57,612 bases of DNA from Deltaproteobacteria bacterium (GTDB lineage Bacteria; Desulfobacterota; Syntrophia; Syntrophales; UBA2185). Below, in pieces: positions 1 to 57,612 of this stretch (positions within the stretch are counted from its first letter, which is position 1; each line of letters begins with the position of its first letter). The notes beneath the pieces were generated by a model. That model was given only the letters and a program-made list of their open reading frames with translations. It made no database searches and was not told where the DNA came from. A program made the translations under genes and the position numbers. The stretch spans positions 1-57,612 of the forward strand of contig JAPLJS010000078.1 of assembly GCA_026388545.1 (NCBI GenBank), given 5' to 3'.

Positions 1-1347
1 AACATTATTTGACAAAAATGCCCAATACACACAAGAACGGTTCATCCCCACGCCTGTGGGGAACAGATTATCTTCAAATGCTAATCTCTTGAAGAAGTCG
101 GTTCATCCACACGCCTGTGGGGAACATCTGATAATCGAAATGTCTTTCGTTGATACTTTCGGTTCATCCCCACGCCTGTGGGGAACATACACAAAAGCAT
201 ACAGAATATAAGAGAGGTCTCGGTTCATCCCCACGCCTGTGGGGAACATAGAGGCATGCGCCACGGCAGCAAGCGGCCTGACGGTTCATCCCCACGCCTG
301 TGGGGAACATCCGACGGGATTACCGATATAAAGTTGTATGATCGGTTCATCCCCACGCCTGTGGGGAACATACCCTTTGAAATGCCTCTTCCGCCTGCAA
401 TGCCGGTTCATCCCCACGCCTGTGGGGAACATTTGGTTGAGCTTTCCACCGCGGAACCCTGAATCGGTTCATCCCCACGCCTGTGGGGAACATCAGGCAA
501 CCGCAGTCCCCCATGTAGCCGCCTTCGGTTCATCCCCACGCCTGTGGGGAACATATTACCTATGAATTACACGACAAACTTGATGCCGGTTCATCCCCAC
601 GCCTGTGGGGAACATGTGGTTACCAATTTTGGTGCCGGTTATTTAAGCGGTTCATCCCCACGCCTGTGGGGAACATGATAGAGGCCATACAAGGAAGCTT
701 TTCCGAAGTGGTTCATCCCCACGCCTGTGGGGAACATTGCGGCGATTTCAGACAGCCTTTTTAAAACAACGGTTCATCCCCACGCCTGTGGGGAACATTG
801 GGAGGTGATGATTTATGCAGCAGGTTCCACCGGTTCATCCCCACGCCTGTGGGGAACATATCACACACGGGACGGGAAACAACCAGTTAGGCGGTTCATC
901 CCCACGCCTGTGGGGAACATAAAATCGGAAATGAACGATGGGGCAACCTGATCGGTTCATCCCCACGCCTGTGGGGAACATATTAATTCTCCCAGGGCCT
1001 TGTCCTGATTGGCCGGTTCATCCCCACGCCTGTGGGGAACATGAGGATATCGTTTCTGCCGTGGCGAGACCGTCCGGTTCATCCCCACGCCTGTGGGGAA
1101 CATAACAGGCAGTGCGTGGTATGCGAGTCTGTAACCGGTTCATCCCCACGCCTGTGGGGAACATTCCTCATCCCGCGCAGGCGCTGCAAAGATCATCGGT
1201 TCATCCCCACGCCTGTGGGGAACATATTTCGAGGCAATGGTACCCATAGAGGATTGCCGGTTCATCCCCACGCCTGTGGGGAACATTTTATGGGCGCTTC
1301 GCATCCATCGCATGTCGCCGGTTCATCCCCACGCCTGTGGGGAACAT
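1..1347 (-). CRISPR. Type I-E CRISPR array, at least 23 repeats
   Basis: Twenty-two full 29-nt repeats start at 38 and recur every 61 nt to 1319, separated by 32-nt spacers with no length variation. Bases 1-5 match the last five bases of another repeat and 6-37 is one more 32-nt spacer, so the array continues beyond the left edge. Each repeat has the inverted core CCCCAC-GCCT-GTGGGG. The reverse complement begins ATGTTCCCC and ends GAACCG, like the E. coli I-E repeat, so the crRNA strand is minus and the leader lies on the right next to cas2. Variant repeats: the one at 38 ends in G instead of T, the one at 99 has an A inside the stem, and the one at 709 begins with T instead of C. I could not assign any spacer to a source. 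Confidence 0.98.
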
Positions 1348-1414
1348 ACTTCTTGTATCTCCTTGAATTTATATTCAATTTTCAAAGAGCAATTTTCTAC
1401 CAAAAAAATGACAG
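1348..1414 (-). promoter_or_regulatory. CRISPR leader
   Basis: This AT-rich stretch lies between the stop of cas2 and the newest repeat. Read on the minus strand it contains ATTGCTCTTTGAAAATTGAA, similar in character to AT-rich I-E leaders. It is only 67 nt long, so any promoter and integration-host-factor site would have to sit here or extend into the end of cas2. I did not identify an exact IHF site. Confidence 0.75.
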
Positions 1415-2630
<1,216 letters not shown>

Positions 2631-2665
2631 AGATTGTTCTCCATTGCTTTGATACTTTTTTCTCT

Positions 2666-2812
2666 TCACTCCGACTTCGGCTTTTCTTCCGACTTATCAA
2701 TTTCCCGCCGCACCCGGTTGGATTCCTTCTTGGCCGCCTTCTTCCGGCCCCAATAAGCGCCGCGTCCTCTCTTTGAGCCGGAGTGCTGGGGTTTTTGAGA
2801 CTGATTTGTCAT
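2666..2812 (-). CDS. Small basic protein between Bro-N gene and cas1
   Basis: A 48-residue open frame starting MTNQSQKPQHSGSKRGRGAY and ending KSEEKPKSE. It is strongly basic in the middle (GRKKAAKKE, NRVRRE) and lacks hydrophobic stretches, so it is probably disordered or nucleic-acid binding. It sits 21 nt after the Bro-N stop and ends 35 nt before the cas1 ATG, filling the gap exactly, with no other frame open. The ribosome binding site is weak. I do not recognise a family. The composition and fit in the operon argue for a real gene; the short length argues for caution. Confidence 0.5.
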   Translation of the reverse strand: MTNQSQKPQHSGSKRGRGAYWGRKKAAKKESNRVRREIDKSEEKPKSE

Positions 2813-2833
2813 GTGAATACACCCTGTCTTCTT

Positions 2834-3682
2834 CTACGCTTTCAGTCGTTTCCTGCTCTCCGGTTCGCTCAGGTAATTTTCCGGCGAGACGACCCGTTTG
2901 CCGGTTTTCTTTTCAAGGTCTTTTCGCGCCTTTCCCGCAACCCCTCCGCCTTTCCGTGCGGCTGTCTTGCTTTCATGGAAGCCCTGCGCGTCATCAACCC
3001 TGGTTATTTCCGTGGTCGCCGCCTCGCCGAGCATCGAGAAGATCAGTTCCAGGTCGGTCATGTGGTCCCGCAGGTTTTCCCGTTTCAGCCCCTTCAATTC
3101 TTTATGCTCGCCGGGTGTAACACCGAACGCTGCTTTTGCGATCTCCGCCGTGAGGATTTTATACTCCTGCTCCTGCTTCACGTCCCGTTTTTTCCACTCG
3201 TCCGTAAGCTCTTCCCTGACGGCGATGCCGCGCATCCGCTTCTCGATCCAGTCATCGGAATACCCCTTGGCCTTATAGATCGCCCGCGACCTTTTCGTTG
3301 CCAGTTCCGGGTCTTCTATTTCCTGAACCCTCTCGTAACCGACTTTTGCCAGCCAGCGCTTGAAGGGTTCGGCCTTAGGGGAAGGGATGGACTGAATGAT
3401 GCGGAAGACGCCTTCTGTGTTGGCGCAATTGACTTTTTGCTTCCCTCCAGGAGTTTCTATCCAAAGGGGGGTGGCAATTTGCCCCCACCCTTTGGATAAC
3501 TCCTCGTCACGACGACGCATATCTTTGATATATCCGGATGGATCCTTTGAATCGGTCAATACATCGACAACATCAGATATCACAAACCACCATTCGTTGT
3601 TATGAAGTGTTTTGCGGATACCCCTGCCTCGAAAAAGAGCAATTTTTGTTTCGATCTGAGGCGGAACATTCTTTTTAGTCAT
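2834..3682 (-). CDS. Bro-N family protein (antirepressor / DinD-like) inside the cas operon
   Basis: A 282-residue protein with an N-terminal Bro-N-like domain, about residues 10-115: FRGRGIRKTLHNNEWWFVIS, then DVVDVLTDS, and a second half with FKRWLAKVGYERVQEIEDP. Bro-N domains occur in phage antirepressors, baculovirus BRO proteins and DinD-like proteins and usually bind DNA. The C-terminal half (IRGIAVREELTDEW-type helices, then a Lys/Arg-rich tail) has no motif I can name. The ATG at 3682 has GGAG 8 nt upstream. It lies between cas5e and cas1 on the same strand, with a 109-nt gap before it. This is not a standard I-E gene. It may be a passenger of phage origin or a regulator; the sequence does not decide. 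Confidence 0.8.
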   Translation of the reverse strand: MTKKNVPPQIETKIALFRGRGIRKTLHNNEWWFVISDVVDVLTDSKDPSGYIKDMRRRDEELSKGWGQIATPLWIETPGGKQKVNCANTEGVFRIIQSIPSPKAEPFKRWLAKVGYERVQEIEDPELATKRSRAIYKAKGYSDDWIEKRMRGIAVREELTDEWKKRDVKQEQEYKILTAEIAKAAFGVTPGEHKELKGLKRENLRDHMTDLELIFSMLGEAATTEITRVDDAQGFHESKTAARKGGGVAGKARKDLEKKTGKRVVSPENYLSEPESRKRLKA

Positions 3683-3791
3683 GATAAAATCTCCATTAAA
3701 TTGCCAATCTATTTAAAATACTATGCCCGCGTCAGAGAAATAAGCCTACAACCGAAACCCTTCGCGGGACCAATGCTTTTCGCATGAAGCA

Positions 3792-4469
3792 TCAACGAAT
3801 CTCTGCACCTTGCAGTGTTCGCACTCTCCTTGGTGAAAACAACCTTCGCTCCGTAGCAAATGATACCGGTGCATCGGGAAGGGTGTCCCGCCCTTCGCTA
3901 AAGGTCTCAACCTCCTCCTGACGAGTGAATGATTTAAGTGATTTCTCTCCAATGAGCAGCCGCAGTGCATCGTCTCGACTATCCTTCAAACCGGCAAAAA
4001 CCGGGGCGGATGGTATACAGGTTTTACGTCCGAGCCAGATGCCCCAGGCAGGATTGCCCAAGGCATTAGCAATCTGTTTGAGTAGTGGTGAAACCCCCGT
4101 TAGGAGAATACCAAAGGACGCATCAGTGAGATATTGCCTGTAGGTGATGTGACAATCCTTGTTTTTTCCTTCTGCGGTCTTGGTATGCTGAACGGTATGA
4201 TAATCCTGCAACCGTCGAACCGGTAGTTCCTTTTTAACGCCACTGCGAGGAATGGCAATGGCGAGCATCCGCACCTTTCCGAATGAGGCAAGAAATGCCT
4301 GTTCCTTTTCACTTCCACGGGGCAGGCCGAGAGCGGCACAACATATTCCTGCAATAGCGCTCTTGGTCGGCATCAAGCCGGTATTTCTTCGATTGTACTG
4401 GCTGTCGAATCCCCAGGATTGAAGGGGACCTTCCAAGCGTAAGACAAGATATCCTTCATCAGATGACAT
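3792..4469 (-). CDS. cas5e: Cascade subunit Cas5e (CasD)
   Basis: A 225-residue Cas5e, which holds the 5' handle of the crRNA at the foot of the Cascade complex. Family features: N-terminal YLVLRLEGPLQSWGFDSQ, the glycine-rich SAIAGICCAALGLPRG, RRLQDYHTVQHT, RQYLTDASF and the late WGIWLGRKTCIPSAPVFAG. The ATG at 4469 overlaps the last 11 nt of cas7e and has AGAGG 9 nt upstream, showing coupled translation. The length is close to E. coli CasD (224). Confidence 0.95.
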   Translation of the reverse strand: MSSDEGYLVLRLEGPLQSWGFDSQYNRRNTGLMPTKSAIAGICCAALGLPRGSEKEQAFLASFGKVRMLAIAIPRSGVKKELPVRRLQDYHTVQHTKTAEGKNKDCHITYRQYLTDASFGILLTGVSPLLKQIANALGNPAWGIWLGRKTCIPSAPVFAGLKDSRDDALRLLIGEKSLKSFTRQEEVETFSEGRDTLPDAPVSFATERRLFSPRRVRTLQGAEIR

Positions 4470-5682
4470 GGTTTACAACCTCTTTAAGAAAAGTTTTCAT
4501 ACCGACATCGGGGATAGCCTTATCGAGAACAGCTTTTAACCCCCAAGTATCAGTGAGTTTTGCATACTCCGCCTTGAGCAATTCAACGGATTTGACGACA
4601 TAGCCTTGTGAGGAACGAACCGGCGTTTCAAAGGCATTGACCAATTGAACCGGATGCCCCTTTTCCCTTACAACGCCAAGGACATAGGCAGGGATCGTAT
4701 TTCCATTCATGGTGTTCTTGCGGGCACCTGGGATAGCCATAACCGTTGCCTCTACGAAGGTACGCACCACACTCTGGCGTTCTTCCCTGGTCATGCTTCC
4801 CAGGTGCTCGTCATCAGTGAGCATATCAAGGTTGAGGGCGGCAAAACGGTAATACGTTGCGGAATTGAACTCCAGCGTGCCGGTCATGCCTGCGCCAGAC
4901 TCTTTCCTGGGTTGCAGATCATCTACAGCAGCAAAAAAATCGATTTCATTATCGACCTTGTGCGTGGATAGGGCATGCGAAAACATGGAGGCAGCTTCGA
5001 CGGTCAGGGAGTGGTCATTGGCTACCATACGCCCAAAGAGAGCGATGTCTGCGGCATCCTTTGGAAGGCTTTTCGTGTCTATTTTTTCACTTTTGAATGC
5101 CTTTTCTACCGGAGATTTCAGTATTTTAGACACAAGCTTGGTAAACTGTTTGGCAGTGAGTTTTTTCTCTTTTTTATCCTTTTCCCCTGGGTCCTCTTCT
5201 TCAACGCCTTCATCACTCTCTTCATCTTTTGCCAACTGTTCCTTGTCAATCGACGATATTGCTTCAACCAGTTTCTGTTTATCAGCATCCTTGAGAGAGA
5301 AAAGAAGCTTCGCAAAGATTTCGTATTCAAGGGGTGAAAGAAAGACGAGGGTTTTTACTTTCCCTTCCTGTTTTGGATCCAATTTTGCGAGATAGTGTCC
5401 GGCACATAGAGACAATGCCTTAGCTGCTCCTTCTTCTTCCCCGAGTTTCTTAAGATCAGAAAAAATTTTCTCGATAAACAGGCGGCTTCGTTCCCCTTTG
5501 AACTGACCAGAAGTATCAATTTCTTTTGCAGCCATTTCCCGAATCGCCCGTTTCCATGACTGGCTTGATACACGTGCCCGCTGGACGCCGCCGAAAACGG
5601 CTGTCTTTGGCGAATTGAGGTCGTCACGGTTGAGGCAGGCAACGGGAACAGATTGAATAATGTGCAGTTCCAAGTGTTTCAT
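4459..5682 (-). CDS. cas7e: Cascade backbone subunit Cas7e (CasC/Cse4)
   Basis: A 407-residue Cas7e, the subunit repeated six times along the crRNA in Cascade. Diagnostic parts: HIIQSVPVACLNRDDLNSPK, VFGGVQRARVSSQSWKRA, and the late FSHALSTHK and ARKNTMNGNT blocks. The open frame extends 36 codons upstream, but the ATG at 5682 follows GGAG by 7 nt and gives the family N-terminus. It is longer than E. coli CasC (363). Much of the extra length is a charged segment at about residues 150-175 (KDEESDEGVEEEDPGEKDKK) between helices. Confidence 0.95.
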   Translation of the reverse strand: MKHLELHIIQSVPVACLNRDDLNSPKTAVFGGVQRARVSSQSWKRAIREMAAKEIDTSGQFKGERSRLFIEKIFSDLKKLGEEEGAAKALSLCAGHYLAKLDPKQEGKVKTLVFLSPLEYEIFAKLLFSLKDADKQKLVEAISSIDKEQLAKDEESDEGVEEEDPGEKDKKEKKLTAKQFTKLVSKILKSPVEKAFKSEKIDTKSLPKDAADIALFGRMVANDHSLTVEAASMFSHALSTHKVDNEIDFFAAVDDLQPRKESGAGMTGTLEFNSATYYRFAALNLDMLTDDEHLGSMTREERQSVVRTFVEATVMAIPGARKNTMNGNTIPAYVLGVVREKGHPVQLVNAFETPVRSSQGYVVKSVELLKAEYAKLTDTWGLKAVLDKAIPDVGMKTFLKEVVNHVI

Positions 5683-5707
5683 TATTTTTCTCCTTATTTT
5701 ATTGTGT

Positions 5708-6397
5708 TTACAGGTTAATTGGAGCAAGGAGCAGCAGACCGAAACCAAAGCCCTTGGCGCTGCCAATACCAGACTGATATGTTTCGACAAACCCCTCAGA
5801 ATCGGTCACTTCCAGGATTCCACGAAACTGGACGCCGCCGTGGTAACCGGTTTGTCCTTTCTTGCGGAAGTGGCTTTCTAACATCGGACAAATTTCGAGA
5901 GGCCTTTCTTCTAAGATTCGAAACCCACCAGGCACATCCAACCCGGTTTTCTGATCCCGACATCTAACTTTGCCTTTGTGAATAAGCCAGGTACGCAGTT
6001 CTTCCGGTTTTACCAGCGAAACTCGTTTCCCATTCTTTCGTTTGCCATTGGGGCGCAACAAGGTTTCTCCGTTGGGACCTCGCTGCACAATGGTCTTCAC
6101 GGGGTTTACCCGCACGTCAAAGGCATAATAGCGATGAGAGAGGAACGAAGGGGCAATCTCCTTAAGAGCAAAACCGTCAGGAGGGCACCATTCAGGTCGC
6201 ACAGGTTTTCTCTTAGCCAGAATCCAGAGCCTAAACGCCCCTTCCATCTGATCAATCCGAGTTAGGAAATCCCGTTTGGCATTAGGATCATCGGGAAAAC
6301 ATCCCTCCCATAACCGCTTATGCCAGGCGTAGTTGTCTGAAATGTCTTCAGCACGGGCGGTTTCCGCATCAATTTCTAAACGGGCCAGCCAGTTCAT
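5708..6397 (-). CDS. cas6e: crRNA endonuclease Cas6e (CasE/Cse3)
   Basis: A 229-residue Cas6e, which cuts pre-crRNA at the base of each repeat hairpin and stays bound to the 3' end. Tyr23 and His26 in DNYAWHKRLW occupy the positions of the active-site Tyr23/His26 known from Thermus Cse3. The C-terminal glycine-rich loop is GIGSAKGFGFG. Its start overlaps the cse2 stop by 4 nt (ATGA). In the E. coli operon this gene follows cas5; here it precedes cas7. Confidence 0.95.
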   Translation of the reverse strand: MNWLARLEIDAETARAEDISDNYAWHKRLWEGCFPDDPNAKRDFLTRIDQMEGAFRLWILAKRKPVRPEWCPPDGFALKEIAPSFLSHRYYAFDVRVNPVKTIVQRGPNGETLLRPNGKRKNGKRVSLVKPEELRTWLIHKGKVRCRDQKTGLDVPGGFRILEERPLEICPMLESHFRKKGQTGYHGGVQFRGILEVTDSEGFVETYQSGIGSAKGFGFGLLLLAPINL

Positions 6398-6882
6398 ATA
6401 TCCTCCTCAGAGACGGGTGCCGTGCCTTGCGTCCAGAAAGCGGCTGCCCATTCGGTCTTGGTGCGGTCGCTCCAGAATTTTAAGTCGGTCTCGAGTTGTT
6501 CGTAATTGACTGGTACGTTTTGCGATTTTGCCATGCGCACCATTCGCAGTATGCGGGAATAAATCTCGGATTTTTCAGCAGCAAGCAGATGCTGGAATCG
6601 CCGTTCGGTTGGGGTCAACTTGTTATCACGGCCTCGTACTTCACCCCGCTTATTCTCAATTGCCTGGCAAGTAGTACCGAAATTTCCTGTAGATGTCTCT
6701 TCGGGATGGGTCGCAAAGAACCCCGCAGTATAGGCTGAATCATCATCTTTTATCGCAATCCCAAGACGATTCAACGCCGGCCAGGCACGGTGTTTTTTGT
6801 TGTCCACAAGTATGCACCGAAGGTTGGCCATTATCCCCCGGTCATCTTTGTACTTGCGGAGTCGTTCGAGAAGCCAGCTCAT
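6394..6882 (-). CDS. cse2: Cascade small subunit Cse2 (CasB)
   Basis: A 162-residue Cse2, the all-helical small subunit present in two copies that stabilises the R-loop. Recognised by size, by its place between cse1 and the Cas6/7/5 genes, and by the pattern of a helical N-terminus (LRRxLG-like ANLRCILVDNKKHRAWPALN), FFATHPEE and the basic EIYSRILRMVRMAKSQNVPV segment. It overlaps both neighbours by 4 nt. Cse2 is poorly conserved, so the call rests partly on position. Confidence 0.92.
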   Translation of the reverse strand: MSWLLERLRKYKDDRGIMANLRCILVDNKKHRAWPALNRLGIAIKDDDSAYTAGFFATHPEETSTGNFGTTCQAIENKRGEVRGRDNKLTPTERRFQHLLAAEKSEIYSRILRMVRMAKSQNVPVNYEQLETDLKFWSDRTKTEWAAAFWTQGTAPVSEEDI

Positions 6883-8453
6883 ATTTCCTCCTCCTTGGTT
6901 TCATGGGTATCCGATTCAGGTTCGTGTTTCATGGTTGTCAATTTTTGCCACCCTTTGGCAAAGGCGCGCATTTGCCTTGGTGTCTCCTGCCCGCAGGCAA
7001 TACGATAGGCTTCACATGCGGCGATGAAGAGCATTTTTCGCCATGACTTGCGGGTGGGAATGGCGGCATCGGAGCCTATGGCGTCGATGTGGTTCATGAG
7101 GAGTGAGAGATTTTTTTCGACGGTTGTCCAGTAATGGGTGGTGGCAAGAGCGTGGAGCTTTGCCTTGAGTTGCCCCTTGGCTGGTCCGGCAGACTTAAGT
7201 TTCCCTTCCCACCCATGATCAATTTCCCCCCGATAAATTTCGACAGCCCAGCCAAGGCGGATAGCCATGGCTTCGGCATATTTTACCTCTGCTTCATAGG
7301 TTGCAGCCCCCCCGGATGAACGAAGACTTGATGGAATATGAAAGGCCGATTCTATTGTATCAACAATAGTTGCCTGATTGCGAGCTAATGCAGCAACGAT
7401 AAGATCACATTCTTCACCGTCTTGAATGGCGCGAAGAGATAAGGGACCGCCCAATCCTTCAGACGTTCGTTTAACGACAACTGCCGCAAGTTCGCGCCAG
7501 AGCGCCTTTGCTGGGCGGTATGAAAGTAACGCCCGCTCTTCCTTTTCACCCTTCTTCCTGATCATTACCGTTGCGGTTGGTTCTGGGGGGAATCCATCGG
7601 TATATGGTGGATATGCCAAACCGTCGCCCAGTAACATTCGCTCACCAGAGGGATGTATAAGGATAAGACGCGTCATTGGCACAAGACGACCTACATAGGT
7701 TGTTGTTGCATTTACCACCCCTATTGAATCAGCAAATGATGTCGGCGCCATCTCCCACACCGGCTTTCCGAAATTCCGTTCACCGTAACTGAATCGAATA
7801 TCCTCATAATTCGGCAAATTAAGGTGGATTGTCTCCAGAAGGTTTTCATCGCGCAGGAAGGCATGAAGCATGGATGCAGAAACACAAGGGCCGTCTTTCG
7901 ATGATTTTCCGGTCTGTTTATCACCCCAATACACCTGAGAAATAAGCCCGCCTGGTGAAAAACATTGAAAAGTCAGCATTGAGAGAGCAGTTTCAGCAAA
8001 AGCGATACACCTGTCTTCACTCATTCCACCATGATCAAAAAGCGTAGTGTTATTCCCGGTTGCAAGCGAGAAATTTAACTTCGACACTGGTGTCCAATCC
8101 AAAGTATTATCCGTAGAAGCTGTCTTGATAACATTTCTGGAAAGCCCAGCCACTTGCAACCACGGCTTCGTCGCATGGAATATCTCGAACGAATCTTTCC
8201 AAGTCGTCAGATACTTCCGTGCTTCTTCGGGCAACTTTTTGGGCGCATCGCACCACTCGTCATAATCCTTCGGGCCGTTGAGCGCCGCATGAGCAACACA
8301 AATAAAGAGGCGCATCAGGGCAACCCGCTCATGCGGGCGCACCGCCAGGTCGGAGAAATTTTCACCTTCGGTAAACACGGTACACAAGCTCACCAGTTTT
8401 CGTTCGCCCGCGGTGGTTACAACGGGTATCCACGGGTCAAAAGCAACATTCAT
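6879..8453 (-). CDS. cse1: Cascade large subunit Cse1/Cas8e (CasA)
   Basis: A 524-residue Cse1, the subunit that reads the PAM and recruits Cas3. The N-terminus MNVAFDPWIPVVT matches the NLLIDNWIPV start of E. coli CasA (502 residues). Later parts include KPWLQVAGL, FSPGGLISQVYWGDKQTGKS in the place of the L1 loop region, and a helical C-terminal bundle from about residue 360. An in-frame TTG overlaps the cas3 stop at 8468, but ATG 8453, preceded by AGGAGG, gives the conserved N-terminus. It overlaps cse2 by 4 nt. Confidence 0.95.
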   Translation of the reverse strand: MNVAFDPWIPVVTTAGERKLVSLCTVFTEGENFSDLAVRPHERVALMRLFICVAHAALNGPKDYDEWCDAPKKLPEEARKYLTTWKDSFEIFHATKPWLQVAGLSRNVIKTASTDNTLDWTPVSKLNFSLATGNNTTLFDHGGMSEDRCIAFAETALSMLTFQCFSPGGLISQVYWGDKQTGKSSKDGPCVSASMLHAFLRDENLLETIHLNLPNYEDIRFSYGERNFGKPVWEMAPTSFADSIGVVNATTTYVGRLVPMTRLILIHPSGERMLLGDGLAYPPYTDGFPPEPTATVMIRKKGEKEERALLSYRPAKALWRELAAVVVKRTSEGLGGPLSLRAIQDGEECDLIVAALARNQATIVDTIESAFHIPSSLRSSGGAATYEAEVKYAEAMAIRLGWAVEIYRGEIDHGWEGKLKSAGPAKGQLKAKLHALATTHYWTTVEKNLSLLMNHIDAIGSDAAIPTRKSWRKMLFIAACEAYRIACGQETPRQMRAFAKGWQKLTTMKHEPESDTHETKEEEI

Positions 8454-8464
8454 ATGTCCTCCTT

Positions 8465-11041
8465 TCAAGATGATTTTTCAATGACAAGCCCCAGTTCGTC
8501 AGAATAGAAAAGCCGAGTTCCTTTTTTCAAACCCTTCACTTTCACCTCTCCACTCTCCACAACGATTCCAATGCTCTGTTCTCCGTAGAGATAGTCGGCA
8601 AAGGCTGAGCACGGCTCAATGCTGTCAAAACAGTATTTCGGGACTTTCACCAGATTCTTGTGAATTGCCTGGGCGGTAGCAAGTCGATAAAGGTCGCTGC
8701 CGAGTAGCCCTCTTGTGTGATCTATAAAAGCCGCTTCGTGATTTGTGATCATTCGACAGAGAACAAGGGCAATCGTCGGCATCTCGTTAAGACGGGTCTG
8801 CACGCCCTCAGTATCTTCAAGCGCCACCTGCCAGAGGTTGCAGTTTCGAGAGGCCAGCATTTTTTTTGCAGAATCCGATCCAAACCACTCATTGTATAGC
8901 TGTGTCCAAGATTCTGGTTCATCATCCCGATCATGATAAGTCGATTCGATCAACTGCCGTATTTGTAATGGCAGCGACACCTGTGGTTGCGTCTTCCAAA
9001 CTTCAAGAGAACGGAGAAGGACGTAAGGAGCGTACACTTTGGCGTTACTCCCCAGCGCCGTCAGGATTGCTTTCGGTTCCATGTTTCGAAACTCTTCGAT
9101 GGACTGAGTCTCTTCAATAATGCAGAGCTGCGCCTCATCAGCCGGTCGCTGTTCCCGCTCATGCCGCCAGAGCCGCCCGAGGCGTTGGAAGAGCATATCG
9201 GTTGGAGCCAATTCGGTAATCAGAAGATCCGCGTCAAGATCGACGCTCTGCTCTACAACCTGGGTGGAAACGAGAATAGAGCCGCATCGTGTCTTTCCAT
9301 TTTTACCGAGTCGTTCCATCCATTCGTCCTCCAGCTCTTCACGCCGCCAGAAGGGAAACCGCGAATGGAGAAGACCCACGAGGAAATCCTTTTGACTTAT
9401 TTCCATGAACCGTTGGTATTGCTTCTGCGCCACGCCAACAGTATTGCATATCCAGAGCACCGCTCCACCATTCCGAGCAATAGTAATGGCCTTTTCGGAA
9501 GCATTCTCAGCAGCAATAAAATCCACTTTGACGGTTCGCGATTCCGGCGGTGCTGCCGCTATCGGTTTCAGGGGCACTCCTTCCTTTCTTCCGGTGATAA
9601 GAGGATAGGGAAGTTCAACATCAGCTTCCACCTCTTCCGGGTGTGAAGCTATTTGTCTGCGCCGCGTGCCCGTGAGGGTAGCGGACAGGACAATCACCGT
9701 ACAGCCCAGTCCTTCGAGCGTTGTAATCAGTTTGTCGATAAGTTTTCCCGTATAGCGATCGTATGAATGCACTTCATCGAGAATAACCACCTTCCCGGCA
9801 AGGGCGAAGTGGCGAACGAAGAAGTGTTTTGCCGCAACAACGCCAAGCAGTGCCTGGTCGATCGTGCCGACACCGAAAGGGGCAAGCAACGCCCGTTTTG
9901 CCGAGGCAAACCAGTCCCGCCCTGTTCGTGCATCTTCACTGACAGAACAAGCACTTGTAGCAACAGGCAATAGTTCCTCGGCTTGGTCCATTAACCAGGA
10001 ATTTCCGTGAATCAGGCGGCTTGTATTAGATGCGACGGATATACGCCGCACAAACTCCTTCATACGTATGTGCATCCGGTTACTGGTTGCCTGAGTTGGA
10101 AGCGCGAAATAGATTCCCTTTGCTTGTCCTGAAATAAGCAACTGATAGGCCGCCCATAGTGCCGCTTCGGTTTTGCCCATACCCATCGGCGCTTCGACAA
10201 CATAGACGCCAGGTCCGTTCACCGCAGAGAGTGTTTTCTCCTGCATCTCATTGGGAATCCACAGTATATCAGGCTTTTCTACATCATGGAATAGATCGTG
10301 AAACGAAAGGTCACGAACAAATTCAGTTTGCCGAAAGCCGATAGCAGCGAGTGCGTTTTGTGCATGGAAGGCGGCATCTTCATCACCAGTCCTGTACTCC
10401 GGAGAAAAGAACCGTTCATCGGAACCGATCCAGTCGGCAACGGAGGTGAGCCCGGCAAGCCACCAGAGCGAGGGGGACAGGTCGGTGAACTCAAAAGAAC
10501 TGTCATTTGTTGCAAAGTGGCGCCATATCATTCCTGCATTTTCTTTACGCGCATCATCCCAATCAATGTGGCTGTTAGTCTCAGATATTGCTTTATCCGG
10601 CCGGTATCCGCGGTCATTGGGGGGCGTGAGGCGACCATGATGGGCGCCTAGTATAGTTGAAAGAAATTTAGCCGACTTCCTGTCGATACCGCTTTCGGAA
10701 AGAAATGTCTGAATTGCCGCATGGGACACTTTTCCATGATTAGATTCCATTGCTGTATCCCAACAGCAGTTACGGTCAACTTTTACCAGATCGTTTTCTT
10801 TAAGCCATTTTTCGCACTTTCGCTGAAAACCAGGAGATATTTTTCCAATGTCGTGGAGCGCGGCAAGAGCGCCGACCTCTGATGATCGCAAATGAAAGCG
10901 CTCAAGGATCTCCGGAAAGGACTCTGCAATACAGCGTGCAACACATCCGACATTCACCATGTGATCATAAACGGAAAGGCCGGGATTCCCTTCTGGTGTG
11001 GTCTTTGCCCAATATTTGCAATGTGTCGAGATTTCGGTCAT
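8465..11041 (-). CDS. cas3: Cas3 nuclease-helicase, type I-E
   Basis: An 858-residue Cas3 that degrades target DNA after Cascade binding. The HD nuclease domain occupies about residues 1-260, with the motif ALHDIGK (His63, Asp64), HHG around 134-136 and DWIGSDE at 203-209. The SF2 helicase follows: Walker A APMGMGKTE at 283-291, DEVH at 422-425, SAT at 453-455, and the motif VI region QRLGRLWRHE. The length is like E. coli Cas3 (888). The ATG overlaps the stop of the exonuclease gene by 4 nt, and the stop lies 12 nt before the cse1 ATG. Confidence 0.97.
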   Translation of the reverse strand: MTEISTHCKYWAKTTPEGNPGLSVYDHMVNVGCVARCIAESFPEILERFHLRSSEVGALAALHDIGKISPGFQRKCEKWLKENDLVKVDRNCCWDTAMESNHGKVSHAAIQTFLSESGIDRKSAKFLSTILGAHHGRLTPPNDRGYRPDKAISETNSHIDWDDARKENAGMIWRHFATNDSSFEFTDLSPSLWWLAGLTSVADWIGSDERFFSPEYRTGDEDAAFHAQNALAAIGFRQTEFVRDLSFHDLFHDVEKPDILWIPNEMQEKTLSAVNGPGVYVVEAPMGMGKTEAALWAAYQLLISGQAKGIYFALPTQATSNRMHIRMKEFVRRISVASNTSRLIHGNSWLMDQAEELLPVATSACSVSEDARTGRDWFASAKRALLAPFGVGTIDQALLGVVAAKHFFVRHFALAGKVVILDEVHSYDRYTGKLIDKLITTLEGLGCTVIVLSATLTGTRRRQIASHPEEVEADVELPYPLITGRKEGVPLKPIAAAPPESRTVKVDFIAAENASEKAITIARNGGAVLWICNTVGVAQKQYQRFMEISQKDFLVGLLHSRFPFWRREELEDEWMERLGKNGKTRCGSILVSTQVVEQSVDLDADLLITELAPTDMLFQRLGRLWRHEREQRPADEAQLCIIEETQSIEEFRNMEPKAILTALGSNAKVYAPYVLLRSLEVWKTQPQVSLPLQIRQLIESTYHDRDDEPESWTQLYNEWFGSDSAKKMLASRNCNLWQVALEDTEGVQTRLNEMPTIALVLCRMITNHEAAFIDHTRGLLGSDLYRLATAQAIHKNLVKVPKYCFDSIEPCSAFADYLYGEQSIGIVVESGEVKVKGLKKGTRLFYSDELGLVIEKSS

Positions 11042-11565
11042 TTTCCCTCCATCGCTAGCCAGATGGCGGCGACCATGTGGGCGTCGCCCAAGGCGCGGTG
11101 TGCTTGGATATCGGCAGTTGATTTTCCTACGAGATGCCGGTATACAGTGCCAAGTTTATGGTTCGAAAGCCGTGGGAAATGCTGGCGGCTCATTTCGAGG
11201 GTGCAGATGTAGCGGTGATTTAGGCTGAGGCGATGTCGGGGGAATTCGATTCTTAGAAAACCTATGTCAAATTTCGCATTGTGGGCCACCAACACGCTGT
11301 TCTTAATAAAGTCATAAAACTGAGGAAATACTTCTTCCGGCGTCGGTTGTCCGATCAGCATAGCATCGGTGATACCGTGCACTAATTGAGCGCTTTTCGA
11401 TATTTGTTTCGGAGGTTTGACAAAACTGTGGAATTCATCGATGATGGCGCCGTTCTGCACCACGACAGCGCCAATTTCGATTATTCTATCACCCCGTGCG
11501 GCATTGAGTCCTGTTGTCTCAACATCTAAAACAACATGTAATAATGAAGCTTTTCTTATTCGCAT
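11038..11565 (-). CDS. DnaQ-like DEDDh 3'-5' exonuclease, first gene of the cas operon
   Basis: A 175-residue stand-alone exonuclease of the DNA polymerase III epsilon family. All DEDDh residues are present: Asp14 and Glu16 in LDVETTG, Asp100 in AHNAKFD, and His156 and Asp161 in HRALGDA. There is no polymerase-binding tail and no other domain. Its stop overlaps the cas3 start by 4 nt (ATGA), so it is translated with the cas genes. In known I-E systems some Cas2 proteins carry a DnaQ domain, and DnaQ-type exonucleases trim prespacers. A role in prespacer trimming is therefore a reasonable inference here. The start codon has only a weak ribosome binding site. Confidence 0.93.
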   Translation of the reverse strand: MRIRKASLLHVVLDVETTGLNAARGDRIIEIGAVVVQNGAIIDEFHSFVKPPKQISKSAQLVHGITDAMLIGQPTPEEVFPQFYDFIKNSVLVAHNAKFDIGFLRIEFPRHRLSLNHRYICTLEMSRQHFPRLSNHKLGTVYRHLVGKSTADIQAHRALGDAHMVAAIWLAMEGK

Positions 11566-11595
11566 ATTTTCACATCTGACTACTATTGGGTTGTA

Positions 11596-11697
11596 TCAAA
11601 ATACGCTGCCGCGAGGGGCTTGATGATGTTCATCAATCGGCTGCCATTCCTCCGGCGGGCGTCCTTCTTTTGTGTGGGCGTAGTATTTTTTTGTCAT
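11596..11697 (-). pseudogene. N-terminal relic of a second cas3 gene
   Basis: A 33-residue frame beginning MTKKYYAHTKEGRPPEEWQP and then IDEHH before diverging and stopping. YYAHTKEGRPPEEWQPLEEH is the typical opening of Cas3 HD-nuclease proteins of other type I subtypes, while the I-E Cas3 here starts differently. The ATG has AAGGA 5 nt upstream. The match ends just after the first HD-domain helix begins, as expected for a deletion that removed the rest of the gene. It could in principle be a small leader peptide, but the resemblance is too specific. Recognition is from memory of the family. Confidence 0.6.
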
Positions 11698-12031
11698 TAC
11701 ATTCCTTAAAATAGAATGGCTGGTGAAGCTTTCTCGATCCATCACGATGTGTTCATGCCGGGCTGTTTTAAAAACAAAATAAATGACGGGAAAGCTGGTG
11801 GAGACGGAACCCTTATGTGGAATCAGAGAAGAAATTTAAGAACCATCACTGTTCTCTTTGTGCATTTTAGAAGAATGGTTTAAAAAGGAATGACCAACGG
11901 AACTTTTGCGGAGTAAGTAATCCTTTTACACCGCATAGTCAAGTGTTTTCAGGTATTTGTTTAGACATATTTGGCAAGAAAGTGCCCCTTCGTTGGAGAA
12001 GTATAGGGACAAAATAATGAGTTCCCCTGTA
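11698..12031. other. Intergenic region upstream of the cas operon
   Basis: No open frame of note. The promoter of the cas operon should lie here or just upstream of 11566. A TTGACT at 11937-11942 (minus strand) has no convincing -10 at 17 nt, and TATTTT just before the cas3 relic lacks a good -35. I see no clear operator or terminator. Confidence 0.4.
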
Positions 12032-13174
12032 TTATAACCCCAGATTTCTGGCCACGACGATTTTCATGATTTCATTTGTACCCGCCAGGATGCGGTTGAC
12101 CCGGATGTCCCGCCAGGCGCGGGCGATGGGATATTCCTCACAGTAGCCGTAGCCGCCAAAAAGCTGCATGCACCGGTCAGCCACGCGAAAAGCCATTTCG
12201 GTGGTCCAGTATTTTGCCATGGAAACATCCGTTACGATATCCGCTCCTTCCATGTGATCCATAATAAGTTTATCGATGTAGGTCCGACCCAGTTTGATTT
12301 CTGTAGCCATTTCCGCAATCTCAAATTGGGTATGCTGGTATCCGGCAACGGGCTTCCCGAAAACTTCCCGATTCTTAACGTATGAAATGGTTTCTCCCAG
12401 CATGAATTCCGCGGCAGCGACGGCGCCGATCGCGACGACCAGACGCTCCGGCTGGAGATGACTCATCAATTTTTTAAAGCCTGTTCCCTTTTCGCCAAGT
12501 CGATTCGCTTGAGGAATCCGACAATCTGAGAAAAAAAGTTCCGCCGTATCCTGGGCATGCCAGCCGGCTTTTTTGAGCCGCCTCCCTTTTTCAAAACCCG
12601 GTGTACCGGCTTCCACCAGATAGAGATCAATGGCGCTGTGGGGGTTTGTCTCAGCCGGATCTCTGGCGGCCAGAATAATCAGATCGCAGTTGATTCCGTT
12701 ACTGATAAATGTCTTTTGGCCGTTAATGACGATTCCGTTGCCGTCTTCCACGGCAGTTGTCCGGATCGCCGCCAGATCGCTGCCGGTATTGGGCTCCGTC
12801 ATGCCGATGGCGGTGATGATATCGCCGGCGACGCATCCGGGGATGTATTTTAGTTTCTGCTCTTCCGTGGCATAATCCAGAATATACGGCGTTACAACGT
12901 CACTGTGCAGCCGGACGCCCAGGCCGGTGAAATTACTCTTTGCCAGCTCTTCAATAATGATAACCGCATAGAGGAAATCAGCGCCGGGGCCGCCGTACCG
13001 CTCAGGCACGCCCGTGCAGAGAAAGCCCTCTTTTCCCATTTTTTTCCAGACGTTGCGCGGCACAATACCCGCTTCTTCCCATTCCTCGATATGAGGGATA
13101 ATTTCCTTCTCAAGAAATTTCCGGAAGCTTTCGCGGAATATCCTGTGCCCTTCTGTATAGGTAATAATGTCCAT
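12032..13174 (-). CDS. Acyl-CoA dehydrogenase, IVD/LCAD type
   Basis: A 380-residue FAD-dependent acyl-CoA dehydrogenase that introduces a 2,3 double bond into an acyl-CoA. Signatures: AIGMTEPNTGSD (FAD/substrate), KTFISNG, QLFGGYGYCEEYPIAR, and the C-terminal AGTNEIMKIVVAR. At the place where medium- and short-chain enzymes carry the catalytic Glu there is Ala364 (LAGT). Glu243 in LQPERLV sits where isovaleryl-CoA and long-chain dehydrogenases keep their base, so this is an active member of that branch. The stop of the ligase gene lies just 1 nt before its start, so they form an operon. The substrate is unknown. Confidence 0.93.
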   Translation of the reverse strand: MDIITYTEGHRIFRESFRKFLEKEIIPHIEEWEEAGIVPRNVWKKMGKEGFLCTGVPERYGGPGADFLYAVIIIEELAKSNFTGLGVRLHSDVVTPYILDYATEEQKLKYIPGCVAGDIITAIGMTEPNTGSDLAAIRTTAVEDGNGIVINGQKTFISNGINCDLIILAARDPAETNPHSAIDLYLVEAGTPGFEKGRRLKKAGWHAQDTAELFFSDCRIPQANRLGEKGTGFKKLMSHLQPERLVVAIGAVAAAEFMLGETISYVKNREVFGKPVAGYQHTQFEIAEMATEIKLGRTYIDKLIMDHMEGADIVTDVSMAKYWTTEMAFRVADRCMQLFGGYGYCEEYPIARAWRDIRVNRILAGTNEIMKIVVARNLGL

Positions 13175-13175
13175 C

Positions 13176-14708
13176 TTACCTTTCCTTACCTGTGAACTGC
13201 TTTTGCAATTCTTTTTTCAGAATCTTGCCGGTGGAATTTCGGGGAAAATCGTCCACGAAAAAGACCCTTTTCGGGATCTTGAAATGGGCAATCTGTCCCT
13301 GGAGGGCGTTGATCAGATCCTCTTCTGCTATAAACTGCCCTTCGTGCAGCATGACAAAGGCCGCCACGACCTCTCCCCGTGAGGGATCGGGCATGGCGAC
13401 AGCAGCGGCTTCCCTGACCTGGGGCAGCGTCTGAATCGCCCGTTCCACCTCGGCGGGATAAATATTTTCCCCGGAACTGATGATCAGTTCCTGCTTCCTG
13501 CCGATCACGTAAACAAATCCTTCTCCATCACGCCTGCCCATATCGCCGGTGTGGAACCAGCCTCCCTGCATGGCTTCCGCCGTTTCCCGCGGTTTATTCC
13601 AGTAGCCTGTAAAAACATTAGGACCCCTGACCACGATTTCGCCCGGCTCTCCAGGGGCAACGTCCCGGTCGTTTTTATCCACAATGCGCAAATCGATATG
13701 AAAAACCTCTTTTCCCACAGAGCCCGCCTTCCGGATGGAATCTTCAAGATCAAGCGATGTCAGACGTCCTGTCTCTGTCAATCCATATCCCTGGACGAAA
13801 CCGACGCCCTTCTCCTCCTGGTACTTGCGGATCACCTGGATTGGAATAGCGGCGCCGCCGGAGATGAAGAAGTGAACGTGTGAGAAATCCGCCTTGTCCC
13901 ATTCATCTGATTTGGCCATAAGCTGAAACATGACCGGTACGGCGAACATGTAGTTGATCTTTTCCTGCACGATAAGTTTGATGACCTCAGACGCGTTGTA
14001 GAAGCTTTTTAAAATCAGGGAGCCGCCGGCATAAATCACGGGCGTGGCCGAGGCGGCGAGCGCCCCGATATGGAATAGCGGCGCGACGACGAGCGACGTG
14101 TACGTCTTGTCAACGCCATATCCCACAAGGGAATGAATGGCCCCGAACAGGATGTTTCCATGCGACAGCACGGCGCCCTTGGGATCGCCGGTCGTACCTG
14201 AGGTGTACATGATGAACAGGGGGTCATCCAGCGTAACCTCGCTTACAGGAACCATCTCGTTTACCGGCAAGCGTGAAACGAAGTCGGAAATCGACGGATC
14301 TTCCGATACAGTGTCTCCACCGTGACGGAAGTAGCGGGACAGGGAAAGACCTGCGGACTTGATTGCCTTGACCTTATCGGCGAAATCCGATGAGTAGATA
14401 AGCGCACGGGGGGAGCAATCCCGGAGGATGTAGATCAACTCCGGCGCGGCCAGGCGAAAGTTGACGGGGACCATGATCGCGCCGGTCTTTCCGCAGGCAA
14501 AAAATACTTCAAGGAACTCGCTTGAATTCAGCATCAAAGCGGCCACCCGTTCGCCTTTGACGACTCCCCATTCGCCGAGGGCGTGGGCCATGCGATTCAC
14601 ACGCCTGTCAAACTCCTCATTACTGAATTCTCTGCCGTCCTCCTCTCTCAAAAAAAGCTTCGCCGGATGGAGAAGCGCCCGCTTTGAGATCCACTCACCG
14701 ATATTCAC
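13176..14708 (-). CDS. AMP-forming acyl-CoA synthetase/ligase
   Basis: A 510-residue ANL-superfamily enzyme that activates a carboxylic acid to an acyl-adenylate and then to the CoA thioester. The P-loop is MYTSGTTGDPKGAVLSHGN, followed by QGYGLTET (A5), GGWFHTGDMG (A7), GRKQELIISSGENIYPAEVE (A8) and the catalytic Lys in NSTGKILKKEL (A10). All core motifs are intact. It is transcribed with the downstream acyl-CoA dehydrogenase. The upstream ketosynthase-like gene is separated by 219 nt containing a repeat element, so joint transcription with it is uncertain. Confidence 0.93.
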   Translation of the reverse strand: MNIGEWISKRALLHPAKLFLREEDGREFSNEEFDRRVNRMAHALGEWGVVKGERVAALMLNSSEFLEVFFACGKTGAIMVPVNFRLAAPELIYILRDCSPRALIYSSDFADKVKAIKSAGLSLSRYFRHGGDTVSEDPSISDFVSRLPVNEMVPVSEVTLDDPLFIMYTSGTTGDPKGAVLSHGNILFGAIHSLVGYGVDKTYTSLVVAPLFHIGALAASATPVIYAGGSLILKSFYNASEVIKLIVQEKINYMFAVPVMFQLMAKSDEWDKADFSHVHFFISGGAAIPIQVIRKYQEEKGVGFVQGYGLTETGRLTSLDLEDSIRKAGSVGKEVFHIDLRIVDKNDRDVAPGEPGEIVVRGPNVFTGYWNKPRETAEAMQGGWFHTGDMGRRDGEGFVYVIGRKQELIISSGENIYPAEVERAIQTLPQVREAAAVAMPDPSRGEVVAAFVMLHEGQFIAEEDLINALQGQIAHFKIPKRVFFVDDFPRNSTGKILKKELQKQFTGKER

Positions 14709-14802
14709 ATCAGTCCTCCTATACTATGGATTCCCGCCTCCGCGGGAAACTTCATGCCCCTTGGCGGCGCTACGAAGGCATGAAAATAATTTTGTCCTGA
14801 TA

Positions 14803-14901
14803 AGTCCCCCTTTCGTAAAGGGGGATTGAGGGGGATTTTTCCAGTTATTATCAAATCCCCCCTACCCCCCCTTTTCTAAAGGGGGGAATACATGGAATCT
14901 G
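14803..14901. repeat. Palindromic dispersed repeat, copy 1
   Basis: About 99 nt made of two C-run/G-run hairpins (CCCCCTTTCGTAAAGGGGG and the CCCCCCTTTTCTAAAGGGGGG type) joined by TTATTATCAAAT. The reverse complement occurs at 55822-55918 with roughly 90% identity. No open frame or transposase lies inside. It behaves like a non-autonomous dispersed repeat (MITE-like), and could also end transcription. Just left of it, TTCCCGC-CTCC-GCGGGAA forms a further small hairpin. Confidence 0.8.
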
Positions 14902-14927
14902 TTTTCATAGTATGGGCTCAGTGCATC

Positions 14928-16157
14928 TCAATCCTGTTCGATTTTGCGCATGACGATGGATACGTTGGTTCCTCCATGAGAGATGGCGTTGATAAGCCCA
15001 TTGCGGATGTTCATTTTCCTGGCCTCACCGGTTGTAAAAAAAAGCGGCGCGATGGGTTCCGCAAGCCCCAGTGTCGGCGGAACCTTTCCTTCCCGGATGG
15101 ATAATGCAAGTGCGGCCGCCCGTGTGCCTCCCGATGAAAAACTTTCCCCCAGGGCGCCTTTGATCGAAGAAACCACAGGAGCTGCTGCTTCTGATCTAAA
15201 AAGGCGCAGGCAGGCATCCGCTTCGATCCCATCGGGATTTTTCCCGCCGTTTGCGGCTGCCTGGATTGTATCGACACCTTCCGGCGTAAGGTCAGCCGCT
15301 TTCAACGCCCGCGTCATGGCGAGAGTCACCCCTTTTGCATTATCGGGCCAATCGGTTGGTCCGGCGGGCGAAGAACTCATCCCCCATCCGGCAATCTCAC
15401 AATAGGGAATCGCTCCCCTGCTCTCGGCATGCTCCCGGAGTTCAAGGCAGACGATCCCGCACCCCTCTCCCGCAATGGGACCGTTCCGCTTCGTGTCGAA
15501 AGGACGCGCACCTTCTTTTTTCCCGTCAACGGGGGAAACCGCCCTGAACCTGACGAGGGTTTCATAGAAGAACTCCGAAAGAATATCGGCCCCGCCCGCC
15601 AGAATGATATCAGCGGCGCCCTTTTGGATCTCCATGGCCGCATACACAATGGCTGTTTCACCCGAAGCGGCCTGATGATTTACCGTGGTATTCACCCCCC
15701 TGAACCCCAGTTCGATGGAGGCATGACCAGCAGGCGCGTTCATGACTGAATTGGGAACCAGGATCGGATTGATCATTCCCGGACCCTCGGTAAAGAGGAT
15801 GCGGGCGCAATGGACTTTGATATCCGTCGGGCCGAAGGCGGTTCCCAGGATGACGCCGATGCGGTCACGGTTTGCGGGGTTGATGCTGACCTTTGCATCC
15901 TCCAGGGCCAACCGTACCGAGGCGACGGCCGTCTGGGAAAGCCTGTCCATCCTCCGTAAATTCTTCAGGGAGATGAAATCCCGCGCTGAAAACTCCCTGA
16001 TTTCCGCCCCCAGATGGGAGGAAAAACGGGACGTGTCGAAGGCCGCGATCTCTCTGACACCGGAATCGCCCCGGAACAAAGCCTGCGCAAAGCTTTCTTT
16101 CCCGACGCCAAGGGGTGTTACCATCCCGATCCCGGTCACAACAACCTGTCTATTCAT
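14928..16157 (-). CDS. Ketosynthase-like protein lacking catalytic residues (KS-beta / chain-length-factor-like)
   Basis: A 409-residue thiolase-fold protein of the FabF family (VVVTGIGMVTPLGVGKESF at the start, SHGGTNVSIVMRK at the end). The nucleophile Cys is replaced: the block is VNHQAASGETA, with Ala163 at the Cys position. The first catalytic His is Asn303 (AAANGG instead of NAHGT) and the second is Glu338 (KGALGESFSSGG instead of KSMTGHTLGA). Lys333 remains. It should not condense acyl groups by itself. Pairing with the intact ketosynthase just upstream resembles KS-alpha/KS-beta heterodimers of type II polyketide and aryl-polyene pathways, which is an inference. No Shine-Dalgarno is visible before the ATG, where a heptamer repeat lies. 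Confidence 0.88.
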   Translation of the reverse strand: MNRQVVVTGIGMVTPLGVGKESFAQALFRGDSGVREIAAFDTSRFSSHLGAEIREFSARDFISLKNLRRMDRLSQTAVASVRLALEDAKVSINPANRDRIGVILGTAFGPTDIKVHCARILFTEGPGMINPILVPNSVMNAPAGHASIELGFRGVNTTVNHQAASGETAIVYAAMEIQKGAADIILAGGADILSEFFYETLVRFRAVSPVDGKKEGARPFDTKRNGPIAGEGCGIVCLELREHAESRGAIPYCEIAGWGMSSSPAGPTDWPDNAKGVTLAMTRALKAADLTPEGVDTIQAAANGGKNPDGIEADACLRLFRSEAAAPVVSSIKGALGESFSSGGTRAAALALSIREGKVPPTLGLAEPIAPLFFTTGEARKMNIRNGLINAISHGGTNVSIVMRKIEQD

Positions 16158-16164
16158 AAGGATA

Positions 16165-16199
16165 AAAGTTACAAGTTATAAGTTTCAAGTTTCAAGTTC
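16165..16199. repeat. Tandem heptamer repeat between the two ketosynthase genes
   Basis: Five consecutive units of the form NAAGTTN (AAAGTTA, CAAGTTA, TAAGTTT, CAAGTTT, CAAGTTC). The tract starts 8 nt upstream of the KS-beta start codon and occupies the place of its ribosome binding site. Confidence 0.85.
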
Positions 16200-16246
16200 C
16201 TGCATCTTGAATTCCGAAGAGGCTATCAACTTTTTTCGGGGAGGAA

Positions 16247-17494
16247 CTATTCATTCTGAATTCCTTTTTCCGTAAATCGCCCCAGAACCACTGCCGTATT
16301 ATTTCCGCCGAATGCAAAGGAGTTGGAGAGAACGACTTTCAACTCAGCCTGACGCGCACCCGTGGATACATAATCGAGATCGCATTCCGGATCAGGCTCA
16401 TAATGGTGAATCGTAGGAGGGATGAACCCTTGCCGGATCGCTACAATGGACACAATCGCTTCCAGGGCGCCGGAGGCCCCCAATGTATGACCCGTCATAG
16501 ACTTGGTCGAACTGACCGGTATCCGGTAAGCCCGCTTTCCAAAAACCTCTTTGAGGGCCCTGGTCTCCATGGCATCGTTCGTTGGCGTAGCGGTCCCATG
16601 AGCGTTGATGTAATCGACGGCGGCAGGGGAAATGCCGGCGTCCGCCAGCGCCGCCTGTATGGAACGAACGGCGCCGGACGCTTCTACATCCGGGGTCGTC
16701 ATGTGATAGGCATCGCAGGTAACCCCGTATCCCAGAACTTCACCGTATATCCGAACACCCCGTTCCCTGGCATGAGTCAACGATTCCAGGATCATGATCG
16801 CCGACGCCTCCCCAAGTGAGAGTCCCTGCCGGTTTCTATCGAAAGGCTTACAGTATTCGGGATCGACAGCCTGGAGTGCGTTGAATGAGGCATAGGTGGT
16901 CCGGCACAGGGGTTCAACGCCGCCTGCAATCATGACCGTGGCGGCTCGGCGCTCGATTAAATCACGGGCAAACCCGATGGCCGTCGCCCCGGACGAGCAG
17001 GCCGTCATGAATGTCGTCTTCGGTCCCATGAGACCAAGATGAGCGGTGATGTGATCCGCTGAGGAAGCCGGGCAGAGACTGGCCAACGTTGAAAAGCGGG
17101 CGCGTCGGCCCTGCCTCCGGAGATAGTCGCGGTAAAAATCTTCCCCCTCCAGTTTGCCGCCGGAACCTGCGCCGAGGATAACACCGGTGTCTTCACAAAC
17201 AGCCTCAGGCAGCGGAAAAAGACAGGCATCCGTCAGCGCCTCGATGGTTGCCGCGAAGGCCATTAAATCGGCCCTGGACATACGCTTCAGAGAAAACTGC
17301 GGAGGTATCATGTCCCGGGGCTTGAAGTTCTTAACCTCGGCCCCGCTCTGCGTCCGGTAGTCTGCCGTATCGAACAGGGTCACCGGCCCGATTCCGCAAA
17401 CTCCCTCCTGCAGGGTGCGGGAAAATTCCACGGTGTTTTTCGCCAGCGCATTGACCGTTCCCAGCCCGGTAATAACAACCCGTTCCCTGTGCAT
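16247..17494 (-). CDS. Beta-ketoacyl-ACP synthase, FabF type (KS-alpha)
   Basis: A 415-residue condensing enzyme. Cys166 in TACSSGA, His299 in NAHGTAT, Lys331 and His336 in KSMTGHTLGASG, and the NSFAFGGNN loop are all present, so it is catalytically complete. FabF enzymes elongate an acyl-ACP with malonyl-ACP by decarboxylative Claisen condensation. It is the first gene after a strong promoter and precedes the inactive partner by 89 nt. Since no acyl carrier protein, ketoreductase or malonyltransferase gene lies nearby, these would have to be supplied elsewhere. It could serve fatty acid synthesis or a specialised product. GAGG lies 6 nt before the ATG. Confidence 0.92.
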   Translation of the reverse strand: MHRERVVITGLGTVNALAKNTVEFSRTLQEGVCGIGPVTLFDTADYRTQSGAEVKNFKPRDMIPPQFSLKRMSRADLMAFAATIEALTDACLFPLPEAVCEDTGVILGAGSGGKLEGEDFYRDYLRRQGRRARFSTLASLCPASSADHITAHLGLMGPKTTFMTACSSGATAIGFARDLIERRAATVMIAGGVEPLCRTTYASFNALQAVDPEYCKPFDRNRQGLSLGEASAIMILESLTHARERGVRIYGEVLGYGVTCDAYHMTTPDVEASGAVRSIQAALADAGISPAAVDYINAHGTATPTNDAMETRALKEVFGKRAYRIPVSSTKSMTGHTLGASGALEAIVSIVAIRQGFIPPTIHHYEPDPECDLDYVSTGARQAELKVVLSNSFAFGGNNTAVVLGRFTEKGIQNE

Positions 17495-17589
17495 CGCATG
17501 CCTCAGTTGCCGCTTTCAATCGTTTGATTTTTTTAGAGTTCATCAATATTGCGGTCGCTATTGACAAGAACTTACTTTGGGGTGTGGGA

Positions 17590-17618
17590 AGTATAAGGGA
17601 AGCACGCATGTATGTCAA
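17590..17618 (-). promoter_or_regulatory. Sigma-70-type promoter for the ketosynthase operon
   Basis: On the minus strand TTGACA (17618-17613) and TATACT (17595-17590) are separated by exactly 17 nt. Transcription should start near 17583, giving a leader of about 90 nt before the FabF-type gene at 17494. Confidence 0.75.
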
Positions 17619-17694
17619 TATCATTTGATTTGACACGATATTGGCGATATTGGAACGTTGGGTAGCTTGGCGGATGTTCGGGATCTACGGGACG

Positions 17695-18087
17695 CTAACA
17701 AATATGTTCCGTATCCGGATTGACAGCGAAAGTCCTTATGAAACCTTCAATTTGCTTTTCTTCTCTTGACGACCGGCTCAGGAATTCGATGCCGCACCGT
17801 ATTTCCGGCAGGTTCATCCATCCTTTGGTGGGAATTTTTATATCGTAGACGACCTTGCAGGATATCTTCTCGATTCTAATAAACTCGTCCATCCGTCCAA
17901 AGATACTGATGTGGGTCACTCCATTTCCATTCTTTTCGGAGGGAATATAATATAAACTCACGCCGCCCTTGCTGATATCCATGATCTGCCCCAATTGGAA
18001 AATGATGTCAGATTTCGGGCTGATTAATCCGGCAAAGGCTTGCCTTTTTACTCTGAATCGCGGGTGATTTCTGTGTTCATCTCGCAT
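17695..18087 (-). CDS. PilZ domain protein
   Basis: A 130-residue single-domain protein. The c-di-GMP binding signature of PilZ is present: the Arg-rich start HPRFRVKRQ and, about 25 residues later, MDISKGGVSL (D-x-S-x-x-G type). The C-terminal half fits the PilZ beta-barrel (CGIEFLSRSSREEKQIEGF). The frame can start with TTG at 18129, but ATG 18087 gives the usual N-terminus for the family. It is a single gene, with 241 nt before the polyferredoxin. It likely reads c-di-GMP made by enzymes such as the GGDEF protein at 35663-36997; that link is inference. Confidence 0.85.
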   Translation of the reverse strand: MRDEHRNHPRFRVKRQAFAGLISPKSDIIFQLGQIMDISKGGVSLYYIPSEKNGNGVTHISIFGRMDEFIRIEKISCKVVYDIKIPTKGWMNLPEIRCGIEFLSRSSREEKQIEGFIRTFAVNPDTEHIC

Positions 18088-18370
18088 GGAATCAATCGCC
18101 CTTGAGATTGAAAAACATTCCCCGTCCAAGACCGAAGGTTAATCGGACTGCAAACAAGGTTTATAAATAGTTTTATTATGTTGCACCGAAAAAACGCCTG
18201 TGAAAAAACGTATGCCGAAATGAAATGATGGGCAATTAATCACAGATGATTGGGGATGTCAATAGAAATAAACATGGAAACAAATAATATTATTCTGTTT
18301 TTTATTATACAACGTCAAACATTTATGGGGTTCAGCTTTAAGGATCAGCACCATGCGCAAAAGCTTCCGG

Positions 18371-19921
18371 TCATGGCAACAGAAGCTGATTGTCCCGTGA
18401 TCGTGTTTCCCCGATACTGGTAACAGCGATTGCCGGCTGGCCGAGAACGGGACACTTTGCCTCGCAGATCCCGCAACCGATGCATAGTTCCAAGTCGACA
18501 TGCGGCTGGTTTAAAATCAATTCTTTGCCGTTTCTGTTTTTAACTTTTACCTTTTCAAACCAGATGGCCTTCTTCGGGGTGGGACAGACCTCTTCACAGA
18601 CAATACACGGTACGGCATGGGCATAGGGCAGGCATCTTCCCTTGTCAATCATGGCAAGGCCTATCTTGACTTTTTCTTTTTCTGAAGGATCCAGTTTCTT
18701 TATCGCACCTGTAGGACAGACCTGACCGCAGAGGGTGCATCGGTATTCGCAGTACCCGATTCGAGGGACGAGGATGGGCGACCAAATTCCCTCAATACCC
18801 GCTTCAAGGAATGTCGGTTGGAGGCCATTGGTAATACAGACCTTCATGCATTCACCGCATTTTACACATCTCCTGAGAAATTGCTTTTCTTCAAGGGAAC
18901 CCGGTGGTCTGATTAATTTAGGATCGGAAACTCCCGCCCTGGCAAGAGGTGTGATTCTCATTAGCGGAACGACGACGATGCCGGATAAAATCGAACCGAT
19001 CACCCGCCTCTTGCCGAGGTCCATTGCGGCCACGGGCTGCTTTTTCATGAAACCGAAACGGACTGCATTCTGGGGACAGAGATCGTCACAATTCATACAG
19101 TAAAGACACTCCGTATTTTTCCATCCTTCCCTCTCGTCAGGGGCGGCATTCCCCTGACAGGTGCGGGCACAGGCCCCGCAGGCATTGCAGCCTTCGCTTA
19201 CGGATTTTTTGAGGAATGCATACCGTGAACAAATGCCGAGAAGCGCACCCAGAGGGCAGAGATACTTGCACCAGAAACGTCTCTCCCAAAGGTTCAGGCC
19301 AAGAATAAGAAAAAAAAGCAGTCCCATGAAAGTGCTCTGGAGGAAAAGAGGCTGCTGGAAAGGAAGGAAAAGTTTTTTAAGAAGCGTGAAGACGAATTCG
19401 GAGATAGTGACCAGGAAGGGGCTATTTACATTATAGAACGTTTCAAACACGGATGCCGTTGCATAGCTGAACAATGGATACACAGCCAAGGAGAAAGAGC
19501 GAATCAGAAGGGAAATGGGATCAAGAATTCCTGTGAGCTGAAGGGAGAAAAGGGACGATGTGAGAAGAAAGATGAGGACATAATATTTGAACCGATACCA
19601 GTTTACGGTGGCTGTTTTGATGCGCTGTTTTTTCAGTAAGCCCGCCATGTTATTCAGGGTTCCCAGGGGGCAAATCCATCCGCAAAAGACCCTCCCCAGA
19701 AACACCGTAGCTATGATCACGAAAATGGCGAGGTAAAATGTTTGATACCACTCGCGGCTGGACAGGATTGTTGTTATGAAAATAAGCGGGTCCGCATCTA
19801 AAAATATCTTTACGGGATAGCCGAGATCATTCGCCCCTTTCGATTCTGTCTGCAGAAAGAGCCACAGGAAGATGAGTAAAAAAAGGCTCTGTGTTGCGAT
19901 ACGGATTCTTCTGATCATCAA
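18371..19921 (-). CDS. NapH-like membrane polyferredoxin
   Basis: A 516-residue iron-sulfur membrane protein. The N-terminal half has about five membrane helices and two CxxxCP-type cluster motifs of the NapH/NosR family (FCGWICPLGTLNN and WCKYLCPLGALLG). The C-terminal half carries several ferredoxin motifs, including CNACGACARTC, CLYCMNCDDLCP, CVKCGECMKVC, CTLCGQVCP, CIVCEEVCP and CIGCGICEAKCP. It probably passes electrons across the membrane. It overlaps the preceding DUF362 gene by 4 nt. A Tat-type DUF362 protein with a polyferredoxin is a recurrent pair in anaerobes; the electron partners are unknown. Confidence 0.88.
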   Translation of the reverse strand: MMIRRIRIATQSLFLLIFLWLFLQTESKGANDLGYPVKIFLDADPLIFITTILSSREWYQTFYLAIFVIIATVFLGRVFCGWICPLGTLNNMAGLLKKQRIKTATVNWYRFKYYVLIFLLTSSLFSLQLTGILDPISLLIRSFSLAVYPLFSYATASVFETFYNVNSPFLVTISEFVFTLLKKLFLPFQQPLFLQSTFMGLLFFLILGLNLWERRFWCKYLCPLGALLGICSRYAFLKKSVSEGCNACGACARTCQGNAAPDEREGWKNTECLYCMNCDDLCPQNAVRFGFMKKQPVAAMDLGKRRVIGSILSGIVVVPLMRITPLARAGVSDPKLIRPPGSLEEKQFLRRCVKCGECMKVCITNGLQPTFLEAGIEGIWSPILVPRIGYCEYRCTLCGQVCPTGAIKKLDPSEKEKVKIGLAMIDKGRCLPYAHAVPCIVCEEVCPTPKKAIWFEKVKVKNRNGKELILNQPHVDLELCIGCGICEAKCPVLGQPAIAVTSIGETRSRDNQLLLP

Positions 19922-20820
19922 ATACTAATCCTCTTGATTTTCACCTTCGACAGATCCATCGTGCCGAGTCCTGCCTTGTGACCCATGACGACATAGCCGA
20001 GATCCGCCCCTTTCAAGCCGAAGAGGGTGGCCCCGAAAGCATCGACCGCAATCTGATCCGTTCCCGCAATAACCATGTTGAGCTGCTTCACGTCTGAAAG
20101 GTCCCCTCCCTGCGGCCCATTCGCCGTCAGGATGCGCACCGCATCAAGGATGATGAGTGTGGGCTTGATGGACATGGCTACATCGACAAGGCTCCCCTCG
20201 ATCCTCTGGTGTATCCTGCCTCGTGATCCACCCATTACTCCCATCCAGTTCTTCATTCCGAGGGTAAGGGTGGAGAGGCCATGTGTCTTTGCGATAGGGA
20301 TATTGATGACCTTGTCCGCCTCGATTATCTCTGTATAGAGGGGCCATGATTTGAGTGCAAAGCCGGGCAGTTTAACGTCCCGGAATTTTCTGTCATCGAC
20401 GAAGCTCACGATCCCGCCCACGGCGGAGGCTGCATCGGAAATACCGCTCTGCTTATAACAACGCCTTGGATCTGTAACCGTACGGTCAAATACCTTGACC
20501 TGTTTCGCTCCCGCCTCATAGCACAGTCTGACCACTGTAGAGACGACCTCAGGATTGGTCGTTGCAGCATATTCAGGGATCCTGTCCCACCCGATGTTTG
20601 GTTTAACAACAACAATATCGCCCCTCGATATAAATTGTTTCATCCCCCCTAAACCATCGATTGCAGATTTTGTTATCCTTGCAGGTGGAATTCCACGCGC
20701 GACGACAAGGTCTGTCTTCCCGGCGGCTTCCAGGGAAGTGAGGAATGGGTTCGTGACACCCGGGATGGTGAAGGTTACACCGGTTACGATGGCGGCTTTG
20801 AGAAAATCCCTGCGATTCAT
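19918..20820 (-). CDS. DUF362 protein with Tat signal
   Basis: A 300-residue DUF362 protein. The N-terminus MNRRDFLKAAIVTGVTFTIP is a twin-arginine signal (RRDFLK), so it is probably exported folded, as for cofactor-containing proteins. Family blocks: VVKPNIGWDR, VINIPIAKTHGLSTLTLGMK-N and the C-terminal IAGTDQIAVDAFG. The ferredoxin motifs found in many relatives are missing here, and the adjacent polyferredoxin may supply them. It lies 20 nt downstream of the transglutaminase-like gene and overlaps the polyferredoxin start. The biochemical function is not known. Confidence 0.85.
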   Translation of the reverse strand: MNRRDFLKAAIVTGVTFTIPGVTNPFLTSLEAAGKTDLVVARGIPPARITKSAIDGLGGMKQFISRGDIVVVKPNIGWDRIPEYAATTNPEVVSTVVRLCYEAGAKQVKVFDRTVTDPRRCYKQSGISDAASAVGGIVSFVDDRKFRDVKLPGFALKSWPLYTEIIEADKVINIPIAKTHGLSTLTLGMKNWMGVMGGSRGRIHQRIEGSLVDVAMSIKPTLIILDAVRILTANGPQGGDLSDVKQLNMVIAGTDQIAVDAFGATLFGLKGADLGYVVMGHKAGLGTMDLSKVKIKRISI

Positions 20821-20840
20821 GGGGTCTCCTTTAAATAGTG

Positions 20841-22397
20841 CTACTGGCCACAGACGTAATCACTTATTGTTACTTTTAGCTGTCCGACAACTTTCCCGAT
20901 CTGCAGGAGGGATGTCCAGTCATGGCCTTCCACTAACTTGATATGTGTCGCATCAACCCCCACCTGGTTGAAGGTCGGATCTACAACAATCCACCCATCC
21001 GTATAACTTTCCGCCCAGCTATGGTAGAGAAAGCCCATTCCTTCCATATATACGAGCCCTCCCACCAGCTTCGTGGGTATTCCTGCCGCCCTCGCCATGG
21101 CGGTATACAACAGTGCGTGGGCCTGGCATTCTCCCTTCCGTGTATGAAGAACCTCCACCGCCGAAAAACTGTCAACCACCTCATCCTTTACCTCCGTTGA
21201 CACCCACCGGACCAGGCGCTTTACCTTTTCGATGGGCGTGACGGCGTCTGTAATGACATCCTGTGACACCTTTTTAATCTCCGGATGATCGCTTTCAATG
21301 TGGTGAGAAGGAGCAAGGTAACGGTGACGATCACCGTTGGGTAAAGGCGTTCTCCCTGCCTCCTGTTTCGGCGGCAATACGCTGTGGATGCGAAACTCTG
21401 TATACTTTTTTCCATTGATTGTTCTCTCTGAGAACTCCTGATTGGGTCCTTGAAGGGGGGGCAATAACCCGGCTAAACCTTCAACGGACATCTCCAGTAA
21501 GACAGTCTTTCTCGGGCAGGTTATGGGTTTCTCCGTTTTGACGAGACTGAAGTCGAAGATGAGATCCTTCTTGTTCAGGCTTGCTTCCGCCAGAAAGCTT
21601 TTCGCACTTTTTTCATCTTCCTTGTAGGTAATTAAAACGCCTCCCATCGCCAGCTCAAAGATGGTCTCTCCCTTTACGTTTATCCAGCTGGAAGCGCTAT
21701 GACCGTGCATGTGCGTCTCCACCTTGAAGGAAGGCTCAAGAGACAGTTTCTTGCTCTCTTCAAAGGCAATGACCGATTGGGTCACTTCGGTTATGGACTG
21801 GGTCTGGGGATCGTATACGAGGTAGCGATAATGAGCTCCTACTTCCATACTCTTGAGAACGGGATAGAGATTGATGATGCTTGTGGGGTAGAGCGGTCCC
21901 GAAAGTATGATATCGGCAGTCTTTTCCTCATTGCCGCTCTTCTGCAACACCTTCAGTTTGCCATCAATGATCTTTCCATTGAGTATGAGGGGTTTTTCGT
22001 CCATTTTCTGTTCGTAATGGAATGAGACGAGGGTGAGATCAGGTCTGACCCTGTCCTCACTTTTCATGGTAATCTTTTTATCCATTCCCAGAAAACGGAT
22101 GCGCATATGGGCTTCCGAAAGTATTTGATACTGTTGCACCTCCGGCATCGGTACAATTTTAAGGTGCACAAAGCCCACCTTTTCACCATTGAAGACAAAC
22201 CCCTGCCAAAGTTCACGGTATGAGAGATCGCCTAACTCCTTTATTTTAAGAGTTTCCCCGGGGGTAGGAAGGGGACTGAAGTAGCGGGAAGCGCATGAAC
22301 TCAGGAGCAATATACAAAAGATCGGCAGAAATGCGCGTTTTGCATACCGGCAAAAACTGGTTTTACGGTATGTATGCTTGAGAGTGTCTGATGCCAT
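20841..22397 (-). CDS. Transglutaminase-like lipoprotein
   Basis: A 518-residue exported protein. The N-terminus has a hydrophobic stretch and a lipobox (ILLLSSCAS, Cys lipidated). The first 350 residues are beta-rich and without a recognised motif. The C-terminal third is a transglutaminase/cysteine-protease fold with the triad Cys in RKGECQAHA, His in YHSWAE and Asp in VVDPTFN. The open frame reaches back to 22526, but ATG 22397, with GAGGG 4 nt upstream, gives a normal signal peptide. It is the first gene of an operon with DUF362 and polyferredoxin genes. The substrate is unknown. Confidence 0.85.
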   Translation of the reverse strand: MASDTLKHTYRKTSFCRYAKRAFLPIFCILLLSSCASRYFSPLPTPGETLKIKELGDLSYRELWQGFVFNGEKVGFVHLKIVPMPEVQQYQILSEAHMRIRFLGMDKKITMKSEDRVRPDLTLVSFHYEQKMDEKPLILNGKIIDGKLKVLQKSGNEEKTADIILSGPLYPTSIINLYPVLKSMEVGAHYRYLVYDPQTQSITEVTQSVIAFEESKKLSLEPSFKVETHMHGHSASSWINVKGETIFELAMGGVLITYKEDEKSAKSFLAEASLNKKDLIFDFSLVKTEKPITCPRKTVLLEMSVEGLAGLLPPLQGPNQEFSERTINGKKYTEFRIHSVLPPKQEAGRTPLPNGDRHRYLAPSHHIESDHPEIKKVSQDVITDAVTPIEKVKRLVRWVSTEVKDEVVDSFSAVEVLHTRKGECQAHALLYTAMARAAGIPTKLVGGLVYMEGMGFLYHSWAESYTDGWIVVDPTFNQVGVDATHIKLVEGHDWTSLLQIGKVVGQLKVTISDYVCGQ

Positions 22398-22814
22398 GTA
22401 TCCCTCTGCTGTAATTCTCGAAACCAGACTCTCATTTCTTTTAGCATCAGTAAAGATGGACGTCAAGCGCCCACGATCCATTATAAGCCAGTACCCCCGC
22501 TTTACAGTTTGGTGTTGCATTGTCAATTAATATTTTGACATTTCAGACAAGAGCCATTCGATGCTCTGAATTCCTTCTAAAAGCGATAAGCCTTGGCGTG
22601 GACAGGAAAAACAAATTCAAATCGTCACTTATTTATTGCGGGCGGAAACATGCAAGCCTGAACCGTGCATCTTTCCGCTCAAGAAAAAAGTGCATGCCTT
22701 CCTGTACCGTTGATTTTCTGATTCAGACAACCCGTACTATACTTCCACTCGGTAATCACCAAAAAAATCGCAGAACTCTAACTTAAAATGTGGTAAAAAG
22801 TATTAGGGCAGATC
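22398..22814. other. Gene-free stretch upstream of the transglutaminase gene
   Basis: No supported gene. The region between the divergent transglutaminase gene and the acyltransferase relic should hold the promoter of the former. I found no clear -35/-10 pair, riboswitch or repeat. Confidence 0.4.
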
Positions 22815-22832
22815 ATGTTTGAGGTATGTTTG

Positions 22833-22946
22833 ATGATTAGATCACTGGATGATTTTTCAAGGATTGCAAAGGAAAAAGGCCCTAAGAAGTTAGCCGTTCT
22901 TGCCCCCGAAGATGAGGAGTTCATGCTTACGATGAATATGAGATAA
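22833..22946 (+). pseudogene. N-terminal fragment of a phosphate acetyl/butyryltransferase
   Basis: A 37-residue frame starting MIRSLDDFSRIAKEKGPKKL and then AVLAPEDEEFML, the typical opening of phosphotransbutyrylase/phosphotransacetylase-like proteins. It then stops, with no further recognisable part of the roughly 300-residue enzyme. GAGG lies 8 nt before the ATG, so the 5' end of the gene is preserved. It reads on the opposite strand from its neighbours. Confidence 0.5.
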
Positions 22947-23087
22947 ATAAGCCTGTCGTCGGGGGGCATTTGCATACCCTCAGCGGAATGCATCCGCCTA
23001 TCTATTTATTTGGCATACCAAAAAATGAATGTCAAACAGAATTCTGTATGGCGGATATGGGCAGCAGGTAAGAGTATCGAGTTGAAG

Positions 23088-23495
23088 CTAATCAGAGACT
23101 GCCTGATAATCTGTTGATGTCTCCAATTCCTGAAATTTGTGTGGGGAAAGGAAACTTCTATTCTCAATGGCTTCCTCCACTGCGAGGATGCTGAAAGGCT
23201 TGGAAAGGCAGATGTCGGCGCCTGCATCTTTGAGTTCTTTCAGTGCACGAAAACATCCGCTTATTCCAATGACAAAGACAGCAGAAAATTGTGCTTTTAA
23301 AAATTGACAGACTTCAACGCCTCCCATCCTGGGCATTTCGGCGTCTGTGATAACGACATCGTATGAATTGTTCTTGAGCCGCTCAAGGGCCTCAATCCCA
23401 TCGTATGCTTTATCTACCTCATGGCCGGATAGCACCATGGCAGAAAACAAAATCTCTACAATCTCCGAGCTATCGTCTACGACCAGTAATTTCAT
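23088..23495 (-). CDS. Single-domain response regulator (CheY-like receiver)
   Basis: A 135-residue protein that is a receiver domain alone. The acidic pocket is Asp7/Asp8 (VVDDSS), the phosphoacceptor is Asp51 (VITDAEMPRMGG), and the conserved Lys is in LSKPF. The short C-terminal tail after about residue 118 carries no output domain. GGAG lies upstream of the ATG. No kinase gene is adjacent; the GlrK-like kinase about 3 kb away already has its own regulator, so the partner is unknown. Confidence 0.92.
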   Translation of the reverse strand: MKLLVVDDSSEIVEILFSAMVLSGHEVDKAYDGIEALERLKNNSYDVVITDAEMPRMGGVEVCQFLKAQFSAVFVIGISGCFRALKELKDAGADICLSKPFSILAVEEAIENRSFLSPHKFQELETSTDYQAVSD

Positions 23496-23591
23496 AGTAG
23501 GTCTCCGTAAATTATTAGGTTGATGTTTTTACACGTAACGTTAATAAAAGGATGTCATATACGAGAATACCTATAAAAACTGCATGATTCA

Positions 23592-23939
23592 TCATGGGAG
23601 CCCATTCAATGGCATTGGCATATCCCGAGCGTTTTCAATAATGAAATCATTCTGGTTTTTCGGCGATATTTTGATGAATTTATATGGAATGGCTATGGGC
23701 TCTCTTCCTGCAGCCAGAGTACGATAGGTAAGGATCCAGACATAGCCTGTTGATGTATCCAGGAGATAGGCCTTATCATCGCTGCCAGGAATAACTTGAT
23801 ATTTCGGCAATTTCTCTGCTGCAAAAGATACGCTGCAAAGAAAAATGAAGGCAACAGCGATGAATGTCGCCAGTATCCGTGTATGACTACCTGTCCGTTT
23901 ACACAATCGAGTATCACACCAAAAATTCCCCAAGGCCAT
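23592..23939 (-). CDS. Small exported protein of unknown function
   Basis: A 115-residue protein with a signal peptide (TRILATFIAVAFIFLCSVSFAAE, cut after AFA-like SFA). The mature part KYQVIPGSDDKAYLLDTSTG-YVWILT resembles short exported proteins that report a value bound to the cell wall, but I cannot name a family. The ATG at 23939 has GGAGG 7 nt upstream; an in-frame ATG at 23945 is too close to it. A 96-nt gap separates it from the receiver gene on the same strand. Confidence 0.75.
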   Translation of the reverse strand: MALGNFWCDTRLCKRTGSHTRILATFIAVAFIFLCSVSFAAEKLPKYQVIPGSDDKAYLLDTSTGYVWILTYRTLAAGREPIAIPYKFIKISPKNQNDFIIENARDMPMPLNGLP

Positions 23940-24453
23940 GTCCATACCTCCTTGATTTAAACTCTTTCTATTTACATACAACCGTTCGATGCGAAGAGAA
24001 GGGAACATCCTCGTTTTTATCTGTTCCGTTCACGTCTTCTTGAACTCCTGTGCTCTTCAGCCTGAGTTAACCCTTATTATAAGAACTTTTATTAATCGCG
24101 CACAGAGACCAGAAAAACATCATCACTATTAGATAAATGATTACGTATAAAATGTAACTGCCCCTTTCGTATCGGATGTCAAAAATATTAATATGAGTAA
24201 TTCATATTAGTAAATGACATGTTAAGCTTTTTAATCTTGGTCCGGAATTGTTATGTTTAAAGATACAGCAAGAGGTATACCAGATAGGGTTTTGTGGGGG
24301 ATAAGTTATTAATATTATATCGTATTGTCATGTTTACTTCTCTGAAAAGCGCCTGAGCAAAGCAGAGAAATGTATCGATTATCATACAGTCAAAAAAGTG
24401 AAAAACAGGAATGTATGTGTAATGTGGTAATTTTTATATGAAGGATTATTCCT
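23940..24453. other. AT-rich intergenic region
   Basis: No open frame worth calling. The region is clearly AT-richer than its surroundings (for example around 24170-24340) and should contain the promoter of the small exported protein and the end of the glrR transcript. I did not find a convincing promoter pair or terminator hairpin. Confidence 0.4.
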
Positions 24454-25812
24454 TCACCCCTGTCGGAAATCAAGGGGATTTAAGTTGTACTTTTCCAGCA
24501 GGGCATAGAGATCGGCTCGGTACTTACCTGCCAGTTTGGCAGCCTGGCTGATATTACCCCTGCTGATTTTCATCAATTCAATGAGATAGCTGCGTTCAAA
24601 ATCCTGTTTGGATTCCTTGAATGATCTGAAAGCACTTTCATCTTTTTTAGGTTGGCAAATAACTATCATGTCTTCCGTGAGCACATCATCTCTTGCCATC
24701 ACAGCAGCGCATTCAATGATGTTCGCCAATTCCCGTACATTGCCGGGCCAGGAATAAATCATAAGCTTCTGCAGTGCCTGTGGTGTTATGGCCTTTATAT
24801 CCTTATTACTCTTTTTTGCAATATTTTCTATGAAGTGTTCCGCTAAAAGAGGTATATCTTCCTTCCGCTCCCTTAAAGGCGGCATCCTGATGGGAAAAAC
24901 ATGTATCCGGTAAAAAAGGTCACTACGGAAATTTCCTTTTTCAACTTCCGCTTCAATATCTTTATTGGAAGCTGATATAATCCGTATATCAACTTTGACA
25001 TTCTTCTGTGCTCCCAGCGGATAAAATTCTCTTTCCTCGATTGCTTTAAGGAGTTTCCCCTGCATGGCAAGGGGAATCTCGGATATTTCATCGAGGAAAA
25101 TGATACCGCCATCAGCCTGGACGAAAAGCCCCTTTTTATTTCCCGTCGCCCCGGTGAAGGCACCTTTTTCAAAACCGAAAAGCTCACTTTCGAGAAGGGT
25201 GGCTGGAATTGCAGCGCAATTTATCGAAACAAAGGGTTTTTCCTTCCTATCGCTCAGTTGATGTAAAGCCCTGGCGATCATTCCTTTTCCTGTTCCACTT
25301 TCCCCACTGATAAATACATTTGAGTTTGACTCCGCTGCAAGACATGTCAACTCAAGAACCTTATTCATCGATTCACTCTGGCCTATGATATTCGGAATCG
25401 TCTGATTTTGCCTTACAATCTTCCTAAGTCTCTTGACCTCTCTCGAAAGTTTTGATTTCTCAATGCCATTTTTGACCTGTAAAAGAAGTTCACGATGATC
25501 AAAGGGCTTCGTCAAATAGATATAAGCCCCTTCCTTCATTGCTTCTACTGCACTTTCAATGGTACCATGTGCCGTCAGGATAATGACCGGAAGATCAGGA
25601 TCTATATTGCGGATACTCTTCATAAGATCTATACCGCTTCCTCCTGAAAATTTGAGATCCAGAATCGCAAGTTCGTATTCATTATTTACAGCCAGGTCTT
25701 TTGCTGTTGCAATTTCCGGGGCAGTTTCAACCTGATAGCCCTCAGATTCGAGCCTCATCTTAAGAACTTTCAATATATTTAAATCGTCATCAACGATTAA
25801 AAGTCTGTCCAT
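24454..25812 (-). CDS. glrR: Sigma-54-dependent response regulator, GlrR-like
   Basis: A 452-residue NtrC-type activator. Receiver: Asp9/Asp10, phosphoacceptor Asp52 (LAILDLKFSGGS), Lys in TKPFD. AAA+ domain: Walker A GESGTGKG at 170-177, the sigma-54 contact loop GAFTGA at 217-222, Walker B IIFLDE at 237-242. The C-terminal helix-turn-helix GNISQAAKLAGKYRADLYALL ends in NPLDF, very like E. coli GlrR (NRTEFYKLL). ATG 25812 is preferred because GAGG lies 6 nt upstream. With the lipoprotein and kinase upstream it reproduces the glrK-qseG-glrR operon order. Confidence 0.92.
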   Translation of the reverse strand: MDRLLIVDDDLNILKVLKMRLESEGYQVETAPEIATAKDLAVNNEYELAILDLKFSGGSGIDLMKSIRNIDPDLPVIILTAHGTIESAVEAMKEGAYIYLTKPFDHRELLLQVKNGIEKSKLSREVKRLRKIVRQNQTIPNIIGQSESMNKVLELTCLAAESNSNVFISGESGTGKGMIARALHQLSDRKEKPFVSINCAAIPATLLESELFGFEKGAFTGATGNKKGLFVQADGGIIFLDEISEIPLAMQGKLLKAIEEREFYPLGAQKNVKVDIRIISASNKDIEAEVEKGNFRSDLFYRIHVFPIRMPPLRERKEDIPLLAEHFIENIAKKSNKDIKAITPQALQKLMIYSWPGNVRELANIIECAAVMARDDVLTEDMIVICQPKKDESAFRSFKESKQDFERSYLIELMKISRGNISQAAKLAGKYRADLYALLEKYNLNPLDFRQG

Positions 25813-25830
25813 CACTGACCTCATTCCCTT

Positions 25831-26349
25831 TTAAGGAGCTGTTTGCTTCTTTTGTTTTAAAGTCATATCGACTTCTTTCATCAGTTCTATCTTTTTCCCT
25901 AATTCCTCAATCTGTTGTTCAAGTTTATCACTTTGTCTTCGCTGTGTAATTATCCTTTTATCCTTGCTTATGACCTCATCGATAAGAGATACCATCACAT
26001 CACTGTTTTGCCTATACTTGCTTTCCGGGTAATCCTTGATAAGTTTCTGAAAGCATTCCAATGATTTCTGATAGTCTTTCTGCGGATTCCTGGCATATAC
26101 ATAAATAACGCCCCTCTCGAAAAGAGCCCTGTCACCAGCCAGAGGGTGATTTACAAGAATCTGCTCATATTTGACGAGAGACGCCTTATAGTTCCCGCGC
26201 TTTAAAAAATCATTTGCCTCTTCAAAATCCGGTCTGGTTACAATTCCTTCATATAAGTGAGCGCATCCGCATATCAGGATTGATGCTATTATCACGCAGG
26301 CAGAGAAAAGGTAAAGGTGCTCCCTTCGCCCACATTGCTTTTTACCCAT
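25831..26349 (-). CDS. QseG-like lipoprotein
   Basis: A 172-residue lipoprotein (lipobox LICGCAH). Middle part has TPR-like helices (ANDFLKRGNYKASLVKYEQI, ALFERGVIYVYA, SLECFQKLIKDYPESKYRQN), followed by a C-terminal coiled coil (QQIEELGKKIELMKEVDMTL). In the E. coli glrK-qseG-glrR operon the middle gene is an outer-membrane lipoprotein that contacts the kinase. Its start, with GGAGGG 5 nt upstream, lies 58 nt inside the kinase gene, so the overlap is real. Confidence 0.82.
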   Translation of the reverse strand: MGKKQCGRREHLYLFSACVIIASILICGCAHLYEGIVTRPDFEEANDFLKRGNYKASLVKYEQILVNHPLAGDRALFERGVIYVYARNPQKDYQKSLECFQKLIKDYPESKYRQNSDVMVSLIDEVISKDKRIITQRRQSDKLEQQIEELGKKIELMKEVDMTLKQKKQTAP

Positions 26350-27746
26350 ATTTGCCCTCCGTGTGCATTTATAATATGTCTTACAATTGCAAGCCCCAGT
26401 CCGGTCCCCATTACGGACCCTCTCCTGTCATCGACACGCTTGAATTTATCAAAAACCTGCATCAAGCCGTCCTCAGGAATGCCCCGCCCATTATCCGATA
26501 TAGATATCTCTACGGTGTGGTTCTCCATGCTGCTCCTGACAGAAACGGCGATCCTCCCCCCTTCCGGGGTATACTTCAGAGCGTTGCCCAGCAAATTTTC
26601 AAAAACTTCTTCAAGTCTTTCCCTGTCCATCCTCAAAAAAGGAATATCCTCGGGGATTTCAAGAGTTATATCCATCTTCTTTTTCCGGGTTAGAGGCGAT
26701 AGTTTCAAAACATTTTTTTCAATGATAGGACGAATGTCACCATATTGAAAGGAAAATACCATTTTCCCCGCTTCCAATTGTGAAAAGTCAAGGATACGGT
26801 TCACAGATGATATTAACCGGGCACATTCTGCTTTGATCACTGCGAACAGCTCCTCCTGTTTTTCAGGGGCCTTTGAGAAAATACCTTCCTGAAGCATGCT
26901 GGATGCTTCTTTGATAACTGTTAAGGGAGTGCGTAATTCATGAGACAAATGACCGATATAGTCGATTTTAATCTGATCTAGTTCCTTAAGCCGTTCGCAC
27001 ATCACATTGAAAGCATCCGCCAATTCCTTGATCTCCGGCGGAGAAGAAATCCTCAGCGGATCACCAAATTTGCCGCCGGCTACCTCCTTTGTCCGTTCAC
27101 CCAATAGTTTTATGGGTAAATTGATTTTCCGTGTATTGATAAGAGTTATAATTATGGCGAGAATGATAGCAAGAATTCCCAAAATGACGCTAATATTAGT
27201 AACATGAGCCGACATGTTTTTTGATCGCTGTAATTTTAAATCCCTGTCCTCTGTTGAAACTCTCACAAGATTTCGCAGTTTCTGCTCAATGTTGCGAGTG
27301 ATCTGCTCCCTGTCTGTCACATATGTCTGATGAGTTCTTTCCTTCACTTGTTGAGCGGTTATAATTGACTCACGTTGATCAAGGAGCGCGTCGTAACGAC
27401 CCTGGGACTTCTTGATGTCGGTCAATAAACTAATCTTAACCTCTGTATCCGCCGTGCTTTCCAGCTCTTTAACTCTTTTAGTAAAGTCACTTCTTATCTG
27501 CTGAAACTGCCGGTAGTAATCCGGGTCTCCGGATATAATATACTTATCTTCTGCAGCTATCAAGCTATAGAGGTCATCCAGCGCCTCTTCGGTTAACGCT
27601 ATTATACGTGAATCATGCTTGATTATGGACTCGATAAGCTGATTAAGATCATTCAGATTCATGATGGTATATGCGCCAATGATCCCGACCAGGAGAATGA
27701 TCAATAAGTTGCTGATGATCAGCCTATTGAAAATTGTAAGTTTCAG
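26292..27746 (-). CDS. glrK: Sensor histidine kinase, GlrK-like
   Basis: A membrane histidine kinase of about 484 residues. Order: TM1, a four-helix periplasmic sensor of about 150 residues, TM2, HAMP, then HisKA with the phospho-acceptor His in HLSHELRTPLT, and HATPase with the N box (LLGNALKY), G1 (DNGRG) and G2 (GTGLGLAIV). The upstream in-frame GTG and TTG codons (27788, 27776, 27770) have no ribosome binding site. A CTG at 27746 has GGAAGGAGG 6 nt upstream and gives the N-terminus KLTIFNRLIISNLL, parallel to MKLIISRKLL of the GGDEF protein at 36997. I therefore mark the start there; a GTG start at 27788 is the conservative alternative. Confidence 0.88.
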   Translation of the reverse strand: MKLTIFNRLIISNLLIILLVGIIGAYTIMNLNDLNQLIESIIKHDSRIIALTEEALDDLYSLIAAEDKYIISGDPDYYRQFQQIRSDFTKRVKELESTADTEVKISLLTDIKKSQGRYDALLDQRESIITAQQVKERTHQTYVTDREQITRNIEQKLRNLVRVSTEDRDLKLQRSKNMSAHVTNISVILGILAIILAIIITLINTRKINLPIKLLGERTKEVAGGKFGDPLRISSPPEIKELADAFNVMCERLKELDQIKIDYIGHLSHELRTPLTVIKEASSMLQEGIFSKAPEKQEELFAVIKAECARLISSVNRILDFSQLEAGKMVFSFQYGDIRPIIEKNVLKLSPLTRKKKMDITLEIPEDIPFLRMDRERLEEVFENLLGNALKYTPEGGRIAVSVRSSMENHTVEISISDNGRGIPEDGLMQVFDKFKRVDDRRGSVMGTGLGLAIVRHIINAHGGQIWVKSNVGEGSTFTFSLPA

Positions 27747-27788
27747 TGCCGGCCTCCTTCCCTGGGTCAATTTCACGCGGCGGTCCAC

Positions 27789-28184
27789 TGCGTGAAATTA
27801 AACCAAAGACCCTTCGTTTTGTTTCACTCGCTCATGGTTAATTCGACTAAGCCCCGTTTCTTCGTTGTTGCGTTGAAAAAGATCGAGTCTCAATGAATTG
27901 AGCCGATAATACAACAATTATTTGTAAGTTACCAATCAAAGAAAGCCTGTCTCCTTACGCGTAAAAGGGATGGCATCCTCTCACACTTTTTCATATTGGC
28001 TGCGGGATGACGCCGTGAATGGGAAAGACATGTTTTTCGAGGTACGTCATAACGTGGCGTGCTTCGGCTCGGGCCTCCGCATTCCCAGTAGCGGAGATGA
28101 AAGGATACGAGTCGCGAAGAGAAGCGCCTTCGATGGACGTGGCTGCCCGGCCGCCCATCTGGCCGAAGTAGTCGCTGTCTCGAA
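27789..28184. other. Intergenic region upstream of glrK
   Basis: 27789-27960 is AT-rich and should hold the glrK promoter, though no clear pair was seen. From about 27990 to 28185 the base composition turns GC-richer, and both strands have open frames (plus 27970-28209, minus 27991-28197). Neither resembles a known protein, and the minus frame begins inside the palindrome at 28185. I treat this as a fragment of unknown, perhaps mobile, origin. Confidence 0.35.
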
Positions 28185-28270
28185 ATTCCGGGGACATACT
28201 ACAGATTAATTATGCAGATTACTTTTAACTTTTACCGTTGTTTTGATAATGTGTATTATGTCCCCGGAAT
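28185..28270. repeat. 14-bp perfect inverted repeat around a 58-bp spacer
   Basis: ATTCCGGGGACATA at 28185-28198 is matched by its exact reverse complement TATGTCCCCGGAAT at 28257-28270. Such CCGGGGACATA palindromes are common around REP-associated transposase genes in deltaproteobacteria, but no transposase is present here. It may be an orphan element end. Confidence 0.7.
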
Positions 28271-28277
28271 TATGCCC

Positions 28278-28341
28278 GGTTTCACGAAAACCCGGAGTAA
28301 TTGACTTCATAAAGACGATTATAAGGTTTCTGGAATTCTAA
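28278..28341. repeat. 64-bp direct repeat, left copy
   Basis: Begins GGTTTCACGAAAACCCGGA and ends GTTTCTGGAATTCTAA. It matches 29261-29324 in 58 of 64 positions, in the same orientation, and the two copies bracket the DUF2238 gene. On the minus strand both copies encode nearly the same peptide, LEFQK-YNRL-EVN-SGFS followed by a stop. Confidence 0.9.
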
Positions 28342-28536
28342 TGTAGTTCGTGTAATTTGGGGATTTTTGTTCAGTCCTGATGTCAACATTTGACATGCCC
28401 CACAGGAATGTGTAAAGTTCGCATTGTAATCCTCAAAATCATAGAGATGTTTGAGAAAATCGTCAGACACCTATCGATACTCAACAAACATTGTGTTATG
28501 CGGAAATCATATAAACAGTAATATCAGGCCAGAAGA

Positions 28537-29232
28537 ATGGAACAAAAGGGTATGTCGCGTAAGCATTTGCTCCCGGTTCTTGGAATACTGGTTTTGGTTG
28601 CCCTTGTTGTATCCGGCATCGAGCCCTACGATCGCGTTACGTGGTTGCTGGAGGTTGCTCCGATTCTAATTGCCGCACCAATTCTGATTGCGACGTACCG
28701 CAGATTTCCGCTCACCACCCTAATCTATGTGTTGATTTGCTTGCACGCGCTTGTCCTCATCCTGGGCGGGATCTATACCTATGCGAGGGTGCCTTTAGGC
28801 TTTTGGCTGCAAGAGTTTTTCGATCTTGGCAGGAACCCTTATGACAAGATAGGCCACTTCATGCAAGGACTTGTTCCCGCATTAATTGCCCGCGAGATCC
28901 TTTTGCGTGGCAAGTATGTGTCCGGCATGCGCGTGGCAGCGTTTCTGTCTGTATGCGTTGCTTTGGCTCTTAGCGCGTTCTATGAACTCATAGAATGGTG
29001 GACTGCTCTGGCGCTTGGCCAGGGAGCGGAAGAATTTCTCGGTACCCAAGGCGATCCTTGGGACACGCAATCAGATATGTTCATGGCGTTGTTCGGTGCC
29101 GCCGTGGCTATGCTTGCGCTTGCACGGCTCCATGATCGCCAGATTGAAGTTCTCGACGCCTCACCTCCTGCTACGGCTCATGCAGGAGGGACGAACAATG
29201 CGCCGCAGCCTCCCGCCTTCGGCAGCGGCTGA
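28537..29232 (+). CDS. DUF2238 (YjdF-like) inner membrane protein
   Basis: A 231-residue integral membrane protein with about six helices and a soluble, Ala/Pro-rich C-terminal tail. Family features: GGIYTYARVPLG, DKIGHFMQGLVPALIAREIL with its conserved His, SAFYELIEWW, and GDPWDTQSDMFMALFGA. The function of the family is not known. An alternative start is ATG 28552. It stands alone between two 64-bp direct repeats, and is somewhat GC-richer than its flanks, which suggests it arrived as a cassette. Confidence 0.85.
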   Translation: MEQKGMSRKHLLPVLGILVLVALVVSGIEPYDRVTWLLEVAPILIAAPILIATYRRFPLTTLIYVLICLHALVLILGGIYTYARVPLGFWLQEFFDLGRNPYDKIGHFMQGLVPALIAREILLRGKYVSGMRVAAFLSVCVALALSAFYELIEWWTALALGQGAEEFLGTQGDPWDTQSDMFMALFGAAVAMLALARLHDRQIEVLDASPPATAHAGGTNNAPQPPAFGSG

Positions 29233-29260
29233 GCCAATCGTTTCATCTCCATAGTGATTT

Positions 29261-29324
29261 GGTTTCACGAAAACCCGGAACAATTGACCTCACAAAGACG
29301 ATTATACAGTTTCTGGAATTCTAA
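29261..29324. repeat. 64-bp direct repeat, right copy
   Basis: Second copy of the element at 28278-28341 with six substitutions, lying 28 nt after the stop of the DUF2238 gene and 139 nt before the ftsH start. Confidence 0.9.
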
Positions 29325-29463
29325 AAAAGAGTGGTAAAAAACCTGATTCGCATTTATACTCTCTATGTAATAAGGAATACTTAGCTTTGAGCATGCCATT
29401 AAAAGGAACATATATCTAAGGCCTCACGTTTATAGTATACAGACTAACTTCCGGGAGAGATAC

Positions 29464-31266
29464 ATGGAAAAACATTACAAATTTTCACTTTGGTATGTCC
29501 TTTTGGGAATATGGGTGGTTTTGATTGTCCAGAGTTACATCTCCTCCATGTTTGCCGTTCAGACGATCCCTTACAGCCAGTTTCTCAATCTCCTCAAGTC
29601 GGGAAAGATCGTGGAAGTCGCGATAACGGCCAATCAGATTCAGGGAAAGATGAAGATGGACGGGGGCGCTCCGGATGAGGCCAAGGACTTCAAAACCATC
29701 CGGGTTGACCCGGAATTATCCACCTTGCTTGAGCAGTACAAAATCGTTTTCAAAGGGGAAATCGAATCGACTTTTCTCCGCGACCTCTTTTCGTGGGTTT
29801 TCCCCATACTACTCTTTGTGGGCATCTGGTACTTCTTCATGAAGAAGATGGGCGCCCAGCAGGCCGGTTTCATGACCCTCGGCAAAAACAAGGCAAAGAT
29901 ATACATGGAAAACGAATTGAACGTTACCTTCAAAGATGTCGCCGGTGTTGACGAAGCAAAACAGGAGCTGATAGAGGTTGTTGAGTTTTTAAAAAATCCG
30001 GGCAAATTCGGCGAATTGGGAGGACGGATACCCAAGGGCATCCTCCTGGTAGGCCCCCCGGGGGCAGGTAAAACCCTCCTGGCCAAGGCCGTTGCCGGTG
30101 AAAGCGGCGTACCCTTTTTCAGCCTCTCCGGATCGGAATTTGTGGAGATGTTCGTAGGGCTGGGGGCGTCCCGGGTGCGGGATCTTTTTGTCCAGGCCAA
30201 AGAGAAGGCCCCCTGTATCATCTTTATTGATGAACTTGATGCCCTGGGAAAGGCCCGCGGCTTCGGGGCCGTTGGAGGGCATGACGAACGGGAACAGACA
30301 CTGAATCAGCTTCTGGTGGAAATGGACGGCTTCGACCCGAAGGTGGGGGTTATTCTCATGGCCGCAACGAACAGGCCGGAAATCCTGGACCCCGCGCTCC
30401 TCAGGCCCGGCCGGTTCGACCGTCATGTCCTTGTGGACCGCCCTGATAAGATAGGACGGGTGGAGATTCTGAAGGTTCACCTGAAAAATATAAAAGCAGC
30501 GGAAGACCTTGACGTGGAAAAATTGGCGAGCATGACCCCGGGTATGGTAGGAGCGGACCTCGCCAATCTGGTGAATGAAGCGGCGCTGCTGGCCGTCAGA
30601 AGAGACAAAAAAGAGGTAGGGATGCCCGACTTCGAGGAGGCCGTCGAGAGGATTGTTGCCGGACTTGAAAAGAAGAACCGCCTGATCAATGCCAATGAGA
30701 GGGAAATCGTGGCCTATCACGAGATGGGCCATGCCATTGTGGCTCTCTCTTTACCGGGGACCGATCCGGTACAAAAAATCTCCATAATCCCGCGAGGCAT
30801 TGCCGCCCTCGGGTATACCATGCAGGTTCCTACGGAGGATCGCTACCTCATGAAAAAAACCGAACTCCTCAACAAGATCGCCTCTCTCCTGGGAGGCAGG
30901 GCGGGAGAAGAAATCATATTCGGAGACATTTCCACAGGCGCCCATAACGATCTGGCCCGGGCCACAGACATCGCAAAGAGCATGATCAAGGAATACGGGA
31001 TGAGCGACAGATTGGGTCAGGTATATTTTGCCCATGAGAAGCGGCCCCAATTTCTGGATATGGGCATGCGGGAGGCGGGCGACTACAGCGACGCCACGGC
31101 AGAAGCAATTGACGAGGAAATAAAGGCAGTCATCGGCACGGAGTATGCCAGAGCGCTGGATATTCTCAGAAGTAAGAAAGATATTCTGCAGAAGGGCGCC
31201 CAGTTGCTCCTGGAGAAGGAAAAGATAGAAGGGGCGGAGCTGAAGGCACTGATGGAAAACCAATAA
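29464..31266 (+). CDS. ftsH: ATP-dependent zinc metalloprotease FtsH
   Basis: A 600-residue membrane-anchored AAA+ protease that degrades membrane and regulatory proteins. TM1 is at about 10-30 and TM2 at about 110-127 with a short periplasmic domain between. Walker A GPPGAGKT is at 197-204, Walker [10 protein letters not shown] at 252-260, and the second region of homology is [19 protein letters not shown]. The zinc motif is HEMGH at 419-423, where most FtsH proteins have HEAGH; a third ligand Asp is expected in HNDLARATD. The length is slightly below E. coli FtsH (644), with no long C-terminal tail. GGGAGAG precedes the ATG. Confidence 0.96.
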
Positions 31267-31304
31267 AACCGCAATCGAAAAGGCAATTCGGTGATCTTTT
31301 TTGT

Positions 31305-31333
31305 TTGACAGGCATTCAGACTTTCTCTATACT
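31305..31333 (+). promoter_or_regulatory. Sigma-70-type promoter
   Basis: TTGACA at 31305-31310 and TATACT at 31328-31333 with a 17-nt spacer. It should start transcription near 31340, about 30 nt before the GTG start of the next gene. Confidence 0.75.
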
Positions 31334-31370
31334 CTGCGCCTCAAAAAGCAAATTATGAAAGGATTAAAAA

Positions 31371-31709
31371 GTGGTTGAAAAAAAAACCTCAGATATAATC
31401 ATTACCGGTGACGGTATTAAAACCTCTCAGGGTGTTGTACTTCTTTCCTGTAATTTAACATGCCGTGTATGCGGAAATTCTGATCTCTTCGAGTGGCCTG
31501 AAAAAAATATAACTCCTGAAGATGTTGAGGGTATAGACACACTTGCCATGATCATAGCGGTAGCACATAGCAAGAACTGGATCGCGCAACGCGTCAATAA
31601 CGATCATGACGGAAAACGTTCGCTGTTTGTGTTATGCCCAAGCTGTCTGGCCCTCTTTTTCTCCGCTACAACGCCAAACTCCTGCACAGACAGTAAAAGT
31701 ACCCCGTAA
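31371..31709 (+). CDS. Small protein with two CxxC motifs, unknown function
   Basis: A 112-residue protein starting at GTG 31371 with AAGGA upstream and a consensus promoter. It carries CRVCGN near residue 31 and CPSC near residue 89, as in split zinc ribbons. The middle, EDVEGIDTLAMIIAVAHSKN, looks helical. There is no signal peptide. I do not recognise the family. It is a single-gene unit, since the following 354 nt hold no plus-strand gene. Confidence 0.7.
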   Translation: MVEKKTSDIIITGDGIKTSQGVVLLSCNLTCRVCGNSDLFEWPEKNITPEDVEGIDTLAMIIAVAHSKNWIAQRVNNDHDGKRSLFVLCPSCLALFFSATTPNSCTDSKSTP

Positions 31710-31748
31710 CGCCCATGCTACGGAGGACATTCTTTTTGTTAGATTTTT

Positions 31749-31892
31749 TTACTTCCAGGCGCTACTGTCTTCACTGATCGTGTGATCCGTTCGATCTGCT
31801 TCAACAAACCATCCGCCCTTTCCACGAATCGCTACCAGTTCCTTAGTCTTCCGGCGATCCTGACTCAGGAAATCAATAGATTTGGCAACCAT
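31749..31892 (-). CDS. Possible small protein or gene remnant
   Basis: A 47-residue frame, MVAKSIDFLSQDRRKTKELV onward, ending SEDSSAWK. The composition is protein-like. A purine-rich AAGGAAG lies about 12 nt before the ATG. The same frame continues upstream without a start (KNVGLYELRKKISF) until a stop. One frame over, ATG GAT ATT GAA AGA precedes it, so a single frameshift would join them into a longer protein. It may be a decayed gene. No family was recognised. Confidence 0.35.
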   Translation of the reverse strand: MVAKSIDFLSQDRRKTKELVAIRGKGGWFVEADRTDHTISEDSSAWK

Positions 31893-31978
31893 GAAACTGA
31901 TTTTCTTCCTTAGCTCATATAACCCAACGTTCTTTCAATATCCATGGCAGGGCTGCAAAAGAGTGTGGTCATTTAACC

Positions 31979-32008
31979 TTGACACACACGCTCGTTTTAC
32001 CTTACACT
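31979..32008 (+). promoter_or_regulatory. Probable promoter of the 32064 lipoprotein gene
   Basis: TTGACA at 31979-31984 and TACACT at 32003-32008 with an 18-nt spacer. The -35 is consensus and the -10 matches at four of six positions. Confidence 0.5.
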
Positions 32009-32063
32009 TGCCCTAGGACAAAGCTAATTTTAAATAAATAATAAACCATCGAGGAGGAAGAGG

Positions 32064-32693
32064 ATGAAAAGGGGATTAAAGCAGGTTCGATATAGTGTAT
32101 GTATCATAGCGGCCCTGTTCATGTTCGGGTGTGCAGGAGGCGGAATGAAGGTCGCCGTGAAGCAGGACAATTACTCACCGGGCTTCCGGTCGTCGGACAT
32201 CGGCCGTGTCAAGGGCAAGACGGTGATTATGGACAATTTTATAAACCAGGCGGGCAATACGACCTCATGGGGATATTCCAGCGCGGACAAGAAGGTGACC
32301 TATGAGGCTCCGGTACACCTTGAGTCGTATTTATGGTCCTGTTTTCAGAAAGCCTTCAAGCATGCCGGTATCAAGGTCCTTGATCAGACTTATGGCGGTT
32401 ACGCGCATCCTTATCATCCTTACTGGTGGGGAGCGGCGCCGCCGCCAAGTGCACAAGCGCCCCGGGGGGTGGTAGAGCTTCAGCTTGTGTTGACCTCTAT
32501 GACAGACCAAGAGTGCAAATTCCAGATCTTATTATTTAAAAATGGTGAGTCAAAATTCCAGAAGGATTATGCCGTAACGATGCCACCGTCATCCAGCACT
32601 GATCTCAAAGAACTTGAAAAAAGGTCCTACCGGCTGATTGATCAGATGGTGACTTCTGTCTTTAAAGATCGTGATTTCCAAAAGGCATTCTAA
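32064..32693 (+). CDS. Lipoprotein of unknown function
   Basis: A 209-residue exported protein with a lipobox (LFMFGCAGG) after a basic N-terminus. The mature part has a conserved-looking region VKGKTVIMDNFINQAGNTTS and a His/Pro/Tyr-rich segment (GGYAHPYHPYWWG) near residues 112-124. The rest is beta/alpha without a motif I can name. GGAGGAAGAGG lies upstream of the ATG. The thioredoxin-like gene follows after 29 nt, suggesting joint transcription and perhaps a role in envelope stress, which is inference. Confidence 0.75.
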   Translation: MKRGLKQVRYSVCIIAALFMFGCAGGGMKVAVKQDNYSPGFRSSDIGRVKGKTVIMDNFINQAGNTTSWGYSSADKKVTYEAPVHLESYLWSCFQKAFKHAGIKVLDQTYGGYAHPYHPYWWGAAPPPSAQAPRGVVELQLVLTSMTDQECKFQILLFKNGESKFQKDYAVTMPPSSSTDLKELEKRSYRLIDQMVTSVFKDRDFQKAF

Positions 32694-32722
32694 CAGCTTT
32701 CTAAAACCCGTTGAGGATCACA

Positions 32723-33283
32723 ATGACATACGATGAAATGATTATCAGGTGCCTCAACTGCGGAACAAAGAACCGTATACCAAAGGACCGCCTTCATGAC
32801 CGGCCCACATGCGGCAGATGCCATGCCCATCTCGATGATATCATTATCAGGTGTCTCAGTTGTGAAACGAAAAATCGCATGCCTGAAAATCGCCTCCATC
32901 AGAGGCCCCTGTGCGGCAAATGCGGCGTGCCTCTCGTCATCAGGGGCGGTGAGGGGTATCCTGTGGACATCACTGATGAAACATTTTCAAGAGAAGTCCT
33001 CTCATCTTCCGACTCCGTCCTGATGGATTGCTTCGCACCCTGGTGCGCACCATGCCGCACGCTGGAACCAATTCTGGGAGACCTTGCACTAAAATACGCA
33101 GGTGGCGTCAAGTTCGTAAAACTGAATATAGATGAAAATCCTCTTACCGCATCAAAATATAACATCCGGAATATACCTACGATGCTGTTGTTTAAAAACG
33201 GAACGCTCGTCAACAGGCTGGTCGGCACACTGTCCAAAGAAGAAATCGAGCGACAACTGCTTGCCATTGTAAAGACAAACTAA
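32723..33283 (+). CDS. Thioredoxin with duplicated N-terminal zinc ribbon (TrxC-like)
   Basis: A 186-residue thioredoxin. The C-terminal domain, about 80-186, has active site WCAPC (Cys108, Cys111) and the cis-Pro in NIPTMLLF. Thioredoxin 2 (TrxC) has one N-terminal zinc ribbon. Here there are two in tandem: IIRCLNCGTKNRIPKDRL with Cys 10, 13, 30, 33 and IIRCLSCETKNRMPENRL with Cys 44, 47, 64, 67. Each keeps all four Cys. The active-site CAPC differs from the usual CGPC. The start at ATG 32723 has GAGG 6 nt upstream; an in-frame TTG at 32711 is less likely. Confidence 0.9.
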   Translation: MTYDEMIIRCLNCGTKNRIPKDRLHDRPTCGRCHAHLDDIIIRCLSCETKNRMPENRLHQRPLCGKCGVPLVIRGGEGYPVDITDETFSREVLSSSDSVLMDCFAPWCAPCRTLEPILGDLALKYAGGVKFVKLNIDENPLTASKYNIRNIPTMLLFKNGTLVNRLVGTLSKEEIERQLLAIVKTN

Positions 33284-33298
33284 TCATCCGGGGACGTC

Positions 33299-34085
33299 AT
33301 GCAAATATTTGAAAACGGTGTTTTTATATCCTGCGAAGATAATAACAGGATATTTAACGTCCTCATTGAAGACGGCGGCCGAGTTGTGTTCGTTGGCGAT
33401 GCCGTACCTGATTCTTATCGGGGAATTCAGAACCGGATAGATATGAAAGGTAAATGTATCGTCCCTGCCTTTGCCGACACCCATATGCATTTTGCGTCCT
33501 ACTCCCTTTTTCGGGCGACGCTTGATGTCCGTCATGTACAGAATTTCGGAGAACTCATCACGATCATAAGGAGTTATGAAACAATTCATCCCGAAGAGAA
33601 GATGCTTCTGGGTTTCGGTACAGCCCGCCTTTCTGCACTGGAAGGAGGAACCAATGGACTATCTCACCGGAATTCTGGGTGATCGCGCCAACAATCTTAT
33701 TCCATTGAAAAGCATGTTGGATTACGGGCTGACCATAGCAGGCGGTTCTGACGCACCATGTACACCCCCTGATCCCTTCCAAGGAATTTATTCTGCCTGC
33801 AATCATCCTCATCCGGAGCAGCGGATACCTGTACTGGACGCCTTGCGGATGTACACAAACTGGGGCGCCCGTCTGTCTTTCGACGACGATAACCGGGGTA
33901 CCCTCTCTGAGGGCAAGATCGCCGATTTTGTTGTCTTGGACAAAAATCCTCTCTTGGTTGATCAGGATAAACTTAAAGAAATCAAAGTAATATATCTCTA
34001 TCTGAATGGCAGGCCGTATGACAGCTCCATTAAAAAACCTTTCGATCTCTGCGTAGAGGCTATAAAAAACAGGATTTTACGCTGA
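33299..34085 (+). pseudogene. Amidohydrolase (YtcJ-like), internally deleted
   Basis: Two pieces of one amidohydrolase-3 family gene remain. The first, 33299 to about 33650, has the N-terminal sheet and the metal-binding HxH in FADTHMHF. The second, from about 33655 to 34085 in another frame, has IPLKSMLDYGLTIAGGSDAP and the C-terminal GTLSEGKIADFVVLDKNPL. Intact relatives have about 530 residues, so some 250-300 central residues are missing, including the other metal ligands, and the reading frame shifts at the junction. It cannot give an active enzyme. Confidence 0.8.
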
Positions 34086-34128
34086 TATTAAGCTCCCATC
34101 AGCTACAGCTTCTCTATAAGCCTAAGCA

Positions 34129-35106
34129 TCACTTACTGAAAAGCAGGACAAACTGATCAAAAAGTTCTTTTTGGAAGTGCTCGATCATTTGCTCTTTCAT
34201 TAATTTAAGGGCGGGAAAAGTACTTATTTTCTGCCTGTAAGGGCGATCTGACGTCAGCGCATCAAACACGTCGGCGATAGAGCAAATCCTTCCATAGAGA
34301 TGAATTTCGTCTCCTCTGAGTCCTCGCGGATATCCCTTGCCATCATATCTTTCATGGTGTTGCAACACTATCTTCTTGCATTCATGAGTCAATTGGTTGG
34401 TCTCATAGAGAACCTTATACCCCATGTGGGGGTGCTGCTTCATCTTGGTCATCTCTTCTTCCGTCAGTTTGCCCGGCTTATTGATAATTGCCGGATCTAG
34501 ATGCACCTTTCCCAGATCATGAAGGAAAAACCCGGCCCCCAATTCATGCATGTTATGAACCGTTGATTTCTTAAAAAGCGCTTTTGAGAGTGAAACTGCC
34601 AGGAAACCCACATTGACAGAATGCGTATAGGTATAAAAATCATGGGATGTAATGCTGAGCAGGTATAAGGATGTTGCATCATCCGTAAGAATCAGATCAA
34701 CAATTTCCGCAATAACTTTTTTTGTATCGCTGATATTTTCAGCAGTGGGGTTATCGAGCAGGTTACTTATCATCGTAAAGGAATGGGCCTGCACGGCTTT
34801 TGCTTTTTCCTGGGGCGGTAATTTTGCATTATGAATCGCATCTCTGAGTTCATCAGGTACGATGTTTCTTGACAGGGGTTTTGAGGTTTGCTCAGGTCGA
34901 GGTTCGGGCTTGCGCTCTTCTTCGGCAACTATGCTTCTTTCGGTGTCAACGATGATTTTATGAATGCCGCTTTCATTAATCTTTCGTATTTGATCTTTAG
35001 ATTTTATTAAAAATTCATTCGTTGCAAAGGGATGATTAAACCACGAGTTGGGCAAAATGACATACATGCCGACTTTTAGATTATCTTTCTCAATAGTCCT
35101 CTGCAT
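34129..35106 (-). CDS. HD-GYP domain cyclic di-GMP phosphodiesterase
   Basis: A 325-residue protein: an N-terminal DUF3391-type domain (about 1-70) and an HD-GYP domain (about 140-325). Metal-binding motifs are complete: FLHDLGKV (HD), KQHPHMGYKVL, LQHHERYDGKGYPRGL (the GYP loop) and CSIADVFDALTSDRPYR. It should hydrolyse c-di-GMP in the cytoplasm; no membrane helix is seen. It is the last gene of a run after the GGDEF sensor and the lipoprotein, about 75 nt from the latter, so synthesis and breakdown may be linked. Confidence 0.92.
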   Translation of the reverse strand: MQRTIEKDNLKVGMYVILPNSWFNHPFATNEFLIKSKDQIRKINESGIHKIIVDTERSIVAEEERKPEPRPEQTSKPLSRNIVPDELRDAIHNAKLPPQEKAKAVQAHSFTMISNLLDNPTAENISDTKKVIAEIVDLILTDDATSLYLLSITSHDFYTYTHSVNVGFLAVSLSKALFKKSTVHNMHELGAGFFLHDLGKVHLDPAIINKPGKLTEEEMTKMKQHPHMGYKVLYETNQLTHECKKIVLQHHERYDGKGYPRGLRGDEIHLYGRICSIADVFDALTSDRPYRQKISTFPALKLMKEQMIEHFQKELFDQFVLLFSK

Positions 35107-35181
35107 ACCCCACCCATGATAGTGATCTCCTGGCGAGAAAAACCGGTACCTTCACTTTTCATTATCGGCAGGTTTATATCT

Positions 35182-35697
35182 TTACCTTAGCATTTTTTCC
35201 CGTTTCTCCAGTTGAACCTCCAAACTTTTCAAAAGCTGAATGTCTTTTTTCAGGAGCTCATTTGCCTGAATGAGTCTCGCTGTCTCCTCAAGCAAATTTC
35301 GGTTATCCTTCTTCAACTGTTCATTCTCCCTCAGGAATCTGGCCTTATCGTCCCTGGTCTTTTCTATCAATACCCTGTCGGCGCTGCTCTTTTCCTTACA
35401 TGATTGCATACCATCAATAAGGCGGATTAGCGCCTCAGAGATGCTCCGCCACTTGCTGTCGGGATATATTTTCAGTAATTCATCAAATGTCGACCTGGCT
35501 CCTGTATAATCCGCCGCCTTCTCGTTGCTTCCTAAATATGACATTCCCTTATTAAAGAGGTCCGTATCGGAAGGGGATCTTTTGAACAAGCCCTTTTCAT
35601 CTACCGGGGAGGGCAGAGAAGTACAGGCCCCCAACAGGACAAAAAGCACACAAACTATATATTTATGATACCTTTTCCAACTCTTCCAGTTTGACAT
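35182..35697 (-). CDS. QseG-like lipoprotein paired with the GGDEF sensor
   Basis: A 171-residue lipoprotein (lipobox VLLGACTS) with TPR-like helices (DLFNKGMSYLGSNEKAADYT, FDELLKIYPDSKW) and a long coiled coil near the end (RDDKARFLRENEQLKKDNRN onward). It matches the architecture of the protein at 25831-26349, next to the GlrK-like kinase. ATG 35697 is preferred over 35724 because it has GGGAAG 5 nt upstream. It overlaps the end of the GGDEF gene by 35 nt. Confidence 0.8.
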   Translation of the reverse strand: MSNWKSWKRYHKYIVCVLFVLLGACTSLPSPVDEKGLFKRSPSDTDLFNKGMSYLGSNEKAADYTGARSTFDELLKIYPDSKWRSISEALIRLIDGMQSCKEKSSADRVLIEKTRDDKARFLRENEQLKKDNRNLLEETARLIQANELLKKDIQLLKSLEVQLEKREKMLR

Positions 35698-36997
35698 AGT
35701 TGCTTCCCGGTAGTGTCTTTGCATATTCCTTCAACTCCGCTGCTTTCTTCGCCATATCCAACGACCCCTGAAAATGTGTCCCGTCGTCGGTAACTATAGC
35801 AATCGTCATGGTTATAAGGGGAAACTTTTGCTGGTTCCCCTGTCTGTCTTTTCCCATGATAAATCCTTTCTGCCTGTCTTTCTCACTATAAAACCGCATA
35901 ATACGAAGATCAAACTCATCGACGATCTTCTGACATAACTGCTCTGTCCGCTCAGGTTCGGAAATGATAATAAAATCGTCACCACCAACATGACCAACAA
36001 AGTCGCCTTCATGCTCTGTTATCCGCAAATGGTTAGTCAGGATATGAGCCACCTCCTTGATGACTTCGCTGCCCCATGCATAACCATATTTATCGGCGAA
36101 AGGTTTGAAATTATCAAGATCGACATGGCAGAGGGTAAATAGTTTTTTTTCTGAAAACCTTTTTTCAATCTCCTTCTCAATCGCCAGATTACCCGGCAAA
36201 CCGGTTAGAGGGCTCGCATCAAGAAGGAGTGTCTCAAGAACCTTAAGGCGTTCCGTCATGAAACTGAACGCATCTGCCAGGCTGCCTATCTCGTCATGGC
36301 GGTTAATATTAAGATTGTATTCGAACTTTCCCTCGGCAATCTGTTCCGTAGCCTTTTTCAGTTCCCTGAGAGGTCTGGAAATATTATACGTAATGAGAAG
36401 CGCCAAGGCCAATCCTACAAAAAGACTTATTACGCTCAGGGTCATCGTCATTCTGGAAGCGTTTACACCCCGTGTCTTAATAAGGTTCATTCCTGTATCT
36501 ATATTATTTTCGGCCTTCATGCGGATTTCACGCAAAGATGTGGCGATTTCTTCAATGGTTTTTTTACAATCCGTTTCAGAAACCTTGGCGGCATCCTCCA
36601 AACGATTGTCCTGAACCATTGTTACCTCTTGGTTGAAAAGCTCATCATACCGGTTATGCAGTAATGACAATTGCGACAGGGCTTTTTTCAAACCGGGTAT
36701 ATTATTTTTTTTAAAATTCTCGATGACGTTTTTAAATTCCTGGCTTCGCATCCAGAAAAGTTCCGCGATTGACGGATCTTTAAGAATAAGATACTTTTTT
36801 TCGGCACTTTCCTGGGCAAGCAGTGCATCCATCATTTTCTTGCTGTTATCGACGACGAAAAAATCATGATCGATAATGGTATACGCTAATTGATTGAGAC
36901 TCTGGAGGCTGAAAATCGCGTAGGCGCTTGCCATGATGGTAAGCAGAGCCATGGCCAGGTAGCTTGCAAGCAATTTTCGACTTATTATCAGTTTCAT
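35663..36997 (-). CDS. Membrane sensor diguanylate cyclase with variant GGDEF
   Basis: A 444-residue protein: TM1 at about 8-30, a four-helix periplasmic sensor, TM2 near 185-207, HAMP and a C-terminal GGDEF domain. The signature is GGDDF, with Asp in place of the usual Glu, and the upstream feedback-inhibition site RxxD is replaced by HEGD. Other core blocks remain (DASPLTGLPGN, CHVDLDNFKPFADKYGYAWG). Activity is therefore plausible but not assured, and product inhibition is likely absent. The sensor half is built like that of the GlrK-like kinase. Confidence 0.88.
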   Translation of the reverse strand: MKLIISRKLLASYLAMALLTIMASAYAIFSLQSLNQLAYTIIDHDFFVVDNSKKMMDALLAQESAEKKYLILKDPSIAELFWMRSQEFKNVIENFKKNNIPGLKKALSQLSLLHNRYDELFNQEVTMVQDNRLEDAAKVSETDCKKTIEEIATSLREIRMKAENNIDTGMNLIKTRGVNASRMTMTLSVISLFVGLALALLITYNISRPLRELKKATEQIAEGKFEYNLNINRHDEIGSLADAFSFMTERLKVLETLLLDASPLTGLPGNLAIEKEIEKRFSEKKLFTLCHVDLDNFKPFADKYGYAWGSEVIKEVAHILTNHLRITEHEGDFVGHVGGDDFIIISEPERTEQLCQKIVDEFDLRIMRFYSEKDRQKGFIMGKDRQGNQQKFPLITMTIAIVTDDGTHFQGSLDMAKKAAELKEYAKTLPGSNYVKLEELEKVS

Positions 36998-37263
36998 TAC
37001 CCTTACCCCGCATTATTAACTCCGGTCATAATACGCGTGCAACAAGTACCATATCCTCGTACTTTCCGCAAAGCAGAAAAGTTAAATATTCTGTTTCTTG
37101 CCAGAATGTTTATTGCCCCCTTTATTAACTTTTGATATATTAAATCATACAATAGACTTCAGAAGTCAGGAGACAGAAGGGGAGCTTTCTTTGTATACTG
37201 TATTCTGTCTACTAACTTCTGTCTTCATCAATAAAATAGAAACATGAAGTGGAGGCTACACCG

Positions 37264-38571
37264 ATGATTTACAACGAGGACTTCGAAACATTACCCCGGG
37301 AGGTTTTAGAAACCCTGCAGTTAAAGAGATTGCAACAGGTCGTGCAGCGCGTCTATCACACGGTTGGCTTTTACAAGAAGGCTTTTGATAAAGCCGGCGT
37401 CAATCCGGACGACATCAAGACAATGTCAGACATCCGGCGGCTTCCCTTCACGACAAAGCAGGACCTGAGAGACAACTATCCCTTCGGCCTCTTTGCCGCA
37501 CCGATGAGCAGCATTGTAAGGCTCCATGCCTCATCAGGAACAACCGGCAGAGCCGTCGTCGTCGGATACACAAAGAGGGATATCGATACCTGGTCGGAAC
37601 TGATGGCGAGATGTTTTGTGGCCGCAGGCTTGAACAAGAATGACATTATCCACAACGCTTACGGATACGGCCTTTTCACCGGCGGTCTCGGCGCCCATTA
37701 CGGCGCTGAAAAACTGGGGGCCAGCGTCATACCCATGTCAGGCGGGAATACAAAAAGGCAGATCATGATCTTACAGGACTTTGGGCCCACGGCAATCTGC
37801 TGTACACCTTCATATGCTCTGAATCTGGCGGAGCAGGGCGCGGCCATGGGTGTCGACATGCACTCGCTCAAGCTTCGTGTCGGTATCTTTGGCGCCGAGC
37901 CGTGGAGTGAGAAGATGCGGGACGAAATAGAAAACAAGCTGAACCTCACCGCCCTTAATATCTACGGTCTTTCGGAGATTATGGGTCCCGGCGTTTCTAT
38001 GGAATGCCTGGAAGGCCGCCACGGAATGCATGTATTTGAGGATCACTTTATTGTGGAGATAATCCATCCGGAAACCGGTGAAATATTGCCGTACGGCGAA
38101 GAGGGAGAACTGGTCTTCACGACCATCACGAAGGAGGCATTCCCGCTCGTCCGGTATCGCACGCGGGACATCTCTCGGCTGATTGCGGAACCCTGCCGCT
38201 GCGGCAGAAGCCATATCAGAATGGACCGGGTGACCGGCAGAAGCGACGACATGCTGATTATCAGAGGTATCAACGTCTTCCCTTCCCAGATTGAGGCAGT
38301 TCTCGTCGGCATTACAGGACTTGAGCCGCACTATCAACTCATTGTGGACAGGACCGGCACCATGGACACCCTGGAGGTTCAGGTTGAAGTAAGTGAGCAG
38401 ATATTTGCAAACGCAGACGAAGTCCGCTCCCTGCAAAATCTGGAAAAGCACCTCGTCAAAGACCTGAAAGACTATCTCGGGGTGAACGCAAAGGTAAAAC
38501 TGGTAGAACCAAAATCATTACAACGATTTGAAGGGAAGGCCAGCTGCGTAATCGATAAGCGAAAAATTTAA
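37264..38571 (+). CDS. paaK: Phenylacetate-CoA ligase
   Basis: A 435-residue AMP-forming ligase that activates phenylacetate or related arylacetates to CoA thioesters. Signatures: [18 protein letters not shown] (P-loop), [22 protein letters not shown] and [20 protein letters not shown]; the catalytic Lys of the last motif is in FEGKAS. ATG 37264 has GGAGG 8 nt upstream, whereas the longer frame starts from GTG 37249. The ACT-domain gene follows 49 nt later, a common pair in anaerobes. Confidence 0.93.
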
Positions 38572-38620
38572 TGGAAACTTCCATATACTCACTTTCTCTT
38601 CGAATTCATAAGGAGGACAT

Positions 38621-39052
38621 ATGAAGGTAGAACAGATATCCATATTCCTGGAGAATAAGCCGGGGGCTCTTGAAAATGTCACACGGCTGCTGAAGGACGC
38701 GAATATTAACATCAGAACCCTCTCGCTTGCTGATACCTCAGATTTCGGAATTCTCCGGCTGATTGTTAACGATGTAGCTGCAGCGCTTAAAATGCTTAAT
38801 GATAATGGCCTGAGAGTAAGCCGGACAACCGTAGTGGCAGTCGAGGTGCCTGATCGTCCCGGCGGTCTTCACAGTATCCTGGAAATACTGGCGAAGCATA
38901 GTATTAATGTTGAATATCTGTACGCCTTTGTAGAAAAAAGCGGTGAGAATGCCGTGATCATCTTCCGTTTCGATTCTCCGGATAACGCAATTGATGTACT
39001 TCTCAAAAATGGATTTACTGTGCTGCCAGGTGAGAAGCTGTATTCTTTTTAA
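38621..39052 (+). CDS. Tandem ACT-domain protein linked to PaaK
   Basis: A 143-residue protein with two ACT domains: [20 protein letters not shown] at 2-21 and [20 protein letters not shown] at about 70-90, each with the ENKPG/DRPG turn that binds amino acids. Such proteins commonly accompany phenylacetate-CoA ligases and probably sense aromatic amino acids. That ligand is an inference from context. AGGAGG lies close to the ATG. Confidence 0.9.
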
Positions 39053-39142
39053 ACAGGATGATGTCGTACAAAAGCAGTAAACGGGGTTAACTGTGGACGA
39101 CTTCGTAAAACATAACAACCTTTTAAAAGAGGAGGTGCTGTC

Positions 39143-39844
39143 ATGAAGGGACAAACCCGTTCGCTCAATTCGATGGTAGAGGAGCAATTGACTAAATGGA
39201 AAAGCATGACAACGGAGCGGAAAGCCATAAAGGCAAAACCCGGCCCGGTGATCACCGTTTCCCGAGAGCCCGGAACCGGCGGCAGCGAAATAGCCAGAAG
39301 ACTCGCTGATGGACTGAAGATGGATCTGGTCGGGGCCCAAATCATCCAAAAAATAGCGGAAAGTGCTGATATAAGCGCAAAACTTATTGAATCCCTTGAC
39401 GAAAAGCAGATTACAAGAAGGGATGACTGGCTATCCTCCCTGTTCGAAACCCGCCACCTGTGGGTTGATACCTATCTCCATCATCTCACAAAGGTTATCG
39501 GAACCTTCGGAAGACAGGGGAATGTCGTCATCGTAGGCAGGGGAGCACAGTATATCCTGCCTCCTGAGGATACATTCAGGTTGCGGTTCATTGCCTCTAT
39601 GGAAATCAAAATTCAGAATGTGATGCACGATTTTGGTTCCTCCAATGCCGAGGCGGAAAAATATGTCATAAAAACAGATTCAGACCGCCGCGCTTATCTG
39701 CAAAAACATTTCAATGCAGACGTGACGGATCCCTCGCATTACGACATGGTCATCAACACGGGGAAGCTCGGTATTGACGGGTCTGTTGAAGCGGTTAAGG
39801 CTGCGTTTACCACGTGGAAGCGGAAGTACGACGCCACGCCATGA
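39143..39844 (+). CDS. Cytidylate kinase-like protein
   Basis: A 233-residue P-loop protein of the cytidylate-kinase-like family. The nucleotide loop is SREPGTGGSEIARRLADGLK, and NVVIVGRGAQYIL and DSDRRAYLQKHFNADVTDP are typical of the family, whose real substrate has not been firmly established. A hydrophilic N-terminal 35 residues precede the domain. AGAGGAGG lies upstream. A strong hairpin follows the stop. Confidence 0.85.
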   Translation: MKGQTRSLNSMVEEQLTKWKSMTTERKAIKAKPGPVITVSREPGTGGSEIARRLADGLKMDLVGAQIIQKIAESADISAKLIESLDEKQITRRDDWLSSLFETRHLWVDTYLHHLTKVIGTFGRQGNVVIVGRGAQYILPPEDTFRLRFIASMEIKIQNVMHDFGSSNAEAEKYVIKTDSDRRAYLQKHFNADVTDPSHYDMVINTGKLGIDGSVEAVKAAFTTWKRKYDATP

Positions 39845-39863
39845 TCACGTTCTGCTGCCTCCA

Positions 39864-39893
39864 GGGTTATTCCCGCAAAATCGGGAATAACCC
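39864..39893 (+). terminator. Hairpin terminator after the kinase-like gene
   Basis: GGGTTATTCCCG (39864-39875) and CGGGAATAACCC (39882-39893) form a perfect 12-bp stem with a 6-nt loop. The following CATTTATT is only a weak U-tract. Confidence 0.6.
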
Positions 39894-39939
39894 CATTTAT
39901 TACAAGTTACCAGGGCTAATCGCCATGTAAGGAGTACAA

Positions 39940-40485
39940 ATGAAACAGGGATTGATTTTAATCGACATTCAAAACGATTATTTCCCCGGCGGGAATATGG
40001 AGCTTGTCAACATGGAACAAGCGGCCCATAATGCAGGAGTATTGCTTCAGCAGGGCAGGGAAGAGCAACTTCCCATCATTCATATTCAACATATTTCAAA
40101 ACGTCCCGGGGCAACATTCTTCTTACCAAACACAAAAGGGGTTGAAACACACACGTCGGTGGCTCCGCAGCCAGGTGAAGTCGTCATTGAAAAACTCTTT
40201 CCCAATAGCTTCAGGGATACCGATCTGTTGAATATTCTTAAAAGATCCGGGGTGGAGGCAGTGGTCATCTGCGGGGCAATGAGTCACATGTGTGTTGACG
40301 CAACAACACGTGCAGCATTTGATTATGGATTTCGATGTACGGTTATTGAAGATGCCTGTGCCACTCGTAATCTGGAGCATAAAGGGATGATCGTAGAAGC
40401 GAACAAAGTCCATGCGGCATTTATGGCTGCACTGGCTGTTCCTTATGCAAAAGTAATATCTGTAAATGAATTTATTCGAAGATAG
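39940..40485 (+). CDS. Isochorismatase-family cysteine hydrolase
   Basis: A 181-residue cysteine hydrolase. The triad is Asp9 (LILIDIQNDYF), Lys85 (VIEKLFPNSF) and Cys118 (GAMSHMCVDATTR). Members cleave amides, carbamoyl groups or isochorismate; the specificity cannot be read from sequence. GGAG precedes the ATG. The convergent rtcB gene starts just beyond its stop, with a 15-nt gap. Confidence 0.9.
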   Translation: MKQGLILIDIQNDYFPGGNMELVNMEQAAHNAGVLLQQGREEQLPIIHIQHISKRPGATFFLPNTKGVETHTSVAPQPGEVVIEKLFPNSFRDTDLLNILKRSGVEAVVICGAMSHMCVDATTRAAFDYGFRCTVIEDACATRNLEHKGMIVEANKVHAAFMAALAVPYAKVISVNEFIRR

Positions 40486-40500
40486 GCATTCCTGCTGCAG

Positions 40501-41952
40501 TTACCCCTTGATACAGCCCAATGCTTTGAGTTTTGCGACTTTCCTGGAGATGCCGGCCTTGTGGACAACCTCCACTACCTGATCTAAATTCTTATATGCC
40601 TCCGGCATCTCTTCACTGAGGGTTCCTTTCCCGCTCGCCATGATGATAATACCCTTATCAGCCATCTCCCGTGCTATTGATCTTCCCCTGCCGGCTTTTG
40701 TCGCCTGGGTGCGGCTCATGATACGCCCGGCTCCATGGCAGGTACTTCCGAAAGTCTCCGTAAAGGCTTTCTCCGTTCCCGCAAGCACATATGAACCTGT
40801 GCCCATATCGCCGGGGATTAATACCGGCTGACCTGCCTTGCTGTATTGCGCCGGAAGGGCAGGATGGCCGGGTGGAAAGGCCCGCGTTGCACCTTTTCTG
40901 TGTACGCACAGCGGAACCTCTTTACCGTCGATGGGAAACGTTTCGATCTTGGCAATATTATGGCAGACGTCATAAAGCAGCCGCATGCCTAATTCGCGGG
41001 GCCCCTTCCTCAAGGTACGTTCGAAGGTCTCCCGTGTCCAGTGCATCAGCATTTGACGGTTGGCCCAGGCATAATTGGCGGCACAGGCCATAGCGGCAAA
41101 GTATTCCTTCCCCCGGGGAGAATCCAGATACGCACAGGCTAACTGTCTGTCCGGGAGGGAAACTCCCAGATCACCGACATGTTTCACCATCCTGGCCAAG
41201 TAATCATCACAGACCTGATAGCCGAGCCCCCGGGAACCGCTGTGAATGAGAACGGCGATCTGACCCGTTTCAAGGCCAAAGGCAGTTGCCGCTGCTTTAT
41301 CAAAGATCTCCTCGACGACCTCAATCTCCAGAAAATGGTTGCCAGACCCTAAGGTACCCAACTGCTCCCGTCCGCGCTCAATTGCCCTCGCGCTGACCAT
41401 TTCGGGATCGGCGCCTGCCATTGCCCCCCTGTCTTCCGTCGTTTCCAGATCATCGGCCGTCCCATACCCATGATTTACCGCCCACTTTGCTCCTTCGATC
41501 AGAACCTTCTTTTCTTCCTTGGCGGAGAGTTTAAGGACACCCTTGGAACCAACACCGGTAGGGATATCGTTAAACAGGGCGCTTATCAGTTCCTTCACGC
41601 TATCCTTGATATCATTATACTCAAGACGGGTTGTCACCAGCCTGCATCCGCAGTTGATATCATACCCCACACCGCCCGGGGAAATAATACCGTCTTTAAG
41701 ATCGAAGGCCGCAACGCCACCTATCGGGAAACCATACCCCCAGTGCATATCAGGCATGGCCAGTGAATACTTAACAATACCGGGCAGGTGCGCAACATTG
41801 GCCACCTGCTTCGGGCTCTCATCGGCCCCCATTTCCCTGATGAGTCTTTCGCTTGAATAAATGATTCCCGGGACCTTCATTCCACCGGTCTGGGGAACCA
41901 TCCACCGGCAATCGTCAAGTTTTTTAAGCCCTGACATGATTTCAGACATCAA
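40501..41952 (-). CDS. rtcB: RNA-splicing ligase RtcB
   Basis: A 483-residue tRNA/RNA ligase that joins 2',3'-cyclic phosphate and 5'-OH ends with GTP. Metal ligands: Cys in GYDINCGCRL, His in LGSGNHFLEI, His in LIHSGSRGLGYQ. The GMP-accepting His is in TCHGAGRIMSR. Also present are AMPDMHWGYGFPIGGVAAFD and LLYDVCHNIAK. It overlaps the end of the archease gene by 11 nt, so the ligase and its activator are made together. Confidence 0.95.
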   Translation of the reverse strand: MMSEIMSGLKKLDDCRWMVPQTGGMKVPGIIYSSERLIREMGADESPKQVANVAHLPGIVKYSLAMPDMHWGYGFPIGGVAAFDLKDGIISPGGVGYDINCGCRLVTTRLEYNDIKDSVKELISALFNDIPTGVGSKGVLKLSAKEEKKVLIEGAKWAVNHGYGTADDLETTEDRGAMAGADPEMVSARAIERGREQLGTLGSGNHFLEIEVVEEIFDKAAATAFGLETGQIAVLIHSGSRGLGYQVCDDYLARMVKHVGDLGVSLPDRQLACAYLDSPRGKEYFAAMACAANYAWANRQMLMHWTRETFERTLRKGPRELGMRLLYDVCHNIAKIETFPIDGKEVPLCVHRKGATRAFPPGHPALPAQYSKAGQPVLIPGDMGTGSYVLAGTEKAFTETFGSTCHGAGRIMSRTQATKAGRGRSIAREMADKGIIIMASGKGTLSEEMPEAYKNLDQVVEVVHKAGISRKVAKLKALGCIKG

Positions 41953-42358
41953 AAATTACCCGCCCCATCCACATTTCCGGCGTTTCTCTGACCGTAACCT
42001 GGTGATAGGTTACCGCCTTAATTTCCGTGTTGATCCTGTGTTTTGAGGGATTAAAAAGTTCTCCGGACACCCGTCCTTGGAGGTGCTGCGGGTCTATTTC
42101 TATTATGGAGTATTCTTTCAGCAAAAGACCCTCACCGTTAAACATATAGAGGACTTCACGCAGGTAGTTCACTAGGAGATCCTCCCAGTCTTCTCCCTCC
42201 ACGATAATTGTTCGTTCCTCGGTTGCCTTTACGCGATTCAGGTCGGTAATAATGTCAAAAACGGCAAAGGCCGCATTGGCAAATAACTCTTTCACCGTTT
42301 TACCGTATATTTCCAGCCCCAAATCCGCCGTGTGATCGAATACCTTGTATCTCTCCAT
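41942..42358 (-). CDS. Archease, RtcB cofactor
   Basis: A 138-residue archease, which speeds RtcB guanylation and multiple turnover. Signatures: FDHTADLGLEIYGKTVKELF at the start, with Asp in HTAD, and the C-terminal AVTYHQVTVRETPEMWMGRV. The C-terminal Asp-Val end matches the family. It lies immediately upstream of rtcB and overlaps it. Confidence 0.95.
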   Translation of the reverse strand: MERYKVFDHTADLGLEIYGKTVKELFANAAFAVFDIITDLNRVKATEERTIIVEGEDWEDLLVNYLREVLYMFNGEGLLLKEYSIIEIDPQHLQGRVSGELFNPSKHRINTEIKAVTYHQVTVRETPEMWMGRVIFDV

Positions 42359-42401
42359 CGTTATGATTATCCTATCACAAAGGCCGCCATAACTTCCAGA
42401 A

Positions 42402-44924
42402 TCACGTCACATCTTCCTGACCGCCGGCGTCGTCTTCTAACCCGTTTACGGCTTCTTCCTCTTCACCTTCCTGCAACAGATCGTCGTCCTTTTCCTCCGC
42501 TTCCCTCTCGGCGCGGGCCACGCCAACCAGTTTTTCGTCGGGATCAATCTCGATCAGTTTTACCCCCTGCGTGCTCCTATGCAGAAGGGGAACTTCCGGA
42601 ACCTTCAACCGTATGATTTTCCCCGCGTTACTGATCAGTATGATGTCTTCCTCACCCGTAACCTGGAGAACCCCCGAAACATTTCCTATCTTGGATACCG
42701 TTTTGAGATTGATAACGCCCTGGCCGCCCCGGTTCTGCCTCCGGTACTCTTCCACATCCGTTCGTTTGCCGTAGCCGTTTTCAGAAACGGTTACAATGGA
42801 ATTGCCCTCCGAAGGGATCTCCATCCCGACCACTGCATCGTCATCGTCCATGCGGATGCCGATAACGCCCCTGGCCGTCCTTCCCACATCCCGGACGTCC
42901 TGCTCATGGAAACGGATGGATTGCCCTTTCCTTGTTCCCAGAAAGACATCCTGGTCTCCCAGCGTCAACTGAACGCCAATGAGTTCGTCCCCTTCATCAA
43001 TCGTGATGGCGATGATTCCCCCGGCCCGCGGGTGCGAGTAGGCCACCAGGTCGGTCTTCTTGACAATGCCTTTCCTTGTCACCATAATTATGTACTTACC
43101 GTCAACGAACTCCTTGACAGGCAGGATTGCGGCCACCCTCTCCCCCTGCGACAGATTAACCAGATTTACGATGGCTTTGCCCTTCGCCGCCCGCCCGGCC
43201 TGTGGAAGCTGATACACCTTCAACCAGTACACGCGCCCCAAATTCGTAAAAATCAGAATATAGTGATGGGTGGAAGCGATAAAGATTTTCTCAACAAAAT
43301 CTTCTTCTTTGGTCCCCATGCCTACCTTTCCCTTCCCGCCACGCCGCTGGCTTCGGTAAAGGCTGACAGGGTTCCTTTTAATGTAGCCGTAATGAGATAC
43401 GGTCACCACCATGTCTTCTTCCACAATCATGTCTTCAATATTAATATCGTCTACGCTCGCCACGATCTCTGTGCGTCTGTCATCGCCATACTTTTTCTTG
43501 ATCTCCCCCAGTTCCGCCACGATGATATCGAGCACCTTCTGCAGATCATCCAGGATGCCCTGCAACGTGACGATTAACCGTGACAGTTCCCTGTACTCGT
43601 CAAGAATCTTGTCCTGTTCGAGCCCGGTAAGCCTCTGCAGACGCATGTCCAAAATAGCCCGCGCCTGAATCTCCGTAAGACCAAAATTCTCGGAGAGCGC
43701 ATGTGCGGCCTCCTGGGGGCTTTTGGATTTCTTAATGAGCTGAACCACGGCATCAATGTGGTTGAGGGCAATGATCAGCCCTTCCAGGATATGGGACCTT
43801 TCTTTCGTTTTCCGAAGGTCAAAGATCGTTCTACGGGTTATAACCTCCTTGCGGAAATCTACAAACTTTTGAAGTACTTCCTTCAGATTGAGCACCCTCG
43901 GCTGACTGCGGTCAATCGCCAGCATGATAACCCCGAAATTTGTCTCCATCTGGGTATGCTTGTAGAGTTGGTTGAGAATGACTCCGGAGGGCTCATCTTT
44001 CTTCAGGTCAATGACGATCCGTATCCCTTCCCGGTCTGACTCATCACGGAGATCGGAGATGCCTTCCAGCTTTTTCTCTTTTACCAGCTCGGAAATCTTC
44101 TCGATCAGATTGGCCTTATTCACGAGATAGGGGAGTTCCGTGACGATGATGCTCTCCCGGTCGTTCCTCGCGTTTCTCTCGATAATCGCCCTGGACCTCA
44201 TGTGGATGGACCCCCTGCCCGTCTGGTAGGCGGAGATGATCCCTTCCCTCCCGTTGATGAAACCGGCAGTCGGGAAATCGGGGCCTTTTATATGGAGCAT
44301 CAGTCCTTCAATCGTGATCTCCGGATTGTGGATCAGGGCAATCGTCCCTTCAATGAGTTCGCTTAAATTATGGGGAGGGATGTTGGTAGCCACGCCCACG
44401 GCAATCCCCGAGGAACCGTTCAGGAGAAGCGCGGGTATCCGCGCGGGAAGGACCGTCGGCTCCTCCATGGAGGAATCGTAGTTGGGGACAAAATCAACCG
44501 TTTCTTTTTCCAGGTCAGCAAGCATTTCCTCGGCAAGTCTCGCCATCCTGATCTCCGTGTAACGCATCGCGGCAGGCGGATCTCCATCCACGCTGCCGAA
44601 ATTTCCCTGTCCGTCAATCAAGGGGTAGCGCATGGAGAAGTCCTGGGCCATCCGGACAAGGGTGTCATAGGCGGCGGTATCGCCGTGGGGATGATACTTA
44701 CCGATGATATCTCCGACGATCCTGGCGGATTTCTTATAGGCCTTGTTCCAGACGTTCCCCATTTCCGACATGGCGTAGAGAACCCGGCGATGAACCGGCT
44801 TCATGCCGTCCCGGACGTCCGGAATGGCGCGGCCGATAATCACGCTCATCGCGTAAGCCATGTAGGAGTTCTTCATTTCATCTTCGATATTGATGGGAAT
44901 AGTCTTCTGGTAAATCTGCTCCAT
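42402..44924 (-). CDS. gyrA: DNA gyrase subunit A
   Basis: An 840-residue GyrA, the breakage-reunion subunit. The DNA-linking Tyr122 is in [10 protein letters not shown]; the quinolone region is [19 protein letters not shown] with Thr at position 83, where E. coli has Ser. The GyrA box is QRRGGKG, before a six-bladed C-terminal domain. An acidic tail ([16 protein letters not shown]) ends the protein. ATG 44924 gives the normal N-terminus; an in-frame TTG at 44972 would add 16 residues. It lies 3 kb from gyrB, not directly behind it. Confidence 0.97.
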
Positions 44925-44982
44925 TTTTCTCAAGCCCTCATCGTGTGTTTTGATATCCCAAAAATCCTGCAATTTAAAATAG

Positions 44983-45186
44983 TTACATTGCAGGTATTTT
45001 GTGCATTCTTATACCATTTTTTGCCGAATAAGTCGCCTTATTTTTTATCTTTATGCCGGTTAAAATATGCGGCAAAATATCCGCTGTAGAATAACTGTGA
45101 CGTTCAAGGTAACCGTGCTTTTGCAAAACCAGCATTATATGCTCACCTATGATTTTGACGGATGCTTTCCATATGGTCACACGCAC
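44983..45186 (-). CDS. Possible 67-residue protein upstream of gyrA
   Basis: A frame starting at GTG 45186 with a perfect AGGAGG 4 nt upstream; a second GTG 6 nt later is better spaced. The protein ([20 protein letters not shown], then [16 protein letters not shown]) looks folded, but matches no family I know. It ends 58 nt before the gyrA ATG on the same strand, so it may be co-transcribed. Evidence is mainly the ribosome binding site. Apart from this, the 389-nt gap between gyrA and 45313 holds only the promoter noted at 45250. Confidence 0.35.
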
Positions 45187-45249
45187 GGAACCTCCTGCAG
45201 GTGACGGAGTTTTTATTACTCAAAGAAGCTGCGTTCCTACGAATTCTCA

Positions 45250-45278
45250 TTGACAGATGTGTCTGATTTTCTTATGCT
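45250..45278 (+). promoter_or_regulatory. Promoter of the HEPN-nucleotidyltransferase gene
   Basis: TTGACA at 45250-45255 and TATGCT at 45273-45278 with a 17-nt spacer; a start near 45285 lies about 30 nt before the coding region. Confidence 0.65.
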
Positions 45279-45313
45279 GATTACAAAAGATAGCTGTTCG
45301 AACTGGAGGCCCC

Positions 45314-45760
45314 TTGAATAAAATTGTTAAGAACTGGGTAGCCACCTCGAATTATGACATGCAAACAGCAGATGCAATGTATAAGACAGGCCGGTATCTG
45401 TATGATGATAAAATGGCTAAAGCAACACCTAAAATCAGAAGTATAATCAACCGCTATATCAAAAATCTAAGGGATATGGGCGTACCTGTTGAGCGCGTAT
45501 TTCTGTTTGGATCACATGCGAGTCTTGAAGCCGGTGAGGAAAGCGATGTGGACCTGGCCGTCGTGTCACCCCTGTTTGACGTGTCACCCCTGTTTGAAAG
45601 GATGAGTCTCTGGGACAGGGCTGGTTATCTCGGTAAAGCTGCCTGGGACATCCCCTATCCAATGGATGTTCTCGGTTTTGCACCATCGCAGGTCAGAAAA
45701 GCGACGCCGGGTACTCTCCTGAACCACATATTGAAACACGGTATAGAAATCACCCGGTAG
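45314..45760 (+). CDS. HEPN fragment fused to a minimal nucleotidyltransferase (MNT)
   Basis: A 148-residue protein. Residues 1-30 (MNKIVKNWVATSNYDMQTAD, then AMYKTGRYLY) are the first helices of a HEPN toxin-type domain, but the rest of that domain, with its RxxxxH nuclease motif, is missing. From residue 34, MAKATPKIRSIINRYIKNLR, it continues as a MNT domain with FLFGSHAS (Gly66, Ser67) and the metal-binding SDVDLAVVS (Asp78, Asp80). It appears that a deletion fused the two genes of a HEPN-MNT pair. Residues 84-95 are a six-residue tandem duplication (VSPLFD-VSPLFE). The start is TTG, with GGAGG 4 nt upstream. Confidence 0.8.
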   Translation: MNKIVKNWVATSNYDMQTADAMYKTGRYLYDDKMAKATPKIRSIINRYIKNLRDMGVPVERVFLFGSHASLEAGEESDVDLAVVSPLFDVSPLFERMSLWDRAGYLGKAAWDIPYPMDVLGFAPSQVRKATPGTLLNHILKHGIEITR

Positions 45761-45894
45761 TATCACTTGAATACTTTCCCCGACCCGGATGGCTTTCTGC
45801 AATAGGGTGTTTAATTCTATTATCCTCACCATGTAACTTATTGCAGCATCCCTTCTGTAACAGTTAGCCGAAGAAAAAAAGGAGGTATACCTTT

Positions 45895-46311
45895 ATGGCT
45901 GTTAGCTTTAACGATATCGAGAACGCATTTTTTTTCGTTGGCTCTGCACCGGAGTATGCGAGATCTGCCATTCTATGCAGAGATACCGGAGAGATATTTT
46001 ATACTTCCGACTTGGGCGATTCCGATGACTTGCCGGAGGATATTGATGATCCTGAAAAGTATATCGAAATACCCCATAAAAACGAATTGGACCTCGGCAA
46101 AACACTTGTGATTGAATTCATGTCAGAACGTTTACCCACTGAGGTAGGATGGGTTCATAATATTTTTCGACACAGGGGAGCTTACGCGAGATTCAAAGAG
46201 TTTCTCGAGGCAAAAGGCTTACTTGAGGAATGGTACACATACGAAGATACGCGACAGAAAGCGGCTCTCAGAGAGTGGTGCTGCGAGAATGACATTGAAT
46301 TAACGGACTAA
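45895..46311 (+). CDS. UPF0158 family protein
   Basis: A 138-residue acidic protein of the UPF0158 family. Typical elements: the AILCRDTGEIFYTSDLGDSD block, EKYIEIPHKNELDLGKTLVI, the helical FRHRGAYARFKEFLEAKGLL and ending WCCENDIELT. It is soluble with unknown function. GGAGG lies 9 nt before the ATG. Confidence 0.82.
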   Translation: MAVSFNDIENAFFFVGSAPEYARSAILCRDTGEIFYTSDLGDSDDLPEDIDDPEKYIEIPHKNELDLGKTLVIEFMSERLPTEVGWVHNIFRHRGAYARFKEFLEAKGLLEEWYTYEDTRQKAALREWCCENDIELTD

Positions 46312-46369
46312 TCATTCCTTGAACAGCATGGTGGAATAGGGGGCTTAAAATTTTACAATAACGTCATCA

Positions 46370-46567
46370 CTAATCCTCGAAAGATTCATGCGTTGTTATA
46401 TGTTCGTCTAACACAGCAACAATTGACCCGTACCAGTCAAACTGATCACCGCTTCTATCTTCGACAATTTTCAGTTCTTCAACAGTTAGCTCTCTGCCCA
46501 GTTCCTGCTGGGCAACATTCTGAACATCTTCAATATCGATAGAATAGAGTATCTTATTTTTTCTCAT
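46370..46567 (-). CDS. Small acidic protein, unknown function
   Basis: A 65-residue protein (KILYSIDIEDVQNVAQQELG, then RELTVEELKIVEDRSGDQFD) with one predicted helical region and a C-terminal WYGSIVAVLDEHI. Similar short proteins occur in anaerobes, but I do not know a name. Its ATG overlaps the stop of the PIN-toxin relic (ATGA), so it may be read from the transcript of the antitoxin gene. No independent ribosome binding site is visible. Confidence 0.6.
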   Translation of the reverse strand: MRKNKILYSIDIEDVQNVAQQELGRELTVEELKIVEDRSGDQFDWYGSIVAVLDEHITTHESFED

Positions 46568-46680
46568 GGTTGATCAAGTAGCCTGTCCCCATTCCCCCAT
46601 GATTTATAGGCGCCATAATACAATTCCATGCTGGTGACGATGCTGATTTTAATTCGTACTTCTGCGAGCGCCCTTAATCT
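46564..46680 (-). pseudogene. Relic of a PIN-domain toxin (VapC-like)
   Basis: In the frame one base off the antitoxin gene, RLRALAEVRIKISIVTSMEL and YYGAYKS match the strand-helix around the second acidic residue of VapC-type PIN toxins (typical ISVVTVMELYYGA). The N-terminal LLDTN motif and the C-terminal Asp motifs are gone; a stop follows at 46564. It starts inside the end of the RHH antitoxin gene. Confidence 0.6.
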
Positions 46681-46912
46681 CTTTGACAATCTCCTCGGGT
46701 GTTCGATTGTCATCCCACGAGCCTGAAAGCTCTAAAAGGGTTCTTGCCGGGGATCTCGCCGACCGGAGATTCTTCTTTCTGGCAAGGTATTCTTTTACCA
46801 GGAATATCATCTGTTGACTGACCGACCTGTTTTCCATGGCCGCAAGTTCCTTTATCTGCGCGTAAAGGTTATCATCCATGCTCTTTATCTGTAAATTTGC
46901 CACGTCGCTCAT
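46649..46912 (-). CDS. Ribbon-helix-helix antitoxin (VapB/FitA-like)
   Basis: An 87-residue protein with an N-terminal RHH domain (VANLQIKSMDDNLYAQIKEL, then AAMENRSVSQQMIFLVKEYL) and a C-terminal segment that would wrap a PIN toxin (LLELSGSWDDNRTPEEIVKE). Such proteins repress their own operon. The cognate toxin is broken (see 46564-46680), leaving an orphan. The start is ATG 46912; GTG 46918 is also possible. No good ribosome binding site is seen for either. Confidence 0.8.
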   Translation of the reverse strand: MSDVANLQIKSMDDNLYAQIKELAAMENRSVSQQMIFLVKEYLARKKNLRSARSPARTLLELSGSWDDNRTPEEIVKEIKGARRSTN

Positions 46913-46949
46913 CCTCACGTGGAAATGATCCTTGGGAACAGCCGCTGAT

Positions 46950-47414
46950 TTAATTATTTTTCTCAGAGGGTATCAGGCTGCGCAGAATATCCTCCTTACC
47001 TATAATTCCAACCAGCTTGCCTTGATCCAGGACAGGCAACGTGTGTATGTTATTCTTCACCATGAGTGTGGCGATGTCTTCCAAACCGGTATCCGGATTA
47101 ACTGTTATGGGATTAGGGGTCATGGCTTCGCTTGCGGTAATTGCAGTCATTTTCTGTAATTCTTTTTCAATATTTTTAGGGGAGGTTAAGGGGATAACAC
47201 TATCGAGCAGGATGAAGAAGGAAGGCAGGGGAATCTTTCTTTGCTGGACGATCAGATCAGCCTGGCAGATAATCCCTTTCAGGCACCCCTCTTTATCGAC
47301 TACGGGCAGACCATTGATGTGGTGTTCTATCAGTAATTTCGCGACCTGAAAAATCTCCGTCTCTGGATAAACCGTAATGACTTCCTTTGTCATAATGTCC
47401 TTGGCTTTGAGCAT
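46950..47414 (-). CDS. Two-CBS-domain protein
   Basis: A 154-residue protein made of a CBS pair: MLKAKDIMTKEVITVYPETE with INGLPVVDKEGCLKGIICQA, and EAMTPNPITVNPDTGLEDIA with IHTLPVLDQGKLVGIIGKED. CBS pairs bind adenine nucleotides such as AMP or ATP. There is no fused effector domain, so it may regulate a partner protein. GGAGGGAG lies before the ATG. The gap to gyrB is 69 nt. Confidence 0.9.
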   Translation of the reverse strand: MLKAKDIMTKEVITVYPETEIFQVAKLLIEHHINGLPVVDKEGCLKGIICQADLIVQQRKIPLPSFFILLDSVIPLTSPKNIEKELQKMTAITASEAMTPNPITVNPDTGLEDIATLMVKNNIHTLPVLDQGKLVGIIGKEDILRSLIPSEKNN

Positions 47415-47483
47415 TTACTCTCCCTCCTTATTTTCGTAAGAACCATAGTACCTTTGATTCCCTCTGAAGGCCGGTAATTTTAT

Positions 47484-49889
<2,406 letters not shown>

Positions 49890-49907
49890 TTATTATTCCT
49901 TTTACCT

Positions 49908-51035
49908 CTATTGAGCTTTTAGCGGCATGATAATGCACATATAATCATCATTCCCATCATTTTTTATAACGCCCGGTTTCATCCCCACACCTATTTCAAA
50001 GACCACTTTCTTTTCGTCAATTACCTCTATTGCATCAATCAAATATTTAACGTTATACCCTACAGAGATATCCTTGTCATGATAGGCTACTTCAATCTCA
50101 TCTTTAGCTTCTCCAACATCCGGGTTTGTGGACTCCAACACCATTTTACCATCCGACAATGTAATGATTACTCCAGAGTATCTTTCACTTGATATAACAC
50201 TCATCCTTTTTAAAGCATGCAGAATTACATCCTTATCAACGGTTACGACTACTCCTTTTTCTGCCGGTATGACCCGCTTATAGTCCGGATACTCAGCATC
50301 AACCAGGCTAACCCTTAACATGGTGCTGTTCGTCCTGATGACGCACATACCCTGACGTACCCCAACGAGAATGTCCTCCTCTACATCTTCAATGAGCCTT
50401 CTTATTTCATTCAATCCCTTTCTGGGAATAATAATTCCTTTTTCTAACTGGAGAAATTCCTTCTCTCCCATGTCCATATTTGCCATGGCCAATCGATGCC
50501 CGTCCGTCGCAATCATTATCAGTCTTTTTTTACCACTTTCATCCATCAACGTTTCAAAAAAGACGCCGTTTAAATTTTTTCTCATTTCATCTCCCGACAT
50601 AGCAAAAGATGTTTTACGAATTAACCTCTCGATTAATTGTCCTGCAATGTTATAAAAACTCACTTCACTACGATCATCCATAACACTGGGAAAATCATCC
50701 GCCGGCAAACCGGGAATTTTATAAATGATCTTCTGAGAGGTTACCGTAACTCTGTGAGTTTCATTTGATTCAAACTGAACTACATCCCCTTCGATCTCTC
50801 TAATCATCTCATATAGTTTTCTTGCAGAAACAGTAACATCACCTTCAGTTAAGGTTTCAGCATCGTAATCAGCTACCAACCCGATTTCCCTGTCCGTTGC
50901 AACAATGGTAATTTTATTATTTGCCGTTCTAATGAGAATGTTATTAAGGATCGGCATGGTGGTTTTTTTCTCCACAATACTTAGTGTCTTTTGGATACCT
51001 TCCAGAAAAGAACTCCTTTGAATAGTAAATTTCAT
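49908..51035 (-). CDS. dnaN: DNA polymerase III beta clamp
   Basis: A 375-residue sliding clamp that tethers polymerase III to DNA. Family features: three repeated clamp domains, PILNNILIRTANNKITIVAT-D near the N-terminus, FPSVMDD, and the C-terminal MPLKAQ that closes the ring. ATG 51035 is chosen over 51041 because GGAGG lies 8 nt upstream of it and only 2 nt from the other. Confidence 0.96.
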   Translation of the reverse strand: MKFTIQRSSFLEGIQKTLSIVEKKTTMPILNNILIRTANNKITIVATDREIGLVADYDAETLTEGDVTVSARKLYEMIREIEGDVVQFESNETHRVTVTSQKIIYKIPGLPADDFPSVMDDRSEVSFYNIAGQLIERLIRKTSFAMSGDEMRKNLNGVFFETLMDESGKKRLIMIATDGHRLAMANMDMGEKEFLQLEKGIIIPRKGLNEIRRLIEDVEEDILVGVRQGMCVIRTNSTMLRVSLVDAEYPDYKRVIPAEKGVVVTVDKDVILHALKRMSVISSERYSGVIITLSDGKMVLESTNPDVGEAKDEIEVAYHDKDISVGYNVKYLIDAIEVIDEKKVVFEIGVGMKPGVIKNDGNDDYMCIIMPLKAQ

Positions 51036-51047
51036 TACCATACCCTC

Positions 51048-51192
51048 CCTATGATATTTTATATTATATTATATTTAAAATTTGTAGTCGTAGTAATAGT
51101 ACCTGTTACAATTGTTGATAAGTAAATTTTTTAAGGTAATCCCGTTTATATAGATAGAAAAACAACTGTTCATAACCTGTATGGGTCCGTTG
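51048..51192. other. Candidate chromosomal origin (oriC) between dnaN and dnaA
   Basis: The gap has an AT tract at about 51052-51083 (TATTTTATATTATATTATAT), suited to unwinding. It also has two 9-mers close to the DnaA box TTATCCACA: TTATCAACA (reverse of 51113-51121) and TTATGAACA (reverse of 51167-51175). Bacterial origins often flank dnaA. The number of boxes is low, so part of the origin may lie in the dnaA-parB gap. Confidence 0.5.
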
Positions 51193-52548
51193 TTAAGCTT
51201 TGTTTAGTAATGTCTCTTCAATGTCCTGAATAATTTTTTTTAAGGTTGTATCCTCTTCCAAAGCCTTTTTCATTTTATTATTGGCGTAAATAACCGTTGA
51301 GTGATCCCGTCCACCGATTTTTTCTCCGATATCAGGGAACGATGAAGCAGTCATTTTTCGTGATAGATACATAGCAATCTGTCTTGATAAAACAAGGTTT
51401 TTATTCTTCTTTTGCGATTTTATATCCGACAATTTAATATTAAGTTTACCGGCTACTGTTTTGAGAATTTCCTCAATGGTAACATCTTCTTTTTCATTGC
51501 GCTTAAGAATCTTTTTTAAGACCTCTTTAGTAAGGTTCAGATCGATCTCTTTACCTGTCAGGGAGGAGAAGGCGGAAATCCTTATGAGATACCCTTCGAG
51601 CTCTCTGATATTAGATTCCACGTGGGACGCAACATAGTAAGCAACATTGTGCGGGAGAACGACGTTGTTTTCCTGGGCCTTTTTTTCTATAATAGCAATT
51701 TTTGTCTCTATTTCGGGTGGCTGAATATCCGCAATAAGTCCCCACTCAAACCGTGATCTTAACCTACTTTCCAGGTTCGGAATATCTTTAGGAAATTTAT
51801 CACTTGTAACAACGATTTGTTTTCCTGAATCGTGCAGGGTGTTAAACGTATGGAAAAACTCTTCCTGGGTTCTTTCCTTTCCGGCCATAAACTGGATGTC
51901 ATCGATAAGAAGACAGTCGATGTTTCTGTATTTTTCTCGAAACTTCGGCATCCTGTCATACCGTATCGAGTTGATCAATTCGTTCATAAACTCTTCTGCA
52001 GAGACATATACAACATTCATGTCTTTATGGAGAGAAAGTGCATGAAAACCGATAGCGTTCAGCAGATGTGTTTTTCCAAGGCCAACCCCGCCATAAATAA
52101 ACAAAGGATTATAATTCTTCGCCGGTTGTTCTGCTACAGCGACCGATGCCGCATGAGCAAATTGGTTGCATGGTCCGACAACAAATCTTTCAAAACTGTA
52201 ATGTGGATTTAATGAATGATTAATCCCTGATCGAACAGACTTAATTGGAGTGCGTGTTTTTTCCGGGTGCTCCCCATGCCGGCGAACTGAACTCTGACTT
52301 TTTTTTATTTCCTGAGCGATCTGAAGATCGACTTTTAGGTCGATGCCTGCCAAGGATGTGAGGGTCTCCTTGATGACAGAGTGGTAGTTTTCGATAAGCC
52401 AGTCTTTAAAAAACTTATTGGGCACATTCAGAGTGATATTGTTGCCCTCCATAGAGGATATTTTGATCGGCATGATCCATGTCTCAAAGTTTTGTTGACT
52501 GACCTTTTCTTTAATAATTTGAAGACTTTTTTCCCAAAGTATATCCAA
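51193..52548 (-). CDS. dnaA: Chromosomal replication initiator DnaA
   Basis: A 451-residue DnaA. Domain I at 1-75, a linker, and AAA+ domain III with Walker A GGVGLGKTHLLNAIG, Walker B CLLIDDIQF and ESRLRSRFEWGL; domain IV has the DNA-binding helix IGGRDHSTVIYA. The start codon is TTG at 52548 (LDILWEKSLQIIKEKV), supported by AAGGTGAG 6 nt upstream and by the family N-terminus. A rare start is known for dnaA genes and keeps expression low. Confidence 0.95.
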   Translation of the reverse strand: MDILWEKSLQIIKEKVSQQNFETWIMPIKISSMEGNNITLNVPNKFFKDWLIENYHSVIKETLTSLAGIDLKVDLQIAQEIKKSQSSVRRHGEHPEKTRTPIKSVRSGINHSLNPHYSFERFVVGPCNQFAHAASVAVAEQPAKNYNPLFIYGGVGLGKTHLLNAIGFHALSLHKDMNVVYVSAEEFMNELINSIRYDRMPKFREKYRNIDCLLIDDIQFMAGKERTQEEFFHTFNTLHDSGKQIVVTSDKFPKDIPNLESRLRSRFEWGLIADIQPPEIETKIAIIEKKAQENNVVLPHNVAYYVASHVESNIRELEGYLIRISAFSSLTGKEIDLNLTKEVLKKILKRNEKEDVTIEEILKTVAGKLNIKLSDIKSQKKNKNLVLSRQIAMYLSRKMTASSFPDIGEKIGGRDHSTVIYANNKMKKALEEDTTLKKIIQDIEETLLNKA

Positions 52549-52612
52549 ATCAGCTCACCTTATAAACAGGTTTCTCAACACCTGTTGATACATTGCTTTA
52601 AAGAAGAACCCC
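52549..52612. promoter_or_regulatory. DnaA-box-like sites in the parB-dnaA gap
   Basis: TTATAAACA at 52560-52568 and the reverse complement of GTATCAACA at 52583-52591 each resemble a DnaA box with one or two changes. They could serve autoregulation of dnaA or belong to the origin. Confidence 0.35.
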
Positions 52613-53470
52613 TTAACTATCTGCGAGGTTCATCAGTAATGTCAACAGTCGATTCATCTCTTCCGCTGTTTTAAACTTGATTTCTATTGTCCCTTTATTT
52701 TTATGCCGATGAATATGGGTTTCCGTCATTAACCGTGATGAAAGCTCATTTTCGAGATCACGGAGAAACGGGTCCTTTTTTGGGGGTTTTTTCTCCGCCG
52801 GCATCTTTTTAAGTTTTTGAACCAAGCTTTCCGTTTCTCTTACGCTGAGTACCTTTTTAAGTATGACATTGAGGATTTTAATCTGCTCTCCCGGAGTATC
52901 GAGCGTGAGAAGGGCTCTCGCATGCCCGGGGCTAATGGTTCTGTTGATGAGGGCAGTCTTGATTTCTTGAGGCAGTTTCAGCAACCTTATCGTATTGGCA
53001 ATAGTTGAGCGGTCCTTTCCGACCCGTGATGAGAGTTCCTCCTGAGACAAGCCGAATGTATTGATCAGCGTTTGGTAGGCATCAGCCTCTTCAAGGGGAT
53101 TCAAGCCTTCACGCTGAACGTTTTCTATGAGGGATAGCTCAGCCGCCTCCGAATCTCCGGCATCTCTTACAACGACGGGCACTTCTTTGAGTCCCGCTGC
53201 CTGGGCGGCTCTCCACCTGCGCTCTCCTGCGATGATCTCATAACCGGTATCGGATCTTCGTACAACAATAGGTTGAATAATACCATTCTTCTTTATGGAT
53301 GTTACAAGGCGCCTCTGCTCCCGGTCGTTAAAGTCCCTGCGGGACTGAAACCGGTTGGGAGAAAGCTCTTCAATTCCGCATATTATATACGAGGGCCTTG
53401 TGCTGACATCATCAAGCAGATCGGGGAACATGGCCCCGAGCCCCTTACCGAGGGAACTTTTTGGCGGCAT
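52613..53470 (-). CDS. parB: Chromosome partitioning protein ParB (Spo0J)
   Basis: A 285-residue ParB. The N-terminus LGKGLGAMFPD binds ParA. CTPase motifs include GERRWRAAQAAGLKEVPVVV and ENVQREGLNPLEEADAY. The parS-binding helix-turn-helix has LSSRVGKDRSTIANTIRLLK-LP. The C-terminal dimer domain is short. GGAGG lies 6 nt before the ATG, and it starts directly after the parA stop. I found no exact parS palindrome in the window. Confidence 0.95.
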   Translation of the reverse strand: MPPKSSLGKGLGAMFPDLLDDVSTRPSYIICGIEELSPNRFQSRRDFNDREQRRLVTSIKKNGIIQPIVVRRSDTGYEIIAGERRWRAAQAAGLKEVPVVVRDAGDSEAAELSLIENVQREGLNPLEEADAYQTLINTFGLSQEELSSRVGKDRSTIANTIRLLKLPQEIKTALINRTISPGHARALLTLDTPGEQIKILNVILKKVLSVRETESLVQKLKKMPAEKKPPKKDPFLRDLENELSSRLMTETHIHRHKNKGTIEIKFKTAEEMNRLLTLLMNLADS

Positions 53471-54241
53471 CTATATCCTCCCGTTGGTCAGGATTTCTTG
53501 TGCGAGTTCCATATAGGAAACAGCGCCACGTGATTTAATATCGTAAAGAATGATGGGCAGACCATGACTCGGACTTTCAGATAATCTGACATTCCTATGA
53601 ATAATCGTTTTAAACACCTTTTGGCCAAAATGTTTTTTCACATCTTCACTGACCCGATGGGAGAGCGTATTTCTCGTATCAAACATAGTGAGCAGAATAC
53701 CGCCAAGAGCCAATGAGGGATTCAGCCTCGCTTTAACCAATCTCACCGTATTGAGTAAATATCCAAGGCCTTCCATAGCGAAATATTCACACTGGAGAGG
53801 GATTACCAAATAATCAGAAGCAACGAGAGCGTTTACCGTTAAAAATCCAAGAGATGGGGGACAGTCAATGATGATGAAGTCATACGCCGCATCCAGATTC
53901 TTCAACAAAATGCGGAGCTTTTTTTCCCTATCTTCAAGAGTTACAAACTCTACCTCTATTCCTATCAGATCTTGATTGGCAGGTACCACATCAAGAAAGG
54001 GCAACTGCGTACTAACAATAACTTCTTTCAGGAGAACCTTGCCAATGAGGGAATGATAAAGATTTTTTTTACTGATGATGTCCTTGTCTATGCCCATGCC
54101 GCTCGAGGCATTGCCCTGGGAGTCGCAGTCGATGAGCAATGTTTTCTTCTCCGCTGCCGCCAGAGATGCGGCAAGATTGATTGCAGTGGTTGTCTTGCCA
54201 ACCCCTCCTTTTTGATTAGCTATACATATGATTTTACGCAT
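53471..54241 (-). CDS. parA: Chromosome partitioning ATPase ParA (Soj)
   Basis: A 256-residue deviant-Walker ATPase. The nucleotide site is NQKGGVGKTTTAINL, switch I SQGNASSGMGID, switch II IIIDCPPSLGFLTVNAL, and DTRNTLSHRVSEDVKKHFG comes before the C-terminus. It moves ParB-parS complexes over the nucleoid. It is in operon with parB. Confidence 0.96.
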   Translation of the reverse strand: MRKIICIANQKGGVGKTTTAINLAASLAAAEKKTLLIDCDSQGNASSGMGIDKDIISKKNLYHSLIGKVLLKEVIVSTQLPFLDVVPANQDLIGIEVEFVTLEDREKKLRILLKNLDAAYDFIIIDCPPSLGFLTVNALVASDYLVIPLQCEYFAMEGLGYLLNTVRLVKARLNPSLALGGILLTMFDTRNTLSHRVSEDVKKHFGQKVFKTIIHRNVRLSESPSHGLPIILYDIKSRGAVSYMELAQEILTNGRI

Positions 54242-54334
54242 GATTTAATAGAACATAAAAACATCTTTTACGATCGTAAATTTTGGGGGAACCATAGCAT
54301 ACAATAGCATTTTTGAGAAGGAATATTTCCTTGA

Positions 54335-54988
54335 TCAAGGAAGTTTTTCGTAGATGATAATTTTGCGAAAATCGCCCGTTATGGGCAAGGTTAAATCGTG
54401 GCTCGCGATGTATTTTAATCCCACATTTTGGGACATGTCGGCAGCTTCCGTTAGTTCTTCATCTGATCTTTTGCTTTTCATTGCTATTAAGATACCGTTT
54501 GGGGAGAGAAAGAATCCTCCAATCCGGAGGAGTTGTGGCAGTTTAAACGTGGCCCTCGATATGACCACTTCAAAACGGCCTCTATAGGTTTCATCTTCCA
54601 TCAGGCTTTCGACGCGGTTGTTGATGACCGTAATGTCTGTGAGGTTTAAGCTGCGGATTATATGCTTGAGAAAAGAGGATTTTTTACGTGACGACTCGAG
54701 CAGGACGACCGTTAATGAATTCGGGGCAATCTTCAAAGGAATACCAGGGAATCCGGCCCCTGAGCCGATGTCGAGAACCTGACCGGTTTTACTTTTGATA
54801 TAGGGTAACAGCGTCAGCGAATCAATGAAGTGCTTGATGGGTATATCGAGATCTGATCTTACAGAGACTAAATTGATTTTTTTGTTCCAGGTGAGGAGTT
54901 CTTTGTAATATGTCTCAAAGAGAACTAACTCTTTTGCTTTGAGAGATATATCTATTGCCATGGCAGCTTGGAACAGAATATCTCTCAT
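54335..54988 (-). CDS. rsmG: 16S rRNA (guanine-N7) methyltransferase RsmG (GidB)
   Basis: A 217-residue SAM-dependent enzyme that methylates G527 of 16S rRNA. Typical motifs: NLVSVRSDLDIPIKHFIDSL, VLDIGSGAGFPGIPLKI (SAM site), ESSRKKSSFLKHI and VISRATFKLPQLL. AAGGAAG lies 6 nt before the ATG at 54988. rsmG next to parAB is a conserved arrangement; its usual neighbour mnmG is not present upstream, where a reductase-like gene stands. Confidence 0.93.
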   Translation of the reverse strand: MRDILFQAAMAIDISLKAKELVLFETYYKELLTWNKKINLVSVRSDLDIPIKHFIDSLTLLPYIKSKTGQVLDIGSGAGFPGIPLKIAPNSLTVVLLESSRKKSSFLKHIIRSLNLTDITVINNRVESLMEDETYRGRFEVVISRATFKLPQLLRIGGFFLSPNGILIAMKSKRSDEELTEAADMSQNVGLKYIASHDLTLPITGDFRKIIIYEKLP

Positions 54989-55017
54989 TCGATGCTTCCT
55001 TTTCAGTTAAACGTAAT

Positions 55018-55046
55018 CCTTCTCCCTCGAGAATTGAGGGAGAAGG
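55018..55046 (-). terminator. Hairpin after the reductase-like gene
   Basis: CCTTCTCCCTC and GAGGGAGAAGG form a perfect 11-bp stem with a 7-nt loop between rsmG and the preceding gene. The minus-strand downstream sequence ATTACG has no U-tract, so it may be a repeat or a processing site. Confidence 0.45.
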
Positions 55047-55081
55047 AAGGAAATGGAATAATGTTGATATGATATGTTTCT

Positions 55082-55741
55082 TTAAACAATGATTGCCGCT
55101 TTGAATGTTTCGAAGCCGAGTTTGTCTATCATACTGCCCAATCGCTGTTTTGGACTGGCGTGCGATTTGTAATATTCGATGATTGTATCGGTCAGCACAA
55201 GAGCCTGTTCCGTGGTAAGATCCCGGGCAAGTTCCTGTGACAATCTGGGATTCACCCCGCCATTGCCCCCGACTAAGACCCGCCAGCCTTTCGGAAAACC
55301 GACAATGCCGATATCTTTAATACAGGTTTCAGCGCACTGGTTCGCGCAGCCGCTGACTCCGAATTTGAACTTGCCGGGTACCTGTGCGCCGTGGTATTTC
55401 TCATCCAGTTTGAGGCCCAATCCAAGACTGTCCTGCTGACCGCGCTTGCAGAAGGTTGTTCCTGGGCATGCCTTGATACTCCGCACACAGAGGCCGACCG
55501 CCGCCCCCGGAGACATTCCCAGATCTGCCCAGACAGCATCAATGTCTTCCTCTTTCAGTCCCACAATCGCGATTCTTGCCGCACTGGTTATTTTCAGTGC
55601 TGCCGCGCCATATTTCTCAGCTACGTCGGCCAGTTTGCGCAGCGTTTCGGGGCTGACAACGCCACATGAAATATGCGGCGCCACCGCATAGGTCTGTTTA
55701 TCACGCTGAATAATTACGCCTTTTTCTCCATCCTGCAGCAT
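55082..55741 (-). CDS. Short nitrite/sulfite reductase-like protein
   Basis: A 219-residue protein containing a single ferredoxin-like half-domain (QTYAVAPHISCGVVSPETLR) followed by the siroheme/4Fe-4S domain. The cluster motif is CPGTTFCKRG followed by SGCANQCAETC. Full assimilatory enzymes are twice this length. Such short forms are found in anaerobes. The role, perhaps in siroheme-dependent reduction or electron transfer, is not established. It is a single gene on the minus strand. Confidence 0.82.
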   Translation of the reverse strand: MLQDGEKGVIIQRDKQTYAVAPHISCGVVSPETLRKLADVAEKYGAAALKITSAARIAIVGLKEEDIDAVWADLGMSPGAAVGLCVRSIKACPGTTFCKRGQQDSLGLGLKLDEKYHGAQVPGKFKFGVSGCANQCAETCIKDIGIVGFPKGWRVLVGGNGGVNPRLSQELARDLTTEQALVLTDTIIEYYKSHASPKQRLGSMIDKLGFETFKAAIIV

Positions 55742-56157
55742 TACACGTTTCCTCCATTTATTATTTTTGACGGTTTCGTAAAAAGCCAGGTTCCGTCTAA
55801 AATTGTCATTCCTGCGAAAATAGATTCCATGTATTCCCCCCTTTAGAAAAGGGGGGGTGGGGGGGATTTGATAATCGCGTGGAAAATCCCCCTGTATCCC
55901 CCTTTTGCAAAGGGGGACCTGAGTGACATGGTTTTTGACACGAGATCATCATTTTTTTTAGGATGCTACTATAGGAGCAAGGCTTCGGTGTGTCAAGGTG
56001 GCTTATCTTCGCCCATTCCTTGCAATATTTCATTGCGGTTGTATCAGAGTTCTTCATTCTTTGTTTTTCGGTACATCGCGCGATGCCTGAATTCACCTAC
56101 AAATATTTAGACTCGGGGTAAAAATAGGTATCGCGATTACCATTCGAAGTATTGGTT
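55742..56157. other. Intergenic region with dispersed repeat
   Basis: No supported gene. 55768-55790 has TTTGACGGTTTCGTAAAAAG, which I have the impression recurs in related genomes. The palindromic element (55822-55918) follows. The rest holds nothing I can identify. Confidence 0.4.
55822..55918. repeat. Palindromic dispersed repeat, copy 2
   Basis: The inverted copy of 14803-14901: it begins AGATTCCATGTATTCCCCCC and ends CCCCCTTTTGCAAAGGGGGAC. Most differences fall in the linker between the two hairpins. Confidence 0.8.
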
Positions 56158-56376
56158 TCATTTAGGCTGCTTATAAGGACAATCTTTAAATAGAGCTATT
56201 ATTTCGTTTCTGTTGTGATCAACGTTTCCAAATGTCTTTTCATATCCCTTTGCTATTTTCATCAAAGTTGAAGGATCATTCTTAAGCTGTCCAGCGAAAC
56301 ACTCCACATAACTGCAATCCACACAATACAATTTTAGACCGTCTATATAAGCAAATATTTTTTCTAATGTATTCAA
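56158..56376 (-). CDS. Small Cys-rich protein, unknown
   Basis: A 72-residue protein with four or five Cys (LYCVDCSYVECFAGQLK and KDCPYKQPK) that could bind a metal. No family is recognised. The start is ATG 56376, five bases downstream of the stop of the next gene, so the two are read together. Confidence 0.6.
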   Translation of the reverse strand: MNTLEKIFAYIDGLKLYCVDCSYVECFAGQLKNDPSTLMKIAKGYEKTFGNVDHNRNEIIALFKDCPYKQPK

Positions 56377-56381
56377 AAGAT

Positions 56382-57254
56382 TTAATCATCACCTCCTAAG
56401 GCTTCATAAGCATCCAGAACATTCTTCATTGCTATCTTCTCGGCTTTAGAAATAACTCTGTCTTTATGGTATGTCGTTCCTTCATTTCTTATCACCGTTT
56501 TTTTAGAATTGATTACCGCCTGCACAATTTTATAAATATTATCACCAACCGGCTCATCAGACCATTCCCAGATAGTCGTATAATGGTCCCTCTCAACTTT
56601 TAAGGGCATTATCTCAAAAATCTGATTGTCAGCTTTAATAATATATTTTTCTATAAACAACCAATTGCTGCTTGCATACTGCATCTTCAATCTCAGGTAT
56701 GTGTGCCCACTTATTGACTTGCCTATATACAAATGCATGTTGTTTGTGTTGTTAGAGCTTGGGGTTGATTTATCTGTATACCATGTCACTTTTTCTATCT
56801 CATCATGCTTTATTCTCATTTTTGCCAAGGCTTGTTTCTTTCTTTTTTCTTGTTCTTTTTTAACTGCTTGTTCCTTCTCAGCAATTTCTTCCAAAAGCTT
56901 TTTAGCATCGCTATACTCTGCATCAGATTGCTTTATAAATGATATATGTTTGCTTGCACCAACGATGTCTTTTTTTTCTACCAAACTTTGTGCTAATTTT
57001 AAGTGCTGACGCGCCGTAATTTTTGGTTCTGAAGTATCCATTTTCGTAATGGGTGAAGGTTTTTTTGAAGGTTCTTTAGAAACTTCTGAAACTATAACCG
57101 TGATAAGAAGGATTAGAAATAAGATTCCAACAGCAATTAAACACCCAACTTTTTTCTTCAAGATAGTCTTTTTAACTTTTGCCCCACAATTTGGGCATTT
57201 ATCAGCCTCTGAACTTACAGCCTTTCCACATTCATGACAATTTTGAAGAGTCAT
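56382..57254 (-). CDS. Zinc-ribbon membrane protein, unknown
   Basis: A 290-residue protein: an N-terminal zinc ribbon (CHECGKAVSSEADKCPNCGA), one membrane helix (GCLIAVGILFLILLITVIV), a Ser/Lys/Pro-rich linker, a coiled coil rich in Glu/Lys (AEKEQAVKKEQEKRKKQALA) and a C-terminal domain of about 140 residues of beta character. The C-terminal part is probably outside the membrane and has no motif I can name. ATG 57254 is chosen with GGAAG 5 nt upstream; the frame also begins at GTG 57266. Confidence 0.75.
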   Translation of the reverse strand: MTLQNCHECGKAVSSEADKCPNCGAKVKKTILKKKVGCLIAVGILFLILLITVIVSEVSKEPSKKPSPITKMDTSEPKITARQHLKLAQSLVEKKDIVGASKHISFIKQSDAEYSDAKKLLEEIAEKEQAVKKEQEKRKKQALAKMRIKHDEIEKVTWYTDKSTPSSNNTNNMHLYIGKSISGHTYLRLKMQYASSNWLFIEKYIIKADNQIFEIMPLKVERDHYTTIWEWSDEPVGDNIYKIVQAVINSKKTVIRNEGTTYHKDRVISKAEKIAMKNVLDAYEALGGDD

Positions 57255-57266
57255 CGCGTCTTCCAC

Positions 57267-57612
57267 TCACATTTAAAATTGCATATTGTCCGGTTTTTAA
57301 GTCTTTAAAGAAAGAAAAACACAAAAACCCGCTCTTTTTGAGAAACGGGGTCTTACTGATCCATTCATAACAGTCCTCTTTGTTAAAGGGTTTATTCCGT
57401 TCAGACCAAATTGAGCCTTGCTTACAAGGTTATCATTTTGAAAAATAGCATTCATGTTCAAACTTACTTTAACTGATCTTCTACAGTTGCCAAAAAATAG
57501 TTTTGCGATTACGGACAGATAGATATCCTGAAAAAGTTCTTGGCACCACATTTTGCTCTTTGACAAGAGGTCAAACAAGTCATGATATCTCCCGGATTGT
57601 TGGGGGCATGGC
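57267..57612. other. Gene-free right end with terminator-like hairpin
   Basis: The frame at 57297-57578 has no protein-like character. On the minus strand CCCGTTTCTCAAAAAGAGCGGG (57328-57350) followed by TTTTTGTG resembles a terminator for a gene to the right of the window. Nothing else was seen. Confidence 0.35.

Follow-up and report, generated by a model that had tools for sequence, protein, structure and literature searches.

A Bro-N gene recurrent in CRISPR-Cas operons, with an exchangeable core cassette and a palindrome at a fixed codon

Between the effector and adaptation genes of a type I-E CRISPR-Cas operon, in the 57,612-nt stretch of DNA analysed here (the window), lies a gene for a Bro-N protein, BroN, which we tentatively read as a roaming guest gene equipped with a putative DNA-binding site of its own, with one lineage specialised in CRISPR-Cas operons. 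Relatives of BroN recur in such operons, mostly at the same border, switch between CRISPR types, are under purifying selection, exchange a cassette inside the Bro-N domain and keep a palindrome at a fixed codon. The features of the locus are:

38 to 1348, no strand assigned: CRISPR array with a 61-nt period
1415 to 1888, minus strand: cas2e, ORF as listed, the true start being further in
1707 to 2630, minus strand: cas1e, first adaptation gene, with the likely ATG at 2630 (the listed ORF starts at 2669)
2666 to 2812, minus strand: 48-aa basic protein, an occasional companion of guest genes
2834 to 3682, minus strand: BroN guest gene (282 aa; Bro-N domain and helical C-terminal part), from the ORF list, profiles and model
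2837 to 3415, minus strand: conserved C-terminal part of BroN, residues 90-282
3425 to 3577, minus strand: exchangeable cassette forming the core of the Bro-N domain, at about residues 36-86 (positions calculated from the ORF)
3458 to 3498, no strand assigned: coding palindrome with its centre on codon 68, two 20-nt arms separated by 1 nt, and 18 of the 20 positions paired
3721 to 3777, minus strand: fossil 3′ end of a second cas6e, reading SIGPAKGFGCRLISLTRA-stop
3792 to 4469, minus strand: cas5e, last effector gene, from profile matches

A complete type I-E system makes up the operon: cas3-cas8e-cse2-cas6e-cas7e-cas5e followed by cas1e-cas2e and the array. BroN and the 48-residue basic ORF lie between cas5e and cas1e on the operon strand, exactly where the preliminary description had placed them. 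The tight spacing that it had noted holds for the distances, which are 109 nt between cas5e and BroN, 21 nt between BroN and the small ORF and 35 nt from there to the likely cas1 ATG at 2630; however, the 109-nt gap is not empty and holds the cas6e fossil. Promoter-like sites were not above chance (3 versus 2.3 expected), and terminator-like sites numbered 8 versus 3.8 in shuffled sequences, yet none was on the operon strand between cas5e and cas1. On these counts, a promoter or terminator of their own for the inserted genes was rejected.

From the position of the fossil between cas5e and BroN, the effector genes upstream of BroN in the window seem to have been replaced by exchange. The order cas6e-BroN-small protein-RhuM-cas1 is retained at locus L038, from a genome of the same order as the host. 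Blocks also differ in history among related loci: in L038, L043 and L068, cas1e (and cas2e where present) is 79-92% identical to that of the window, against about 22-33% for the effector genes, and the adaptation block has been swapped between unlike I-E effectors.

Among 155 genomes of the host's class, BroN relatives occur in 44 and Cas1 in 70. Linkage to CRISPR splits by identity: a cas1 lies no more than 6 kb away from 20 of the 32 relatives of at least 60% identity, but from none of the 36 more distant ones, of which 15 have 50-59% identity and 21 less than 50% (Fisher p 2.7e-9, a test that ignores relatedness). Three further loci of the 32 are in cas operons (G059, where the contig end cuts cas1, and G118, G152, beside cas3). 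Counted from the other side, BroN is near 21 of the 91 cas1 loci of the class and 6 of the 14 I-E-like ones, and close relatives with empty borders exist (L163-L168, L174-L176, L178); BroN is hence not a core Cas component of type I-E, and its earlier description as a captured gene rather than a standard cas component was borne out.

In the phylum outside the class, 13 of 20 loci lie in cas operons; these 20 are among the best matches there and were judged by their own neighbourhoods, not by a Cas1 list. Two of the 13 also belong to the named genome collection, where, among the best 80 of at least 569 places, 25 are accompanied by at least two cas genes within 10 kb. Titles among these loci include Syntrophales, Geobacter, Desulfobulbaceae, Nitrospirae and a Marinifilum MAG, and in this collection relatives at 69-87% identity are spread across many phyla. 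The operons are of types I-C and I-E. A separate Bro-N lineage in a third CRISPR subtype is found in Arcobacter cloacae LMG 26153, whose complete plasmid pACLO has a 46% relative between cas4 and cas1b of a type I-B operon. In that operon (L269:5022-18001), a gene for an ATP-binding protein lies between cas3 and cas4. BroN is thus found between cas genes in dozens of genomes, which answers the concern that the arrangement might occur only in the window. Our literature search, with most subscription papers outside its reach, returned no print record of CRISPR-linked Bro-N.

After six duplicates were dropped, 52 distinct CRISPR-embedded copies were available. Thirty-five lie at the effector/adaptation border or between cas4 and cas1 (in two of them cas1 is present but was missed by the ORF picker), 11 lie upstream of the first cas gene, and 6 are at contig edges or in unclear positions. 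No copy interrupts the cas3-cas5-cas8-cas7 block or separates cas1 from cas2, and none of the 52 was flagged on the strand opposite to its cas genes. Recurrence at the same border, together with strong purifying selection on residues 90-270 (median dN/dS 0.058, 16 pairs), argues that the insert is more than chance.

A tree was built on residues 90-282 of 104 sequences, from an alignment of 114 and a pool of 137 full-length genes; it omits rows below 55% identity, hence the absence of Arcobacter. All 43 CRISPR rows fall in one set of 50 (SH-aLRT 88, quick tree), and the CRISPR label requires 6 changes versus a mean of 33.3 for shuffled labels (minimum 25 among 200). Within the CRISPR rows, the I-C versus I-E label requires 12 changes versus a shuffled mean of 10.7, and BroN therefore ignores CRISPR type. 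The nearest relative of the window BroN is that of L040, from the same GTDB family and in a type I-C operon. No flank is shared between the two, similarity stopping where the gene ends, and flanking direct repeats around BroN copies were not above chance; transposon-like insertion was rejected on these two observations.

Phage collections contained 6 records with a BroN relative, all below 60% identity, and viral collections 7 loci. Because searches of phages, plasmids and viruses gave few and distant copies, phage cargo was rejected as the main source. The preliminary description's suggestion of a phage-derived passenger is not supported, given this scarcity beside at least 569 genome places and flanking repeats at chance level. 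Broken or partial BroN copies lie beside cas1 in G021, G026, G029, G124 and G129, where single frameshifts, coming from draft genomes, may be assembly errors; decay next to an intact cas1 indicates that the gene is dispensable.

Residues 24-113 of BroN match the Bro-N profile PF02498 (E 4.5e-14, 53.3 bits versus a Pfam gathering score of 25.6), and the profile of the PADLOC candidate PDC-S13 covers residues 11-277 (E 4.6e-114). The profile phrog_15286 also matches (E 3.2e-87), and phage antirepressor-type profiles match weakly, e.g. phrog_2899 (E 3.4e-10). No toxin motif was found in BroN, and sequence matches to Flavivirus NS5 were judged to be chance. The fold model was built from 114 sequences (pLDDT 89.2) and superseded a 15-sequence model (pLDDT 63.9) that was too weak and had no significant PDB match. 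In the predicted fold, both domains match DdrC from Deinococcus radiodurans (Foldseek E 2.9e-6; Z 14.1, 217 of 223 residues aligned, with an rmsd of 12 that is large over two domains), and DdrC chains were absent from the 8 matches with E up to 10 in the search with the BroN sequence. DdrC is described in PMC5436757 as binding single- and double-stranded DNA, protecting DNA from nucleases, and condensing and circularising DNA, and its gene as a Deinococcus-specific damage gene. Because of the DdrC-like fold and of DNA binding by DdrC, BroN is probably, as judged from the model, a DNA-binding protein with damage-response kinship. The earlier idea of a DNA-binding or damage-response factor thus stands as far as probable DNA binding goes, with the predicted fold and the PDC-S13 listing in its favour.

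A role of BroN as a regulator of adaptation, also raised in the preliminary description, is possible. As a dedicated accessory it would bind or shield DNA ends and hand them to Cas1-Cas2, which would agree with its place beside cas4 and cas1 in most loci, its recurrence with Cas1 of three subtypes, the DdrC-like fold and the nuclease protection described for DdrC (PMC5436757). However, the 11 of 52 copies upstream of the whole operon imply that adaptation need not be the point, most cas1 loci of the class are without BroN, and the same family also lives without CRISPR; we consider a dedicated accessory quite unlikely.

The small protein has a different distribution. It follows BroN in four distinct loci (the window, L038/L076, L129 and L081) and elsewhere precedes RhuM (L038), Fic (L048, L056) or ORF6N (L055), occurring in 5 of the 155 class genomes versus 44 with BroN; no match was found among phages or plasmids. 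It is an occasional companion of guest genes. Of the pair proposed earlier, BroN recurs widely, but its combination with the small protein is rare, and with four distinct loci a conserved two-gene unit or type II toxin-antitoxin pair was rejected. An antitoxin role of the 48-residue protein is a guess by analogy with the small basic Fic partners (YhfG), for which such a role is proposed in PMC2701414.

Other genes occupy the same borders. Among the 31 best matches to the Fic protein found there, a cas1 is within 6 kb of 10 of the 13 with at least 75% identity, against 0 of 11 at 60-74% and 1 of 7 lower. RhuM is within CRISPR borders in 5 of its best 33 matches, and ORF6N and a 23S-IVP-like protein occupy such borders as well. 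Individual Fic or RhuM border loci are L173, L177, L182, L172, L048 and L049, and in Bacteroides fragilis RhuM is reported between cas1 and cas9 (PMC5704556). The shared presence of BroN, Fic, RhuM and ORF6N points to a general landing site, in which BroN and Fic, at least, have CRISPR-specialised lineages.

A further possibility is a guard or abortive infection module, in which BroN (Fic or RhuM elsewhere) would harm or stall the cell when CRISPR is blocked or DNA is damaged, and the small protein, where present, would be the antitoxin. BroN is a PADLOC defence candidate, more distant relatives adjoin hsdM and other DNA methylases, RhuM and Fic/Doc are grouped with restriction operons as likely toxins in PMC3710099, and the proposed antitoxin function of small basic Fic partners (PMC2701414) would suit the companion. 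However, BroN has no toxin motif, the small protein is missing from most BroN loci, and DdrC, as described in PMC5436757, protects DNA and does not harm it; we regard a guard module as unlikely.

The core of the Bro-N domain, about residues 36-86, is an exchangeable cassette. Window and L040 genes are 96% identical over residues 90-282, with 47-70% gene identity in the stretches that cover the core; window and L036 show the opposite pattern, with a synonymous divergence of 0.34 in the core versus 0.77 in the remainder. Among CRISPR pairs core identity was unrelated to C-terminal identity (Spearman 0.05), and in a control the two halves of the C-terminal part were correlated (0.36, over all pairs).

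Within the cassette, a symmetric palindrome is kept at a fixed codon while its sequence changes. Of 114 BroN genes, 104 have their best palindrome centred at residues 67-69, and the arms, 7-20 bp long, have many unrelated sequences (31 distinct inner arms, with 376 of 398 pairs Watson-Crick). Synonymous shuffling halves the palindrome score, from 9.67 to 4.93. The pACLO gene of Arcobacter cloacae has a perfect palindrome with 14-bp arms; the palindrome is missing in two relatives (L266, L267), the negative cases being the antirepressor of Bacillus phage PM1 and one Chloroflexota relative. The window palindrome has no second copy in the window at up to 3 mismatches and no operator copies genome-wide, where the single 3-mismatch place equals the count of the reversed control. 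We infer that the palindrome within the gene is the most likely site for binding by the protein itself; alternatively, recombination or template switching might preserve such palindromes.

A role in RNA, with a hairpin in the mRNA adjusting translation or serving as an RNase cleavage site, would profit from stems that should be stable in mRNA and from a fixed place in the transcript. However, arm mismatches were 3 G.T versus 4 A.C, equally rare in these small numbers, and this lack of a G.U excess is a mild argument for DNA over RNA. Moreover, many centres have a 1-nt spacer, which is typical of a dyad and not of a loop, and a role in RNA seems to us decidedly improbable.

According to the roaming-gene explanation that we prefer, a family with a DdrC-like fold would spread horizontally, one of its lineages having specialised in CRISPR-Cas operons, and BroN would move as a bare gene between I-C and I-E operons (with a distant relative in I-B), settling where effector genes stay unbroken, mostly at the border between effector and adaptation genes. 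If the palindrome is the binding site, an exchange of cassettes would transfer the recognition surface and its target in one piece, and BroN bound at its own palindrome may limit its own transcription. Such self-limitation, being independent of context, would make the gene compatible with whatever promoter and operon it joins. Within CRISPR-Cas operons, BroN might act, like DdrC, on DNA ends, nicks or single strands that arise from Cas3 or phage attack, and thereby shift the fate of damaged DNA among repair, degradation and spacer capture. The function of BroN in CRISPR may be such DNA-end handling, a guard role, or none.

The absence of any CRISPR benefit is assumed when BroN is seen as a selfish roaming gene, spread by recombination into tolerant borders of often-exchanged operons, and with cassette exchange driven by the palindrome as a site of recombination or homing. 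Identities of 69-87% across many phyla, decay of BroN beside intact cas genes, the use of the same borders by Fic and RhuM, cassette breakpoints at the palindrome region and exchange of the effector block at the same border are all consistent with a selfish gene. However, one lineage is found mainly in CRISPR operons, with few moves out of them (6 changes), BroN is under strong purifying selection, and flanking repeats do not exceed chance. A purely selfish gene is somewhat unlikely in our judgement.

Coding palindromes are found in some other gene families. In cas1, cas4, cas5, cas6e, cas7, Fic and hsdM genes, scores were within 0.8 of those of synonymous permutations (at most 45 genes per family), and in RhuM and DUF1016/YhcG they reached 9.0 versus 6.55 and 12.55 versus 6.18, respectively. 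Fresh loci agreed, with 9.6 versus 6.38 for 20 RhuM and 9.7 versus 6.6 for 30 DUF1016 genes; 15 of these 30 score 9 or more, and some low rows, probably wrong longest ORFs, were still counted. E. coli yhcG (L206:5828-6955) has three successive palindromes at codons 105, 118 and 131, and yhcG of two other strains differs in the palindrome region and retains two palindromes. Three ORFs named by eye from motifs as KilA-N-like or ORF6N-like also have coding palindromes (L062:3108-3935, L108:9069-9905, L118:8812-9342).

In E. coli dinD, two alleles differ at about codons 12-88 (39-73% identity in 33-nt steps, the remainder 85-100%), K-12 and BLR(DE3) having different ones. The palindrome is centred on codon 63 in both alleles; its arm is 15 nt long in K-12, and the other allele has an imperfect, weaker version (7 genes: L203:3761-4585, L207-L212). 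Identity to K-12 dinD is two-peaked over the 4668 genomes with a match among 5426 E. coli, with 1421 at 99% or more, 511 at 95-99%, 2732 at 80-90% and 4 at 60-80%. The literature search, with the same limited reach into subscription papers, gave no record of coding palindromes in these families.

These families may form a class of roaming genes, comprising CRISPR-linked Bro-N, DinD, RhuM, YhcG/DUF1016 and probably KilA-N and ORF6N, in which the recognition site would be a palindrome inside the coding sequence of the recognising domain. Exchange of a cassette would then switch both, and the gene would come with an internal control of its own in any operon that it joins, CRISPR-Cas and restriction operons included. 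We put this generalisation forward as possible, although doubtful. That the CRISPR-Cas operon border receives recurring guests (Bro-N, Fic and RhuM), with at least two CRISPR-specialised lineages, is a testable rule. Alleles that differ by one cassette and a palindrome at a fixed codon give a first concrete handle on DinD, YhcG, RhuM and Bro-N, which are widespread and obscure in function; should the protein bind its own palindrome, this would explain how such a gene can enter an operon of any kind without disturbing it.

BroN was compared with the closest known systems. It has its Bro-N domain in common with the phage antirepressors (Ant) that carry one, but BroN is chromosomal, in cas operons, with no repressor partner seen. 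As a cas operon gene with 6 distant phage records and 7 viral loci, it does not fit a phage Ant beside its repressor, and the PM1 antirepressor, unlike BroN, has no palindrome. PDC-S13 is a listed candidate defence gene whose profile covers almost the whole of BroN, and its returned description contains neither the CRISPR lineage nor the palindrome. DdrC resembles BroN in predicted fold over both domains, with no sequence match seen, and we know of no occurrence of DdrC in CRISPR operons. RhuM and Fic share the landing borders of BroN and belong to other protein families, RhuM with the palindrome and Fic without. Rickettsia palindromic elements, as described in PMC4316617, resemble the BroN palindrome in being palindromic DNA in frame inside genes, but they are selfish repeats of about 100-150 nt at many places, whereas BroN has one site per gene, at a fixed codon, with unrelated arms. 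The window palindrome has no near-identical copy elsewhere, which does not fit a multicopy element of the Rickettsia type. DinD, the product of an E. coli SOS gene, is like BroN in being of Bro-N type, of similar length, with an allelic N-terminal cassette and a fixed-codon palindrome. The two have the short motif KGLK..DHM..EL in common. Similarity between their sequences is very weak, with BLASTP giving E 0.56 and hhalign a probability of 5% (E 0.0074 in one comparison), and the DinD gene stands alone on the chromosome, unlike BroN in its cas operon.

What the first reader, a model, noticed from the sequence alone, without database searches (positions are those of the whole stretch)
11038..11565. 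Stand-alone DnaQ-like exonuclease as first gene of a type I-E cas operon
The 175-residue protein has all DEDDh residues and its stop overlaps the cas3 start by 4 nt, so it is part of the operon. In some I-E systems a DnaQ domain is fused to Cas2, and 3'-5' exonucleases trim prespacers to length. Here Cas2 has no such fusion and the exonuclease is encoded separately at the opposite end of the operon. It may be the dedicated trimming enzyme for adaptation, an arrangement I do not recall as described.
Basis: partly seen in the sequence, partly recalled or inferred. Interest (0 to 1): 0.75.

Follow-up and report, generated by a model that had tools for sequence, protein, structure and literature searches.

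The report
CRISPR operon with its own exonuclease
A small DNA-trimming enzyme gene leads this bacterium's CRISPR immunity operon, and its relatives lead CRISPR operons of several kinds across the phylum, which suggests that it trims captured virus DNA to spacer size, most often where the host has no other enzyme of that class.

Summary
Window 11038-11565 (-) encodes a 175-aa DnaQ-like exonuclease with all five DEDDh residues. Its stop overlaps the cas3 start (ATGA) in a complete type I-E operon with an unfused 104-aa Cas2.

The association is real. In a sample of its phylum plus one named contig I found 43 relatives. 23 sit on the same strand at the head of a cas operon: 19 I-E, 3 I-C, 1 I-F. 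A WYL regulator is often beside them. Seven of the 30 decidable relatives stand alone. None of 79 background DEDDh loci has a cas gene nearby. The family is separate from Cas2-fused DEDDh domains, PolC and epsilon.

I-E genomes in the phylum sample nearly always hold some DEDDh exonuclease (38/44, against 41/80 for other CRISPR genomes). Those whose operon supplies one mostly lack another (4/11 have one, against 27/33; p=0.008, family-level p=0.04).

Best reading: a dedicated 3'-5' exonuclease that trims prespacers in trans for Cas1-Cas2. That step is inferred, not shown. Stand-alone DEDDh genes beside CRISPR are already reported (PMC10284694). New here: this family, its spread over I-E, I-C and I-F operon heads, and the complementarity with the host.

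The parts
11038..11565 (-). Stand-alone DnaQ-like DEDDh exonuclease, first gene of the operon, 175 aa
   Evidence: fold model pLDDT 89 with PolC/epsilon exonuclease as best solved matches
8465..11041 (-). cas3 (HD nuclease-helicase), start overlaps the exonuclease stop by 4 nt
6879..8468 (-). cse1/casA (ORF start; the true start may be a little inside)
   Evidence: PF09481 1.1e-75
6394..6882 (-). cse2/casB
   Evidence: PF09485
5708..6397 (-). cas6e
   Evidence: TIGR01907
4459..5682 (-). cas7e (from the likely ATG)
   Evidence: TIGR01869
3792..4469 (-). cas5e
   Evidence: PF09704 7e-43
2834..3682 (-). Bro-N domain gene inside the operon; role unknown
   Evidence: PF02498 4.5e-14
1707..2630 (-). 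cas1e (from the likely ATG)
   Evidence: PF01867; 82-92% identical in relatives
1415..1726 (-). cas2e, about 104 aa, not fused to a DEDDh domain
   Evidence: PF09707 1.8e-37, translation
1..1348 (-). CRISPR array, 22 repeats of 29 nt at exact 61-nt spacing, cut by the contig end

Best explanation
The gene is a CRISPR-operon accessory encoding a stand-alone DEDDh 3'-5' exonuclease. It most likely acts in trans on prespacers held by Cas1-Cas2: Cas1-Cas2 protects the spacer-sized core and the PAM side, and the exonuclease chews back the exposed 3' overhangs to the length that can be integrated. This is the job done by the DEDDh domain fused to Cas2 in the Megasphaera I-E system, and by host DnaQ/ExoT with E. 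coli Cas1-Cas2 in vitro. The operon carries its own enzyme chiefly where the host genome has no other DEDDh exonuclease. Shown by sequence: the fold, the intact catalytic residues, co-directional and often translationally coupled linkage, recurrence over three CRISPR subtypes, and complementarity with host DEDDh content. Inferred: co-expression, activity on DNA 3' ends, any contact with Cas1-Cas2, and trimming as the role.
For: Catalytic residues invariant. 23 of 43 family members head a cas operon, 19 I-E, 3 I-C, 1 I-F, and the exact -4 overlap with the next gene is a possible start in 8 loci. 0 of 79 background DEDDh loci are near cas genes. Co-occurrence with I-E Cas2: 10/19 against 3/136 in the order and 9/22 against 35/373 in the phylum. 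An unrelated DEDDh type fills the same slot in L184 and L189, and in L187 it is fused to Cas2. I-E genomes hold a DEDDh in 38/44, other CRISPR genomes 41/80, no-Cas1 genomes 35/80. Operon-supplied DEDDh goes with absence of another in the host: 4/11 against 27/33 have one, p 0.008, family level p 0.04. The fused DEDDh of Megasphaera trims prespacers and its authors propose the same for unfused exonucleases (PMC10284694).
Against: Linkage at cas3 could equally mean a role in interference. One I-C operon with the gene also has Cas4 (L043). Seven decidable members stand alone. Close relatives of this very operon lack the gene (L179, L210). The window's own host has one other RNase_T protein. In E. 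coli, DnaQ and ExoT are dispensable for prespacer ends in vivo (PMC9699676). Spacer lengths are not clearly more uniform with the gene: off-by-one spacings in 2 of 13 arrays against 5 of 15. Phylogeny is only partly corrected for.
Confidence: 0.6

Rival explanations
1. Interference partner: the exonuclease degrades the DNA ends or single strands that Cas3 makes during target destruction, helping to clear the invader and perhaps feeding primed adaptation.
For: It is immediately before cas3 in nearly all I-E and I-C loci, often with overlapping reading frames; it also occurs with Cas4 in an I-C operon (L043).
Against: In the I-F locus it lies next to cas1, not cas3 (L161). The Cas2 fusions point to adaptation. 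Gene position at an operon head is weak evidence for a direct partner.
Confidence: 0.2
2. Passenger: a general DNA-maintenance exonuclease of a mobile kind that repeatedly sits near defence genes and has no specific CRISPR role.
For: Seven decidable solo members; cas-linked members are not one clade; related I-E operons manage without it.
Against: 77% of decidable members are linked, on the same strand, with tight spacing, to three subtypes; background DEDDh genes are not; complementarity with host DEDDh content.
Confidence: 0.14
3. RNA role: the enzyme trims crRNA or regulatory RNA, or works with the WYL regulator on operon control.
For: The protein also matches the exoribonuclease profile Rv2179c-like, and RNase T is among the structural neighbours; a WYL gene is often beside it.
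Against: The best sequence and fold matches are DNA proofreading domains; from general knowledge, I-E crRNA 3' ends stay bound by Cas6e and are not trimmed; this window has no WYL gene.
Confidence: 0.06

Closest known systems
Cas2-DEDDh trimmer-integrase, type I-E (Megasphaera, PDB 8FY9; S. thermophilus DGCC 7710 DnaQ domain, PDB 8H18)
   Same: DEDDh exonuclease encoded in a I-E operon; same fold; proposed same job on prespacer 3' ends
   Different: Separate gene at the other end of the operon; the domain lies outside the fused group in the best tree (a sister relation is not excluded)
Stand-alone DEDDh ancillary genes of CRISPR-Cas systems (stated in PMC10284694, citing the Makarova classification)
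   Same: Unfused DnaQ-like exonuclease gene in a CRISPR locus
   Different: The source gives no family, position or function; here one defined family heads I-E, I-C and I-F operons and complements host content
E. coli DnaQ (Pol III epsilon) and ExoT acting with Cas1-Cas2
   Same: DEDDh exonucleases that trim prespacers in vitro (PMC9699676)
   Different: Those are host housekeeping enzymes; this one is in the cas operon and scores below the epsilon model cut-off
Cas4
   Same: Operon-encoded prespacer processing (proposed here)
   Different: Unrelated fold; one I-C operon carries both Cas4 and this exonuclease (L043)

Membership tests
DnaQ-like DEDDh 3'-5' exonucleases (PF00929) | RNase_T fold with the five residues D-E-D-H-D | tested here: met
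DnaQ-like DEDDh 3'-5' exonucleases (PF00929) | 3'-5' exonuclease activity | not testable with these tools
   needs purified protein
Housekeeping Pol III epsilon subunit (TIGR01406) | score over the curated model cut-off | tested here: not met
   137.7 bits against 222.7
Cas2-DEDDh trimmer-integrase | DEDDh domain fused to Cas2 | tested here: not met
   Cas2 is about 104 aa and ends before any DEDDh domain
Cas2-DEDDh trimmer-integrase | DEDDh domain of the fused lineage | tested here: inconclusive
   separate in the best tree; one joint clade not rejected, AU p 0.17
Cas2-DEDDh trimmer-integrase | trims prespacers bound to Cas1-Cas2 | not testable with these tools
   biochemistry needed
Type I-E CRISPR-Cas operon | cas3, cse1, cse2, cas6e, cas7e, cas5e, cas1e, cas2e and a 29/32 array | tested here: met
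CRISPR ancillary gene | conserved linkage to cas operons beyond chance | tested here: met
   23 of 43 linked, 0 of 79 background; Fisher p 1e-8 in the order and 2e-4 in the phylum for co-occurrence with I-E Cas2
CRISPR ancillary gene | found only with CRISPR | tested here: not met
   seven decidable members have no cas genes beside them

The most novel reading that the evidence does not exclude
Type I-E adaptation in this phylum generally needs a DEDDh exonuclease. It is supplied by the host, by a Cas2 fusion, or by a swappable gene at the operon head (at least two unrelated DEDDh types fill that slot), and the same gene also serves I-C and I-F. Operons pick up the gene mainly where the host has none.
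Probability: 0.4. Interest if true: 0.7.

Novelty: new variant of a known kind. Interest (0 to 1): 0.52.

Why it matters
Which enzymes make prespacer 3' ends in type I systems without Cas4 is still open: the E. coli study held here (PMC9699676) found DnaQ and ExoT dispensable in vivo and left the set of enzymes undetermined, probably through redundancy. Hosts whose only DEDDh exonuclease is the one in the cas operon remove much of that redundancy. They would let the question be answered with one gene deletion, and they offer an unfused exonuclease partner for spacer-acquisition recorders.

Tried and rejected
Housekeeping epsilon: rejected on model score and tree. A Cas2 fusion split into two genes: not favoured by the best tree, though not excluded by the AU test. 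Chance neighbour of cas3: rejected. I-E-only linkage: rejected by I-C and I-F loci. A single acquisition by CRISPR: rejected, since cas-linked members are not one clade. More uniform spacer lengths with the gene: not clear. Plasmid and phage origin: no close relative there, best about 43% identity. Shmakov 2018, Makarova 2020 and Drabavicius 2018 are not held, so an earlier description of this exact family cannot be excluded.

Full report
Observation. The ORF at 11038-11565 (-) encodes 175 aa, matches RNase_T at 2.1e-37 and keeps D14, E16, D100, H156 and D161, all invariant among 12 relatives. The gene ends inside the start of cas3 (ATGA). It heads a complete I-E operon: Cas3, Cse1, Cse2, Cas6, Cas7, Cas5, a Bro-N gene, Cas1 and Cas2. 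An array of 22 repeats at exact 61-nt spacing follows and runs off the contig end. Cas2 is about 104 aa and unfused. A model from 12 sequences has mean pLDDT 89. Its best solved matches are PolC exonuclease and Pol III epsilon; the S. thermophilus DnaQ domain and the Megasphaera DEDDh domain rank lower.

Is the linkage more than chance? In the order (155 genomes) and an even sample of the phylum (395 genomes) there is a clear family at roughly 45-64% identity, well set off from other DEDDh proteins. With one locus of a named Desulfuromonadaceae MAG (L055) and a remnant at a contig edge (L207) there are 43 members. I read up to 20 kb around them. 23 are on the same strand at the head of a cas operon: 19 I-E, 3 I-C (L043, L050, L051) and 1 I-F (L161) (the I-C and I-F assignments rest and on the ORFs). 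In eight loci the exact -4 overlap with the next gene is a possible start. Of the 20 without visible cas genes, 13 have less than 1.6 kb of contig left downstream; seven are clearly solo. None of 79 background DEDDh loci, 1.3 Mb in all, has a cas gene detectable with the same panel. Co-occurrence with the I-E type Cas2 is 10/19 against 3/136 in the order and 9/22 against 35/373 in the phylum, p 1e-8 and 2e-4.

Anatomy of the neighbourhood. Behind most of these genes the I-E Cas1 and Cas2 are 80-92% identical to those of the window, while Cas3 and Cascade proteins are often only 25-40% identical. The effector has been exchanged while adaptation genes and exonuclease stayed similar. A WYL-domain regulator is often next to the exonuclease gene; this window lacks one. 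In two loci of another family (L184, L189) a quite different DEDDh protein with an N-terminal extension fills the same slot between WYL and cas3. In L187 a DEDDh domain is fused to Cas2 and no separate gene is present. In the best tree the window family is one side of a branch (support 73/89), apart from the Cas2-fused domains, PolC and the divergent pair. A sister relation to the fused domains is not excluded (AU p 0.17). The cas-linked members are not one clade (AU p 4e-66), so linkage was gained or lost repeatedly.

A test of function by host content. If I-E adaptation needs a DEDDh exonuclease, I-E genomes should have one from some source. In the phylum sample 38 of 44 I-E genomes have an RNase_T protein. 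In a control set without I-E, 41 of 80 genomes with another Cas1 and 35 of 80 without Cas1 have one. The I-E effect remains with genome size in the model (z 3.9). Operons that bring a DEDDh (this family, the divergent pair, or the fusion) sit in hosts that have another in 4 of 11 cases; hosts without an operon copy have one in 27 of 33 (p 0.008; family level p 0.04). The window's own host has one other RNase_T protein, so it is not the cleanest case. Limits: phylogeny is only partly handled, the tests were not planned before the data were seen, first-look sensitivity varied for one genome (G061), and PF00929 is only one class of 3'-5' exonuclease.

Mechanism. The Megasphaera Cas2-DEDDh fusion trims 3' overhangs up to what Cas1-Cas2 protects, and its authors propose that unfused exonucleases act likewise in trans (PMC10284694). 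In E. coli DnaQ and ExoT do this in vitro, but loss of both costs only twofold in vivo, which the authors think may reflect redundancy (PMC9699676). The host-content result fits an operon gene that supplies this activity where redundancy is missing. I therefore favour prespacer trimming (0.6) over help to Cas3 (0.2), a passenger (0.14) or an RNA role (0.06). Linkage alone cannot decide between the first two, and one I-C operon has Cas4 as well (L043), which argues against a simple replacement for Cas4. That the gene belongs to the cas transcription unit I hold at about 0.9 from the sequence alone.

Novelty. Stand-alone DEDDh genes in CRISPR systems of every type are stated as known in PMC10284694. 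The 2025 classification (PMC12669027) does not mention DnaQ, DEDD or exonuclease in its main text. I found no held paper describing this family, its place at the head of I-E, I-C and I-F operons, or the complementarity with the host. Key surveys are not held. I rate it a new variant of a known kind.

Noticed in passing
window 2834-3682 (-); also L037, L043, L174, L182, L183, L186, L208, L209, L212: A Bro-N domain gene sits directly upstream of cas1 inside the operon, and copies 64-96% identical stand before cas1 in many related I-E operons and one I-C operon; more distant ones lie between WYL and cas3 (L178, L206). Recurrent and unexplained; one paper search found nothing.
   Followed up: partly
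L035-L049 and L155-L174 against window 1415-2630: Cas1 and Cas2 are 80-92% identical across families while the Cascade and Cas3 genes in front of them belong to several divergent I-E lineages (often 25-40% identity), which points to frequent effector exchange in front of a near-constant adaptation pair.
   Followed up: partly
L184:9858-10940 (-), L189:6408-7352 (+): A second, unrelated type of stand-alone DEDDh protein (315-361 aa reading frames, N-terminal extension) occupies the same slot between a WYL gene and cas3 in two genomes of one family.
   Followed up: partly
L053:9792-10318 (+): The cas-linked exonuclease gene is broken by a frameshift in this genome while the operon behind it looks intact; a sequencing error is not excluded.
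   Followed up: no
L041, L044, L045, L050: In related genera the exonuclease gene follows an ADP-forming acyl-CoA synthetase-like gene, with a cas operon behind it in one genome (L050) and none visible in another (L044), as if the cas genes came or went around it.
   Followed up: no
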